NCBI GenBank assembly: GCA_004298015.1
Contig: SCSE01000062.1
Span: 62,001-126,000 of the forward strand
DNA length: 64,000 bases
Source: Rhodanobacter sp.
GTDB taxonomy: Bacteria > Pseudomonadota > Gammaproteobacteria > Xanthomonadales > Rhodanobacteraceae
Direction: 5' to 3'
Shown here: positions 1 through 64,000 of the stretch, one piece after another
Position numbering within the stretch: position 1 is the stretch's first letter
How the letters are laid out: every line of letters starts with the position of its first letter
Position numbers and translations under genes: made by a program
The notes under the pieces: generated by a model
What the model saw: the letters and a program-made list of their open reading frames with translations, nothing else
Databases searched by the model: none
What the model was told of the DNA's origin: nothing

Positions 1-2
1 CC

Positions 3-797
3 GTGAAGAAGGTCGCGGCGAAGAAGGTTGCGGTCAAGAAGCCGGCGGGAGAGAGTGCCGCCAGCAAACCCGTGAAATCGCAACAGACAGCTGTCAAGAC
101 GACCGGCGACGCCGTCGGTCGTGGTGTCAAGCCGGCTGCCAAGGCCGGGTCGGCCAAGCCGGAAAGCAACAATGGATCAGCTTCACCCACCGCCCGGCTG
201 TTCAAGGGCAAGGTGGCCAGTGCAACCGCCATGGTGACGCCGAAGGCTGCTTCAGCCTCGAAACCCCATGACTCTCCCCACAAGAATCAGAAAAGTTTGT
301 CGTCCTCAATGAATAAACTCGCTGTAAAAAAACTTGATAACGGTGTCACCCGTGAAGACGGGCGCTACGCTCTGCCAGCCACCAGTACGATCACCTTGCC
401 CAAGGGTTACCACCCTTCCAGCAAAGAGGAGTACATGAGCCCGCAGCATCTGGCCTACTTCCGCAACAAACTTCGAGACTGGCGCGATCAGTTGGTGGAA
501 GAGTCGCGCCAGACCATGGACAACCTGCGTGACGAGGTCAGGGACGTCGGCGACGAGGCCGAACGTGCGACCCGCGAAACCGAGAATTCGCTGGAATTGC
601 GGACCCGTGACCGCTACCGCAAACTGATCTCGAAGATCGACAAGGCGTTGCGCCGGATCGAGGAAGGCAGCTACGGATTCTGTGAAGAGACCGATGAGGA
701 AATCGGCATCGATCGTCTCGATGCCCGTCCGATTGCCACCTTGTCGCTGGATGCCCAGGAACGTCGTGAGCATCTGCAAAAGCAGATGGGCGATTGA
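3..797 (+). CDS. dksA: DksA/TraR family RNA polymerase-binding protein with long Lys/Ala-rich N-terminal extension (5' end probably outside window)
   Basis: C-terminal YMSPQHLAYFRNKLRDWRDQLVEESRQT...DEAERATRETENSLELRTRDRYRKLISKIDKALRRIEEGSYGFCEETDEEIGIDRLDARPIA is DksA-like. Confidence 0.9.
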   Translation: MKKVAAKKVAVKKPAGESAASKPVKSQQTAVKTTGDAVGRGVKPAAKAGSAKPESNNGSASPTARLFKGKVASATAMVTPKAASASKPHDSPHKNQKSLSSSMNKLAVKKLDNGVTREDGRYALPATSTITLPKGYHPSSKEEYMSPQHLAYFRNKLRDWRDQLVEESRQTMDNLRDEVRDVGDEAERATRETENSLELRTRDRYRKLISKIDKALRRIEEGSYGFCEETDEEIGIDRLDARPIATLSLDAQERREHLQKQMGD

Positions 798-824
798 CTA
801 GCCCCGGTCAGCCATGACATGAAG

Positions 825-854
825 CGCTGCCCCCGCCGTGTGCGGGGAGCAGCG
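825..854. terminator. GC-rich hairpin between dksA and sufE (convergent), possible bidirectional terminator
   Basis: CGCTGC-CCCCGC-CGTGT-GCGGGG-A-GCAGCG followed by TTT. Confidence 0.5.
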
Positions 855-913
855 TTTCGGGAACGGCAAGCCTGTTGGCGGTGGCCGCGAAGCTGTCAGT
901 GGCGAGCGCGAAT

Positions 914-1345
914 TCAGACTAGCGCGTTGGCGGCGTGGTCCTTGAGTTTCGCCAGCATTGCCGCCAGACCATTGGCTCGCGTCGGCGAAAGATGCTTGGC
1001 CAGGCCGATGGCGGTGATGAACTGTGGCTCGGTGGCCACGATCTCCTGTGCAGGTCGATCCGAATACACCCGCAACATCAGGGCAATCAGCCCGGACACG
1101 ATCGCCGAATCGCTGATCGCGTCGAAATGCATGTTGGCGGCATCCCCACTGGACACTAGCCAGACCATCGACTGGCAGCCGTGTACACGGTGTGGCTCGG
1201 TCTTCCAGGCGTCAGGAAATGCAGGCAGCTTCCTGCCGAGGTCGATCAGGTACTGATAACGCTCTGTCCAGTCGCTGAAAAAGGCAAATTCTTCGGCGAT
1301 ATCCTGTTGCGCCTGTGCAGCGCTGGTGTGGGCAATCTCATTCAT
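914..1345 (-). CDS. sufE: SufE family Fe-S cluster assembly protein
   Basis: MNEIAHTSAAQAQQDIAEEFAFFSDWTERYQYLIDLGRKLPAFPDAWKTEPHRVHGCQSMVWL: SufE signature; start chosen at internal ATG of the longer ORF. Confidence 0.88.
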   Translation of the reverse strand: MNEIAHTSAAQAQQDIAEEFAFFSDWTERYQYLIDLGRKLPAFPDAWKTEPHRVHGCQSMVWLVSSGDAANMHFDAISDSAIVSGLIALMLRVYSDRPAQEIVATEPQFITAIGLAKHLSPTRANGLAAMLAKLKDHAANALV

Positions 1346-1398
1346 GGGGGGATTATCGCGCGCCGTGAGCGAAATCACGAACAGTCGTGACGCCGCGA

Positions 1399-2769
1399 TC
1401 AGCTTTTGAGTACGCTCCAGCGGGTACCCTGGGCACCGTCCTCGATAACGATGCCCAGCGCGGTGAGTTCGTCGCGAATGGCGTCGGCGCGGCTGAAGTC
1501 GCGCGCGGCGCGTGCGGCCTGGCGTTGCTGCAGAAGATCCTCGATGTGCGCCTCGTCGACGGCGTTCTCGCCGCGTCTGAACCAGGCTTGCGGATCCTGC
1601 TGCAGCAGGCCAAGCAAGGCCCCTGCGCCAAGCAGGGCGGCCTTGGCCTCGGCGCTTCCGACCCGACGCGCCGCATCCGCCAGTACCGACAACTCGGCCA
1701 ATGCCTGCGGTGTGTTCAGGTCGTCGCACAGGGCGGCTTCGACCCGTGCGGGGGTCGGCAATACGTCTGCGGCCAATTCGACATGCTCCAGGTCGCGCAG
1801 CACGCGGTACCAGCCATCGAGCGTACTCACGGCCTGGGCAATGGCAGTGTCGGACCAGTCCAGCGGCTGACGGTAATGTCCGCTGAGCAGGCGCAGGCGC
1901 AACGCCTCGGCCGGATGCTGCCGCAGCAGTTCGTGCACCAACAGCACATTGCCCAGTGACTTGGACATCTTGCGACCGTCAAACGTAAGCATGCCGTTGT
2001 GCATCCACCAGCGCGCGAATAGCTCGCCCCCATGGGCGCAGGTGGACTGGGCAATTTCGTTCTCGTGATGCGGAAATTGCAGATCGATGCCGCCGGCATG
2101 GATATCGATGGTTTCGCCAAGGTGAGCCGCACTCATCGCCGAGCACTCGATGTGCCAGCCTGGGCGACCGACGCCCCAGGGGCTGTTCCAGCCGGGAAGC
2201 TCTGGTGACGAAGGTTTCCACAGCACGAAGTCGGTCGGGCTTTTCTTGTACGGAGCCACCTCGACACGCGCGCCGGCGATCAACTCCTCGGTGTCGCGAC
2301 CGGACAGTTCGCCATAGGCCGGATATGAGCTGACGTCGAACAGTACGTGGCCTTGTGCTGCATAGGCATGACCACGTTCGATCAGATCGCCGATCATCGT
2401 AATGATCGCCTCGATGTGTGCAGTGGCACGCGGCTCGATATCGGGTGCGGCGATGCCCAGGCCAGCCATGTCCTGACGGTAGGCGGTGGCGAATTTTTCG
2501 GTGATGACGCCGATTTCGACCCCCTGGGCGCTGGCGGCGGCGTTGATCTTGTCATCGATGTCGGTGATGTTGCGTGCATACACCACGCGCGGATAGTGCC
2601 GCCGCAGGAGCCGCGCCAGCACGTCGAAGACCACCGGGCCACGGGCATTGCCGATATGTACGTAGTTGTAGACCGTCGGGCCGCACAGGTACATCGTCAC
2701 CCGCTCCGGATCGAGCGGAGCGAACGGTTCGATGCGTCGGCTGAGGCTGTTGTAGAGCGAAATCGGCAT
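1399..2769 (-). CDS. cysS: Cysteinyl-tRNA synthetase
   Basis: [55 protein letters not shown]...KMSKSLGN; class I aaRS motifs HIGN and KMSKS. Confidence 0.97.
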
Positions 2770-3122
2770 GGCTGGAAAATCCGCATCGGGAGGTGGCACG
2801 TGCAGTGCGAAACCAGCCCGACATCTTAACAAGGTGTAAGCGAAAGCGTGGCACCTGGCTGCCTGTCGGACTCTAGTCGGCCGGTCTGCGAATCCGTCTG
2901 TGCGATCCCTATTCTTGCCGCTTCTTGCCCCATGGCGCCACGATGGACCGGCGAATCCTCCGAAATCTGTCCTCGCGCAGCCGAATTCTCGTCTCGATCA
3001 CCCAAGCCCGACAGGCTGCCAGGGCCGGATTGGTGAATTCTAAGCGTGTATTCAGCGTGAATTTGCTGCAATAGACGTAGTTGGCGCGTCGTTGCGCCAT
3101 GGTTTCGAAGGTGGAGGTCGCG

Positions 3123-3665
3123 ATGACCAGGTTATGGCTTTCCGTGCTGGCGTTGGCTCTGGTGGCCGGCGGCGTCAATGCGCAGGACGTGCGCTACCAA
3201 AACAACAACAGCAGCAGCAATAACGACAACGTCCACTATGGCTGGGCCGATGTGTTGCGTGCCGACCCGGTGCGCGGTGTGACGCGGACGGAAGTGCCGC
3301 AACAGCGTTGCTATGACCAGCAGGTCATCCGCCGTGACCCTGGCAACAGTACGGCGGGCACGGTCCTCGGCGCAGTGATCGGTGGTGTGCTGGGACATAC
3401 CGTAGGCGGGGGTGATGGGCGTACCGCCGCCACGGTTGTGGGCGCGGTGGCGGGCGGCGCGGTCGGTAACCGGGTATCGGATCACGGCGGTGAGTACGCG
3501 ACCACACGAACCCGCTGCCATCAGGTGGACATGGTTACCGAACAGCGCCGGATCATCGGTTATGACGTGCAATACCGTTATCGCGGCAACGTCTACATGA
3601 GTCGCCTGAGCTATGACCCGGGCGATCGCCTGCGGGTGCGGATACAGGTCGAGCCAGCGGATTGA
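3123..3665 (+). CDS. Glycine zipper 2TM domain protein (exported)
   Basis: Signal peptide MTRLWLSVLALALVAGGVNA; GTVLGAVIGGVLGHTVGGGDGRTAATVVGAVAGGAVGN glycine zipper. Confidence 0.8.
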   Translation: MTRLWLSVLALALVAGGVNAQDVRYQNNNSSSNNDNVHYGWADVLRADPVRGVTRTEVPQQRCYDQQVIRRDPGNSTAGTVLGAVIGGVLGHTVGGGDGRTAATVVGAVAGGAVGNRVSDHGGEYATTRTRCHQVDMVTEQRRIIGYDVQYRYRGNVYMSRLSYDPGDRLRVRIQVEPAD

Positions 3666-3680
3666 GCTGGCTATCTCCGG

Positions 3681-3712
3681 GCGTCATTGCCCCCTCGGGG
3701 AGGCAATGACGC
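3681..3712. terminator. Strong inverted repeat downstream of glycine-zipper gene
   Basis: GCGTCATTGCC...GGCAATGACGC, 11-bp perfect arms plus CCC/GGG; no clean U-tract. Confidence 0.45.
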
Positions 3713-3786
3713 TTGAGTCGGGCAATTTTCTTGTTGCAAGGCAGCGAGATTATCGCCATCATGTCCGCCAATCATCTGGAATCCTG

Positions 3787-3891
3787 ATGTCTACAGCCGT
3801 CTATACCGCTACCGTACTGACCAGCGCCCGCGCGGCTGCCGGCATGACGTCGCGCGCGCGCCGACCGTTGTATCGACATTCGGCCGGGTAG
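3787..3891 (+). CDS. Putative Arg-containing leader peptide (34 aa) upstream of arginine operon
   Basis: MSTAVYTATVLTSARAAAGMTSRARRPLYRHSAG*; RARR cluster followed by terminator and argF'. Confidence 0.5.
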   Translation: MSTAVYTATVLTSARAAAGMTSRARRPLYRHSAG

Positions 3892-3923
3892 GCTGTCGCA
3901 CGCGTTTCATGTGTATCGACGAT

Positions 3924-3953
3924 AAAACCCGGCCAGTGTGCCGGGTTTTTTTT
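3924..3953 (+). terminator. Rho-independent terminator/attenuator upstream of argF'
   Basis: AAAACCCGGC-CAGTGT-GCCGGGTTTT(TTTT); 10-bp stem plus U-tract; 5' arm also pairs with 3882-3889. Confidence 0.8.
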
Positions 3954-4082
3954 ATGGGCGATCCATGGGCACCGATCCGGATATCCGGTCTTGCGGCCCA
4001 GGGTTGGACATGAGATTCACCCACATTTATCCGCCGTGCCTCGGCCGTCCGGGGCGGGCTTTTCCACAAGGGTTTCGACGTC

Positions 4083-5090
4083 ATGACTATTCGGCATTTC
4101 TTGACCACGCAGGATTACAGTCGCACCGAGATCGATGCGCTGTTGGCGCAGGCGGCGGCTTTCAAACGTTCGCCGCAGGGATCGCAGCTGGCCGGCAAGT
4201 CGATTGCGTTGCTGTTTTTCAATCCATCGATGCGCACGCGTACCAGTTTCGAGCTCGGCGCGTTCCAGCTGGGTGGCCACGCCGTGGTCTTGGCGCCTGG
4301 CAAGGATGCCTGGCCGATCGAGTTCGAGCTGGGCAGCGTGATGGACGGCGATACCGAGGAGCATATCGCCGAGGTGGCGCGGGTACTCAGCCGTTACGTG
4401 GATCTGATCGCGGTGCGTGCATTCCCCAAGTTTCAGGACTGGAAGGTGGATCGCCAGGACAAGGTGATCAAGGCCTTCGCGCAATACGCCACGGTGCCGG
4501 TGATCAACATGGAGACGATCACCCATCCCTGCCAGGAGCTGGCGCATGCACTGGCGCTGCAAGAGCATCTGGGCGACTTGCAGAACAAGAAGTACGTGCT
4601 GACCTGGACCTACCATCCGAAACCGCTGAACATCGCGGTGGCGAATTCGGCCCTGCTGATTGCCACCAAGATGGGCATGGACGTGACCTTGCTGTGCCCC
4701 ACGCCGGACTATGTGCTGGATGAGCGCTACATGGAGTTTGGCCGTCTGAATGCGGAGCACAACGGTGGGTCGCTCAAGGTCAGCCATGACATCGAGGAGG
4801 CCTATCGCGGCGCCCACGTGGTGTATGCCAAGAGTTGGGGCGCACTGCCGTTCTTCGGTCAGTGGGACAAGGAAAAGCCGACGCGTGAGGCGAACAAGCA
4901 CTTCATCGTCGACGAGGCCAAGATGGCGCTGACCGACCACGGCCTGTTCAGCCATTGCCTGCCGCTGCGGCGGAACATCAAGGCGACGGATGCGGTGATG
5001 GATTCCCCAGCATGCATCGCCATCGACGAGGCCGAAAACCGTCTACACGTGCAGAAGGCGGTGATGGCGTCGCTGCTGGCCGGTCGCTGA
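4083..5090 (+). CDS. argF': N-acetylornithine carbamoyltransferase (AOTCase, argF')
   Basis: FFNPSMRTRTSFELGAFQLGGHAVVL and HCLPLRRNIKATDAVMDSP match the Xanthomonas-type AOTCase motif rather than OTCase. Confidence 0.92.
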   Translation: MTIRHFLTTQDYSRTEIDALLAQAAAFKRSPQGSQLAGKSIALLFFNPSMRTRTSFELGAFQLGGHAVVLAPGKDAWPIEFELGSVMDGDTEEHIAEVARVLSRYVDLIAVRAFPKFQDWKVDRQDKVIKAFAQYATVPVINMETITHPCQELAHALALQEHLGDLQNKKYVLTWTYHPKPLNIAVANSALLIATKMGMDVTLLCPTPDYVLDERYMEFGRLNAEHNGGSLKVSHDIEEAYRGAHVVYAKSWGALPFFGQWDKEKPTREANKHFIVDEAKMALTDHGLFSHCLPLRRNIKATDAVMDSPACIAIDEAENRLHVQKAVMASLLAGR

Positions 5091-5093
5091 TCC

Positions 5094-5717
5094 ATGTACA
5101 CGCCCAGCTATTTCCGCGAGACACGCATTGAGGCCCTGCATGGGCTGATCCGTGACTGTCCGTTCGCCACCGTGGTCGTGCAAACGCCCGATGGACTGAG
5201 TGCCAACCACCTGCCGTTCGAGCGGATGGACGCGGTGTTGCACGGCCATGTGGCCGGCGGCAATGAGCTGGCACGTATGGATGGGGCCGAGGTGCTGCTG
5301 ATCTTCCGGGGACCGCACGGCTACATCAGTCCGAACTGGTACCCGACCAAGCATGAGACCGGCCGCGAGGTGCCAACCTGGAATTACGCCGTGGTGCATG
5401 TGCACGGCCGACTGAAGGTGATCAAGGATGCGCAGTGGCTGCGTCGGTTTCTGGAGACACTCACCGACCGCCACGAGGCCGGGCAACCGAAGCCGTGGCA
5501 TGTCGGTGACGCGCCGGAGGACCACATCACCGGTTCGCTGCGTGGCATCGTCGGTATCGAGGTGGCGATCGAGCGGATCGAGGGCAAGTTCAAGCTCAGC
5601 CAGAACCATCCCGACGGCAACCGCGCGGGGGTGATCGCGGGCCTGCGCCAGCGTGACGCCGATGGCGATCGCGAGCTGGCTGAGTTGATGCTGCGGCAGG
5701 AGGTGGCCAGGCCATGA
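5094..5717 (+). CDS. FMN-binding negative transcriptional regulator, PaiB family
   Basis: MYTPSYFRETRIEALHGLIRDCPFATVV...SPNWYPTKHETGREVPTWNYAVVHVHG, PaiB signature. Confidence 0.88.
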   Translation: MYTPSYFRETRIEALHGLIRDCPFATVVVQTPDGLSANHLPFERMDAVLHGHVAGGNELARMDGAEVLLIFRGPHGYISPNWYPTKHETGREVPTWNYAVVHVHGRLKVIKDAQWLRRFLETLTDRHEAGQPKPWHVGDAPEDHITGSLRGIVGIEVAIERIEGKFKLSQNHPDGNRAGVIAGLRQRDADGDRELAELMLRQEVARP

Positions 5718-6187
5718 GTCGCCAGCATCACTATCGCGTCGATATCGAGTGGACCGGCAACCGTGGCGTCGGCACCAGCGGCTATCGCGACTACGCGCGT
5801 AGCCACCAGATCCGCATCGTGGGCAAGCCGACGCTGGAGGGCTCATCTGATCCGACCTTCCGTGGGGACGCCGGCCGGCACAATCCGGAAGACATGCTGG
5901 TCAGCGCGCTGTCGAGCTGCCACATGCTGTCCTACCTGCACATGGCGACCGTCGCCGGCGTGGTGGTGGTCGCCTACCGCGATGCCGCTGAAGGCACGAT
6001 GCAGACCGCAGGCGATGGCGGCCATTTTGTCGAGGTCGTGCTGCGCCCCACCGTGACCATTACGGCGGGCAGCGACGCGATCCGCGCCGAGACCGCGCAT
6101 CAGGCCGCCCACCAGGCCTGCTTCATCGCCAATTCCGTGAACTTTCCAGTGCGCTGTGAACCGCACATCGTTATCGCCTCCGACTGA
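5714..6187 (+). CDS. OsmC family peroxiredoxin-like protein
   Basis: GTSGYRDYARSHQIRI...GDAGRHNPEDMLVSALSSCHMLSYLHMATVAGVVV...CFIANSVNFPV. Confidence 0.88.
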   Translation: MSRQHHYRVDIEWTGNRGVGTSGYRDYARSHQIRIVGKPTLEGSSDPTFRGDAGRHNPEDMLVSALSSCHMLSYLHMATVAGVVVVAYRDAAEGTMQTAGDGGHFVEVVLRPTVTITAGSDAIRAETAHQAAHQACFIANSVNFPVRCEPHIVIASD

Positions 6188-6217
6188 CTGCCCTTTCATT
6201 TCCAGGATCTGCAAACC

Positions 6218-7411
6218 ATGAGCAAAGACATTGTTCTCGCCTTCTCCGGCGGTCTCGACACCAGCTTTTGCGTGCCCTACCTGCAGCAGCGCGGCTGGGC
6301 CGTGCATACCGTGTTTGCCGATACCGGCGGTGTCGATGCCGAGGAGCGCGCCTTTATCGAGCAGCGCGCGGCGGAGCTCGGCGTGGCCTCGCACGTCACC
6401 GTCGATGGCGGTCCGGCGATCTGGGCAGGGTTCGTCAAACCGTTCGTGTGGGCGGGCGAAGGCTACCAGGGGCAGTACCCGTTGCTGGTGTCCGATCGCT
6501 ACCTGATCGTCGACGCAGCGCTCAAGCGTGCAGGTGAGCTGGGTACCCGCGCCATCGCGCATGGCTGTACCGGCATGGGCAATGACCAGGTGCGTTTCGA
6601 CCTGACCGTGAAGTCACTCGGCGACTACGAGATCGTGGCGCCGATCCGCGAGATCCAGAAAGAGCACACGCAGACCCGCGCCTACGAGCAGGCTTATCTG
6701 GAGGAGCGCGGCTTCGGCGTACGCGCCAAGCAGCAGGCATATACCATCAACGAGAACCTGCTCGGGCTGACCATGTCCGGTGGCGAGATCGATCGCTGGC
6801 AGGCGCCGGGCGAGGGCGCCGTGGGCTGGTGCAAGCCGCGCGCCGAATGGCCGTCCACGCCGCTGCGCGTGAAGATCGGCTTCGAGCGTGGCGAGGCGGT
6901 CACGCTGGATGGCGGGAAAATCGCCGGCCACACCTTGCTGGCCCGACTCAACAGCTTGTTCGCGGCGTACGGTGTCGGTCGCGGTCTGTATACCGGTGAT
7001 ACCACCATCGGCCTGAAGGGTCGAATCATCTATGAGGCTCCCGGACTGATCTCCTTGCTCACGGCGCACCGGGCACTGGAAGAGGCGGTGTTGTCCAAGC
7101 AGCAGAACCGCTTCAAGCCGGACGTGGCCAGGCGCTGGGTCGAGCTGGTCTACGAGGGGTTCTTCCACGATCCGCTGAAAACCGACCTGGAGGCGTTCCT
7201 GGCATCCAGCCAGTCGACCGTCAACGGCGAGGTGGTGCTTGAGAGCAGTGGCGGTATTGTCAATGCCGTGGCGATCGAGTCGAAGCACATCCTCAATGCC
7301 AAGGGTGCCACCTACGCCCAGACCGCCGACTGGGGGGTGGCCGAGGCCGAAGGTTTCATCAAGCTGTTTGGCATGAGCAGTACGCTTTGGGCCGAGGTCA
7401 ATCGCTCGTGA
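6218..7411 (+). CDS. argG: Argininosuccinate synthase
   Basis: [23 protein letters not shown]-loop; full-length family similarity. Confidence 0.95.
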
Positions 7412-8544
7412 GTACGGAGCAGGGAGCGGGGAGCGGCACGCCGGGTACGGCGCTGCTCGATGCGACGTTGCAGCATCTGCGTGCGCTGGTGTCGTTCGAC
7501 ACGCGCAACCCGCCGCGGGCGATCGGCACCGGTGGCTTGTTCGACTACGTGCGTGCACAGTTGCCGGGATTCGAGGTCACGGTGACCGACTACGGTGCCG
7601 GTGCCGTGACCCTGCACGCGGTACGCGGCGCGCCGAAATATCTGTTCAACGTGCACATGGATACGGTGCCCGACTCACCCGACTGGAGCGCCGATCCGCA
7701 TCGGCTGCGGGTCACCGCCGATCGTGCTGTCGGCCTGGGTGCCTGCGATATCAAGGGTGCGGCGGCGGCGCTGCTGGCGGTCGCCCAGGCGAGCGATGGC
7801 GATATGGCATTGCTGTTGTCCACCGATGAGGAAGCGAACGATGCGCGTTGCATCGCCGGCTTTCTGGCGGAACCGCGCGACTATCAGGCTGTCATCGTCG
7901 CCGAGCCGACAAAAGGTGAGGCCGTGCTGGCGCATCGGGGCATTCAGTCGGTGCTGATGCGCTTCGCCGGGCATGCCGGTCATGCCTCCGGCGAGCAGAA
8001 GCCCAGTGACAGTGCCTTGCACCAGGCGGTTCATTGGGGGGGTGCGGCACTGGATTTCGTCGCCGCGCAGTCGCATCAGCGTTTTGGTGGTTTGACCGGA
8101 CTGCGCTTCAATATCGGTCGCATCGAAGGCGGTATCAAGGCGAACATGATCGCGCCCAGTGCCGAGGTGCGTTTTGGCTGTCGCCCGCTGCCTACGATGG
8201 ACCCGGATCGTTTGCTGGAAGATTTTCGCACCCTGGTCGAGATACCACCGGCGGAGTTCAGCGAAACCTTTCGTGGTGCCTCGTTGCCCGCCGGCGATAC
8301 CGCCACGGCGGAAACCCGGCGACTGTCGGCGCGCGATCTTGCCGACGAACTGGAGATTCCGATCGGCAACGCGGTCGACTTCTGGACCGAGGCGGCGCTG
8401 TTCTCCGCCGCCGGTTACACCGCGTTCGTCTATGGCCCCGGCGACATCGCACAGGCACACAGCGCCGACGAATGGGTGTCGCTTGGACAATTGCAGCACT
8501 ACGCAGAAACCCTCTACCGGACAGTCGCCAGTGGAAAAGCATAA
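7408..8544 (+). CDS. argE: ArgE/M20 family deacetylase (acetylornithine/acetylcitrulline deacetylase)
   Basis: GTG start overlapping argG stop; [42 protein letters not shown]. Confidence 0.9.
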
Positions 8545-9847
8545 GAACACGCGCCAGACCATCGTGCGCCTGCTGTCGAGCATGGGCAGCGCCAAGGAAA
8601 TCCAGCAGTACCTCAAGCGTTTTTCGCAGCTTGATGCCAAGCGCTTTGCCGTAGTCAAGGTGGGCGGCGCGGTATTGCGTGACGAGCTCTCGGATCTCAC
8701 CTCGTCGCTGACCTTCCTGCAGCAGGTGGGGCTTACCCCGATCGTGCTGCATGGCGCCGGACCCCAGCTGGACGAGGAGCTGGCAGCGGCCGGCATCGAA
8801 AAGCAGACCGTCAACGGCTTGCGGGTGACCTCACCGCGGGCGCTGGCGATCGTGCGCAAGGTGTTCCAGGAACAGAACCTGCGACTGGTCGAGGCGTTGC
8901 AGTCGATGGATACCCGCGCCACCTCCGTTCCATCGGGTGTATTCACGTCCAGTTACCTCGATCGCGACGTTTACGGACTGGTCGGCAAGGTGGAAAGCAT
9001 CAACCTGGCACCGATAGATGCCAGCCTGCGCGCCGGCTCGATACCGGTGATTTCCAGTCTTGGTGAGACGGAGGAGGGGCAGATCCTCAACATCAATGCG
9101 GACTTCGCCGCCAACGAACTGGTACGCATGCTGCAGCCCTACAAGATCGTGTTCCTTACCGGCACCGGCGGCTTGCTGGATGGCAACGGCAAGGTGATCG
9201 ATTCGATCAACCTCAGTACGGAGTACGAACATCTGATGGCGCAGCCGTGGATCAACGGCGGCATGCGGGTGAAGATCGAGCAGATTGCCGATCTGCTGGC
9301 TGATCTTCCGCTGACCTCGTCGGTGTCGATTACCCGGCCGTCCGAACTGGCCAAGGAGCTGTTTACCCACAAGGGCTCGGGTACGCTGGTGCGCCGTGGC
9401 GAAAAGGTGTTCACGTTGACGTCGTGGGACGGTATCGAGCAGTCACGCCTGCGCGAGTTGATCGAATCGAGTTTCGGCCGCACCCTGGTGGCCGACTACT
9501 TCGAGCGCACGCAGCCGTATCGGATCTATGTCAGCGAGAACTACCGTGCCGCGATGATTCTGGTGGAGGCCGAGGGACTGGTCTATCTGGACAAGTTTGC
9601 GGTCCTCGACGATGCGCAGGGCGAAGGCCTGGGACGGGCGGTGTGGCAGCTGATGCGCGAGCAGAATCCGCAGCTGTTCTGGCGCTCGCGCCACGGCAAT
9701 GCGATCAATCCGTTCTATTACGGGGAGTCCGATGGCAGTCTCAAGCAGGAGCGCTGGAAAGTCTTCTGGTATGGCCTGGACGGCTTCGACACGATCGCTC
9801 GCTGCGTCGCACACTGCGCCACACGACAACCTACCTTGCTGGACTGA
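8531..9847 (+). CDS. argB: Bifunctional acetylglutamate kinase / GNAT-domain acetylglutamate synthase
   Basis: GTG start overlapping argE; AAK domain [13 protein letters not shown]...[14 protein letters not shown] plus C-terminal GNAT domain [24 protein letters not shown]...[14 protein letters not shown]. Confidence 0.92.
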
Positions 9848-9853
9848 CTACGC

Positions 9854-10810
9854 ATGAACACTGATAGGAAACGCATCGGTATCGTCGGTGCCCGCGGGCA
9901 TACCGGAGTGGAGCTGATCCGCTTGATCACAGCACACCCGGCTCTGCAGCTGGCATTCGTGTCTTCACGCGAGCTGGCAGGTCAGCGCGTTGGCGACCAT
10001 GTGGAGGGCTTTCGCGGCGAGCTGTGCTACGCGAGCCTCGATGCGGCCGGCGTGGCCGGGCAGAACGCGGATGTGGTGATTCTGGCGCTGCCCAACGGCA
10101 AGGCGGAAGCCTATGTCACGGCGATCGACGTGGCTCGACCGGACACCCTGATACTCGATCTTTCCGCCGACTACCGCTTCGACGAGCGCTGGTACTACGG
10201 CTTGCCGGAGTTGACCCGTGACAAATGGCGTGGCCAGCGGCGGATCAGCAATCCCGGCTGCTACGCCACCGCGATGCAGTTGTCGATCGTCCCGTTGCAG
10301 GATCTGCTGGCGGCCCCACCGGTGTGCTTCGGCGTATCCGGGTATTCCGGTGCAGGCACCACGCCGTCGGACAAGAACGATCCGGAAAAACTGCGTGACA
10401 ACCTGATGCCGTACGCGCTGACCGGACACATGCACGAGAAGGAAGCCAGCCGTCATCTTGGCGTGCCGGTGGAGTTCATGCCGCACGTGGCGTCGCATTT
10501 TCGCGGGCTTACCGTCACCACCAATCTCTACCTTGCGCGCAAGATGGCACGCGAGGACGTGATCGCCCGCTTCAGGCATGCCTACGAGGGCGAGCCGCTG
10601 GTCACGGTGCTGGACGAGGCACCGTGGGTCAGTCGTGTCGCCAACCGGCATCATGCGGAGATTGGCGGTTTTGCCGTGTCAGCCGACGGCAAGCGGGTGG
10701 TGGTGGTGGCCACGCTGGACAATCTGTTGAAGGGTGCCGCGACGCAGGCTATGCAGAACATCAATCGGGCGATCAGTGTCGACGAAATGACTGGCATACC
10801 CTTGTTGTAG
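9854..10810 (+). CDS. argC: N-acetyl-gamma-glutamyl-phosphate reductase
   Basis: [22 protein letters not shown]...[17 protein letters not shown]. Confidence 0.95.
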
Positions 10811-10882
10811 GAGCGCACCGTGTGCGCGAAAGCTCTTTGCCGACAGCTACCCAAAAATATCGCGCACAGGGTGCGCTCCTAC
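10807..10882. repeat. Paired REP / GTAG-type inverted repeat between argC and argH
   Basis: GTAGGAGCGCACCGTGTGCGCGA (10807-10829) and TCGCGCACAGGGTGCGCTCCTAC (10860-10882), inverted 23-nt arms; argC stop TAG lies inside GTAG. Confidence 0.9.
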
Positions 10883-10901
10883 ACGTTTTCAGGACATCAC
10901 C

Positions 10902-12197
<1,296 letters not shown>

Positions 12198-12208
12198 CAG
12201 GGCTCGAC

Positions 12209-13390
12209 ATGGCGCCGGACTTGGCGGGGAAAGCTGACATTCCGGTGCAGGCGCTGCCGCCGTGGCGGCGTGCGGTGTTGAAGGTCGGCAGCAATTTGCT
12301 GGCCGCCGATGGCAGCGGGCTCACGCCTCTTTACGCCGCGACGCTGGCGGCCTTCGTCGCGGCCAGTCACGCCGCCGGCCGGGAGGTGGTGCTGGTGTCT
12401 TCAGGCGCGGTGGCAGCCGGGCGCGCATTGTTGCGTGAACGCAAGACCGTCGGCCGGGATCTGGCTGCACGTCAGGCGCTGGCGGCCCTGGGGCAGTCGC
12501 CGATGATCGGGTTATGGCAAGCGCTGTCGGCACGCCCCGTCGCGCAGGTACTGCTTACCCACGACGATCTACGCAATCGCCGCCGTTACCTCAATGCGCG
12601 CGCGACCCTGCGTGGCTTGCTGGCGCTCGATGTGTTGCCGGTAGTCAACGAGAACGACACGGTGGCGGTGGAGGAGCTCAAGCTGGGTGACAACGACAAT
12701 CTCGCCGCGATCGTGGCGGCACTGGTCGACGCCGATCTGCTGTTGATCGCCTCCGACATCGATGCGTTGTACAACGTCGACCCGCGACGCGACCCTCGGG
12801 CGCAGCCGATCGCACGGGTGGCGGTGATTTCACCCGCGGTGATGGCGATGGCCGGTGGCAGCGGCAGCGCGATCGGTACCGGTGGCATGCGTACCAAGCT
12901 GGAGGCCGCGGCCAAGGCAGCGACTGCAGGTATTCCCACTGTGATCTTCAACGGGCGCGACCAGGCTACCGTGCAGGCGCTGATCCATGGCCAACTGCGG
13001 GGTACGCTGATCTGCGCCGCCGGAAGCCGTATGCAGGCCCGCAAGTACTGGCTGCGTCATGCCCCTGCCGCGACGGGCCATATCCGCGTCGATGTCGGTG
13101 CGGCACGCGCACTCGCCGGCGGCAGGGCTTCGCTGTTGCCGGGGGGAATCGTGGGCGGCAGCGGCGATTTCCATCGTGGTGACCTGGTGGAGATCGTCGA
13201 TGCCGATGCGCGCCTGGTGGCGCGGGGCCTGACGCAGTATGGCGCCATCGACGTGGGTCGGCTGGCCGGCCGGCACAGTCGCGAGATCGAGGCGTTGCTC
13301 GGTTACAGCTACGGCACGGCGGTGGTGCATCGCGACGATATGGTGACCATCGGCGACATCGAGGCTTCGACCGGACCGCTGCCACCATAA
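12209..13390 (+). CDS. proB: Glutamate 5-kinase
   Basis: RAVLKVGSNLLA...VVNENDTVAVEELKLGDNDNLAAIVAAL; C-terminal PUA domain. Confidence 0.95.
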   Translation: MAPDLAGKADIPVQALPPWRRAVLKVGSNLLAADGSGLTPLYAATLAAFVAASHAAGREVVLVSSGAVAAGRALLRERKTVGRDLAARQALAALGQSPMIGLWQALSARPVAQVLLTHDDLRNRRRYLNARATLRGLLALDVLPVVNENDTVAVEELKLGDNDNLAAIVAALVDADLLLIASDIDALYNVDPRRDPRAQPIARVAVISPAVMAMAGGSGSAIGTGGMRTKLEAAAKAATAGIPTVIFNGRDQATVQALIHGQLRGTLICAAGSRMQARKYWLRHAPAATGHIRVDVGAARALAGGRASLLPGGIVGGSGDFHRGDLVEIVDADARLVARGLTQYGAIDVGRLAGRHSREIEALLGYSYGTAVVHRDDMVTIGDIEASTGPLPP

Positions 13391-13437
13391 GCGGCGGCAA
13401 CGCCCTTTTGTCGACCCCGTATCACCATCGGCACGCC

Positions 13438-13470
13438 GCAGGCCGGGACATGCGGCATGCCCCGGCCTGC
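13438..13470. terminator. Hairpin downstream of proB
   Basis: GCAGGCCGGG-ACATGCGGCATGC-CCCGGCCTGC. Confidence 0.5.
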
Positions 13471-13489
13471 TGACTCGAGCTCAGCGGTC

Positions 13490-13538
13490 GTGAAAATATC
13501 GAACGCCGTAGGTGGGCAAATTTTTCACAGCCTCTCAG
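13490..13538. repeat. Short (49-bp) copy of palindromic dispersed repeat; long copy at 53581-53756
   Basis: GTGAAAATATCGAACGCCGTAGGTGGGCAAATTTTTCACAGCCTCTCAG; equals the long copy minus the segment between two GTAGs. Confidence 0.85.
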
Positions 13539-15310
13539 TAGCCGGCGGCCAGTCCGGACGGCCGCCGCCGGTCGTTGGCGCCTTCCAGCAAGCCGGTCCT
13601 GGGGTTGACCAGGATCGCCTCGTCCGCGCCCCACGACTTGACCACCTTGAAGTGATGGCCCATCGCTTCCAGTTTTTGCCGGACCTGCGGCGTGAGCAGG
13701 CCGGGCTCGACGAAGGCATGATCCGGCAACCACTGTTCATGCAGTCGCGGTGCATTCACCGACTGCTGCATGTTCATGCCGAAATCGACGACGTTGAGGA
13801 AGCTTTCCAGGGTGGTGGAGATGATGGTGGAGCCGCCGGGGCTGCCGGTCACCATGAACAACTTGCCGTCACGCAGCACGATGGTCGGCGACATCGAGCT
13901 GAGCGGACGCTTGCCCGGTTCGATCTGGTTGATCCTGCCCTGCACCAGGCCAAAGCTGTTGGGCACGCCCGGCTTGGAGGTGAAGTCGTCCATCTCGTTG
14001 TTGAGGAAAAAACCCGTATCGCCGGCGATCTGGCCGACGCCGAACAGGTAATTGATGGTGTAGGTGACGGCCACGGCGTTGCCGTGCTTGTCGACCACCG
14101 AGTAGTTCGTGGTGTTGTTGCCCTCGACCGGCCCCAGGCTGCCCTTGATCTCGGATGACGGGGTCGCCTTGTCAGGTTGGATGGTGGAGCGCATCAGGTC
14201 CGCATGCTGCGGCGAGAGCAGCTTGGCGATCGGATTATGCACGAAGGCCGGATCACCCAGATAGGTGTTGCGATCGGCGAAGGCGCGACGTTCGGCCTCG
14301 ATGATGTAGTGCACGCTGTTGACCGAGCCGTAACCCCACTTGGCCAGCGGATAGGGTTTCAGGATCTGGAGGATTTCGCAGATGGTGGTGCCGCCGGAAC
14401 TGGGCGGCGGGTCGGAGACGAGGGTGTAACCACGATACCCGCAGGTCAGCGGCGTATCCCATTTCACCGAGTAATCGGCGAAGTCCTTCATCGACAGGAT
14501 GCCGCCGTGCGCCTCGCTGGCCGCCACCACCTTGCGTGCGATCGAGCCATGATAAAATGCCCGTGTGCCGCCTTTCTCGATCAGCTCGAGGGTGTGCGCC
14601 AGCTGCGGCTGCCGCAGGCGATCGCCGACCACGTACGGCTGGCCATGATGGAGAAAGATGTTTGCGACATTGGGATATTTGGCAAAATCCTTGACGCGTT
14701 CGTTGAGGATGTTGATATCGCCCTGCTGCAGCACGAAACCGTCACGTGCCAGCTTGATCGCCGGCGTGATGACTTGCCGCAAGCTCATGCTGCCGTACTT
14801 TTTCAGTGCTGCATCCATGCCCATCACCGTGCCGGGCACGCCGATGCCGAGATAGGTCCCGGTGCTCTTGCCCGGAATCACGTTGCCTTTGGCATCCTGG
14901 TACATCGTGGGACTGGCTTTCAGCGGCGCGGTTTCGCGAAAATCCAGGAACAGGTTCTTGCCACTGGCCAGGTGTACCACCATGAAGCCGCCACCGCCGA
15001 TGTTGCCGCAGCACGGATGCACCACCGCAAGCGCGTAGCCCACGGCCACCGCGGCATCGACCGCATTGCCACCTTGCTTGAGGATGTCCACGCCGACCCG
15101 GGTAGCCAGGTGCTGTGCCGAAACCACCATCGCATGTTGGGCGGTGACAGGACGCGCCTTTGCCAGCGCGGCCATCGTGGTGGGTGGAGCGGTGGCGTCG
15201 AGCGCCTGCTGAGGGATGTTGTGCTGGCTGGAGGGTGGTTCGACTGCCCATGCAACGGACATCATGGACAGCAAGGTGATGGCTGCCCATGCGGGGATTA
15301 CTTTGCGCAT
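13535..15310 (-). CDS. ggt: Gamma-glutamyltransferase
   Basis: AQHAMVVSAQHLATRVGVDILKQGGNAVDAAVAVGYALAVVHPCCGNIGGGGFMV...GNNTTNYSVVDKHGNAVAVTYT (Thr nucleophile region). Confidence 0.94.
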   Translation of the reverse strand: MRKVIPAWAAITLLSMMSVAWAVEPPSSQHNIPQQALDATAPPTTMAALAKARPVTAQHAMVVSAQHLATRVGVDILKQGGNAVDAAVAVGYALAVVHPCCGNIGGGGFMVVHLASGKNLFLDFRETAPLKASPTMYQDAKGNVIPGKSTGTYLGIGVPGTVMGMDAALKKYGSMSLRQVITPAIKLARDGFVLQQGDINILNERVKDFAKYPNVANIFLHHGQPYVVGDRLRQPQLAHTLELIEKGGTRAFYHGSIARKVVAASEAHGGILSMKDFADYSVKWDTPLTCGYRGYTLVSDPPPSSGGTTICEILQILKPYPLAKWGYGSVNSVHYIIEAERRAFADRNTYLGDPAFVHNPIAKLLSPQHADLMRSTIQPDKATPSSEIKGSLGPVEGNNTTNYSVVDKHGNAVAVTYTINYLFGVGQIAGDTGFFLNNEMDDFTSKPGVPNSFGLVQGRINQIEPGKRPLSSMSPTIVLRDGKLFMVTGSPGGSTIISTTLESFLNVVDFGMNMQQSVNAPRLHEQWLPDHAFVEPGLLTPQVRQKLEAMGHHFKVVKSWGADEAILVNPRTGLLEGANDRRRPSGLAAGY

Positions 15311-15410
15311 GCTGCTTACTCGGTCAGTGTGGAGGGTCGGGTGAAACCAATTCACTTTGACCATAGCATTGCCAACCGCTGCAGGAATAGCCCGGCCGCC
15401 AGAGCGACCG

Positions 15411-16328
15411 TCAGTCGGTGATGTCCGGTTCGAAGAAGCTCCAGCGGATATCCGGATACTGCGCTTTCATGGCGGCCTCGACCACGTTGATCGCGTCGAT
15501 CAACTCGCGATCGCCGGCGACCGGAACCATCCGCGCCTTGACCGCCACCATCACGTCCGGCCCCATCTGCAGGCTGATCAGGTTGAGTATCTCGGCGACC
15601 TCGGGACGGGTCTGCAGAAAGCCCAGCAGTTCGGCGCGCCGACGTGGCTCCATGCCCTGGCCGATCAGCAGCGCTTTCACCTCGATCGCGACCAGTACGG
15701 CCACCACCAGCAACAGTACGCCGATGCCGATCGTGCCCAGGGCATCGAACAGCAGATTGCCGGTGAGCATGGTGGCGCCGACTGCCAGCGTGGCCAGGCC
15801 AAGGCCAAGCAGGGCAGCCAGGTCCTCCCCGAAGATCACCAGCAACTCGCTCGAGCGGGTTTCCCGAAACCAGGTCCACAGCGACTGGGCGCCACGCGCC
15901 TTGTTCACTTCGCGCATGCAGCCGTGCATCGAGATACCCTCGACCACGATGCCGAAGATCAGCACGCCCAATGCCAGCCAGGGCCATCGCAGGGGTTCGG
16001 GATGCGAGAGTTTGTGGATGCCCTCGTAGAGCGAAAACATCCCGCCTACGCTGAACAGCAGGATCGCGACCAGGAACGACCAGAAGTACAGGGCACGGCC
16101 CCAGCCCAGCGGGAACTCGTCCGAGGGCGGGCGTTTGGCCTGGCGGATACCCAGCAGCAACAGTCCCTGGTTGCCGCAGTCGGCCAGCGAATGCACGGCT
16201 TCGGCCAACATCGCGCCGGAGCCGGTGAGCAGCGCGGCGAACGATTTGGCAATGAAGATCGCGAAGTTGGCGCCCAGCGCGAGCAGGATCGCCCTGAGCG
16301 AATTGGCGTGTCCGGACATACGCGTCAA
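15411..16328 (-). CDS. Cation diffusion facilitator family transporter
   Basis: MSGHANSLRAILLALGANFAIFIAKSFAALLTGSGAMLAEAVHSLADCGNQGLLLLGIRQAKRPPSDEFPLGWGR. Confidence 0.88.
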   Translation of the reverse strand: MTRMSGHANSLRAILLALGANFAIFIAKSFAALLTGSGAMLAEAVHSLADCGNQGLLLLGIRQAKRPPSDEFPLGWGRALYFWSFLVAILLFSVGGMFSLYEGIHKLSHPEPLRWPWLALGVLIFGIVVEGISMHGCMREVNKARGAQSLWTWFRETRSSELLVIFGEDLAALLGLGLATLAVGATMLTGNLLFDALGTIGIGVLLLVVAVLVAIEVKALLIGQGMEPRRRAELLGFLQTRPEVAEILNLISLQMGPDVMVAVKARMVPVAGDRELIDAINVVEAAMKAQYPDIRWSFFEPDITD

Positions 16329-16380
16329 TCCCTGAGATGATGGCGGTGGCTGGCCACCCGGGGGGGCGTTTCAGCCGGCT

Positions 16381-16896
16381 TCAATGGATACCGACGCCCA
16401 GTCCCAGGCCGAAACTGATGTTGTTGTGGCCCTGGCGCATCTGCTCGGCTGTCCATACGTGCGATTGCGCCACGCTGACCAGCGGAAACACGTAGTTTGC
16501 CTGGCCGACCTTGCCGGCGCGGCTACCGCTGAGCTTGCCGCTCACGGTCATCAACGAGCCGGTCCGATAGTCGAGCGGTTCTGCATAACCGGGCATCATG
16601 GCGATGAAGCGACCGCTGCCGCTGTCGTTCGCCTTCGGGCGTTGCGAGGAGTCCAGCGGGTAGGCCAGCAGCTCGATTTCGCTGTGGTCGGGAAAATTCT
16701 TCACCTGCACGATCCGGCCGCCCCAGATCACCGGTTCACCCGCGAAGCGTTCGGGAGTCTGGGCGACCTGAAACGGTGCGGCGTCGATCGCGCCGGCGGT
16801 GTTCTTGTAGATCGGGGCCGGTGCACAGGCGACCAACATCAGCAATGCGACCGGTGCGGCCAGACGGATCAGCCGGGAAAGCAGACGAAAGTGCAT
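16381..16896 (-). CDS. Slp family outer membrane lipoprotein
   Basis: Lipobox LMLVACAPAP; FAGEPVIWGGRIVQVKNFPDHSEIELLAYPLDSSQRP. Confidence 0.82.
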   Translation of the reverse strand: MHFRLLSRLIRLAAPVALLMLVACAPAPIYKNTAGAIDAAPFQVAQTPERFAGEPVIWGGRIVQVKNFPDHSEIELLAYPLDSSQRPKANDSGSGRFIAMMPGYAEPLDYRTGSLMTVSGKLSGSRAGKVGQANYVFPLVSVAQSHVWTAEQMRQGHNNISFGLGLGVGIH

Positions 16897-16937
16897 GACG
16901 TACTCCAGGCAGCGCAATGGCGACGGATGTCCTGAGC

Positions 16938-17852
16938 TTAGCGGCGACCGGGGGTCCGTGGTAGTCGGGATGGCGGCAACGGGCTGGGCGTGTTCAGCAT
17001 GCTGCCTTCCTCGTCCAGCAGCCAGTCCAGCTTCCAACTGGCTGGCTGCTCGCGCGACAACAGACTGGCCATCGCGCGCAGTGGCTCGCGCAGGGTCTCG
17101 TCGAGCTTCCACGGTGCGTTGAGAATCGCCATGCCCGAACCGTTGAGCCGGAGTGGCGAATCATCCGGATATACCAGCAATTCGGCGCGCAGTACGCGTC
17201 GTGCGCCGATACGTTGCAGGCCGCGCAGGAATGGCTGCACCTGGCTGCGCAACTTGATCGGATACCACACTGCATAGATACCGGTCGGCCAACGCTGCAG
17301 TGCCGACTTCAGTGCCTGTTCGATCACCCGGTATTCGGCGTCCTGCGCCTCGTAAGGCGGGTCGATCAACACCAGGCCACGTTTTTCAGCCGGCGGCAAC
17401 AAGGCCTTCAAGGCTTCGTAGCCATCACGTTGGTGGACATGGATTTGCGGATTGCGACGAAACAGTTGGTGCAGTTTGCCGGCTTCATCCGGCTGCAGTT
17501 CGCACAGCTGGGCACTGTCCTGTGGACGCAGCAAGCTCGCGACCTGCAACGGCGAGCCGGGATAGTGCCTGAGCCCCTGCTGGTTGCCCTCGGTGGCCAG
17601 AATACGGTCGCGCCAGCGCTGCAGCAATGCCGGCATTTTCTCGGCCGGGTGCAGGCGCGAAATGCCATCCCTGTGTTCACCGGTCTTGCGCGCCTCGACG
17701 CTATCCAGCGCGTAGCTTCCGCGTCCGGCGTGGGTATCGATGTAGCAGAACGGGGTCGACTTGGTCTGCATCGCCTCGACAAGCGCGAGCAGCACGGTGT
17801 GCTTGAGGACGTCGGCGAAATTGCCGGCGTGGTAGGCATGGCGATAATTCAT
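16938..17852 (-). CDS. rlmJ: 23S rRNA (adenine2030-N6)-methyltransferase RlmJ
   Basis: MNYRHAYHAGNFADVLKHTVLLALVEAMQTKSTPFCYIDTHAGRGSY...VLIDPPYE. Confidence 0.92.
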   Translation of the reverse strand: MNYRHAYHAGNFADVLKHTVLLALVEAMQTKSTPFCYIDTHAGRGSYALDSVEARKTGEHRDGISRLHPAEKMPALLQRWRDRILATEGNQQGLRHYPGSPLQVASLLRPQDSAQLCELQPDEAGKLHQLFRRNPQIHVHQRDGYEALKALLPPAEKRGLVLIDPPYEAQDAEYRVIEQALKSALQRWPTGIYAVWYPIKLRSQVQPFLRGLQRIGARRVLRAELLVYPDDSPLRLNGSGMAILNAPWKLDETLREPLRAMASLLSREQPASWKLDWLLDEEGSMLNTPSPLPPSRLPRTPGRR

Positions 17853-18041
17853 GGCAGGCACTGCGGGGCGGAACGCCCAGTATAGATCGCCGGACAACGG
17901 TTGCTGGTGGCTGTGGGGGTGGCAGCCAGTGTGCAGAGGCTTGCACCGCGCCTTAACGTCGGCTGGCGCAGGCTCCACTCGTTGCATCGCTGCAACGGAT
18001 CAGGCATCGGCCTGGTTGTCTCCATCCAGTAGAGGAATGCC

Positions 18042-18365
18042 ATGAAGATTTCGCCGAAAATCATCGTTGCCACCGTTGCGCTTGGCCTTTCGATGGCTGT
18101 CACGACGGTCTATGCGCAGGAAAGCGCCATGCATCCGGCCAGCGGCATGCAGCATGCCGACAAGAGCATGATGCACCACGGCATGAAACACATGAACAAG
18201 AGCATGCACAAGATGCCTGCCACCGTCACATCGGTCGATCACAAGACCGGTATCGTCGAGGTCAATTCGGCAGGCATGTCACTGCGTGTGCACTTCCCGC
18301 CGCCGTCGGTGGCGAGCCTCAAGGCGGGTGACAAGATCACCCTGCACCTGGGGTTCACCCGCTAA
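18042..18365 (+). CDS. Small exported Met/His-rich protein, possible metal binding
   Basis: Signal peptide then MHPASGMQHADKSMMHHGMKHMNKSMHKM and a short basic/hydrophobic C-terminal domain. Confidence 0.75.
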   Translation: MKISPKIIVATVALGLSMAVTTVYAQESAMHPASGMQHADKSMMHHGMKHMNKSMHKMPATVTSVDHKTGIVEVNSAGMSLRVHFPPPSVASLKAGDKITLHLGFTR

Positions 18366-18548
18366 ATCCGCCTGGGGAAGGCTGTTGGGTTCTGCTGCTC
18401 GAGACGGGAATGTGGGCCGTGCAGACGGGTTTGCAGGCCGGTCGTTCAGCGTCCGACAGCCACTTGACGACAGCATCGCCATCCGGGCCTCCGCGCGACG
18501 CCCGGATGGCGCAAGCGAACGGTGCACCGGGCGAGCTGTGCACCGGGG

Positions 18549-19478
18549 CTATTCGATCAGACTGTGAGTTTCCGCCACCCCGAGCAGCTCGGCTTGCTCC
18601 GCGCGGTGCTTGCGCCGATTCAGCAATGGGTGGGCGAATACGGCGGCGAGGATCACCACCACGCCGGCATAGAACCAGTAATCCAGCTCGCGCTGTTCGC
18701 CCAGCAACACGATCGCCAGCACGATCGAATATACCGGTTCCAGGTTGGTGACCATCTGCACGCCAAAGGCGCTCAGGTGGCGCAGCGCCACCAGCGCCAG
18801 TGAAAACGGCAGCAAGGTGCAACCGAACAACAGCACCAGCAGCAGCAGCGCGTCGTGGCGGTCCGGCAGCACGAACGCGGCCCCGCTATGCGGCAGAATC
18901 GGTGCCAGCAGGGTGAGAAAAAGCGTGCCGGTGCCCAGCTCGATACAGGTGACCGTGAGTGGATCGCCGTGTTCCACCATGCGCTTGTTGAGCGAGCCGA
19001 ACAGCGCCACGAACAACGCCGACAGCACTCCGACCGCGATCCCTATGCGCATCCCGTTCGGCACCCCGCCGACCACCATCGCCACGCCGGGTACCACGGC
19101 AGCGGCAATCATCAGCTCCCGCGGGTCGAAACGCCGGCGCGCGATCCACGGTTCGATGAAAGCCAGGAAGACCGGCCCCAGGGCGATGCAGGTGGCGCCC
19201 ACTGACGCATTGGCCAGCTTGATCGCGGCATAAAAAGTGAGCCAGTGCAGCGCCACCAGCACACCGATGCCCGCATAGGCCCAGCGCATCCGTGCCGGCA
19301 TTGCGAACAGTCCTCGCCAGACTTTCGGCACCAGCAACAAGGCGGCGACCACCAGCAACATGCGCCACCACACCAGCAGCAACGCCGGCAGCGTGATCAG
19401 TTTGCCGAGGATCGCGGTAAAGCCCCACAGCAGGACACAGAAGTGAATCTGCAGGCGGGCCTGGGTGGCAGGGTGCAT
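18549..19478 (-). CDS. EamA/DMT superfamily transporter
   Basis: About ten predicted hydrophobic segments; LCVLLWGFTAILGK..., internal EamA repeat. Confidence 0.88.
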   Translation of the reverse strand: MHPATQARLQIHFCVLLWGFTAILGKLITLPALLLVWWRMLLVVAALLLVPKVWRGLFAMPARMRWAYAGIGVLVALHWLTFYAAIKLANASVGATCIALGPVFLAFIEPWIARRRFDPRELMIAAAVVPGVAMVVGGVPNGMRIGIAVGVLSALFVALFGSLNKRMVEHGDPLTVTCIELGTGTLFLTLLAPILPHSGAAFVLPDRHDALLLLVLLFGCTLLPFSLALVALRHLSAFGVQMVTNLEPVYSIVLAIVLLGEQRELDYWFYAGVVVILAAVFAHPLLNRRKHRAEQAELLGVAETHSLIE

Positions 19479-19682
19479 GGGGCGTCGCAAAAGGCGGGGA
19501 CACGGCATTCTAGCCTGCAACACCACATCCGTGGCCGTCGAGGTTCATCGGATAGGTGGCCGGCGTTGCACGTGGTGGTGTCGGGTTCCGGCTTGCCCCG
19601 CCGTCCCCGCCGCGGCGGTTGATGGATGACGTCAACGCCGGCAAGGCAAGGGCCGGTCGGCCTCGAAACCCGGAGGAATGGC

Positions 19683-21875
19683 TCAATGCGCGTGTGCTTG
19701 TCGACTGGCGTGGGGTCCGGCCGGCGTTTTGCCCGGTTCCTGCCGCATTTTTTCCAACATGGCGCGGCAGGTATTTTTCTGCGTACTGTCACGACTGGGG
19801 ACGATCAGCGGCAGCAGTGCGGCAGCGGGTGCGGCAAATACGGCCAGCGCGGCGGCACCTGCGCCACGAAGGATCAACGGCCCCGCCTGCACCCCGACAT
19901 CCGGATGCTTCAGTGTGCCCTTGACGTAGAGCGGCGAGCGTAGCGAAAGGATGCGCAGGCCCTTGGTCTGCGGTTTCACGTGGAGATCCAGGTGCTCGTT
20001 GGCGAAATTGACCGTACCGGTGACATGGATGAGTGCATCCGTAGTGTCAAACACGAACAGCCGGGTAGTGAACAGGCCGTTGTTCGCCGAGAGGTCGGTG
20101 GCGGCGCAATTGATGCGCACCGTCTTGTCCCCGAACAGTTTGCCGATCACGATGTTGGCGACATTCAGGCCGGCGGTTTCCAGCAGCGTCTTGCTGATCG
20201 CTCCGTCATTCATCAGCAGCTTGGTTTCCCCGCTGGCACTGCCCAGCAGCGCAGCCACCGAATTGCCGTGGGCCTCAAGGTCGAGGTCGCCATTGATTTC
20301 ACCGAAGCTGGTATGCATCGGCTGGAAGGTGGGAAACAACTGCTTCAGCTTGATATGCCGTGCCTGCAGCTTGAGCGTGCCGTGCATCGGCATGGCGTTG
20401 CCGTTCAAGACCAGGGTGCTGGCGATGGTGCCGCCGGCAAGGCCAAAGCGCAGCGGGTCCAGCTGAAGCACGCCATTGTCCAGCACGATATGGGTGTGCA
20501 GTGAATCGAGCGGCAACTTCTTGCCGTGCAGGATGCGTTCGCCGTCGAACGTCACATCCGCGTCCATCGCTTTCCAGCGATCGCTGCGGAAAGGGGTCGC
20601 GGGGAGCAACCGGCCTGGTGGACCCTGTACGGTTTCGCGGGCTGTTTTCGCGTCAGCCGATGGAGCGCCGATCAGGGGCGCGAGGTCGGTGAATTGAAGC
20701 ACCTCCGACTTCAGCTTGCCGGACAGCTTGGGCCGCTTGCCTCCGGTGGTGTACGTCAGGCTGCCACGCAGGTCGCTGCCGCCGACGCGTCCACGAAAAT
20801 CGCGATAGCTGAAACGGCTGCCGTCCCGGTGCAGCTCAGCCAGCAAGCGGCCGGCCGTGGCATAGGGCGGTGTGTCGGGCAGGGTGACCCCGAAGATCGG
20901 ATAGAGCCTGGCCATGCTCGGTCCGGACAGCCACAGCTTCATGTCCAGCGCATCGAGATGCATCGGGTCGGTCAAGGTGCCGATCACGACGACATGGCTG
21001 CCGCCGATATGCACATCGGCCTGGATCGGAAACGGCTGATCAGGCTGCTGCAAGGCGAGTACAGCCCCTGTCTTGCCGTGACCCGCGATCGGCGCCCCTT
21101 GATACCGGCCAGCGACCTGCCAGCCAAACCGGTAAGAGGTGCGCACGGCAGTTTGCGGCGCTGGAGTCTTGCGAGCATGGTTGACGGCGGCGGCCGCAGT
21201 GGCATCGACCCTCGCTCCGGTTTGTTTGCGTGCCGCAGCCGACGCCTGTGCCATCACCTGCTCGAACGGTATCGCATGCTGCAACGGTGTCACCGTGATC
21301 CGCAGATCTGTCTGCCGACGGGCGTCCTGCAGGGAGATCCAGCCCCGGTCGAAGCCGATCGCATCCAGGTCGAGGCGCCAGCGCGAGGGTCCGGCCTTCC
21401 CTGTCGGCTTGAATTGCCAGTTCGCCCGCCCGCGGGCGTCGCGCTCCAGATTGAGGGTGGGGTGTATCAGCTGCATCGAGGGAATCACCACACGATGGGC
21501 CAGCAATGGCCAGGGCGACAGCCGGAAGCGCAGGGCATCCAGATGAGCGAATTGTGGCTGTGACGCCCATCCCGGATTGTCGATACGGATATCGTTTGCG
21601 GTGAATTCCGGCCATGGCAGCAAGTCTGCCAGCCACCCGGCTGACTCGTCATGCCGCCATTCGACGCTCAGCTTGCCCTGGATCACGAACGGTCGCCCGA
21701 GCGCCTGGCTTATCCGGCGGTCCAGAAGCGGCCTGAGGCGATTCCAGTTGAAGGTGGCGATGACGAGTACGATCGCAGCGAGCAGCACCAGTAGCAGGCC
21801 GACGGACCAGATCAGCAGCTTTTGGCCGCGGGACCGGCGATGTTTCTCGTGGGATGTAGGGGGTGATGCATCCAT
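19683..21875 (-). CDS. AsmA family protein
   Basis: Single N-terminal TM then DRRISQALGRPFVIQGKLSVEW...; C-terminal VNFANEHLDLHVKPQTKGLRILSLRSPLYVKGTLKHPDVGV typical of AsmA. Confidence 0.9.
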   Translation of the reverse strand: MDASPPTSHEKHRRSRGQKLLIWSVGLLLVLLAAIVLVIATFNWNRLRPLLDRRISQALGRPFVIQGKLSVEWRHDESAGWLADLLPWPEFTANDIRIDNPGWASQPQFAHLDALRFRLSPWPLLAHRVVIPSMQLIHPTLNLERDARGRANWQFKPTGKAGPSRWRLDLDAIGFDRGWISLQDARRQTDLRITVTPLQHAIPFEQVMAQASAAARKQTGARVDATAAAAVNHARKTPAPQTAVRTSYRFGWQVAGRYQGAPIAGHGKTGAVLALQQPDQPFPIQADVHIGGSHVVVIGTLTDPMHLDALDMKLWLSGPSMARLYPIFGVTLPDTPPYATAGRLLAELHRDGSRFSYRDFRGRVGGSDLRGSLTYTTGGKRPKLSGKLKSEVLQFTDLAPLIGAPSADAKTARETVQGPPGRLLPATPFRSDRWKAMDADVTFDGERILHGKKLPLDSLHTHIVLDNGVLQLDPLRFGLAGGTIASTLVLNGNAMPMHGTLKLQARHIKLKQLFPTFQPMHTSFGEINGDLDLEAHGNSVAALLGSASGETKLLMNDGAISKTLLETAGLNVANIVIGKLFGDKTVRINCAATDLSANNGLFTTRLFVFDTTDALIHVTGTVNFANEHLDLHVKPQTKGLRILSLRSPLYVKGTLKHPDVGVQAGPLILRGAGAAALAVFAAPAAALLPLIVPSRDSTQKNTCRAMLEKMRQEPGKTPAGPHASRQAHAH

Positions 21876-21955
21876 GGTCGATTCATACCCCGCCGCATGA
21901 CAAGGTTATGTGTGGACGGGCTGCCGCCAGGCAGCGGTTCATCCACTGTAGTCGG

Positions 21956-22549
21956 CTACGCCGCCACCTGCTCGCGCTGGCGGCGGCCGATCCGATACAC
22001 CGCCGCGGGCGGCAGGTTGAACAATGCGCTGCCGATGCGTGTGGCCTGCAGGTCCAATCGCTCCAGCAGTTGACGCGGCAACGGGCACCGCGGGCCATAG
22101 GTGAACTGGTAGAACACGCCGTCGACGTGCAGTTGCCGCTCGAACACACCCTGGATGATCGCCGCGACCTGGGCGGCCGGCATCGACAGCAAGGGCAGCC
22201 CGCTGACTACCGCGCTGGCGCGCTCATCGCCGAACAGCGACCGGGTCTGCCCCAACTGGGCGGCATCCATGCTCAACACCCGGGCATCCGGATAGCGCCT
22301 GGTGAGCGCCTCGGCAAATATCGGGTCGGCTTCGATCAACGCGAGCCGGTGCGTCGGCAGGCCTCGCGCCAGCAAGGCCCGGGTGAACACACCCGTCCCC
22401 GGACCCAGTTCGATCACCGGACCGTCGAGATGCGTGACGTGGGAAGTCATCAACCGTGCCAGCGAGGGGCCGGATGGCGCCAGTGCGCCGATGCTGCGGG
22501 GCGCGCGCAGCCAGGCGCGCCAGAAACTCAAGGTGTCATTCAGCAGCAT
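21956..22549 (-). CDS. Class I SAM methyltransferase, phospholipid N-methyltransferase-like
   Basis: FWRAWLRAPRSIGALAPSGPSLARLM...VIELGPGTGVFTRALL. Confidence 0.8.
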   Translation of the reverse strand: MLLNDTLSFWRAWLRAPRSIGALAPSGPSLARLMTSHVTHLDGPVIELGPGTGVFTRALLARGLPTHRLALIEADPIFAEALTRRYPDARVLSMDAAQLGQTRSLFGDERASAVVSGLPLLSMPAAQVAAIIQGVFERQLHVDGVFYQFTYGPRCPLPRQLLERLDLQATRIGSALFNLPPAAVYRIGRRQREQVAA

Positions 22550-22634
22550 CAGGAAATCCGCAACGACGCATGATGGAATCGCATGCGACAGACTAGGTGT
22601 TCCGCACACGTTAGCCGGTGCGGCTGAACATGAT

Positions 22635-22655
22635 GTTTTTGCCCAGGGCAAAAAC
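22635..22655. promoter_or_regulatory. Perfect 10+1+10 dyad between cyclophilin and methyltransferase genes
   Basis: GTTTTTGCCC-A-GGGCAAAAAC. Confidence 0.4.
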
Positions 22656-22673
22656 CGTTGTCACCACCGGTCA

Positions 22674-23633
22674 TCATCGTGCGACGGACTGCACGGGGGG
22701 AATCTTTCGCGCCGGCACATCAATGCTGCACAGGCCCACCTTGCCGGCGGACACGGTATAGAACGCATCGTGCCGATGGCGTTGGGCCTCGATCAGGGCG
22801 GCGAAGGTCGGGCTGTCGGGGCGCAGGACCTCGACCGCCGGACGCCGATCCGCTGGCAGGTCGGCTGCGAGCCGTATCGAACGGATGACCGTACGCTGGG
22901 CGGGATGGGCGTAGAAGCCCATGCTTCCGCTGCCACGTGGCAAGCCGGAGAGCAACGGCATCCCCTCGATCACCCTGCCGGCGATCGCCAGGTTGCGGTC
23001 GAGCCGCCGCGGCGCCTGGCCGATCACCACGTACAGCGAGCTACCATTGCCGCTGTCCGGCGCGATATCGCGCGCCACCCCGACCATGCCGTAGCAATGG
23101 GTCAGCCATTCGCGACCGCTGTGCGGATTGCGGGCGGCTGGAAAGCCTTCGGAAAAGCCCACTTCGGGTGCATAAAGGTCGCCGTCAGCCAAGGGGACCC
23201 ACGGCAGGCTGGGGTCGAGTGAGCGGGTGTATTCCGGTGGCAGCGTGGGTTTTGCGTTGCCCAGCGAGCGTCGCTTCGCCCGGTCGCCGCCCTCGTCCTC
23301 GTTGGGATCACCCCATTGGGTGACGAAGTTGTCCTGTACCCGCACGATCGCCAGGCCATCGAAATAATGCTGGTGCGCCAGCATGCGGATATTCGCCGCG
23401 TGCAACGGGGTGAAGTCCGGTGCCAGTTCGATCAGCACCCGGCCGGTGGCCAGTTGCATCACCAGCAGGTTGCGCGGATCGGGCCTTCGCCACTCGGCGG
23501 GGCGGGATCGGGCCAGTAGCTCACCGGTTGTCGGCGTCGGTTGGGGCGTGGCCTTGTCCTGACCCGCCAGCGCAGGAACGCCTGCCAGACCGACAAGCAT
23601 CAGGATGGCGTTGAGCAGACGGCGACGCAGCAT
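22674..23633 (-). CDS. Cyclophilin-type peptidyl-prolyl isomerase (exported)
   Basis: ATGRVLIELAPDFTPLHAANIRMLAHQHYFDGLAIVRVQDNFVTQWGDP. Confidence 0.88.
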   Translation of the reverse strand: MLRRRLLNAILMLVGLAGVPALAGQDKATPQPTPTTGELLARSRPAEWRRPDPRNLLVMQLATGRVLIELAPDFTPLHAANIRMLAHQHYFDGLAIVRVQDNFVTQWGDPNEDEGGDRAKRRSLGNAKPTLPPEYTRSLDPSLPWVPLADGDLYAPEVGFSEGFPAARNPHSGREWLTHCYGMVGVARDIAPDSGNGSSLYVVIGQAPRRLDRNLAIAGRVIEGMPLLSGLPRGSGSMGFYAHPAQRTVIRSIRLAADLPADRRPAVEVLRPDSPTFAALIEAQRHRHDAFYTVSAGKVGLCSIDVPARKIPPVQSVAR

Positions 23634-23688
23634 GGATTCCCCCGGAGACTTGCCGGTACAGCCGGCAAGTTAGCAGAGCTGGCGTCTG

Positions 23689-24684
23689 TCAGTCATATCG
23701 GCTGGGAACGTGGACTGTTCGAAAAGAGTCCCGGATGTTTGGTGTGACGACGGAACGGTCGGTGAGAGATTTTTTTGGGAAATCCCCTATCTGTCGCCCA
23801 GAAGCAGTGACAGCCTGGCCGCTGTCGAAGTGTTCGGCATGCCTGCTCGGCTCGATTGGGCGTCCACGCGCAGTGGCCACCGCTTGGGTAAGTTCAGCCC
23901 CAAGTAACAAGATTACCGCCGAGTAGTAAACCCAAACCAGCAGCACGACCACGGCCCCGGCGGGCCCATACGCGCCACCGATGTTGCTGTGGCTTAGATA
24001 AAGGCTGATGCCAAACTTACCCGCCGCGAACAGGATCGCGGTGAGCTGGGCCCCTGTCAATGCGTCTTTCCAGTCGATGAGAGCGTCCGGAAGAACCTTG
24101 AAGATAGCCGCAAAGACCATGGTGAACGCCAGCAGCGCGACCATAGCTTCCGCAAGCTGCCACCAAATTGTGCTGCCGTGCACGAACACCGCGATCAGCG
24201 CACTGGCGCCAAAGGAGATCACCAACAGAAAGGTCAGTGCCAACAGCAGGCCGAAAGCGTGCAGGCGTGCGTGCAGCCACCCGATCACGGCACCCCTGGG
24301 TTTACTGTGCAGATTCCAGACGCGATTGAGCGCGCCTTGTAGCTGTGCAAACACCGCGGATGCCCCCACCACGGTAACCGCTACGCCGAGCAGCCCAGCC
24401 AGCCCACCCATACCGGGACGCTGCCTGGCGTTCTGAATTACCAATTGCACGGCACCGGATGCACGCGCACCAAGCAGATTATTCAGCGCATGAGTCAGCT
24501 GGCTTTGCCACTGCGGACCCAACGAAGCCATCGTCCAGAGCAACAAGACCAGGAGCGGGGCGAAGGACAGCGCAGAATAAAACGCCAGTGCAGCAGCGCG
24601 CGTCATCAACTCATCGCGGGAGAACCCGGCCGCTGTGCGGCGGACCACGTCGAGTACGAAGCGATAGCTCTTGCGCAGCTGCAT
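23689..24684 (-). CDS. YihY/BrkB family inner membrane protein
   Basis: MTRAAALAFYSALSFAPLLVLLL...GGAYGPAGAVVVLLVWVYYSAVILLLGAELTQ. Confidence 0.92.
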   Translation of the reverse strand: MQLRKSYRFVLDVVRRTAAGFSRDELMTRAAALAFYSALSFAPLLVLLLWTMASLGPQWQSQLTHALNNLLGARASGAVQLVIQNARQRPGMGGLAGLLGVAVTVVGASAVFAQLQGALNRVWNLHSKPRGAVIGWLHARLHAFGLLLALTFLLVISFGASALIAVFVHGSTIWWQLAEAMVALLAFTMVFAAIFKVLPDALIDWKDALTGAQLTAILFAAGKFGISLYLSHSNIGGAYGPAGAVVVLLVWVYYSAVILLLGAELTQAVATARGRPIEPSRHAEHFDSGQAVTASGRQIGDFPKKSLTDRSVVTPNIRDSFRTVHVPSRYD

Positions 24685-25040
24685 GGAGGTTCCTCGATGG
24701 TAGTGGCGTAGAGGGCGGGTTCCAGACCAGCATGATCGGCGTTTCGCCTGCCGAACGTGAACGGTGCGACCGAGACCATGAAGATCGCGAGAGGACACGC
24801 CGACACGGTGCCATTGCACGCGCGCAGCTTATTTTGGTGCGGCGGTAACGAAACGGTTTCATCCTTCCCGCACGCGTCACGCTGCCGCGAACCGCAGAGC
24901 GTTTGGAAGGTGGTTGGGAAAGCAGGATCTTCATGCTTCAACAGCCTGCCAAAAGATTTTTCTTCATACGAAGATGACAGCACTCGTCGCGTGGGGCGCG
25001 CCAGTAAGCCAGCAACCGCGGCAGTGGACGAGTTTCTCGC

Positions 25041-26240
25041 TCAAACCAGCTGCAGGTCGCGTGGGCGCGCCTGCGGAAACACCGTCTGCAATTGGCTGCC
25101 ACGCAGCCCCCACAGTCGCCCGAGCAGGCCACCGAGCACGTCGCGGTAGTCGTTCAGCACCCGGTAGTCGCGATTCTGCAGCAGGTTTTGCTGAGTGATG
25201 GCCAGTTGTTCACCGGCGATGCGGCCACCGTTGACCTTGCCGCCGAGTACCCAGTGTACGGTGCCGTGGCCGTGATCGGTGCCGCGGTCGCCGTTTTCGC
25301 GGAAGGTGCGGCCGAACTCTAAGAGCACGACTACCGTGGTCTGGTTCCAGGCGTCACCGAGCGCGTCGGCATACGCGGCCAGCCCCTCGCCGAGGTTGCG
25401 CAGGTTGTTGGCGAGGCCACCTTTCACGCTGCCCTGGTTCACATGGGTATCCCAGCCGCCGACATCGACAAAGCCGAGCCGATATTGGTCGCGCATCAAG
25501 GTCGCGATGCGGCGGGTTTCGGTGGCGAAGTTGTATGCGCTTGGCGCGCCGCGGCTAGCCTGCACCATTTCGTTGCGCAGGTCCTGCGACACGGTTTTCG
25601 GGAGTGCGAGCCCATTGGCAGTCGCCTGGGCCAGCGGCGTACCGTGATACATCCCGGCGAGGATGGACGCCTGTCGCGGGTTGAAATGCGAACGTGGATC
25701 GCGCTTCAGCGAGATATTGGGAATGTCGTGTCCAGCCCCCTGAAAACTCAGCGGCAGGTTGCTGGTGAAGGCAATCGCCGGAGTGCCGGTGAGCTGGCTC
25801 GACAGCCGTGCCAGAAAGCCCGAGCGAAAGTCGGCTGTTCCGCCCACCGGCTGGCCGCGTTCGATGTGATCCTGGGTCTCGAAATGGCTGCGCGACAGAT
25901 CGTTGGTGCCGGCGAACGGTACGAAGGCGATCTGCTTGCGCCGCCACAACGGATAGATCGACTCGCGCAGCACCGGGTTGAGTCCCCAGGTGGCATCCAG
26001 CGGGATCGCACTGTCGGGGTTGCCCGGATCGGGCCGCGCGATCGCCAGGGTCGGGCGCGACGCGTAATAGAAGTCGCTGCCGCAGGGTACCAGCAGGTTG
26101 TTGCAGTCGTAGCCGCCGCGCAGGAAGACCAGCAGGAAGCGTGGTGATCCGACGGGAGTGGCAAACAGTTTGCCGGCAAACGACAGCGCCGGCAGCGTCG
26201 CCGCCGCGGCGGCAGCGAACAGGAATTCACGACGGTTCAT
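25041..26240 (-). CDS. DUF1501 domain-containing protein
   Basis: MNRREFLFAAAAAATLPALSFA; FLLVFLRGGYDCNNLLVP...GWDTHVNQG...LLEFGRTFRENGDRGTDHGHG. Confidence 0.9.
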   Translation of the reverse strand: MNRREFLFAAAAAATLPALSFAGKLFATPVGSPRFLLVFLRGGYDCNNLLVPCGSDFYYASRPTLAIARPDPGNPDSAIPLDATWGLNPVLRESIYPLWRRKQIAFVPFAGTNDLSRSHFETQDHIERGQPVGGTADFRSGFLARLSSQLTGTPAIAFTSNLPLSFQGAGHDIPNISLKRDPRSHFNPRQASILAGMYHGTPLAQATANGLALPKTVSQDLRNEMVQASRGAPSAYNFATETRRIATLMRDQYRLGFVDVGGWDTHVNQGSVKGGLANNLRNLGEGLAAYADALGDAWNQTTVVVLLEFGRTFRENGDRGTDHGHGTVHWVLGGKVNGGRIAGEQLAITQQNLLQNRDYRVLNDYRDVLGGLLGRLWGLRGSQLQTVFPQARPRDLQLV

Positions 26241-26279
26241 GGGACACCTCGACGGCGGGCGGATGATGTGAGCGTGGGG

Positions 26280-27878
26280 TCAGCGGTAATTGAAATCAGG
26301 CGATGACAACAGGAAGGTGTTCCATTCCATCGGCGACCGGGCCTTCTCCAGGGCGGTGCGGGTTGCTGCGGAGAGGTACGGTGCCAGCGTCTGGCGATAG
26401 AGCGCATTGTGCAGGTCCGGCGGTCGGCTCCGGGTGGGGGCGTCGGGCATGGCGAACAGCCGGTTACGCCCGCTGCCGATCGCCCGGGCTACGTCGAAAC
26501 GTTTGGCCATCTGACCGGAGCCGGACCAGCTGGCCGACTCCAGCGGCCAGCCATCGGGCGTAATGCGCCCGTACAGCGGCTCGCCCATCTGCCGGAGCCA
26601 GTTGACCAGCGGGGTGGGGTTGCTGATCGGTTTGCTGCCGTAGGCGAGCCGCATGGCCGAGACCAGGAACTGGGTCGGGTCCTTGAACTTGCGGCCGTAG
26701 CTGGCATCGAGTTGTTTCGATAGGAACATCGTGCGCAATACGGCGGCGATGTCCCCGTGGCTGCGCTCAAAGGTGCGTGTCATCGCGTCGACCAGGGCAT
26801 GCGGCGGCTTGTCGGCGACGAAGTAGTCGGCCAGTTGCCGCGAGATAAACTGTGCGCAAGCAGGCTGGCGCACGATCAGGTCCACCGCCTGCTCGATCTC
26901 GGCGTAGCCGCTGGCACTGATGGTGTGGCCGAGGAACATCCTGGTGCTGTTGTCATGCTGGTTCGGATTGAACAGGAACGTTCCGCTGACGACGAAACCC
27001 GGACGATAGCGCAACCGCTCTCGGCGCCTGGCCATGCGCGGCGGCAGGATGCCGGCACCGGTGAGTATCCGCATCAGTTCCTGCACGTCCTGCTGGGTAT
27101 AGCCGGAGCCGACGCCGAGCGTGTGCAGCTCCATCAATTCGCGCGCGTAGTTTTCGTTGGTCTTGCCCTTCACGTTGTGGGCGTTGTCGAGGTAGATCAG
27201 CATGGCCGGACTTTGCAGCGTGGCCATCACCAGGTCGCGGAAGTTGCCCAGAGCGTGGGGGCGGATCACGTCTTCCTCATAGCGGGCGGCAAACAGCCTT
27301 ACCGGCCCTTTGGCGGCGTAGATGCTGAAATGGTTCAGCCAGAACCAGACCATCTGCTCCTTCAGCGGGTTGCGGCCATAGATCGCGCGCAGCAGCTCGA
27401 CCTGGGCGTCTTGCAGGTACAGGTCGCGGCGGTATTTCTGCAGTGCTTTCTTTGCCACGTCCTTGGCGCTGCCGGCCGGTGTCTGCTTGTACTGTTTGAT
27501 CTGCTGGCGGTAGTCCGCAAACAACTGCTCCGGTGGCGTGTCGACCACGCTGTAGCTGTCGATCAAGGCGCTGATCTGCGGTGGCAGGGTATCGTGACCC
27601 CGGTCGGCCAGCAGAGCGTCGAGATAGCGTGTGCGACCGAGCTGGCGATAGGCCGACAATTGGGCTGAGTCGATGCCGAAACCGATTCGCTGCAGCCAGC
27701 CGATGTCATCGCGGCTGAGCGGCCCGGCGGGATTGGCGGGCTGCGTGATCGGTTCGCCCGTCGGGGCGGCGATGGCAACCGATACCGCGATCACCAGTAC
27801 GATGGACAGCGGGGCGAATAACAGCACATGCCGCGGTACCAGCGTGGAACGCCGGCGACTTGAAGAATGATTGGGCAT
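26280..27878 (-). CDS. DUF1800 domain-containing protein
   Basis: MVWFWLNHFSIY...NYARELMELHTLGVGSGYTQQDVQELMRILTG. Confidence 0.92.
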   Translation of the reverse strand: MPNHSSSRRRSTLVPRHVLLFAPLSIVLVIAVSVAIAAPTGEPITQPANPAGPLSRDDIGWLQRIGFGIDSAQLSAYRQLGRTRYLDALLADRGHDTLPPQISALIDSYSVVDTPPEQLFADYRQQIKQYKQTPAGSAKDVAKKALQKYRRDLYLQDAQVELLRAIYGRNPLKEQMVWFWLNHFSIYAAKGPVRLFAARYEEDVIRPHALGNFRDLVMATLQSPAMLIYLDNAHNVKGKTNENYARELMELHTLGVGSGYTQQDVQELMRILTGAGILPPRMARRRERLRYRPGFVVSGTFLFNPNQHDNSTRMFLGHTISASGYAEIEQAVDLIVRQPACAQFISRQLADYFVADKPPHALVDAMTRTFERSHGDIAAVLRTMFLSKQLDASYGRKFKDPTQFLVSAMRLAYGSKPISNPTPLVNWLRQMGEPLYGRITPDGWPLESASWSGSGQMAKRFDVARAIGSGRNRLFAMPDAPTRSRPPDLHNALYRQTLAPYLSAATRTALEKARSPMEWNTFLLSSPDFNYR

Positions 27879-28052
27879 GTCGGTTTCCGCACGATGCCGT
27901 CGATACGGCTTGTGCTGCTACAACGCATCGCCCACGCGGCGGATGACACCGTCTGCCGCCTTCACGTTCGATGTCAGCATTCATTCAGCCAGCAGGCGAT
28001 TCGCGGGTGGCGATCGGCTCCTGAGTGCTGCCGTGGGTGGTTGGGTGGAGTC

Positions 28053-28340
28053 TCAGAACGTGTCGGTGAACTCGATCCCGGCGTCCAGTTCGCGGGCGAC
28101 CACACCGGCATATTCACGCACGGTAGTGGCAACCCGCTGGTCTGGTGTGTCCACCTCGATGGCGTACAGTCGGGCCTCGCTGTCACTGACCGACTCGCTG
28201 GAGCTGGAATCGTCGCGCATGCCGGGGATCAGGTCGTCGACTTCCTCGACGTGTTCCACGCCGTCAATGCTGTGCAGCAGGGCGATCACCGCATCGGCGT
28301 CGGCACGGCTTCCGGTGAGGCGAAAACGGACAAGTGGCAT
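28053..28340 (-). CDS. Hypothetical protein (about 95 aa)
   Basis: MPLVRFRLTGSRADADAVIALLHSIDGVEHVEEVDDLIPGMRDDSSSSESV... Confidence 0.65.
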   Translation of the reverse strand: MPLVRFRLTGSRADADAVIALLHSIDGVEHVEEVDDLIPGMRDDSSSSESVSDSEARLYAIEVDTPDQRVATTVREYAGVVARELDAGIEFTDTF

Positions 28341-28477
28341 GAGCTGGCTCCTGCGATCCTGATGATGTGCGGATGCTCGCAGCCATTGCGCATACGCAAG
28401 GTGATGTCGGCATCAGTCACCCGTCACGCGATCCCGGGCTACCATCGTCGCCCTATTCCATGCCTGCCGGGAAACCC

Positions 28478-29086
28478 ATGCGCAAGACTTATGATCGCGA
28501 CTATTTCGACAAGTGGTATCGCGACCCGCAACATGCCGTCGGCTCACCCGCCGAGCTGCGCCGCAAGGTGGCGATGGTGGTGGCCCAGGCCGAGTACTAC
28601 CTGGCAAGACCGATCCGCAACGTGCTCGATGTCGGTTGCGGCGAAGCAAGCTGGCGTGCGCCACTGCGGGCGCTGCGTCCCGGCCTTGACTATCGGGGGC
28701 TGGATGCCAGTGAGTACGTGGTGCTGCGCTACGGTCGCAGTCGCCAGATTGGACTGGCCCGTTTCGGCCAGCTCGAACAGCTGCGCTTTGATACGCGCTT
28801 CGACCTGATCGTGTGCACCGACGTACTGCATTACCTGAAGCCGGCCGAGATCCGGGCCGGTCTGCAGGGGGTCGGCGAGATGTTGGAAGGCGTGGCGTTT
28901 CTCGAAGTATTCACCCGTCGTGATGATGTGGCCGGCGATCAGCAGGGATTCGTCTCGCGCGCGCCGGCCTGGTATCTGCGCGAGTTCGGCAACGTCGGCC
29001 TGTTGCCGTGTGGCTCCCATTGCTACCTCGGTCCGCGGCTGGAACGTCACATCGCGGCGCTGGAGCGGGCGCAGCTGCCGGTGTGA
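28478..29086 (+). CDS. Class I SAM-dependent methyltransferase
   Basis: MRKTYDRDYFDKWYRDP...VLDVGCGEASWRAPLRALRPGLDYRGLDASEYV. Confidence 0.85.
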   Translation: MRKTYDRDYFDKWYRDPQHAVGSPAELRRKVAMVVAQAEYYLARPIRNVLDVGCGEASWRAPLRALRPGLDYRGLDASEYVVLRYGRSRQIGLARFGQLEQLRFDTRFDLIVCTDVLHYLKPAEIRAGLQGVGEMLEGVAFLEVFTRRDDVAGDQQGFVSRAPAWYLREFGNVGLLPCGSHCYLGPRLERHIAALERAQLPV

Positions 29087-29106
29087 CGGCGACCCCTCCG
29101 GGCCTC

Positions 29107-29253
29107 TTACAAGTCGCGATGCGCACGCAGCCCGACGAAGTGTGCCGGTCCCCGTGCCCGGTTGTAGCCGGGGTTGGCAATAAGCTGGAAATCCCACCCC
29201 AGCCACTCGAACTCTTCGAGGCTCTCGGTATCGACCCACCCGCCTGACGACCG
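29107..29253 (-). pseudogene. 3' remnant of a carbohydrate-porin (OprB)-like gene
   Basis: My own minus-strand translation: RSSGGWVDTESLEEFEWLGWDFQLIANPGYNRARGPAHFVGLRAHRDL*; resembles porin C-termini; in-frame stop immediately upstream. Confidence 0.5.
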
Positions 29254-29501
29254 TTAGTCGTGTCATTTTTTCTTATCTAAGGATAAGCGAATCAATGAAT
29301 TATGCGATTAGCTGCGGAACTTGGGTGTATCGCCACATGGTTCTCGAAAGTCCGCCGCCGCCGCGGATGCATGGTGCTCGCCACACCGGGCGCCAAGCGC
29401 CAAACGCCGGACTATGGTTCACCCTCTGCCCACCCGCCAGGGGAAGATCGCGATGGCGTGCGGCGATCGCAGGATTCGGCGGGAGGAACGGAACCGAACC
29501 C

Positions 29502-29790
29502 CACGCACCGTCGTCACCTCTGCCGCCGATGGCGCCATGCCCCAGTGGACTACGGGCAACGGCCTGACCAACCGCATGAGTTACGACAGCGACAGTGGCC
29601 TCACCGGCGTCAGCGTGCCCGGCGCTGGGCTTCGGCTACGATGCGGTGGACTGCATCAACCGCATCACCAACGGTATCAACGGCGCACTCACCCAAAGCT
29701 CCGGCTACGACCCGCTCTCGCGCCCGGCGTCCATCGGCCAGGGCGGCGGCACCACCGTGCTGCACTACGGAACGTCTCGACAGTTTCCGC
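29502..29790 (+). pseudogene. Frameshifted RHS/YD-repeat fragment
   Basis: Frame 2: MPQWTTGNGLTNRMSYDSDSGLTGVSVPG, then frame 3: LGFGYDAVDCINRITNGINGALTQSSGYDPLSRPASIGQGGGTTVLHYG. Confidence 0.75.
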
Positions 29791-30020
29791 CACCCGGTGC
29801 GCGAGTTCGATGTAATAACCTGGGGCGGCACAGTGTCGACCAGGCCTATGCGCCGGCGGTGTAGAGCAGTGGCGTGGCGGTCTTTGCTCCTCCCCGGCAT
29901 GCTTCGTTCCGCTGAGACGGGGTTCGGTCGCAGCCATTCGCGTTTCGTCGCAATCCGGGGGACTGGTTGCAGCAACGCCACTATTCTCGATCACGTCCCC
30001 AGCACCATGGAACTGCCGCC

Positions 30021-31268
30021 GTGATCCGAAGCTTTCTGTTTTACCTGCGCCGCATCGTCGTCTGGTACCTGCTGTTTCTGGCCATGTTCCTGCTGGTCGA
30101 CTGGGTCTGGTCGCCGCTGGGCAGTGCCGTGCAGTTGCTCGGGCTGGTGATGATCGTCTTCGTGGTGATCCGCGCGCATTCGCATCTGGCGCGGGTACGC
30201 ATGAGCCATGGCAAGCTGACGGCTGCGGCGCTGGCCAGTCGCCAGCACCGGCAGATCGAGGTCCCGTTCGAGGCCGAGGAAGCCTTCGATCTGCTGGATG
30301 CGGTGATCCGCGAGTTGCCTGGCGTCGAGCAGATCGACAGTACGCGCAACCGGCTGCAGATCCAGGCCTTGGTCGGTTACGCCGACCCGTACGATCTCAA
30401 CCAGCTGGGTCGCTACAACCCGATGCGCTGGATCGTCAGTCAGCGCAACCGGGTGCTGGCGACGGTCAGCCACGGTGATGGCAGCAGCAGCCTGAGCGTG
30501 ACCTGCGAGCCGCAGAGTGCGCCGTGGAGCGACTGGCTGCAGGTCGACGATGGCGTCAATCTGCAGAACATCGAGGCGATCACCCGCGCGATCACGCTTG
30601 GCATCGCCCGGCACCGCCGCGGCGAGCAGCAAGCCGCGGCGCAGACCGCGACCGAAAAAGAGCTGGCCATCGCCAGACTCAACCTGCTGCAGGCACAGGT
30701 TGAGCCGCACTTTCTCTACAACACCCTGGCCAGCGCGCAGTATCTGGTGCGCAGCGATCCCGCCAGTGCGGACGAGATGCTCGGCCATCTGATCCAGTAC
30801 CTGCGTCACTCGCTGCCGCGTACCGATCGTTCATTGTCGACCCTCGGTGAGGAACTGGAGCGTTCGCGCGCCTATCTGCAGATCCTGAAGATCCGCATGG
30901 GCTCACGGCTCAAGCTGCAGATCGATGTACCCGCGGCGTTGCTCGCCACCCCGATGCCGCCGATGATGCTGCAGACCCTGGTGGAGAATGCAATCAAGCA
31001 CGGACTGGAGCCGCAGCCGGGTGAGGGCACGGTGTGGATCTTTGCGCGCAGCAACCAGGCGCAGGTGGCGGTAACCGTGGCCGATGACGGCAAGGGCTTC
31101 GATACGCAAGCCAGTGGCGCCGGCATCGGCCTGAAGAACGTGCGCGAACGTCTGAACCTGATCTACGGCAGCCGCGCGAGTCTGGTGATCGCGGCGAATT
31201 TCCCGCAAGGCGTGGCGGCCACGATCAGCGTGCCGAGCCACTACACCGAGGAGCCGTCACATGGTTAA
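30021..31268 (+). CDS. LytS/AlgZ-type sensor histidine kinase
   Basis: GTG start; LNLLQAQVEPHFLYNTLASAQYLVRSDP; TLVENAIKHGLEPQPGEG; ADDGKGF. Confidence 0.88.
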   Translation: MIRSFLFYLRRIVVWYLLFLAMFLLVDWVWSPLGSAVQLLGLVMIVFVVIRAHSHLARVRMSHGKLTAAALASRQHRQIEVPFEAEEAFDLLDAVIRELPGVEQIDSTRNRLQIQALVGYADPYDLNQLGRYNPMRWIVSQRNRVLATVSHGDGSSSLSVTCEPQSAPWSDWLQVDDGVNLQNIEAITRAITLGIARHRRGEQQAAAQTATEKELAIARLNLLQAQVEPHFLYNTLASAQYLVRSDPASADEMLGHLIQYLRHSLPRTDRSLSTLGEELERSRAYLQILKIRMGSRLKLQIDVPAALLATPMPPMMLQTLVENAIKHGLEPQPGEGTVWIFARSNQAQVAVTVADDGKGFDTQASGAGIGLKNVRERLNLIYGSRASLVIAANFPQGVAATISVPSHYTEEPSHG

Positions 31269-32031
31269 GTGCGTAATCGCCGAGGACGAAGCGCTGCTGC
31301 GTCGCGCCTTGCTCGCCGCGCTCGGCAAGGCGTGGCCGGAGCTCGATGTCGTCGCTGAGTGCGGGGACGGTGCCAGTGCGCTGGAGGCGATCGTCGAGCA
31401 TCGTCCCGAGGTGGCGTTTCTCGACATCCGCATGCCAGGCCTGACCGGACTGGAGGTGGCCACTGCCGCCGCCGAAGCCAGTCCGGCTACCCAGGTGGTA
31501 TTTGTCACCGCCTATGACCAGTACGCGATCGACGCATTCGAGTACGGGGCGATCGACTACCTGCTGAAGCCGATCGCTGCCGATCGGCTCGCGGCTACCG
31601 TACAGCGGCTGCAGGCACGCGCCGCAGCAGGACAGACCGAGCATGCCGCGCTGGCCGAGCTGGTCAGGCGGCTCGATTCCCGCCTGCCGTCGCCGCGGGC
31701 CGAGCCGCCGATGAGCTGGGTCACGGCCAGCACCGGCCACGAAACACGGCTGATCCTGCTCGACGACGTCGCGTATTTTCGCGCCGACCACAAGTACACC
31801 ACGGTGGTCACCGCCGATGGCGAGGCGCTGCTGCGCACGCCGCTGCGCGAACTGCTTGAGGTACTCGATCCGGCGGTCTTCAAGCAGATCCACCGCTCGA
31901 CCATCGTCAACATCAAGGCAATCGCCTCGATCACGCGCGACGACACCGGCAAGGGCATGGTGCGGCTGCGTCAGCGCGCGGAAACCCTGACAGTAAGTCA
32001 GCCCTTCATGACCCTGTTCCGCAACATGTAG
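31261..32031 (+). CDS. LytTR family response regulator
   Basis: MVKCVIAEDEALLRRAL...VAFLDIRMPGLTGLEVA; LytTR domain FKQIHRSTIVNIKAIASITRD; overlaps kinase gene. Confidence 0.93.
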   Translation: MVKCVIAEDEALLRRALLAALGKAWPELDVVAECGDGASALEAIVEHRPEVAFLDIRMPGLTGLEVATAAAEASPATQVVFVTAYDQYAIDAFEYGAIDYLLKPIAADRLAATVQRLQARAAAGQTEHAALAELVRRLDSRLPSPRAEPPMSWVTASTGHETRLILLDDVAYFRADHKYTTVVTADGEALLRTPLRELLEVLDPAVFKQIHRSTIVNIKAIASITRDDTGKGMVRLRQRAETLTVSQPFMTLFRNM

Positions 32032-32071
32032 ACAGGTTGTCCCACACACTTCGGCAACAGGCAGGTGACTC

Positions 32072-32461
32072 ATGCACTACCTCATCGCCTTGATCTATTT
32101 CCTGCTGGCGTTGATCGGTCTCGACAGCTCCGGCAGCCACACGATCGTCACACATTCGGCCATCAATGGCGTCGATGTGCTCTACAGCAAAACCCGGGTG
32201 GTCGCCGGCACCGCCGACTTCGCCTGCATCAGCAGCGAGAGCGGGCGTTGCCACTATCGGTTGTGGCCATCCGACTGCAATCGTCCCCAGCCGCTGGTCA
32301 CGGCGCTGGCGTTTTGCGACGTCAGTCTGCCCCGGCAGTTTGTGCTGGCAGCGGGGGCGCGCCGGCAGCTTGCCGGGATGCCGGCGAACTTCACCCTCTG
32401 TGTCAGTCACGACCGCACCAATCAGGATGCCGATTGCGAGTCAACGTCAACGCGGCTTTGA
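32072..32461 (+). CDS. Small exported Cys-containing hypothetical protein
   Basis: N-terminal hydrophobic MHYLIALIYFLLALIGLDSSGSH; C residues around ACISSESGRCHYRLWPSDCNRP. Confidence 0.55.
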   Translation: MHYLIALIYFLLALIGLDSSGSHTIVTHSAINGVDVLYSKTRVVAGTADFACISSESGRCHYRLWPSDCNRPQPLVTALAFCDVSLPRQFVLAAGARRQLAGMPANFTLCVSHDRTNQDADCESTSTRL

Positions 32462-32504
32462 TCTTCGCGGCGTCTCGTCCCGGCTTCCGGTTCGGCCGGT
32501 CAGG

Positions 32505-33566
32505 TCAGGTCAGGTGCTCCCGCCCCGCGCCGAATTGACGGCGCAGGTCCAGCTGACATCTGTGCAGGAGTGACGGTGTGTAGGCATCCGGCCAATAGGG
32601 ACTGAGATCGAGATCTTCAGGTAGCCGGCGATGCTCGTCCAGCAGTTGCACGATTGCCAGCAGATCAGCGCCTGTCAGTGCGGTACCCAGCGGCGACAGC
32701 GACGCTGTTTTATCGGGATGCTGGCGTTCGGTCAGCGCTTCGATGACGTGTTGCGGCAATTCCCAGTATTGCGCCGCCTGCATAGACAGTTGCGCGGCGA
32801 GCTGGGCGCAGGCCGCCAGGAAGCCCGATGAGAAGGTCATCTCGTCAGGCGGTATCAGCTGCCCCAGCATGCGGATCACGGCACCCGTCCCACTGTGGCA
32901 GATGATCCCGGCCAGATAGGCCTCGAAACTGTCGCATCCGCTGTTCCGGCCCAGCACGGCACAGACATGGGCACAGCGTTCGGCGTGATCCCACAGGCGT
33001 TCCCCGGCGAGATGACTGAGCGTGCCGGCGTTGGCCTGCAGGATGGGTTTCATGACGTGGTGGGTCAGGACACGGCGCAACCCGTTCTGACCCAGCAGAA
33101 TGACTGCATGCTGCAGGCTGCGGACAGGCTGCGCCGAACGGTAGTACACGCTGCTGGTGACCCGCATGACTTCGCCCACCATCAGCGGATCGCGACCGAT
33201 CAGCATACTGAGTTGCTTGCCGGCCGCATTGTCGTTCCTCAACGTGCGCAGCAATTGCGGCAAAACGCTCGGCAGACGTGGCAGGTTGCGCGTGTCGAAG
33301 CGAACGCTGAGCAGCCGTAGCCGTTTCAGGAGGGCCAGTTCGGCGTTGCCGGGTTCTTCGGTCGTGGCGTCGGGCAGGCTCAGCACGAAGCGGTGGAAGC
33401 AATCTTCGATTTCTGCCAGCGGCATGATTTGCCGGGGCGCATCGGTGTCAATGGTGTCGGTGTCGGGCTGATGGCGTAATCCGGCAGCCGCCGTCACCGC
33501 GCCCGGACGCACCCGATTTGCCGTGGCTCTGCGACGATGGAAAAGGTGCTCCCACAGACTCCCCAT
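32505..33566 (-). CDS. HDOD domain-containing protein
   Basis: LPRLPSVLPQLLRTLRNDNAAGKQLSMLIGRDPLMVGEVMRVTSSVYYRSAQPVRSLQHAVILLGQNGLRRVL. Confidence 0.87.
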   Translation of the reverse strand: MGSLWEHLFHRRRATANRVRPGAVTAAAGLRHQPDTDTIDTDAPRQIMPLAEIEDCFHRFVLSLPDATTEEPGNAELALLKRLRLLSVRFDTRNLPRLPSVLPQLLRTLRNDNAAGKQLSMLIGRDPLMVGEVMRVTSSVYYRSAQPVRSLQHAVILLGQNGLRRVLTHHVMKPILQANAGTLSHLAGERLWDHAERCAHVCAVLGRNSGCDSFEAYLAGIICHSGTGAVIRMLGQLIPPDEMTFSSGFLAACAQLAAQLSMQAAQYWELPQHVIEALTERQHPDKTASLSPLGTALTGADLLAIVQLLDEHRRLPEDLDLSPYWPDAYTPSLLHRCQLDLRRQFGAGREHLT

Positions 33567-33765
33567 AAGTAGGCCTTGTTCCTCCGGACGCCAGTCAACT
33601 GCGCGCCGGCTCTGTCAGGGTATCGGCAGTGAGGAAGCAAAATTTAGGGTGCCGGATCGATGGCTGCGGTCCGGGCCGGCTGGCATCGCCTCAAGGTTCG
33701 CCATGCGGCGACGGACCCCGGGGGCGATACCATTCCGATTGTCGGACGGCGATCGTCAGTAGCAT

Positions 33766-33867
33766 CTACTGACCCTTCTTTTTTTCCTGCTTGGCAGCCC
33801 TTTTTTCCTTCATGGTCTTGGCCGGCTTTTTCTTCTCGCTTTTCTTGGAATCCATGCCCTTGCTCAT
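33766..33867 (-). CDS. Small Lys-rich protein (33 aa), below the ORF-track cutoff
   Basis: MSKGMDSKKSEKKKPAKTMKEKRAAKQEKKKGQ*. Confidence 0.6.
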   Translation of the reverse strand: MSKGMDSKKSEKKKPAKTMKEKRAAKQEKKKGQ

Positions 33868-34034
33868 GCTGTTCTCCGCGCTGTGGTCATTGGTTGGGAC
33901 ATGTGAAGCCACGCCAGTTTATGCCTTTCCGACGCCGTCGGGCGCCCAGGAGGCCGTCGGGCTTTGGTGGTCGAGGCGAGAATATGGACTGCACCGGCGG
34001 ATCGCAGACCGGTCGAGCAAAGTCCGGTAGCCTC

Positions 34035-34757
34035 CTAAATGCGCTCATGCGGCGCCAGATAGCGCCATTGGCCGGGTGGCAGTTTCGCCAGCGGGATGCG
34101 GCCCACGCGCAGGCACTTCATTGCCAGCACCTTCAGTCCGACCGCCTCGCACATGGGTACGATCTGGCTCGCCTGCAGGCGCTTGAAGGCGAAGCGCAGA
34201 CGCTGCTCGCTCTGCCAGCTGACCTTGATCGGTGGCAAGGCATAGTGGTTGAAGCTCAGGCCGTGGTTGAGCAGGGCCAGGCCGTTCGGAATCAGTTCGC
34301 CGCGCACCTCGACCACGAACTCCTGCTCGACCCGGTCGATGTCTTCGGTGAGCTTGCGGCTGACGCGCCAGTCCTGGGTATAGATCAGCAGGCCGCTGGC
34401 CTGGGCGGGGAGCTGCAACGGTGTAGTGAGTCGTTGCAGATGCCGCTTCAGCGGGCGCACACCGGAGGGGTCGTCGGAGCAGCGTGTTTGAGGAGTCACC
34501 CAGGCGCTGGGCGGATCCGGGACATCGTTGCCGTCCTCGCCAATCGGCTTGTGCAGCACCAGCGTTGCCGCTTCAAGCGGCGCGAGCTTGGCGTGCGGGT
34601 CCACGTCGACCTGCTGCCTGTCGACCATGAACTGGGGTTCTTCCACTACTTCGCCGTCGACCCGCACCCAGCCACCTTCGATATATTGCTCGGCCTCGCG
34701 TCGCGAGCACTGGGCCAGTGCCACGACGCGTTTGGCGAGACGGACAGGTTCGGTCAT
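34035..34757 (-). CDS. RNA pseudouridine synthase, RsuA/RluB/RluF family
   Basis: RLAKRVVALAQCSRREAEQYIEGGWVRVDGEVV S4 domain plus pseudouridine synthase domain. Confidence 0.82.
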   Translation of the reverse strand: MTEPVRLAKRVVALAQCSRREAEQYIEGGWVRVDGEVVEEPQFMVDRQQVDVDPHAKLAPLEAATLVLHKPIGEDGNDVPDPPSAWVTPQTRCSDDPSGVRPLKRHLQRLTTPLQLPAQASGLLIYTQDWRVSRKLTEDIDRVEQEFVVEVRGELIPNGLALLNHGLSFNHYALPPIKVSWQSEQRLRFAFKRLQASQIVPMCEAVGLKVLAMKCLRVGRIPLAKLPPGQWRYLAPHERI

Positions 34758-34928
34758 CGGGGTGCCTCGGGTGAAGGGCGTCCATTGTAGGCGCTGGCCC
34801 GCTCGACGGTGGGTGTGACGTCAGTCTCACCGGGGTGTGGGCGCCGCGCCTGCAAAGGGATGGGCGTCGGTGGCAATTGGCGCAGACGATCCCCACATCA
34901 GGGCCATCGACCTTGGCGAGAACCCGAC

Positions 34929-35939
<1,011 letters not shown>

Positions 35940-36024
35940 GGCATTTCCCCGGCAAACGTCCGGGGTGGACCCTCGATCGGCCATAATTGCCGCCATTCCA
36001 TGAATCATTGAAGTTGCTGCACGC

Positions 36025-36882
36025 ATGAAAACACCCAAGGGACTGCAGGATCTGATCGACGAAGGCGTGATCGATCAGGTGCTGAGGCCGCTCAAAAGCG
36101 GCAAGGAAGCCGCCGTCTACGTCGTCCGCTCGGGCGAGGAGATCCGTTGCGCCAAGGTCTACAAGGACATGGCGCAGCGCAGCTTCCAGGCGCGCGTGCA
36201 GTACCAGGAAGGCCGCAAGGTGCGCGGCAGCCGGCAGGCACGGGCGATGGGCAAGGCGACCAAATTCGGCCGCAAGGAGGCCGAGTCCGCCTGGAAGAAT
36301 GCCGAAGTCGATGCCCTGTACCAACTCACCGCCGCGGGGGTACGCGTACCGAAGCCGTATGGCTATTTCAGCGGCGTGCTGGTGATGGAGCTGGTCACCG
36401 ACGCGGACGGGTACTCCGCGCCACGGCTTGGCGAAGTGGAACTGTCAGCGGACACCGCGCGCGAGTACCACCGCTTCCTGATGCAGCAGGTGGCGCGGAT
36501 GCTGTGCGTGGGCCTGATCCACGGCGACCTGTCCGAGTACAACGTGCTGGTGGGGCCGGACGGTCCGGTGATCATCGATCTGCCGCAAGCGGTGAGCGCA
36601 TCCGGCAACAACAATGCACGCACCATGCTGCGGCGTGACGTGGGCAACATCACCATCAGCCTGTCGCGCTTTGCCCCGGAGTTGCTGGATACCCACTACG
36701 GCGAGGAAATGTGGGCGCTGTACGAGCTGGGCGAACTGCACCCGGACAGCGAACTCACCGGCGCGTTTGAGTTCGACGAACGCATCGCCGATGTCGACAG
36801 CGTGATGCAATCGATCATCGACGCGCGCGAGGAGGCGATCATTCGCCAACAGGGGCGAGAAGAGGCGGCACTGGAAGACTGA
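36025..36882 (+). CDS. RIO-like serine protein kinase
   Basis: LKSGKEAAVYVVRSGEEIRCAKVYKD...GLIHGDLSEYNVLVGPDGPVIIDLPQAVS. Confidence 0.92.
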   Translation: MKTPKGLQDLIDEGVIDQVLRPLKSGKEAAVYVVRSGEEIRCAKVYKDMAQRSFQARVQYQEGRKVRGSRQARAMGKATKFGRKEAESAWKNAEVDALYQLTAAGVRVPKPYGYFSGVLVMELVTDADGYSAPRLGEVELSADTAREYHRFLMQQVARMLCVGLIHGDLSEYNVLVGPDGPVIIDLPQAVSASGNNNARTMLRRDVGNITISLSRFAPELLDTHYGEEMWALYELGELHPDSELTGAFEFDERIADVDSVMQSIIDAREEAIIRQQGREEAALED

Positions 36883-36924
36883 GCGGCCTTCTCCAGCCGG
36901 CTGTGCGCGACCGTTCTTCGTCAG

Positions 36925-37353
36925 TTACTTGGCACTCAGCAGCTCCACGTCGAAGACCAGCGAGGCGTTCGGGGGAATGTCGCTGCCGGCGCCCGCCGCG
37001 CCGTAGCCGAGTGCGGCCGGAATCAGCAGAGTGCGCTTGCCGCCGACGCGCATGCCGACCACGCCCTTGTCCCAGCCCTCAATTACGCTGCCCTGGCCGA
37101 GCACGAAGGAAAACGGCTGGCCATGATCGAGCGAGCTGTCGAATTTCTTGCCGTGCTTGTCCTTGGCGTCCTTGTCGTACAGCCAGCCGGTGTATTGCAC
37201 GGTGACGGTCATGCCGGGTTTGGCTTCGGCACCGGTGCCGACCTTCTGGTCGATCACGGTCAGCTTGTCGACCTGACCATTGGCATGTGCCTGCGGCGTT
37301 GCGCTGCAGGCAGCGAGCAGAGTGAGGGCGAGCAGGGGCAGCAACCAGCGCAT
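36925..37353 (-). CDS. FKBP-type peptidyl-prolyl isomerase, lipoprotein
   Basis: Lipobox LLAACSATP; VQYTGWLYDKDAKDKHGKKFDSSLDHGQPFSFVLGQGSVIEGWDKGVVGMRVGGKRTLLIPAALGYGAAG. Confidence 0.92.
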   Translation of the reverse strand: MRWLLPLLALTLLAACSATPQAHANGQVDKLTVIDQKVGTGAEAKPGMTVTVQYTGWLYDKDAKDKHGKKFDSSLDHGQPFSFVLGQGSVIEGWDKGVVGMRVGGKRTLLIPAALGYGAAGAGSDIPPNASLVFDVELLSAK

Positions 37354-37412
37354 GGCATGACTCCGAAACAGGGATTGAGGATCGTTATTATCCGGGAACG
37401 CGACGGGAGTGG

Positions 37413-38027
37413 TCATGGTTGGCCGTCGTGCGCGAGGTGATGCTCCTCGCGCGCCGCCTGCCAGACCTCACGTGCGGCATCGGCATTCATCAGCATGATA
37501 GCGGCACCGACGATGACGTCCGGCCACACTGAAGGCACCATGGCAGTCATCGCGCCGGCAAGCACGATGGCGATATTGGCAAACACGTCGTTGCGGGCCG
37601 ACAGGAAGGCGGCGCGGGTCAGGCTGCCGCGGTGGTGGCGAAAGCGCACCAGCAACACGGCACAGCCCAGATTGACCGCCATCGCGCCCAGCGCGGTCAG
37701 GGTCAATGGCATCGGCGCCGGCGGCACCGGTAGCTGGATCTTGCTCCACAGCACCCACAGCGTCGCCAGCGCCGGTATCAGCAGGATGGCTGCCAGCCCC
37801 ATGCCGACGCGCGCTCGTGCTTTCAGGCTCCAGCCCAGCGCGAGCAGGATCAGCAGGTTGACCGAGGCGTCTTCCAGAAAATCCACGCTGTCGGCGAATA
37901 GCGAGACCGAGCCGATCGCCAGCGCCACCGCAAATTCGACACCGAAGTAGCCGAGATTGAGCACCGCAACCCATGTCACCACACGCCGCAAGCCGCGGTC
38001 CGGCGGATCGGTCGCGGTGGTCCTCAT
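37413..38027 (-). CDS. Cation efflux family transporter
   Basis: VVTWVAVLNLGYFGVEFAVALAIGSVSLFADSVDFLEDASVNLLI. Confidence 0.85.
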   Translation of the reverse strand: MRTTATDPPDRGLRRVVTWVAVLNLGYFGVEFAVALAIGSVSLFADSVDFLEDASVNLLILLALGWSLKARARVGMGLAAILLIPALATLWVLWSKIQLPVPPAPMPLTLTALGAMAVNLGCAVLLVRFRHHRGSLTRAAFLSARNDVFANIAIVLAGAMTAMVPSVWPDVIVGAAIMLMNADAAREVWQAAREEHHLAHDGQP

Positions 38028-38030
38028 CGT

Positions 38031-38588
38031 TCAGCTGACCGCTTCGGCCGGCGCCATGCGACGCAACGGGTCCACCGCCACCGCGTCCACATCGTTCATC
38101 ATCTGCAGCTGGCCATCCTGGATCAGGCACTGCAGGCGCATCCCGCGTTGCAGCAGGGCCAGCAATTGGGTAACGGTGTCCGCGGAAATATCGAGCACGG
38201 TGAGGTTGCGGTTGCGACGAAGTGAGGCGCCGACCTTGTCCCACCAGATCTCCGCGCTGTTGCCGCCGTAGTTGATCACCACCACCTGGCGCGCGCGGCC
38301 GCAGGCCTTGCGGATGCGGCTTTCGTCTGGCTGCCCCAGCTCGATCCATAACTCGATCTCGTCGGTATACGCCTTGCGCCACAGCGCCGGTTCGTCCTCA
38401 TCGCTGATGCCCTTGCCGAACTCCAGCCGATCGTCCGCATACAGCGCGAACGCCAGCAGCCGCACCATCAGGCGCTCCTCGGTTTCCGACGGGTGTCGCG
38501 CCAGCGTCAGTGCATGGGTGGCGTAGTAATGCCGATCCATGTCGCTGATCTGCAGTTCAACCTTGTAGATGGTGGCGTTGAGCGCCAT
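38031..38588 (-). CDS. yaeQ: YaeQ family protein
   Basis: MALNATIYKVELQISDMDRHYYATHALTLARHPSETEERLMVRLLAFALYADDRLEFGKGI. Confidence 0.94.
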   Translation of the reverse strand: MALNATIYKVELQISDMDRHYYATHALTLARHPSETEERLMVRLLAFALYADDRLEFGKGISDEDEPALWRKAYTDEIELWIELGQPDESRIRKACGRARQVVVINYGGNSAEIWWDKVGASLRRNRNLTVLDISADTVTQLLALLQRGMRLQCLIQDGQLQMMNDVDAVAVDPLRRMAPAEAVS

Positions 38589-38718
38589 GGGCATACCTCG
38601 GGCAACAGCCGACCATTGTACGCGCTTGCGTGGGGCAAGCGTCGCGGCGGGTCACTGGCTGAGCACGAACTGACCGTTCGAAGCCGTTCCACCAACATCA
38701 CACTAGACTTGAGCGATC

Positions 38719-39600
38719 ATGCCCCGCTCACCCTTCCACCGCGACAGCCACGCCAGCACGGTGCATCTGCCGCCGGGTGAGTGGGTGAGCGTGCTCGACG
38801 CCCTGTGCGCGCGATTCCCCGCAATCGACCGCACGCAATGGCTGGATCGCATGGCGCGGGGGCGGGTGCTGGACGCGACAGGACAGGCGATCACCGCGCA
38901 GACGTCGTACCGGGAAGGGCTGCGTATCCACTACTACCGTGAAGTGCCGGACGAGACCCCGATCCCGTTCACCGAGACCGTATTGCACGTCGATGAGCAT
39001 CTGCTGGTAGCGGACAAGCCGCATTTTTTGCCGGTGACACCCGCTGGCGAATTTGTCGAGGAAACCCTGTTGCGGCGCTTGATCCGCCGACTGGACAACC
39101 CGCACCTGGTGCCCTTGCACCGGATCGATCGCGCCACCGCAGGGCTGGTGCTGTTTTCAACCGACCCGGCGAGTCGGGCCGCATACCAGGCGCTGTTTCG
39201 CGAGCGCCGGATCGACAAGCGCTACGAGGCGCTGGCGCGTCCGTTGCCGGGGTTGGCGTTTCCGTTGACACACCGCTCGCGTCTTGTTGCCGGCGAGCCG
39301 TTTTTCCGCATGCGCGAGATCGAGGGCGTGCCCAACAGCGAGACGCGCATCGAGGTGATCGGGCAAGCCGACGCCTGCTGGCGCTACGCGCTGTATCCGG
39401 TGACCGGCCGCAAGCACCAGTTGCGCGTGCACATGGCGGCGTTGGGTGCACCGATCCTGCATGACACGCTGTATCCGCAGCTGGCCGAGGCTGCGCCCGA
39501 CGACACCCGGCACCCGCTGCAACTGCTGGCGCAGGCGCTGGCGTTCGACGATCCGCTGAGTGGCACACCGCGGCGCTTCGAGAGCCGCTTGAGTTTGTGA
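38719..39600 (+). CDS. RluA family pseudouridine synthase
   Basis: LLVADKPHFLPVTPAGEFVEETLLRRL...LVPLHRIDRATAGLVLFSTDP...YPVTGRKHQLRVHMAALGAPI. Confidence 0.9.
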   Translation: MPRSPFHRDSHASTVHLPPGEWVSVLDALCARFPAIDRTQWLDRMARGRVLDATGQAITAQTSYREGLRIHYYREVPDETPIPFTETVLHVDEHLLVADKPHFLPVTPAGEFVEETLLRRLIRRLDNPHLVPLHRIDRATAGLVLFSTDPASRAAYQALFRERRIDKRYEALARPLPGLAFPLTHRSRLVAGEPFFRMREIEGVPNSETRIEVIGQADACWRYALYPVTGRKHQLRVHMAALGAPILHDTLYPQLAEAAPDDTRHPLQLLAQALAFDDPLSGTPRRFESRLSL

Positions 39601-39704
39601 CAAGTGCATCGTGCGACTGCTGGCCGGTGGTACCGGTCGGATACCCCGCACGGCGATTCCACGCTATCGTGCGCAGCACCAGTCATCCGGGGGAGAGCGA
39701 TTTC

Positions 39705-41717
39705 GTGAGTGCATCCAGATCATCCGGCCTCGAGCCGCGCTCCGAGTTGACCGTTCGCGGGGTGATCATCGGCATTCTTATCACCCTGGTGTTCACCGCG
39801 GCCAATGTCTACTTTGGACTGGAGGCGGGACTGACCTTTGCGACCTCGATTCCGGCCGCCGTGATCTCGATGGCGGTGCTGCGCAATTTCCAGGACGCCA
39901 GCATCCAGGAAAACAACATCGTGCAGACGATCGCGTCGGCCGCAGGCACGCTCTCGGCGATCATCTTCGTGCTGCCGGGTCTGGTGATCGTTGGCTGGTG
40001 GTCGGGTTTTCCCTACTGGGAGACCATGCTGATCTGTGGCCTCGGCGGCATCCTGGGTGTGATGTATTCGATCCCGTTGCGCCGTGCGCTGGTGACCCAT
40101 TCGGATCTCCCCTACCCGGAGGGTGTGGCCTGCGCCGAGGTGCTCAAGGTCGGTGCGAGCCACCGCGAGAGCATGGCCGATGGCGCCGCCGATGGTGCCG
40201 CCGAAGCCGGACAGGCAGGCTTCCGTGCCGTGCTGTGGGGTGCCCTGGTATCGGCGGCCTTTGCGGTGGTTGAGGCTACGCATGTCTTTGCCAAGGATGT
40301 GAGCGCGTATTTCCACCTCGGTGATCGTGGTGCTGTCACCGGTTTCGATTTCAGCTTGTCCTTCGCGCTGCTGGCGGTGGGGCATCTGGTGGGTCTTTGG
40401 GTGGGTATCTCGATGCTGGTCGGCACCGGCATTGCGTGGCTCTGGGCGGTACCGCATTACACCGCGCTGGCACATGCCACGGGTGCCGCTGCGGATGTCG
40501 CGAGTGCCGCCTTCGGTACCAAGGTGCGTTTCCTTGGCGCCGGCACGATTGCCGCGGCCGCGGTCTGGACGCTGGTGAAGCTGGTCAAGCCGGTGTCCAG
40601 CGGGTTGACCTCGGCGCTGCGCTCCGCGCGTCTGCGCAAGGCGGGAAAGGGCGGGGATCTGCCGCGTACCGAGCTCGACATTCCCATCGGCATCGTCGCA
40701 CTGGTGACGCTGGCGTGCATGTTGCCGATCGCCTGGCTGCTGGGGGATTTCAGCGCCAGCAACCTGGCATCACAACTGTGGGTGCTGGTGATCGGTGGCG
40801 TGGTGTTCGTGGCACTGATGAGTTTTTTCGTGGCCGCCGTATGCGGTTACATGGCCGGTCTGGTAGGTTCGTCGAACAGCCCGCTTTCAGGCATCGGCAT
40901 TCTGGTGATCGTGATTGCCTCGGTATTGCTGGCTCTGGGCGTGCAGCCGCACCTGCCGCCGTCGGCGGGCAAGGCGCTGGTGGCGTTTGCCCTGTTCACC
41001 TCGTCGGTGGTGTTCGCCGGCGCAACCATCGCCAACGACAACCTGCAGGATCTGAAAACCGGCCAGCTGGTTGACGCCACACCCTGGAAGCAGCAGGTGG
41101 CACTGATCATCGGGGTAATTGCCGGTGCCTTCATCATTCCACTGGTCCTCAACTTGCTGAGCAATGCCTATGGCTTCGTCGGTGCGGCCAACGCGACGAA
41201 GCAGGCACTGGCCGCGCCGCAGGCGGGCCTGATCGCGGCACTGGCTCAGGGTGTGCTGCAGCACAATATCGACTGGAGCCTGATCTGGCTGGGCGCGGCC
41301 ATCGGCGGGGGCATCATCGCGATCGACGAGTTGCTCGGCCTGGCCGGCACCCAGGCGCGGCTGCCACCGCTGGCGGTGGGGCTGGGTATCTACCTGCCCA
41401 GCGAAGTCACCCTGATGATCGTGGTCGGTGCCTTCGTGGGCTGGTACTACGATCGTCGTGCCGCGCGCGCAGCAAGACCGGACGATACACGCCAGTTGGG
41501 CATCCTGATGGCATCGGGTTTGATCGTGGGCGAGAGCATCATCGGGGTGTTGATCGCGGCCATTGTCGTATTCTCGGGCGATAGCGCACCGCTGGCCCTG
41601 GTCGGTGCGCGTTTTGGCACCGCGTCGATCTGGGTCGGTGGCATCGCCTTTGTGCTGGTGGGTCTCGCGCTCTACACCTGGGTGGCGAAGCTGGGGCACC
41701 CGCGACGCGCGCCTTAG
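39705..41717 (+). CDS. OPT family oligopeptide transporter
   Basis: GTG start with GGGGGAGAG upstream; ELTVRGVIIGILITLVFTAANVYFGLEAGLTFATSIPAAVISMAVL. Confidence 0.92.
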   Translation: MSASRSSGLEPRSELTVRGVIIGILITLVFTAANVYFGLEAGLTFATSIPAAVISMAVLRNFQDASIQENNIVQTIASAAGTLSAIIFVLPGLVIVGWWSGFPYWETMLICGLGGILGVMYSIPLRRALVTHSDLPYPEGVACAEVLKVGASHRESMADGAADGAAEAGQAGFRAVLWGALVSAAFAVVEATHVFAKDVSAYFHLGDRGAVTGFDFSLSFALLAVGHLVGLWVGISMLVGTGIAWLWAVPHYTALAHATGAAADVASAAFGTKVRFLGAGTIAAAAVWTLVKLVKPVSSGLTSALRSARLRKAGKGGDLPRTELDIPIGIVALVTLACMLPIAWLLGDFSASNLASQLWVLVIGGVVFVALMSFFVAAVCGYMAGLVGSSNSPLSGIGILVIVIASVLLALGVQPHLPPSAGKALVAFALFTSSVVFAGATIANDNLQDLKTGQLVDATPWKQQVALIIGVIAGAFIIPLVLNLLSNAYGFVGAANATKQALAAPQAGLIAALAQGVLQHNIDWSLIWLGAAIGGGIIAIDELLGLAGTQARLPPLAVGLGIYLPSEVTLMIVVGAFVGWYYDRRAARAARPDDTRQLGILMASGLIVGESIIGVLIAAIVVFSGDSAPLALVGARFGTASIWVGGIAFVLVGLALYTWVAKLGHPRRAP

Positions 41718-41861
41718 CCGGTGGGTTCCTGCGCGGAGCTGTGTCGAATGGCGCGCTGGCCAAGCCTTCGCGGTCGGAATGGCCACGGGCCGCAAATGGT
41801 TCATGGCCGGGCAAGCATGAGGTTCTAAACTTGCGTCTTCGCAAGGGGAGTTCGTGATCGC

Positions 41862-44471
41862 GTGGAGCAGGAAAAAATCGAGCCGGTGCTGAGCGCCGAG
41901 CAGGTTCTGGCGCCGCCGAGCCAGCGCATGGTGTTGCTGCGTCGGGCGGCCGGGCCGGTGTTGTCGGTGGCGATGTTGTGTCTGGCGCTGTGGGCGCTGC
42001 ACCTGCTGGCCCGCGAGGTGGACTACCACCAGGTTCGCCGCTATGTGCAGGGGCTGTCAGACGATCGTCTGCTGCTGGCGATGCTGTTCACCACGCTCGG
42101 CTATGCGGTGATGACGCTGTACGACCGTTTCGGGCTGGCCTCGATCGGACGGCAGTTACCGTGGCGCCGGGTCAGCCTGATCGCCTTCATCAGCTATGCG
42201 TTCAGCAATGCGGTGGGCATGTCGTTGCTGGTCTCCGGCTCGATCCGCTACCGCTTCTATATCCAGAACGGCCTGTCCACCGGCGAGGTGGCCCGGGTGG
42301 TGCTGTTCTGCACCACCAGCTTCTGGCTCGGCTTGCTGACGCTGAGCGGGGTGACGCTGTGGTATGTGGCATTGCCGGTTGATTTCCCGCTGGCCACGCT
42401 GCGGCTGCCGGCGGCGGCGTTGCTGACCCTTCTGCCACTGGCCTGGCTGGTACTCGGTGGGCTGGTCAAGCGGCCCTTGCGGGTCTGGCACTGGCATCTG
42501 AGCCTGCCCTCGGTGAGCACCGGGGTACGGCAGATCCTGGTGGGCGCCTTCGACTGGGCGCTGGCTGCGGCCGTGCTGTATGTGCTGATGCCGGACCAGC
42601 TGAACCAGGGGTTCGGGCATTTCCTGGCGATCTTCATGATTGCGCAGATGATCGGCTTGATCAGCCACGTGCCGGGCGGGCTGGGCGTGTTCGAGGCGGT
42701 GATGCTGGCCGGTTTCGGTGCCACCGGCAACGAGGCGTTGACCGCGCCGATCCTGGGTGCGCTGGCGGCTTTCCGGGTGGTTTATTACCTGTTGCCGCTA
42801 TGTGCGGCGACCGTGCTGGTGTTGCAGCGCGAGGCGCGCGGCCTGCGCCAGAAAGCGCTGCTGAAGCCGTGGTTCACCGGTCTTCTGCCCTCGTTTTTCG
42901 CTGGCCTCACCCTGGTGTCCGGCGTGGTATTGCTGTTCTCCGGCGCGACCCGGGCGGTACCCGATCGGATGGCAATCCTGCGCCATCTGGTGCCGCTATC
43001 GGTGCTGGAGGTTTCGCACCTGCTGGCCAGCGTGATCGGTATGCTGCTGCTTATCCTGGCCCGCGGCCTGCAACGCCGGCTGGACGCGGCGTATGTGCTG
43101 ACCCTGGTGTTGCTGGTGGCCGGTGCGGTGTTTTCGCTGCTCAAAGGCATCGACTACGAAGAGGCCGCCCTGCTGACGCTGCTGGCGATGGCGTTGGCGC
43201 CGGCACACCGGTTGTTCTACCGGCGTGCCTCGCTGTTCAGCACCAGCTTCTCAGTGGGCTGGGTACTGGCGATCGTGGCGATTCTCGGCTGCGCCACCTG
43301 GCTGGTGATGTTCAGCTACAAGCATGTCGAGTATAGCGACACGCTGTGGTGGGAGTTCAGCTTTCACCAGAGTGGCGCGCCGCGTGCGTTGCGGGCGCTG
43401 GTGGCGGCCGCGGCCGCCGGCATGCTGTTTGCATTGGCCAGCCTGATCCGTCCGCTGCGCTTGTCGCGTGAGCCGCCCGGCGAAGCGGAGCTGGCGCAGG
43501 CGTTGCCGCTGATCAAGCAATTTCCCTCGGCGCAGGCGCATCTGGCGTTGATGGCCGACAAGACCTTGCTGTTCGACGCCGCGCACAAGGCGTTCGTGAT
43601 GTACGGCGTCGCCGGCCGCAGCTGGATCACCATGGGCGACCCGGTCGGCGTGGACGAGGATGCACGGCGCGAACTGGTGTGGGCCTTTCTGGAGCAGTGC
43701 GAGCACGCCGGCGGCTGGCCGGTGTTCTACCAGGTCAGCCCGGCCGCGCTGGATCTGTACCTGGAAGTGGGCATGAATCTGCTGAAAATCGGTGAGGAGG
43801 CGCGGGTGCGACTGGATACCTTCAACCTCGACGGCAAGTCGAAAAAGACCTTGCGCGGCACCGTCAACAAGCTGGCTCGCGACGGTCTGCGGCTGGAGAT
43901 CGTGCCGGCCGAGTCGGTGGGGGCGCTGCTGCCGCGCCTGAAGCAGGTCTCCGATGCCTGGATGCGTGACAAGAAGGTGCGCGAGAAGCGCTTTTCCATG
44001 GGCGCTTTCGATCCGCGCTATCTGGTGCGCACGCCGATGGCGGTGGTCTGGCAGGGTGAGCAGGTGGTGGCGTTCGCCAACCTGTTTCTCAGCGATACCC
44101 GGCAGGAGGCCTCGGTGGACCTGATGCGCCATCTCCCGGATGGGCCGACCGGCATCATGGACTACCTGTTCGTCGAACTGATGCTGTGGGCGCGGCAAGA
44201 GGGCTATCGCTGGTTCAATCTCGGTATGGCGCCGCTGGCAGGCCTGCAGAACCGGCGCCAGGCGCCGCTGTGGAACCGTTTCGGTGCGCTGGTGTTCGGT
44301 CGCGGCGAACGTTTCTACAATTTTCGCGGTCTGCAACGCTACAAGGACAAATTCGACCCCGAATGGGAGCCACGCTACATGGCCGTACCCCGCGGCATCG
44401 CACTGCCGATGATCCTGACCAACGTGGCCAGCCTGATCTCCGGCGGACTCTCCGGCGTGGTACGCCGATGA
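41862..44471 (+). CDS. mprF: Bifunctional lysylphosphatidylglycerol flippase/synthetase MprF
   Basis: N-terminal multi-TM flippase plus C-terminal GFYVARRG-like catalytic domain (FVMYGVAGRSWITMGDPVG...DYLFVELMLWARQEGYRWFNLGMAPLAGL). Confidence 0.93.
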   Translation: MEQEKIEPVLSAEQVLAPPSQRMVLLRRAAGPVLSVAMLCLALWALHLLAREVDYHQVRRYVQGLSDDRLLLAMLFTTLGYAVMTLYDRFGLASIGRQLPWRRVSLIAFISYAFSNAVGMSLLVSGSIRYRFYIQNGLSTGEVARVVLFCTTSFWLGLLTLSGVTLWYVALPVDFPLATLRLPAAALLTLLPLAWLVLGGLVKRPLRVWHWHLSLPSVSTGVRQILVGAFDWALAAAVLYVLMPDQLNQGFGHFLAIFMIAQMIGLISHVPGGLGVFEAVMLAGFGATGNEALTAPILGALAAFRVVYYLLPLCAATVLVLQREARGLRQKALLKPWFTGLLPSFFAGLTLVSGVVLLFSGATRAVPDRMAILRHLVPLSVLEVSHLLASVIGMLLLILARGLQRRLDAAYVLTLVLLVAGAVFSLLKGIDYEEAALLTLLAMALAPAHRLFYRRASLFSTSFSVGWVLAIVAILGCATWLVMFSYKHVEYSDTLWWEFSFHQSGAPRALRALVAAAAAGMLFALASLIRPLRLSREPPGEAELAQALPLIKQFPSAQAHLALMADKTLLFDAAHKAFVMYGVAGRSWITMGDPVGVDEDARRELVWAFLEQCEHAGGWPVFYQVSPAALDLYLEVGMNLLKIGEEARVRLDTFNLDGKSKKTLRGTVNKLARDGLRLEIVPAESVGALLPRLKQVSDAWMRDKKVREKRFSMGAFDPRYLVRTPMAVVWQGEQVVAFANLFLSDTRQEASVDLMRHLPDGPTGIMDYLFVELMLWARQEGYRWFNLGMAPLAGLQNRRQAPLWNRFGALVFGRGERFYNFRGLQRYKDKFDPEWEPRYMAVPRGIALPMILTNVASLISGGLSGVVRR

Positions 44472-45280
44472 AACACAGGAAGACAATCATGCTGGCCACC
44501 GTGGGTGCGGGTCTGATGGGTATCGCGCTGATCTGGAACCCGTTCTCCCGGGTCAGCCTGGAAAAGGCCACCGTAGTGCTGCCGGCCAGCACTACCGTGG
44601 CGGCGCCTGCCGGCAAGGCCGACGTGATGACCATCATCTATTCCGGCGACGGCGGCTGGGCCGACCTCGACAAGCAGCTGGGCAAGGCCTTCGTCGCCGA
44701 CGGCATCCCGGTACTCGGCGTCAGCACCTTCAAGTATTTCTGGCGCAACCGCTCGCCCGAGCAGTCGGCCGCGCAACTCGATGCGTTGATGACCAAGTAT
44801 CTGGCGAAGTGGCACAAACGGCGCGTATGGATGGTGGGCTTCTCGTTCGGGGCCGACGTGCTGCCGACCATCATCGACAAGTTGAGCCCCGCCAACCGCG
44901 CGCGGATCAGCCAGTTGGTACTGCTGTCCCCGGGCAGGGACCTCAACTTCGAGATCGAGCTGCAGGGCTACATGATCAGTCCCGGCTGGTGGAAGGAACA
45001 CCTCAAGGCGCTGCTGGCGCACATCAACCCGGTCAGGCATTACCCCTCGCTGCCCCCGCTGCTGGCACTGCAGGGCAAGCCACCGGTGGCCTGTTACTAC
45101 GGCTTCGACGACAGTGCCGACAGCCTCTGCACCGAGCCGAACCTGCCGGCCTGGGTCACCGTGCACGGCAAGAAAGGCGGCCACCATTTCGACGGCGGCT
45201 ATCAGCCGCTGGCGGCACAGATGTTGCGGGAGATGCCGACGGGATCTGCAGAATCGGCTACCGCCGGCGTTGCGCCATGA
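44468..45280 (+). CDS. AcvB/VirJ family protein
   Basis: VMTIIYSGDGGWADLDKQLGKAFVADGIPVLGVSTFKYFWRNRSPEQSAAQL; 4-bp overlap with mprF. Confidence 0.9.
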   Translation: MKHRKTIMLATVGAGLMGIALIWNPFSRVSLEKATVVLPASTTVAAPAGKADVMTIIYSGDGGWADLDKQLGKAFVADGIPVLGVSTFKYFWRNRSPEQSAAQLDALMTKYLAKWHKRRVWMVGFSFGADVLPTIIDKLSPANRARISQLVLLSPGRDLNFEIELQGYMISPGWWKEHLKALLAHINPVRHYPSLPPLLALQGKPPVACYYGFDDSADSLCTEPNLPAWVTVHGKKGGHHFDGGYQPLAAQMLREMPTGSAESATAGVAP

Positions 45281-45321
45281 GTGTGCCTTGCGGACGAGCG
45301 GGGTACGGGCCCAGGCGCCAT

Positions 45322-45382
45322 CACGCGGTACAGCGCGCCGACCAATTCGATATGAAGAAGACGGGACGTATCAGCCGGTCAC
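45322..45382. repeat. Repeat copy A flanking the bc1-type cluster
   Basis: GCGGTACAGCGCGCCGACCAATTCGATATGAAGAAGACGGGACGTATCAGCCGG; related to 50950-51004. Confidence 0.55.
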
Positions 45383-45499
45383 ACGGCGCGATGTCGCGAA
45401 GATAGACCTTTGTCCCGAGCCTTTGCCCGCAAGCAGCGGCGAAGCTGGCAGGCAACGGCTGGCTCGAGTGCTCCGTTCGGCACACGGTGCCGGCCCATC

Positions 45500-46288
45500 T
45501 CAACGATCCTCGTGTTCGTTACGCAGCCACAGCGGGCTGTGGCCGGCCGCAGCGGGGCCCATGGCATAGAGATACGGGCCGGTGACGCTGTCGGGATACG
45601 GGTGCGCATCCGGCGCCTCGCCTGGATAGTGTTGATGCCTTCCCGCAGTCATCACCGGGCCGGTATCAACGCCGAAGATGCGTACAGGTTGCGAGCTTTC
45701 AAGGTGGTATTCCTCGGCGAGTACCTGCAGCAGCGCCTGCTGACCGGCCTTGGCCATGGCAAATCCGCCCCAGTAGGCGCGGCTCGACTGGTGCAAGGAA
45801 AAGCCGATTACCGGATCGGGTGCCTTGCGCAGCAGGGGTAAGCACCACTGCGTGAGGAAGAAAGGAGCGGCGAGGTTGACGTTCATCACTTTGGACCATG
45901 TCGCCGGCGCATAGTGTTCAAACGGACTGAGCGCGCCGATCCAGGAAGCGTTGTTGAGTAGGCCATCGAGTCTGCCGAGGTGTTCTTCAATATGCCTGAC
46001 GATATCGCGCAGACCATCGATGGTGATCCCGGAAAGGTCCGCCGGACACAGGACCGGGGCGACCGCCTCGAGTTCGAGGATGTCGTCGTTCAGCGCTTCA
46101 AGCCCCTTCCGGTTCCAGTCGAGCAGGACCAGTCGTGCCCCATGCCTGGCATAGCGCAGGGCGACCGAGCGACCGATGCCTTCGGCGGCGCCGGTAATCA
46201 GGATTACCCTTCCGCTCAGAAGATCCGGTGGGGCCTCGTAGTGGAGCAATTGGTGATAATCGGTCGGATCGGTTTCGGGGTTTTTCAT
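45500..46288 (-). CDS. Short-chain dehydrogenase, YciK-like (SdrA candidate)
   Basis: YEAPPDLLSGRVILITGAAEGIGRSVALRYARHGARLVLLDWN...LLNNASWIGALSPFEHYAPATWSKVMNVNLAAPF. Confidence 0.85.
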   Translation of the reverse strand: MKNPETDPTDYHQLLHYEAPPDLLSGRVILITGAAEGIGRSVALRYARHGARLVLLDWNRKGLEALNDDILELEAVAPVLCPADLSGITIDGLRDIVRHIEEHLGRLDGLLNNASWIGALSPFEHYAPATWSKVMNVNLAAPFFLTQWCLPLLRKAPDPVIGFSLHQSSRAYWGGFAMAKAGQQALLQVLAEEYHLESSQPVRIFGVDTGPVMTAGRHQHYPGEAPDAHPYPDSVTGPYLYAMGPAAAGHSPLWLRNEHEDR

Positions 46289-46585
46289 GGGTGTCGTTCC
46301 GCGCAGTGAGAACAAGCCACGACACGGTTGTGCGATGAAGCATCCGGACCGATGTCGCGCTCATGATGAAAGCATAACGCAAGGCGATTTGCGGACTAAC
46401 CTGCATCCAAAATCTATAGTCGATGTCAAGCCACGAGAATAGCCGAAAATATGTATGTGCGAGGTAGTTGGTCAGGGGCGGAATGACGCAGGATATGAAA
46501 AATTGACGGAGGTCAAGTGAGTCGTCAACAAGGCCTGCTAGATTTACATGATTCGTCCAATACAAATGGCGTAAAGGCGAAGGTC

Positions 46586-47272
46586 ATGACCAATGAAACA
46601 ACACGAGCGGAAGGCATGGATGCAGTATTCATGGATTCGATCCGGCCTGCGCAGGAGATGCGCAAGGATCGCAGGCACTTCCTGATCTCTGCCGCAGGGG
46701 TTCTCGGGGCCGGTGCGGTCGGGCTCTTCGCCGACGTGCTGATCGACAACATGAATCCTGGCAAGGCAGTGGAAGCGCTCGGCGCGCCTATCGACGTGGA
46801 TGTGAGCAAGATGGAGCCGGGTCAATTGATTCTGGCCGAATGGAAAAAGAAGCCGATCTGGATATTGAAACGCGAGGCGTGGATGCTCAAGACTCTTTCG
46901 GAGCCGTCCTTGCTGCGGCGACTGAAGGATCCTGAAAGCAAGCAAAATCAGCAGCCTGCGTCTAAATTCATCAATGGGAACTACCGTGCGCTGCAGCCGG
47001 AAATGTTCATTGCCGTGGCCCTGTGTACGCACATGCAATGCATTCCGGATTACCGTCCGGCTCCGCACACCGTGACACCGTGGTGGCCTGGTGGATTTCA
47101 CTGTGCCTGCCACGGCTCCATGTATGATTTTTCCGCGCGGGTGATTGAGGGTTCTCCGGCACCTTTGAACATACCGGTTCCGCCGTATTACTGGAAAACG
47201 CCGATGGTGGCGCATATCGGCGAGATGAATGGCAGCGGACTCGACAAGAACTGGACCCCGGATATCTGGTGA
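46586..47272 (+). CDS. petA: Ubiquinol-cytochrome c reductase Rieske iron-sulfur subunit (divergent); alternative GTG start at 46517
   Basis: Tat-like RRHFLISAAGVLGAGAVG; CTHMQC...CACHGSMYDFSARVIEGSPAPLNIPVPPYYW. Confidence 0.9.
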   Translation: MTNETTRAEGMDAVFMDSIRPAQEMRKDRRHFLISAAGVLGAGAVGLFADVLIDNMNPGKAVEALGAPIDVDVSKMEPGQLILAEWKKKPIWILKREAWMLKTLSEPSLLRRLKDPESKQNQQPASKFINGNYRALQPEMFIAVALCTHMQCIPDYRPAPHTVTPWWPGGFHCACHGSMYDFSARVIEGSPAPLNIPVPPYYWKTPMVAHIGEMNGSGLDKNWTPDIW

Positions 47273-47338
47273 TCACGAGATGCCGGTTGGAAAATATCCA
47301 TCCTGCGAATACTGCACTAATCAAAGAGTCCGGACGAC

Positions 47339-48148
47339 ATGAGCGCAATAAAATCCGTTTTTGCAGCGATTATTCTGGCGTTTATTCCTATTCACGGTGT
47401 GCAGGCCAAGGACGACTATCACGGCGTGCCGAACAATCTCGATGCGGCGAAAGGATCGCATCAGGTTGTGGTGTGTTCGGCGTGCCACGGAACGAACGGA
47501 ATAGGCGCCACCTCGGACTATCCGAATCTTGCCGGTCAGCAATACAACTATGTGCTCAAACAATTGGAAGATTTTCGTGACGGCAGACGAAAGTCGAGCA
47601 TCATGACCGGGATGGCGATGACCATTCCGGCATCGAAGGAAAATCAGAATTTGAAAGATATTGCGACCTATTTTTCACAAATGAAGCCCGCATGGGCAGG
47701 GCATGCGGAACAGCCCGCAAATTCCTCCGACGCGGCGCAGGTGAAGATCGGGCAGGTGATTTATACCCTGGGTGCGGCTGACGATGGCATTCCGTCCTGC
47801 GCCGCCTGCCACGGACTCGATGGCGAGGGGAACGGACCCATGGCGATCCCCGCGCTGGCGGCCCAGCACCAGGCGTACGTGATCGCGCAGTTGAACCAGT
47901 TTGCCAGTGGCGCCCGGGACAACAGTGCCGGTCACGTCATGCACGTGATTGCGCGGGCCATGACCGCATCGCAACGGGTTGCGGTGGCCGCCTACGTACG
48001 GCAATTGAATCCTGCGACGACGCTTGGAATGGGTCCGAAGGACTTTGCGGCCTATTCAAAGCTGCAAGCTGCGAAAACGCCCGTTCGCGCGGACGAGCCC
48101 GCAAAGGGTGCCCCCGCTGCAGCCGCCTCCACCGGGACACGACATTGA
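47339..48148 (+). CDS. Diheme cytochrome c (cytochrome c4-like)
   Basis: Signal peptide; two heme motifs CSACH and CAACH with QLNQFASGARDN / QLEDFRDGRRKS repeats. Confidence 0.88.
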   Translation: MSAIKSVFAAIILAFIPIHGVQAKDDYHGVPNNLDAAKGSHQVVVCSACHGTNGIGATSDYPNLAGQQYNYVLKQLEDFRDGRRKSSIMTGMAMTIPASKENQNLKDIATYFSQMKPAWAGHAEQPANSSDAAQVKIGQVIYTLGAADDGIPSCAACHGLDGEGNGPMAIPALAAQHQAYVIAQLNQFASGARDNSAGHVMHVIARAMTASQRVAVAAYVRQLNPATTLGMGPKDFAAYSKLQAAKTPVRADEPAKGAPAAAASTGTRH

Positions 48149-48236
48149 GCGGGCCGTCGGGTGCGCCGGCTGGGTTTCCGTGCACCAGCGCTCCGCAACC
48201 GGCAGGACATTCACCTACGGGAAGGTCTGACAATCC

Positions 48237-49670
48237 ATGAACAGCATCAAACAATCGAGACTGCGCGGCGTGTTCGACTGGTTTGACCACAGGCTGCCGA
48301 TTTCCTCTTTGTGGCGCAGTCAGCTGACCGAATACCCCGCGCCGAAGAATTTCAACCTGTGGTATTTCTTCGGTTCGCTGGCAATGCTGGTACTGGTGAT
48401 GCAGCTTGCCACGGGGTTGTTTCTGGCTATCCACTACCAACCCAATCCGCAGCTGGCCTACTGGTCGGTGATCCGGACGATCCAGCGGGATTCGCACTGG
48501 GGTTGGCTGATCCGTTACATGCACATCGTCGGTGCCTCGGCATTCTTCGTGCTGGTTTACCTGCACATGTACCGCGGGATCATGTACGGCTCGTACAAGA
48601 AACCGCGCGAGCTGCTCTGGCTGGTCGGGATCTTCATCTATCTGGCCCTGGCGGCTGAAGCGTTTCTCGGATACCTGCTTCCCTGGGGTCAGATGTCGTA
48701 TTGGGGTTCGGCCGTGGTCACCAACTTCGTGACTGCGATCCCGGCCATCGGCAAGCCGATCGCCGAATGGATGCGCGGTTCATTCGTGGTGGGCCTGCCG
48801 ACGCTGAACCGGTTCTTCGTGTTCCACGTCTTTTTGATGCCGGTGCTGCTGTTGGCACTGGTGCTGCTGCACCTGATCGCCCTGCACCAGGTAGGGTCGA
48901 ACAATCCGGATGGCGTGGAGATTCACGACAACACCAATGAGTCGTCGTGGCCCCGCGACGGCATTCCCTTCCACCCGTATTACACGGTGAAGGACCTGTT
49001 CGGCGTGAGCGTGTTCTTTGTCATCTTCTTCTGGTTCGTGTTCTACAAACCGGATGGTTGGGGCTTGCTGCTGGACAAGCTCAATTATACGCCGGCGAAC
49101 ATCCTGCATACCCCCAGCGACATCCATCCGCTGTGGTTCTTCCTGCCGTTTTACGCGATGTTGCGGGGGGTTCCAGACAAGCTCTACGGGATCATGGCCT
49201 TCGCCGGCTCTTTCGCGCTGCTGGCCTGCCTGCCATTGCTGGACCGCAACCCGATTCGCTCGATCCGTTATCGCTCGGTTGCCTACAAGATCAATATTCT
49301 GGCCATGGCGTCCTCCTTCATCTGGCTGGGACTTGTGGCACACGGGCTGGCGACTGAGCACAACATGGTTTACGGCCTGCACGTCACCGAGGTGTTCTAT
49401 GCCACGTTCCTGGTACTGCCGTTCTTCAACCGACGCCGAACGGTCCGCGCCGCGGTGATCTGGCTGGTGGTTTCCGAGGCGCTGGTCTGGTTGGTCGATG
49501 TGTGGATGTATTCCATCAACGCTCACGGCTGGGGGCTGATGCTGCTCACGGACTGGATCCCCGCGCTCTACTTGCTGGTGCTGTTCGGTCTGGCGATTGC
49601 GGTGCCGTCCATGACACATGATTCGGAGAGACTTCCGGACCGGTTGACAGCCGGTGGCATCTTCCACTGA
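48237..49670 (+). CDS. petB: Cytochrome b subunit of bc1-type complex
   Basis: FGSLAMLVLVMQLATGLFLAIHYQPNPQLAYWSVIRTIQRDSHWGWLIRYMHIVGASAFFVLVYLHMYRGIMYGSYK; PLWFFLPFYAMLR at the PEWY position. Confidence 0.94.
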   Translation: MNSIKQSRLRGVFDWFDHRLPISSLWRSQLTEYPAPKNFNLWYFFGSLAMLVLVMQLATGLFLAIHYQPNPQLAYWSVIRTIQRDSHWGWLIRYMHIVGASAFFVLVYLHMYRGIMYGSYKKPRELLWLVGIFIYLALAAEAFLGYLLPWGQMSYWGSAVVTNFVTAIPAIGKPIAEWMRGSFVVGLPTLNRFFVFHVFLMPVLLLALVLLHLIALHQVGSNNPDGVEIHDNTNESSWPRDGIPFHPYYTVKDLFGVSVFFVIFFWFVFYKPDGWGLLLDKLNYTPANILHTPSDIHPLWFFLPFYAMLRGVPDKLYGIMAFAGSFALLACLPLLDRNPIRSIRYRSVAYKINILAMASSFIWLGLVAHGLATEHNMVYGLHVTEVFYATFLVLPFFNRRRTVRAAVIWLVVSEALVWLVDVWMYSINAHGWGLMLLTDWIPALYLLVLFGLAIAVPSMTHDSERLPDRLTAGGIFH

Positions 49671-49755
49671 CCCTCTCGCGTGCGACCAGGACAGCGGCAT
49701 GTTCGTCATTCCCACGCATAGAAGACCTCTGAATTCATTCCGGCTGGATCGAGCA

Positions 49756-50568
49756 ATGACCACACAACCTTCACCGAACAGGAAAAGCCTGCCCTTGCTG
49801 CTGCTGTCCGTCGCGTTTCTGGCCCTGTTCAGCGGTGCGGCGGATGCCTCGGTGAAAACCACGCAGGCACCACTGCAGCATGTTCAGATCAATATGCTGG
49901 ACAAGGTGGCCTTGCAGAACGGGGCCCTGTATACCCTGCACACATGCACGGCATGCCACGCCCTGCAGGGTGAGCGTTACAGTTCGCTGCCATCGGTGCT
50001 CGGCCTGAGCAAGGCCCGTTTCCTGAAGATCATTGGTACCAATGGGCGGCATTATCACGACACCATGGCCACCAACATGCCGCCGGCGCTGATGAAAAAA
50101 TTCACCAGCATCATTCCTCCCGACCTTACCGATATCGCCCGTCGCCACTCCCCCTCCTGGCTGTACACCTACCTGACCTCGTTTTATGTGGATCCATCAC
50201 GTCCCAGTGGGGTCAACAATGTCGTGTTCCACAACGTGGCCATGCCCGATATATTCGCGGGCCTGCAGGGTCTGCAAAAACCGGTGACGGTCGAGGGGTT
50301 GCGCTATGGCAGCCCGGCCAGGATTGCGGTGGGGGTGAAGCCGCTTACCGCTGGCAGCATGACCAAGGCGCAGTTTGATCACACGGCAAAGGACATCGTC
50401 ACCTTCCTCTATGCGGTGGCGCATCCCCACCAGCAGGAACGGTCCCGTCTCGGGCCCTGGATCATCGGCTTGTTCCTGGCCCTGTCGGTACTGACTTATT
50501 TCATTTACAAGCTTTACTGGAGCCGGGTCATCACCAGCGACAAGCGGTGGTGGAGGGTCGGCAGATGA
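49756..50568 (+). CDS. petC: Cytochrome c1-like subunit
   Basis: CTACH heme site, RHSPSWLYTYLTSFYVDPSRPSGVNNVVFHNVAMPDIF, C-terminal TM anchor. Confidence 0.88.
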   Translation: MTTQPSPNRKSLPLLLLSVAFLALFSGAADASVKTTQAPLQHVQINMLDKVALQNGALYTLHTCTACHALQGERYSSLPSVLGLSKARFLKIIGTNGRHYHDTMATNMPPALMKKFTSIIPPDLTDIARRHSPSWLYTYLTSFYVDPSRPSGVNNVVFHNVAMPDIFAGLQGLQKPVTVEGLRYGSPARIAVGVKPLTAGSMTKAQFDHTAKDIVTFLYAVAHPHQQERSRLGPWIIGLFLALSVLTYFIYKLYWSRVITSDKRWWRVGR

Positions 50569-50927
50569 CACAGGCCATCGGTCTCTCCGTGGATTCCCCG
50601 CTGGATCGGGACGACGAGGCTGCCCAGCGCCGTTCGCTCAAGGCCTACGTGGCGCTTGCCCTGGGCTCGGTGCTGTTTATCTTCACGATCTGGTATCAGG
50701 TGTACGGCGATACCCGCAAGGACGCAGAAGCGTGGGTGGATCCATTTCTGCAGAGCCATCGTCAATGGCGACTGCGCACGGCTTTTTTATTCATGATGTG
50801 GTCGATTCTCGCCGGCTTTTGTGTGCCGTTCGGATTCGGAATTCTGGTCTTCATACCGGTATGGATAGGGTTTCTCTATCGTGTGACCCGGGGATTCGCA
50901 TGGTTTGCCATGCATCGCGTCATCTGA
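50565..50927 (+). CDS. Small membrane protein of unknown function, translationally coupled to cyt c1
   Basis: 120 aa, two to three predicted TM segments; 4-bp ATGA overlap with petC. Confidence 0.75.
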   Translation: MTQAIGLSVDSPLDRDDEAAQRRSLKAYVALALGSVLFIFTIWYQVYGDTRKDAEAWVDPFLQSHRQWRLRTAFLFMMWSILAGFCVPFGFGILVFIPVWIGFLYRVTRGFAWFAMHRVI

Positions 50928-50949
50928 TCGGCGTATGCCACGCCTCCTC

Positions 50950-51004
50950 GCGCAGTACAGCGCAGCGGAAAATTCGATGTGAAGAAGACAGACATATCGG
51001 CTGG
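50950..51004. repeat. Repeat copy B flanking the bc1-type cluster
   Basis: CGCAGTACAGCGCAGCGGAAAATTCGATGTGAAGAAGACAGACATATCGGCTGG. Confidence 0.55.
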
Positions 51005-51188
51005 CTAAACGAGGCTATGTGGTGAAACAAGACCTGACCCTGCGCTGATCCCTGCGTCGATCTTCGTTGCTTGTGTGACCCTTCGTCGCTGCGCAATCCA
51101 CACGGCGAGGCGCACATCCATGTACAACACCTGTCCGCGATGATGGCCCACTACACTGTGCGGACCTTTTCGCTGTTGAAGACATGAT

Positions 51189-52259
51189 GTGACTGCTGAC
51201 GGGATTTTCGCGGCTGCGCCAGATGCGGCGCTGGCGGCATTGTTCGTACCTTTCGAGACGTCGACACTGGCGCCCCCGACAGACGGGCACGTGTTGTTTC
51301 TGCGCGCGCGTGCCGGCGTGCGCCTGCGCGAGATGGCGCAGCCCGGCTGGTTGTGCGAGCAGGGATTCATGCCGTTTGCCGATGAGCTGGCGCGCAACGG
51401 CTTGCGTGTGGGTGAGCCGCAAGCGGGCGAGCGCTTTTCGCAGGTGCTGGTATTGCCGCCGCGGCAGCGCGACGAGGCGCGCGCGTTGTTGGCGCGCGCC
51501 CTGAACCATCTTGCCGTGGGCGGCACGGTGGTGGCGGCGATGTCGAACACCGAGGGGGCGAAATCAGGCGAAGCGGATATGGCAAAGCTGACCGGTTGCG
51601 TCCGGCATCTGTCCAAGCACAAGTGCCGGGTGTTCTGGAGCACGCCAGACGAGGCCGGCATCGATCCGGTGCTGCTGGCCGAATGGCTCTCGCTGGATGC
51701 GCCGCGTGCGATCGTCGACGGCTATGTCAGCCGGCCCGGACTGTTTGCCTGGGATCGCATCGACCGGGCTTCGGCGCTGCTGGCGGCGCATTTGCCGGAC
51801 GACCTGCACGGCCGCGTCGCCGATCTCGGCGCCGGCTACGGGTATCTCGCGACGCAGGTCATCGCGCGGTGCCCACGCGTCGAGGCGATCGACCTGTACG
51901 AAGCCGAGGCACGGGCGCTGGAGCCGGCGCGGGTCAACCTGGCGCGGGCACAGCGCGCCTGCGGCCGCGAGGTGGCGGTGGCGGTGCACTGGCACGACGT
52001 CACCCGCGGCCTCGCGCAACGCTATGACGCCATCGTCAGCAACCCGCCCTTTCATCAGGGGCGCGCCGATCTGCCGCAACTGGGGCGCGCCTTCATTACC
52101 AGCGCGGCAGATGCGCTGGTGCCGGATGGCCGCTTGTGGCTGGTGGCGAACCGGCATCTGCCGTACGAGGCGATACTCACAGCGCGTTTCCGCGAGGTGC
52201 ATACGCGGGTGACAAAGGAAGGGTTCAAGGTGATGGAATCGGTGGGAGTACGTCGATGA
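51189..52259 (+). CDS. RsmC-like rRNA (guanine-N2)-methyltransferase
   Basis: VADLGAGYGYLATQVIARCP...YDAIVSNPPFHQG; N-terminal duplicated domain. Start uncertain (reported as M by the ORF track). Confidence 0.87.
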   Translation: MTADGIFAAAPDAALAALFVPFETSTLAPPTDGHVLFLRARAGVRLREMAQPGWLCEQGFMPFADELARNGLRVGEPQAGERFSQVLVLPPRQRDEARALLARALNHLAVGGTVVAAMSNTEGAKSGEADMAKLTGCVRHLSKHKCRVFWSTPDEAGIDPVLLAEWLSLDAPRAIVDGYVSRPGLFAWDRIDRASALLAAHLPDDLHGRVADLGAGYGYLATQVIARCPRVEAIDLYEAEARALEPARVNLARAQRACGREVAVAVHWHDVTRGLAQRYDAIVSNPPFHQGRADLPQLGRAFITSAADALVPDGRLWLVANRHLPYEAILTARFREVHTRVTKEGFKVMESVGVRR

Positions 52260-52957
52260 AACTGGTCAAGTTGATCGCCAACCTCGGTTACGGCAGTCGC
52301 AAGGATGTGGCGCAGATGTTCCGCGCCGGCCGCATCACCGATGCCGACGGCGAGGTGTTGTACGCCGATGATGTGGTGGCGCACGAGACCATTCGTGTCG
52401 ACGACGAGCCGCTCGATCCGCCGACCGGCCTGGTGCTGATGATGAACAAGCCGCTCGGCGTCACCTGCTCGCGCAAGGACCCCGGCCGGGTGGTGTATGA
52501 CCTGCTGCCGCCGCGCTACACCGTGCGCTCACCGGTGCTGTCCAGCGTCGGGCGGCTCGACCGGGATACCACCGGCCTGTTGCTGTTCACCGATGATGGC
52601 GCCTTGCTGCACCGGATCATCGCGCCCAAGGCACAGGTGGCCAAGGTGTACGAGGCGACCCTGGCGCAGGACCTGCGCGGCGGCGAAGGCGCATTGTTTG
52701 CCAGTGGCACGATGCTGCTGGAGTCGGAGAAGGAGCCGCTGGCGCCGGCCACCCTGGCGGTGCTGGGGCCACGACACGCAAGGCTTACGGTGACCGAGGG
52801 GCGCTACCACCAGGTGCGGCGGATGTTTGCCGCGGCGGGCAATCATGTGGAAACCTTGCAGCGGGTTTCCGTCGGTCAGCTCACGCTTGGGGCTCTGCCG
52901 CAGGGCGAATGGCGCGTACTCGATGCCGATGACGTTGCCTCGATCTTCGCGGCGTAG
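52256..52957 (+). CDS. rsuA: 16S rRNA pseudouridine synthase RsuA-like
   Basis: MKLVKLIANLGYGSRKDVAQMFRAGRITDADG; SSVGRLDRDTTGLLLFTDDG; EGRYHQVRRMFAAAGNHV. Confidence 0.85.
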   Translation: MKLVKLIANLGYGSRKDVAQMFRAGRITDADGEVLYADDVVAHETIRVDDEPLDPPTGLVLMMNKPLGVTCSRKDPGRVVYDLLPPRYTVRSPVLSSVGRLDRDTTGLLLFTDDGALLHRIIAPKAQVAKVYEATLAQDLRGGEGALFASGTMLLESEKEPLAPATLAVLGPRHARLTVTEGRYHQVRRMFAAAGNHVETLQRVSVGQLTLGALPQGEWRVLDADDVASIFAA

Positions 52958-53090
52958 GGCGGGCACGGCCCGCCTGTTCCTTCCGATGATCAGTCGGAGA
53001 TGATCGCCGAAACGACCATCGAGATATAAGGGCGGGCACGGCCCGCCGTGTTGGTTACGGTGGGGCGGTGGCGGACGGTGTCCGCCCTAC
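52954..53090. repeat. Cluster of three short palindromic REP-like units
   Basis: GTAGGGCGGGCACGGCCCGCC (52954-52974), GGGCGGGCACGGCCCGCC (53030-53047), GCGGACGGTGTCCGCCCTAC (53071-53090). Confidence 0.88.
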
Positions 53091-53178
53091 GTGGGTGTGG
53101 TTTTAGGGCAGGGTGTCGGCTTGATCTTCGCCATGCATGTTCCGGTGACGAGCCGGCGGAGGGTGTCCGCGGGCCGGG

Positions 53179-53511
53179 TTACAGGACATGCACGGGAGTG
53201 GGGATGGCTGCGCCGAACCACTTCTGCCGCTCTTCGCGACAGCTCGGGCTACCCATCGCATATTTGCGGCAAATCGAGGGACGATCCTCGTAGATGGTGC
53301 AGCGCGAGGTGTTCGGATCGACCGCGGCACACCAGCCGTCCTCGCCCTTGGCCAGGGTTTCCATGCCGTGGAGATCGCGATGGATCAGCCATTCCGGCAC
53401 ATGGTCGTCGGGCATCAGCACCACGGTGAGGCGACAGCACACGGCCTCGCAGGTGGTGCACTGCACGCTCGGGTCGACGCTTTCCGCGTAGGGATCGGGG
53501 GGATTGTTCAC
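53179..53511 (-). CDS. YkgJ family cysteine cluster protein
   Basis: VQCTTCEAVCCRLTVVLMPDD...CTIYEDRPSICRKYAMGSPSCREER. Confidence 0.88.
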   Translation of the reverse strand: MNNPPDPYAESVDPSVQCTTCEAVCCRLTVVLMPDDHVPEWLIHRDLHGMETLAKGEDGWCAAVDPNTSRCTIYEDRPSICRKYAMGSPSCREERQKWFGAAIPTPVHVL

Positions 53512-53573
53512 CCCCCAGTATGACGGTATCGGTCGGGGTCCATATGAACCGATGCCAGCGCTGAGCTCTGGTC

Positions 53574-53756
53574 AGAGGCTGTGAAAAATTCGGACGCCGT
53601 AGCGAGAGCGTCGCCGGGGGTTCGTGACAAGGTGCGCTGCGGGCAAATCCGGGGAGTTTGGTGAATCAAATGACCCGGATTTGCCCGTAGTGCGCCGCCG
53701 GCACGGACGTCTGGCGGCGCTCGCAGTAGGTGGGCGATTTTTTCACAGCCTCTCAG
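53574..53756. repeat. Long copy of nested palindromic dispersed element
   Basis: Outer TIRs AGAGGCTGTGAAAAAT / ATTTTTTCACAGCCTCT; inner arms GGTGCGCTGCGGGCAAATCCGGG / CCCGGATTTGCCCGTAGTGCGCC. Confidence 0.88.
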
Positions 53757-54343
53757 GTCTCGTCGTCGCGCCACAGGGCCTGCCAGCCGGCGTTGCCGAG
53801 CCGACGCAGGGTGTCCATGTTGCGGCGGTAGATCTCGTCCGGGTCGCTCATCGCCTCGGCCGCGCGTTCCACGCTGGCCTCGCGGAGCAGGTGCAGGGTG
53901 GGGTAGGGCGCGCGGTTGCTGAAGTTCTCGATATCGTCGACGGCACTGTCGGCAAACTGGTATTGCGGGTGAAAGCTGGCTACCTGCAACACGCCCTCCA
54001 GTCCGAGGGTTTCCACGGCCATGTCGGCGGTATCGAGGAACGCGTTGTAGTCGAGAAAATCGCCGAGCACATGCGGATGGATCAGCAAGGTGGTTTCACA
54101 CTCCTCCGGCGCGGCGGCGTTGAGGCTCTGCAGTTCACCGAGCAGGTCGTCGAGCAGCCCGTCGGTGTCGCGGGCATGGCTTACCCGCATGCGTAGTCGC
54201 TGCTGCACATGCGGTGCGCGGGCGAACGGGCACAGGTTCAGGCCGATGACGGCCTGTTCCAGCCAGCGCGTGGTGGCGGCGAGGTAGGGCGTGTCTTCGG
54301 GCAGGGCATCGGCCTGGAGGGGGTGCAATAGGCTGTCGGTCAC
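53753..54343 (-). CDS. DUF1415 family protein
   Basis: GTG start; TRWLEQAVIGLNLCPFARAPHVQQRLRMRVSHA...VLQVASFHPQYQFADS. Confidence 0.88.
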   Translation of the reverse strand: MTDSLLHPLQADALPEDTPYLAATTRWLEQAVIGLNLCPFARAPHVQQRLRMRVSHARDTDGLLDDLLGELQSLNAAAPEECETTLLIHPHVLGDFLDYNAFLDTADMAVETLGLEGVLQVASFHPQYQFADSAVDDIENFSNRAPYPTLHLLREASVERAAEAMSDPDEIYRRNMDTLRRLGNAGWQALWRDDET

Positions 54344-54485
54344 AGGGATTCCGTGGGGTGGCTGGCGGCGCCGACTATAGCGCCATGCGGCGAACTCGCC
54401 GTCCGCAGCGGTTGGTGCCCGTCCCTTGCATGCGCTGAGCGTTGCCCGGATATAAGGGGCATCCCTGTCGCCAGTTGTCCCCTGC

Positions 54486-56045
54486 ATGCTCAGCTTCCAA
54501 TTCGACAACGCGTTGATCCGCGACCTGCCTGGCGATCCGCAGCAGGGCCCGCAGGTGCGCCAGGTGGAAGGCGCGCTGTATTCGCGCGTCGACCCGACAC
54601 CGGTACCGGCACCGCACCTGCTGGCGCATTCGGCGGACATGGCGGCGGTGCTCGATATCGATGAAGCCGATGTCGCCATGCCGGACTTTGCCCAGGTGTT
54701 CGGCGGCAATGCCTTGCTCGATGGCATGCAGCCGTTTGCCGGCAACTACGGAGGGCACCAGTTCGGCAACTGGGCCGGCCAGCTCGGTGACGGTCGGGCG
54801 ATCTCGCTGGGCGAGGCGATCAATGCCGCGGGGCAGCGCTGGGAGCTGCAGCTCAAGGGTGCCGGGAAAACGCCGTATTCGCGTGGCGCGGACGGTCGCG
54901 CGGTGTTGCGCTCGTCGCTGCGGGAGTTTCTGTGCAGCGAAGCGATGCACCATCTGGGCGTGCCGACCACCCGTGCACTGAGTCTGGTCGATACCGGCGC
55001 AGCGGTCATGCGCGACATGTTCTACGACGGCCATGCGGCCCCGGAACCGGGCGCGATCGTCTGCCGCGTCGCGCCCTCGTTCCTCCGTTTCGGTCACTTC
55101 GAGTTGCCGGCCTCGCGCGGCGATACCGGCTTGCTGAGGCAGTTGGTGGACTTCACCATCCGCCGCGATTTCCCGCAGCTCGAAGGCGCGGGTGAGCCGC
55201 TTTACGCGGCCTGGTTCAGCCAGGTCTGCGAGCGCACGGCGGTGATGATCGCGCACTGGATGCGCGTGGGTTTCGTGCACGGGGTGATGAATACCGACAA
55301 CATGTCGATCCTCGGGCTGACCATCGACTACGGCCCGTACGGCTGGGTCGACAACTACGATCCCGACTGGACGCCGAATACCACCGATGCACAGCGTCGC
55401 CGTTACCGCTTCGGCCAGCAGCCGGATGTAGCGTGGTGGAATCTGAGCCGGTTGGCGGGGGCGCTGGCGCCGTTGTTTTCCAGCGTCGAACCGTTGCAGG
55501 CCGGACTGGATCATTACACGGCGGTCTACGCCGCTGCCGACCGCGCCACCATCGCCGCCAAGCTCGGCCTGGCGGCATGCCGCGATGAGGATGTGGCGCT
55601 GATGCAGTCGTTGCAGTCGTTGATGCAGCAGGCTGAGATCGACATGACGCTGTGGTTTCGTGCGCTCGCCCATGTCGATGCTGCGGCGCCGTTGCTGGAG
55701 CCGATGCGCGAGGCGTTCTATGACGCCGCAAAGCAGGCGGCGGCCGAACCGGCGTTGCGCGACTGGCTGGCGCGGTATGCGGCGCGGTTGCGTGACGATC
55801 CGCTGTCCGCCACCCAACGGCGCGAGCAGATGCGCCTGGCCAACCCCCGCTACGTGCTGCGCAATTACCTGGCGCAGCAGGCGATCGATCGGGCGACGCG
55901 GGGCGATGCCGCCGGCATCCATGAGCTGCTCGAGGTGATGCGCCATCCGTATGACGATCAGCCCGGCCGCGAGGCGTATGCGCAGCGCCGTCCCGACTGG
56001 GCACGGCACAAGGCCGGTTGCTCGATGCTGTCGTGCAGTTCGTGA
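54486..56045 (+). CDS. selO: Protein adenylyltransferase SelO (YdiU/UPF0061)
   Basis: [27 protein letters not shown]...[46 protein letters not shown]. Confidence 0.96.
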
Positions 56046-56059
56046 TCGGCTGATGGGCG

Positions 56060-56090
56060 AACCCGGGACTGGCGTGGCCAGCCCCGGGTT
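56060..56090. terminator. Strong hairpin between selO and convergent tRNA-Arg
   Basis: AACCCGGG-ACTGGCGTGGCCAGC-CCCGGGTT with inner CTGGC/GCCAG. Confidence 0.6.
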
Positions 56091-56099
56091 TGCGAATGG

Positions 56100-56173
56100 T
56101 GCCCCCGATACGATTCGAACGTACGACCTGTCCCTTAGGAGGGGACCGCTCTATCCAGCTGAGCTACGGGGGC
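56100..56173 (-). tRNA. tRNA-Arg (anticodon CCT)
   Basis: Reverse complement GCCCCCGTAGCTCAGCTGGATAGAGCGGTCCCCTCCTAAGGGACAGGTCGTACGTTCGAATCGTATCGGGGGCA; 7-bp acceptor stem, anticodon loop CTCCTAA. Confidence 0.93.
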
Positions 56174-56355
56174 CTGGGCGGCTGTCGGACGTTGCGATCA
56201 AAGCCCGACAGGCTCCGGGGCGGGATTTTCGCATGGATCTGCCGAGGGCGCGATCCGCTTGCGCCAGTGTGCCGGGAGGTGGCCTGCTAGAATGGCCGTT
56301 TTTCCCGTCTTCACCATCGTGCCGGCGGGCACCATGCACGTTTCAGGAGCCAGGT

Positions 56356-57891
56356 ATGTCCCATGCAATCCTCACCTCTCTCGGTCTCGGCGATACGCTT
56401 TCCGGCACTTATCTCGGTCAGGGCGAGTGGTCCAAGACCACCGACGCCGGCACGCTGCAGCCGCTGAATCCGGCAACCGGCGAGGTGATCGCCACGGTGC
56501 ACGCGTCCAGCGCCGCCGACTATGAAATCATTGTCAAGCGCGCGCAGGAAGCGTTTGCGGTGTGGCGCACCACGCCGGCGCCGCTGCGCGGCGAAGCGGT
56601 GCGCCTGTGCGGTGAGGCACTGCGCAAGCACAAGGATGCGCTGGGCTCGCTGGTCTCGCTGGAGATGGGCAAGATCAAGCCCGAGGGTGACGGCGAAGTG
56701 CAGGAGATGATCGACATCGCCGATTTCGCGGTGGGTCAGAGCCGGATGCTGTACGGCTACACCATGCATTCGGAGCGTCCCGGCCACCGCATGTACGAGC
56801 AGTACCACCCGCTGGGCGTGGTCGGCATCATCAGCGCCTTCAATTTCCCGGTCGCGGTGTGGGCGTGGAACGCGATGCTGGCGGCCGCCTGCGGCGATAT
56901 CTGCATCTGGAAGCCGTCGCCGAAGACGCCGCTGACCGCGATCGCCACGATGAAGATCTGCAACGAGGCCTTGAAAGACGGCGGCTATCCGGATCTGTTC
57001 TTCCTGTTCAACGATGCCGGCACCGAGCTGGCGCAAAACTTTGTCGACGACAAGCGCGTGGGCCTGATCAGCTTCACCGGTTCGACCAAGGTCGGGCGCA
57101 CCGTCGGCGAGCGCGTGGCCAGGCGCATGGGTCGCTCGCTGCTGGAGCTGGGCGGCAACAACGCGATCATCCTCGACGAGTCGGCCGATCTGAAGCTGGC
57201 GATTCCGGGCATCGTGTTCGGTTCGGTCGGTACTGCGGCCCAGCGCTGCACCTCGACCCGTCGCCTGTTCGTGCATGAGTCGATCTACGACAACGTGCTG
57301 CAGACCCTGGTCAAGGCGTACGGGCAGGTCGAGGGCAAGATCGGCGATCCCAACGACGCCAGCACGCTGATGGGCCCGCTCAACAGCCAGGATGCGGTGA
57401 AGGGTTATCTGGCGGCGATCGAGAAAGCCAAGGCGGCCGGCGGCACGGTGGCTACCGGCGGCAAGGCGCTGACCGAGCGCAAGGGCAACTTCGTGTTGCC
57501 GACGATCATCACCGGGCTGAAGAACTCCGACGAGGTGGTGCAGACTGAAACGTTCGCGCCAATTCTCTATGTGATGAAGTTCAAGACCCTCGACGAGGCG
57601 ATCGAACTGCAAAACGGCGTACCGCAGGGTCTGTCCTCGGCGATCTTTACGCAGAACCTGAAATCCGCCGAGAAGTACCTGTCGGCGGCGGGCTCGGATT
57701 GCGGCATCTCCAACGTCAACATCGGTACTTCCGGTGCCGAGATCGGTGGTGCGTTCGGCGGCGAGAAGGAAACCGGCGGCGGTCGCGAGTCCGGCTCGGA
57801 TGCGTGGAAGGCCTACATGCGCCGCCAGACCAATACCATCAACTACTCCGACTCGTTGCCGCTGGCCCAGGGCATCAAGTTCGACCTGTAG
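56356..57891 (+). CDS. ALDH7-type aldehyde dehydrogenase (L-piperidine-6-carboxylate dehydrogenase-like)
   Basis: [85 protein letters not shown]. Confidence 0.93.
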
Positions 57892-57991
57892 GCCACACTT
57901 CCCATGGCAAGCGCATCGCGGGCGCGCTATCGTCCGCGATGCGTGGCTACACGCACTGCGACGTCCTGTCTTGACATGAGGGAGCAAGCCG

Positions 57992-58291
57992 ATGAGCTAT
58001 CACGCTTCGCAAAGTCCGGTCTCCAACAGCAACTCGCTGGCCGTGGTCAGCCTGGTCTTCGGCATTCTGGCGTGGTGCGTGTTGCCCATTGTCGGTGCGA
58101 TCGTGGCGATTGTCTGCGGTCACCTGGCGCGTGGCGAAATCCGTCGCGCACCGCCCGATGCACCTCTTGAAGGCAGTGGCATGGCGCTGGCGGGGCTGGT
58201 ACTCGGTTATGTGCAGTTGGTCTTCGGCGTGCTCGCCATGTTGCTGGTGTTCGGCTTGATCTTCCTCGGCTTCCACACGGGTTGGCATTGA
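57992..58291 (+). CDS. DUF4190 domain-containing membrane protein
   Basis: NSLAVVSLVFGILAWCVLPIVGAIVAIVCGHLARGEIRR...GMALAGLVLGYVQL. Confidence 0.85.
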   Translation: MSYHASQSPVSNSNSLAVVSLVFGILAWCVLPIVGAIVAIVCGHLARGEIRRAPPDAPLEGSGMALAGLVLGYVQLVFGVLAMLLVFGLIFLGFHTGWH

Positions 58292-58297
58292 GCTTCC

Positions 58298-59074
58298 ATG
58301 ACGTCACTTTCACTTTCCCCACCCTTTGATTTTCACGCTTGCCGTGTCGTCGTCGCTGGCGGCAGTCGCGGCATCGGTCGCAGCATTGCGCTGGCCTTTG
58401 CGCAGGCTGGTGCCGCAGTGTCGATATGCGCGCGCGGTCTGGACGCGCTCGAACAGACCCGCCAGGCGATCGCTGCCCACGGTGGGGTGGCCCATGCGCA
58501 GGCCTGCGACCTGGCTGATCCCGACGCGATCAAGGCGTATATCGCCGCTGCTGCCGAGGCGCTGGGTGGCATCGACGTGCTGGTCAACAATGGCACCGGC
58601 TACGGTTTCGACGACGACGAGGACGGTTGGGCGGCGGGCATCAACGTGGATCTTCTCGCTGCCGTGAGGGCCTCGCGGGCCGCGCTGCCGTTCCTGCAGG
58701 CCTCGGCCTTTGCGAGCATCCTGCACATGTCATCGATTGCCGCCCTGCGTCCGCGTGCCAGCGGTGCACCGTATGCGGCGGTCAAGGCAGCGCTGTCGCA
58801 ATACACCGGTTCGCAGGCTCTGGCACTGGCGCCGCAGCGTATCCGCGTCAACGCCATCGCACCCGGCTCGATCGAGTTCCCCGACGGGCTGTGGGACCGG
58901 CGCAGCCGCGAGATGCCCGCGGTGTATCAGTCGACGCTGGCACGGATACCGTTCGGCCGTTTCGGTACGCCGGAGGAAATTGCCCACGCGGCGCTGTTCC
59001 TCGCCTCGCCGTGGGCAGGCTGGATCACCGGTCAGACCCTGGTGGTCGATGGCGGACAGATGCTCAATGGCTGA
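58298..59074 (+). CDS. SDR family oxidoreductase
   Basis: VVVAGGSRGIGRSIALAFAQAGAAV...YAAVKAAL...WITGQTLVVDGGQML. Confidence 0.9.
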   Translation: MTSLSLSPPFDFHACRVVVAGGSRGIGRSIALAFAQAGAAVSICARGLDALEQTRQAIAAHGGVAHAQACDLADPDAIKAYIAAAAEALGGIDVLVNNGTGYGFDDDEDGWAAGINVDLLAAVRASRAALPFLQASAFASILHMSSIAALRPRASGAPYAAVKAALSQYTGSQALALAPQRIRVNAIAPGSIEFPDGLWDRRSREMPAVYQSTLARIPFGRFGTPEEIAHAALFLASPWAGWITGQTLVVDGGQMLNG

Positions 59075-59158
59075 GCGGATGACTGGGCACCGGCAACCCG
59101 CCATCGGGCCTGCGCTGTTTTTGCCGATTCCCGTTTCCGCTGCTGCGGCGTCGCTGAC

Positions 59159-59926
59159 ATGAACGAGCGGCACCCCACCGAGCGCTTCAGCGACCGTGTC
59201 GACAACTACGTGCGTTACCGGCCCGACTATCCGCCGGCATTGCTGGACTGGTTGCAGCGCGAGCTGGCCGTGGATACCGGCTGGCGGGTGGCCGATATCG
59301 GCGCGGGCACCGGGATCTCGTCACGGCTCTTGCTCGAGGGCGGTTATCAGGTGATCGCGGTGGAGCCGAATGCGCCGATGCGCGCCGCCGCCGAGCGCGA
59401 CCTGGCTGCGTACGCGGGCTTTCGTGCCGTCGACGGGCGCGCCGATGCGACCGGGCTGGCTGCGGCCAGTATCGACCTGATCACGGTGGCGCAGGCGTTC
59501 CACTGGTTTGACGAGCAAACCACGCGAGGTGAATTTGCCCGCATTCTGCGGCCGGACGGGTTGGCCGCGATCTGGTGGAACTCGCGCCGCCTGGTCGGTA
59601 CGCCCTTTCTGGAAGGGTATGAAGCGCTGCTGAGAGCCTGGGGTACTGACTACGAAAGCGTGGCCGAGCGCTACCCGGATGACTCGCAGATGCGCGCCTG
59701 GTTTGCCGATGGCTACCGCGCCGGTGCCCGTTTCGCGCATTGCCAGCAGCTGGATTTCGAGGGCTTGCGCGGACGCCTGATGTCCTCATCGTATGTGCCT
59801 CCCGCCGGACATCCGAATCATCAGCCGATGTTGCAGGCGTTGCGTGAGCTGTTCGATGCCTGCGCTGTACAAGGCAGGATAAGCTTCGACTACGACACCC
59901 GCATTTTCGCGGGCCATTTGGTCTGA
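59159..59926 (+). CDS. Class I SAM-dependent methyltransferase
   Basis: RFSDRVDNYVRYRPDYPPALLDWL...VADIGAGTGISSRLLLEGGYQVIAVEPN. Confidence 0.88.
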   Translation: MNERHPTERFSDRVDNYVRYRPDYPPALLDWLQRELAVDTGWRVADIGAGTGISSRLLLEGGYQVIAVEPNAPMRAAAERDLAAYAGFRAVDGRADATGLAAASIDLITVAQAFHWFDEQTTRGEFARILRPDGLAAIWWNSRRLVGTPFLEGYEALLRAWGTDYESVAERYPDDSQMRAWFADGYRAGARFAHCQQLDFEGLRGRLMSSSYVPPAGHPNHQPMLQALRELFDACAVQGRISFDYDTRIFAGHLV

Positions 59927-59929
59927 TTC

Positions 59930-60967
59930 ATGTACGACTACCTGCGTCCGCTGCTGTTCAGGCTCGATGCCGAGACGGCTCATCGACTGACCCTCTACGG
60001 CCTGGGAGTGGCCCAGCGCAGCCACTTCGCGCACTGGATCGCCACGCCGCCGGCGGATTTGCCGACCACGGTTTTCGGTATCGACTTTCCCAATCCGGTC
60101 GGTCTTGCCGCCGGGCTCGACAAGAATGCCGAACATCTCGATGCGCTGGATGCGCTCGGCTTCGGTTTTATCGAGGTCGGCACGGTGACGCCAAAGCCGC
60201 AGCCGGGCAACGACAAACCACGGATGTTCCGGCTGCCGCAGCACGAGGCGATCATCAACCGGATGGGCTTCAACAACGCCGGCGTCGAGGTGCTGGTGCG
60301 CAACGTGCAACAGTCCGCTTACCACGGTGTACTCGGTATCAATATCGGCAAGAACAAGGACACCCCGAACGAGAAGGCCATCAACGACTACCTGACCTGT
60401 CTGCATCGGGTCTACGAGCATGCCAGCTACATCACCATCAATATCTCCTCGCCGAATACGCAGGGTCTGCGCGATCTGCAGCAGGAAGCCACGCTGCGCC
60501 GTTTCATCTCGATGCTGCGCGAGGTGCAGGAGCGGCTCGGCTCGCAGCATGGCCGGCGCAAGCCGATGCTGCTGAAGATCGCTCCGGACCTGACCGAGGC
60601 CGAGCTCGACGCGATGGCCGGTGTGCTGCTGCAGACCGGTATCGACGGCGTGATCTGCAGCAACACCACGATCGATCACGCCGCGGTGGCCGATGACCCG
60701 CGCGGTGGCGAAACCGGTGGCCTGTCGGGCAAGCCGCTGTTTGCCCGTGCCACCGCGGTGCTGGCGGGCATGAGCCAACGCCTACAGGGGCGGATTCCTC
60801 TGATCGGCGTCGGCGGCATTCTCGAGGGCAGCGACGCGGCCGAAAAGCTCGACGCCGGTGCGTCACTGGTGCAGATTTATTCGGGGCTGATCTACCGTGG
60901 GCCGCAGCTGGTGGGCGAGTGCGTGAATGAAATTCGTCGGCAGCGTGGGGACGCAGATGTCGGGTGA
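59930..60967 (+). CDS. pyrD: Quinone-dependent dihydroorotate dehydrogenase
   Basis: [19 protein letters not shown]...[17 protein letters not shown]...[15 protein letters not shown]. Confidence 0.96.
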
Positions 60968-60971
60968 GCGC

Positions 60972-62027
60972 ATGAACCTGTCCGCGGCCCGCGTTGACAT
61001 GGGCGGCTATACACTCACCGAGCATGCCTCGCTGGCGAGTCGGAACACCTTGCGTGTGGCTGCCAGGGCGAACCTGCTGGCGGAAATGCACGATGCCAGC
61101 AAGCTTCCGGTGCTGCTCGACTACCCGGCGGTACGCCAGGGCAAGCTGCTGGTGTTGGGCGAGGGCAGCAATGTGCTGTTCACCGATGATTTCAACGGCA
61201 CCGTGCTGGTGATGGCGACCCGCGGCGTGCAGGTGGAGAGCGACGGGGATACCGCGCGAATCGCCGTGGCAGCGGGTGAGCGTTGGGACGACTTCGTGCG
61301 CTGGACGCTGGGACAGGGTTATGCCGGACTCGAAAACCTGATCCTGATTCCTGGCACGGTCGGCGCTGCGCCGATCCAGAATATCGGTGCCTACGGTTGC
61401 GAGGTGGCCGAATTCGTGGAAAGCGTCGAGGCCTGGGATACCCGTGAGCGACAGGTCGTAACGCTGGATCACGCCAGTTGCGCCTTTGCTTACCGCGACT
61501 CGCTGTTCAAGCAACAACCGGGGCGTTATATCGTTACCGCCGTGCGCTTTGTGCTGCCGCGCCACCGACCGCTGCGCACCGACTATGCCGGTATCAAGGA
61601 GCAACTGGTACGGATGGGAGTGGACAAACCGGCACCGTTCCATGTCGCCGAGGCGGTGGTCCACTTGCGTACGCGCAAGTTGCCCGACCCGGCGGTGATC
61701 GGCAATGCCGGCAGCTTCTTCAAGAACCCGTTGGTGGATGGCGGGTTGGCGGACCGGCTCACCGGCGAATATCCCGAGCTGACCGCCTGGCCGCAGGCTG
61801 ACGGACGCTGCAAGCTGTCGGCGGCATGGATGATCGAGAGTGCCGGCTTCAAGGGTATGCGCGAGGGTGATGCCGGGATCTCCAACCGGCATGCGTTGGT
61901 ACTGGTCAACCACGGCAATGCCACTGGCTCGGAACTGTGGGCGCTGGCGCAGCGGGTCATGCTCGGCGTGCAGGCGCGGTTTGGCGTGTTGCTGGAACCG
62001 GAGCCGATGGTGATCGGCGCGGACTGA
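60972..62027 (+). CDS. murB: UDP-N-acetylenolpyruvoylglucosamine reductase (start 60957 or 60972)
   Basis: [21 protein letters not shown]...[24 protein letters not shown]...[10 protein letters not shown]. Confidence 0.95.
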
Positions 62028-62110
62028 GAGGCTGGGGGGATCGCGGCGGGCGCGATACCATGTGCCGATGTTGTGTCGGTATCCCGGCCGAGTCGAAGGA
62101 TTGTGTACCC

Positions 62111-64000
62111 ATGAGCAGCCGCGTCACCCCCGACAACCCGACGCCGGAGTCCTCCGCGCCAGCATCAAGCGAAACGTCGTCGGCCTCGGCGGTGGATCTG
62201 GCGGACAGCCGGCTGTATATCAACCGCGAACTTTCCCAGCTGCAGTTCAACATCCGCGTGCTGGATCAGGCGCTGGACGAGAGCGCGCCGCTGCTGGAGC
62301 GGCTGAAGTTTCTGCTGATCTTTTCGCGCAACATGGATGAATTTTTCGAGATCCGCGTGGCCGGGCTGAAGGGGCAGATTGCGCTGGACCATGAATTGAT
62401 CGGCCCGGACGGCCTGACGCCGCGCCGCGTGCTGGCCGAGATCAGCGAAATCGCGCACCGTCAGATCGAGCGGCAGTACAGCATCCTCAACGAGCGCATC
62501 CTGCCCGAGCTGGTGGCCCACGGTATCCGCATCGTGCGTCGCAACCAGTGGACGCACAAGCAGAAGCTGTGGGTACGCCGCTATTTTCGTGACGAGGTGG
62601 CGCCGCTGGTGACGCCGATCGGACTGGACCCGACCCATCCGTTTCCCTTGCTGGTGAACAAGAGCCTCAACTTCATCGTGCGGCTGGAAGGGGTCGATGC
62701 GTTCGGGCGCGACTCGGGGCTGGCGATCGTGCCGGCGCCGCGTGTGTTGCCGCGGGTCATCCGCATGCCGGAGTCGATCTGCGAGGGAGGCGACAACTAT
62801 GCGCTGCTGTCCTCGATGCTGCACGCGCACGCCGAGGAGCTGTTTCCCGGCATGCGGGTACTCGGCTGCTATCAGTTCCGGCTCACCCGCAACGCGGATC
62901 TCACACTGGACCCGGAGGACGTCGAGGATCTCGCACTGGCTCTGCGCGGCGAGCTTTACTCGCGCCGTTTCGGCGATGCCGTGCGACTCGAGGTGGCCGA
63001 CAACTGCCCGAAGGACCTCATCGACTACCTGCTTCGCCAGTTCGGCCTCAACGAGTCGGAACTCTACGAGGTGAATGGTCCGGTGAACCTGGCGCGATTG
63101 TTCAGCATCGCCAGCGACACCAGCTATCCGCAGCTCCAATACCCCTCGTTCACGCCGGTATTGCCCAAGGTGCTCAGGCACATCGAGGACCTGTTCCAGG
63201 TGGTTCGCCGGCAGGATGTGTTGCTGCTGCACCCGTACGAATCGTTCTCCCCGGTGGTCGACCTCTTGCGTCAGGCCGCCAAGGACCCGCATGTGCTGGC
63301 GATCAAGCAAACGCTCTACCGCACCGGCGCCAACTCCGAAATTGTCGATGCACTGGTCGACGCAGCCCGCGCCGGCAAGGAAGTCACTGCGGTGGTCGAG
63401 CTGCGCGCCCGCTTCGACGAGGAGTCCAACTTGTCACTGGCGTCGCGGCTGCAGCAGGCCGGTGCGATGGTGATCTATGGCGTGGTCGGCATCAAGACCC
63501 ATGCCAAGCTGATGCTGATCCAGCGCCGCGAGGGCAAGCGGCTGGCGCGGTACGCCCATATGGGGACCGGCAACTACCATACCGGCAATGCCCGGCTTTA
63601 CACCGACTACAGCCTGCTCACCTCGGCGCCGGCGCTGTGCGACGACGTGCACAAGCTGTTCAGCCAGCTCACCGGGATGGGCAAGGTGATGCAGATGAAA
63701 AAGCTGCTGCACGCACCGTTCACGCTGAAGAAGGGTCTGCTCGAGCTGATCGCGGGCGAAACCGCCCATGCGACAGCCGGCAAACCGGCGCAGATCATCC
63801 TCAAGGTCAATGCGTTGACCGAGGCGAAACTGATACGCGCGCTCTACAAGGCGAGTATCGCCGGTGTCTCGGTCGAGCTGATCGTGCGTGGTGTCTGCTG
63901 TCTGCGACCTGGCGTGGCCGGTATTTCGGAGAACATCCGTGTGCGTTCGATCATCGGCCGGTTCCTTGAGCACAGTCGCGTCTACTGGTTTGCCAACGAC
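62111..64000 (+). CDS. ppk1: Polyphosphate kinase 1 (3' truncated by window end)
   Basis: My translation: [52 protein letters not shown]...[20 protein letters not shown]. Confidence 0.95.

Follow-up and report, generated by a model that had tools for sequence, protein, structure and literature searches.

A predicted arginine-sensing attenuator upstream of argF' in Rhodanobacter and across an order of bacteria mostly lacking ArgR

The window (the whole 64,000-nt stretch of Rhodanobacter sp. DNA analysed here) carries argF' and further genes of arginine synthesis, and raises the question of how these genes are controlled. The first-pass annotation had read the region upstream of argF' as a trp/his-type attenuator, and had remarked that arginine genes of proteobacteria are usually under ArgR. 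An ArgR regulon presupposes a genome that encodes ArgR, and ArgR (PF01316) had no match in this genome. It was also absent from 192 of 200 genomes of the order, which answers the remark for this organism and for nearly all of its order. The eight ArgR-bearing genomes all belonged to one family (f12), and in the four of these that were checked argF directly followed coding sequence, with no leader. ArgR was reported in six taxa by Leyn et al. (2016). The attenuator reading was supported by comparison of relatives, in which a leader, a terminator and a covarying antiterminator were conserved before argF'. We consider it highly probable that a ribosome-mediated transcription attenuator of the trp/his type, sensing arginyl-tRNA, precedes argF'-argG-argE-argB-argC-argH.

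The argF' leader and its predicted switch

The features of the locus are collected in Table 1. The leader open reading frame (ORF) with five Arg codons, the terminator and the start of argF' were found exactly where the first-pass annotation had placed them. The 5' neighbour of the leader, a glycine-zipper protein, ends at 3665. The candidate promoter has 8/12 matches, under the 9/12 threshold used, and relatives in family f1 have a stretch resembling it. At the position equivalent to the candidate Shine-Dalgarno sequence, CGGAA or TGGAA was present in most f1 loci. The leader frame was kept in 89 of the 90 loci compared, and the 90th (L123) has an Arg-rich leader of other sequence. Behind the leader, gene spacing suggests that argF' through argH are co-transcribed, with argB encoding acetylglutamate kinase; no promoter-like site was found in the window sequence between the terminator and argF'. 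FMN_bind_2 and OsmC-like proteins are encoded between argF' and argG (5094-6187), within the presumed arginine operon.

Table 1. Coordinates of the argF' leader, its predicted switch elements and the genes behind it
Feature	Position in window	Strand	Details
Candidate promoter TTGCAA-N17-CATCAT	3734..3762	+	by eye, directly 5' of leader
Candidate Shine-Dalgarno GGAA	3778..3781	+	5 nt upstream of leader ATG
Leader ORF, 34 codons	3787..3891	+	MSTAVYTATVLTSARAAAGMTSRARRPLYRHSAG, ATG 3787, stop TAG 3889-3891
Arg codons of leader ORF	3829 CGC, 3853 CGC, 3859 CGC, 3862 CGA, 3874 CGA	+	
Invariant peptide core GMTSRARR	3841..3864	+	codon comparison across loci
Control Arg codons CGC(23), CGC(25), CGA(26)	3853..3864	+	
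Strand 1, overlaps RARRP codons	3852..3867	+	pairs with strand 2 and stretch after (anti-antiterminator), consensus fold
Strand 2, antiterminator 5' strand GGCCGGGT	3882..3889	+	
Hairpin within antiterminator loop	3894..3921	+	predicted fold
Intrinsic terminator	3924..3953	+	10 pairs 3924-3949, loop of 6, T's to 3953
argF', N-acetylornithine carbamoyltransferase	4083..5090	+	NF003384, 601 bits (cut-off 288)
Rest of presumed operon	5094..12197	+	FMN_bind_2 protein, OsmC-like protein, argG, argE, argB, argC, argH

The locus has the parts of an amino acid attenuator. A short ORF rich in Arg codons stands before genes that make arginine, an intrinsic terminator separates it from the first structural gene, and a conserved antiterminator is exclusive with that terminator. 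The terminator 5' arm (3927-3934) doubles as the antiterminator 3' strand, and its sequence ACCCGGCC is an exact complement of GGCCGGGT, as the earlier reading of this 8-nt match had it. The pairing of strand 1 with strand 2, which overlaps the control codons, is a prediction. The free-energy fold of the single sequence was ordinary (z = -0.96) and would not by itself have established the switch. Relatives were therefore compared, and it is this comparative evidence that exceeds chance.

The 30 closest sequences showed no two-sided covariation in RNAalifold because they are too alike, so that a wider set was needed. Pairing of at least 6 nt between arm and strand was present in 100% of loci versus 22% with shuffled spacers, and the predicted pairing of strand 1 reached 6 pairs or more in 83 of the 87 loci. 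Strand 2 read GGCCGGGT, GCTGGGT, GTCGGGT or similar. At arm position 5, the combination of strand 2, 5' arm and 3' arm was C/G/C in 54 loci, U/A/U in 25, U/G/C (a G-U pair) in seven and C/A/U (a mismatch) in one. A tree of argF' implied about 8 and 10 changes. The formal test on independent pairs, which is underpowered, gave a median p of 0.125, short of significance for covariation. An extra exchange, CCAGGTT/AACCTGG, was present in family f9. Strand 2 began 15-24 nt after the last Arg codon in the 87 loci, with a distance of 18 nt in 71 of them; over all leaders compared the distance was about 14-24 nt. In L099, L100, L118 and L123 the stop codon was shifted and strand 2 was unmoved, so the spacing of strand 2 follows the Arg codons and not the stop. 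The ORF frame, the Arg codons and the 8-nt pairing, whose conservation the first-pass annotation had proposed to check, were thus kept in relatives, and the pairing covaried.

Folds were predicted for different ribosome positions, with the leading edge of the ribosome assumed to lie about 15 nt beyond where the P-site codon begins. When the ribosome stood on the last Arg codon, strand 2 was left free and paired with the 5' arm in 87/87 loci; when it stood on the stop, just 3/87 showed this pairing. With no ribosome, upstream ORF sequence held strand 2 in 78/87 loci. Some results count against the attenuator. Even when the stalled position was the starting point, the equilibrium fold of the full-length RNA favoured the terminator at 74 of 87 loci; the switch would thus have to act kinetically, through co-transcriptional folding as in trp. 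In L100 the stop comes so early that a ribosome halted on it would not reach over strand 2.

The attenuator would work as follows. The leader RNA would begin shortly before 3787 and be translated alongside RNA polymerase. When arginine is scarce, the ribosome would stall at R23-A-R25-R26 and cover strand 1, leaving strand 2 (3882-3889) exposed; free strand 2 would pair with the terminator 5' arm, block the terminator and allow transcription of argF' and the genes behind it. When arginine is ample, the ribosome would reach the stop, located where strand 2 ends, and cover this strand, and the terminator would form. If translation were absent, strand 1 would hold strand 2 and the terminator would form as well. 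Comparison of sequences establishes that the ORF, the Arg codons, the spacing, the terminator and the covarying antiterminator are conserved, that they are associated with argF' and that ArgR is generally absent; leader translation, ribosome stalling and the arginine response in vivo are what we infer.

Occurrence of the leader across the order

We found argF' in all 148 genomes of the family. Each of the 30 upstream regions read in the family had the leader; 29 of these peptides start MS.AVYTA.VLTSAR, and one (L030) is divergent. The RNA model built from these 30 regions (R1) had one strong copy in the genome studied and matched 156 of the 300 order genomes searched; in a class-wide sample its matches were restricted to members of the order. 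The core [AS]GMTSRARR was turned into a degenerate DNA pattern, and a scan with it over 85,462 species (one genome each) gave at least 120 matches. Among the 120 core-pattern matches listed, 110 had argF' 91-415 nt downstream, and the matches listed were mostly in Xanthomonas, Stenotrophomonas, Lysobacter, Luteimonas, Dyella, Rhodanobacter and other Lysobacterales. Matches in Lentzea, Dehalococcoidia, Mycobacterium, Cryobacterium and Sumerlaeota were without leader context or argF' downstream and were taken as chance.

A less biased test drew on 40 regions upstream of argF', for the most part from genomes and families missed by R1, of which 39 were readable. An Arg-rich leader ORF was present in 35 of the 39; a terminator accompanied almost all of these leaders, and the majority had a clear complement of its 5' arm; the family tally combined sequences read by eye with automatic output, which missed some terminators and complements. 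Families f5-f11 were without GMTSRARR and kept Arg runs together with the RNA switch. The peptide was unrelated in f5 and f7-f11, where the Arg runs were RRRR (f7, f5, f9), IRRLRRP or GRRARRTRRP (f8), LRRRSRRP (f10) and RRRPRPR (f11). The four f9 regions read were 30-41% GC, so the runs of CGN codons do not stem from GC bias. Four of the 39 regions had no leader (L249 of f6; L268, L271 and L274 of f10), and these are probable losses of the attenuator. In f8, several leaders (L257, L258, L260, L263, L265) are extended at the C-terminus by a conserved GWVA segment, encoded by GGCTGGGTTGCC..GTA, and their stop codon is placed further 3'. In L255 the leader segment is present twice with N between, probably an assembly artefact. 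Together, the sequences suggested that the attenuator spans almost the whole order that includes Xanthomonas, mostly in genomes without ArgR.

Arg codons and the invariant peptide core

In families f1-f4 (89 loci), R23, R25 and R26 were CGC, CGT or CGA in 267 of 267 codons, whereas argF' uses these for 84% of its Arg. The three codons are all read by one tRNA-Arg (anticodon ICG). In the divergent leaders, 126 of 129 Arg-cluster codons were CGC, CGT or CGA as well. Arg15 was ruled out as a control codon, since Tyr, Trp or His frequently stands at this position and CGG occurs there.

Among 56 distinct core sequences of the 89 loci, GMTSRARR had zero replacement differences, and silent differences were common at the codons for G, T, R23, A and R25. 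This is conservation at the amino acid level, as would fit a translated leader, in loci chosen by model or regular expression; since the loci of the main set were picked with a model or expression that contains the core, the invariance is partly selected. The invariance in f1-f4 exceeds what codon-only attenuation needs, and it counts against our preferred explanation. It could be met by a refinement, which we regard as tentative and rather doubtful: Arg-tRNA starvation would still be the signal, and the GMTSRARR core together with the CGA-CCG codon pair would slow the ribosome at RARR and so tune sensitivity. Besides the invariance, R26 was CGA in 88 of 89 loci versus 15.5% CGA in argF', and the consensus helix of strand 1 leaves the A of this CGA without a partner, both of which speak for such tuning; yet TCG and CGA may stem from RNA constraints, and the core features are not kept in f5-f11.

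A second reading takes the nascent peptide as the sensor: arginine or a related metabolite would act on the ribosome holding GMTSRARR, and arrest rather than codon starvation would set the switch, as with ornithine and SpeFL or arginine and the fungal arginine attenuator peptide (AAP). The fixation of the core at the amino acid level in four families, with synonymous sites varying, fits this reading, but families f5-f11 manage without GMTSRARR while keeping Arg runs and the RNA switch, and arginine-induced arrest at RARR would switch on the operon when arginine is present, opposite to what a biosynthetic operon requires; we judge this reading very unlikely. The AAP is likewise a short upstream ORF that controls an arginine gene, and undergoes arginine-induced arrest at its stop codon, acting on translation. 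The argF' leader differs in that it has no conserved residues up to an arrest site at the stop: the residues from RARR(P) to the final AG vary among leaders, which makes arrest at the stop unlikely.

Rfam Xoo5 and other known systems

At the Rfam gathering threshold nothing was found in the leader region. A permissive scan placed RF02242 (Xoo5) at 3791-3899 with 25.1 bits, not reaching the gathering cut-off of 50; further low-scoring matches of that scan, among them isrO and Leu_leader, were taken as terminator-like look-alikes. Eight Xanthomonas and Stenotrophomonas loci with the leader matched Xoo5 at 101-147 bits, and the leader in these genera is RF02242. It occupies the same position before argF' there, whereas Rfam files Xoo5 as a 124-nt sRNA with no ORF, terminator or function. 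In X. oryzae, sRNA-Xoo5 lies between PXO_00354 and PXO_00353 (PMC3039613), the latter being N-acetylornithine carbamoyltransferase. Its transcript gave Northern bands of ~130 and ~100 nt, with the 5' end mapped by RACE and a size of 124 nt (PMC3039613). The predicted terminated RNA in relatives, at 156-159 nt, is longer than these bands and the cloned 3' end (124 nt), which counts against the attenuator; processing or cloning ends may account for the shortfall. No link of Xoo5 to arginine was found in the non-subscription literature searched. In the Xanthomonas and Stenotrophomonas loci L141, L177, L164, L144 and L133, the leader ORF starts at +3 if the 5' end mapped by RACE corresponds to position 1 of Rfam Xoo5, as was assumed because the lengths agree; the leader mRNA of that family would therefore be nearly leaderless, unlike f1 with its Shine-Dalgarno sequence.

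That Xoo5 is a stand-alone or trans-acting sRNA, as in Rfam, whose terminator is an ordinary one, and that argF' has a promoter of its own, would suit the ~100-130 nt RNA seen by Northern blot (PMC3039613), but is extremely unlikely given an ORF conserved at the amino acid level, an antiterminator that covaries with the terminator, a constant position upstream of argF' and the lack of a promoter-like site before that gene in the window. Once released, the leader could act in trans as well.

The attenuator proposed here shares with the enterobacterial trp, his, leu, thr and phe attenuators a leader ORF rich in end-product codons, exclusive 1:2, 2:3 and 3:4 pairings and an intrinsic terminator before the operon. 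It differs from them in that the amino acid is arginine, the core is invariant in f1-f4, and the leader occurs order-wide in bacteria mostly without the matching repressor. The speF leader of Salmonella and E. coli (orf34/SpeFL) is also a leader ORF with Arg codons, which are consecutive, and its translation responds to arginine (PMC6386406); however, it controls ornithine decarboxylase via Rho, RNase G and masking of the ribosome binding site, is induced by ornithine and has no intrinsic terminator switch. The cysS uORFC-8-2 motif of Rhodobacterales combines a uORF and a terminator in predicted ribosome-mediated attenuation (PMC8632094), but with Cys codons, before a tRNA-synthetase gene and in alphaproteobacteria. 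Naville and Gautheret (2010) do not list argF in their main text, and no arg attenuator was found in a study of Actinobacteria.

The invariant core provides a natural test case for attenuator peptides that act via the nascent chain. If the refinement with a slowed ribosome were true, codon starvation and the nascent chain would jointly tune one switch, mixing trp-type attenuation and arrest peptides. Xoo5, a catalogued 'sRNA' family, gains a probable function. Within the literature searched, the argF' leader extends trp-type attenuation in proteobacteria to arginine. The leader could offer a concrete answer to how arginine synthesis is controlled without ArgR in Xanthomonas, Stenotrophomonas, Lysobacter, Rhodanobacter and their relatives.
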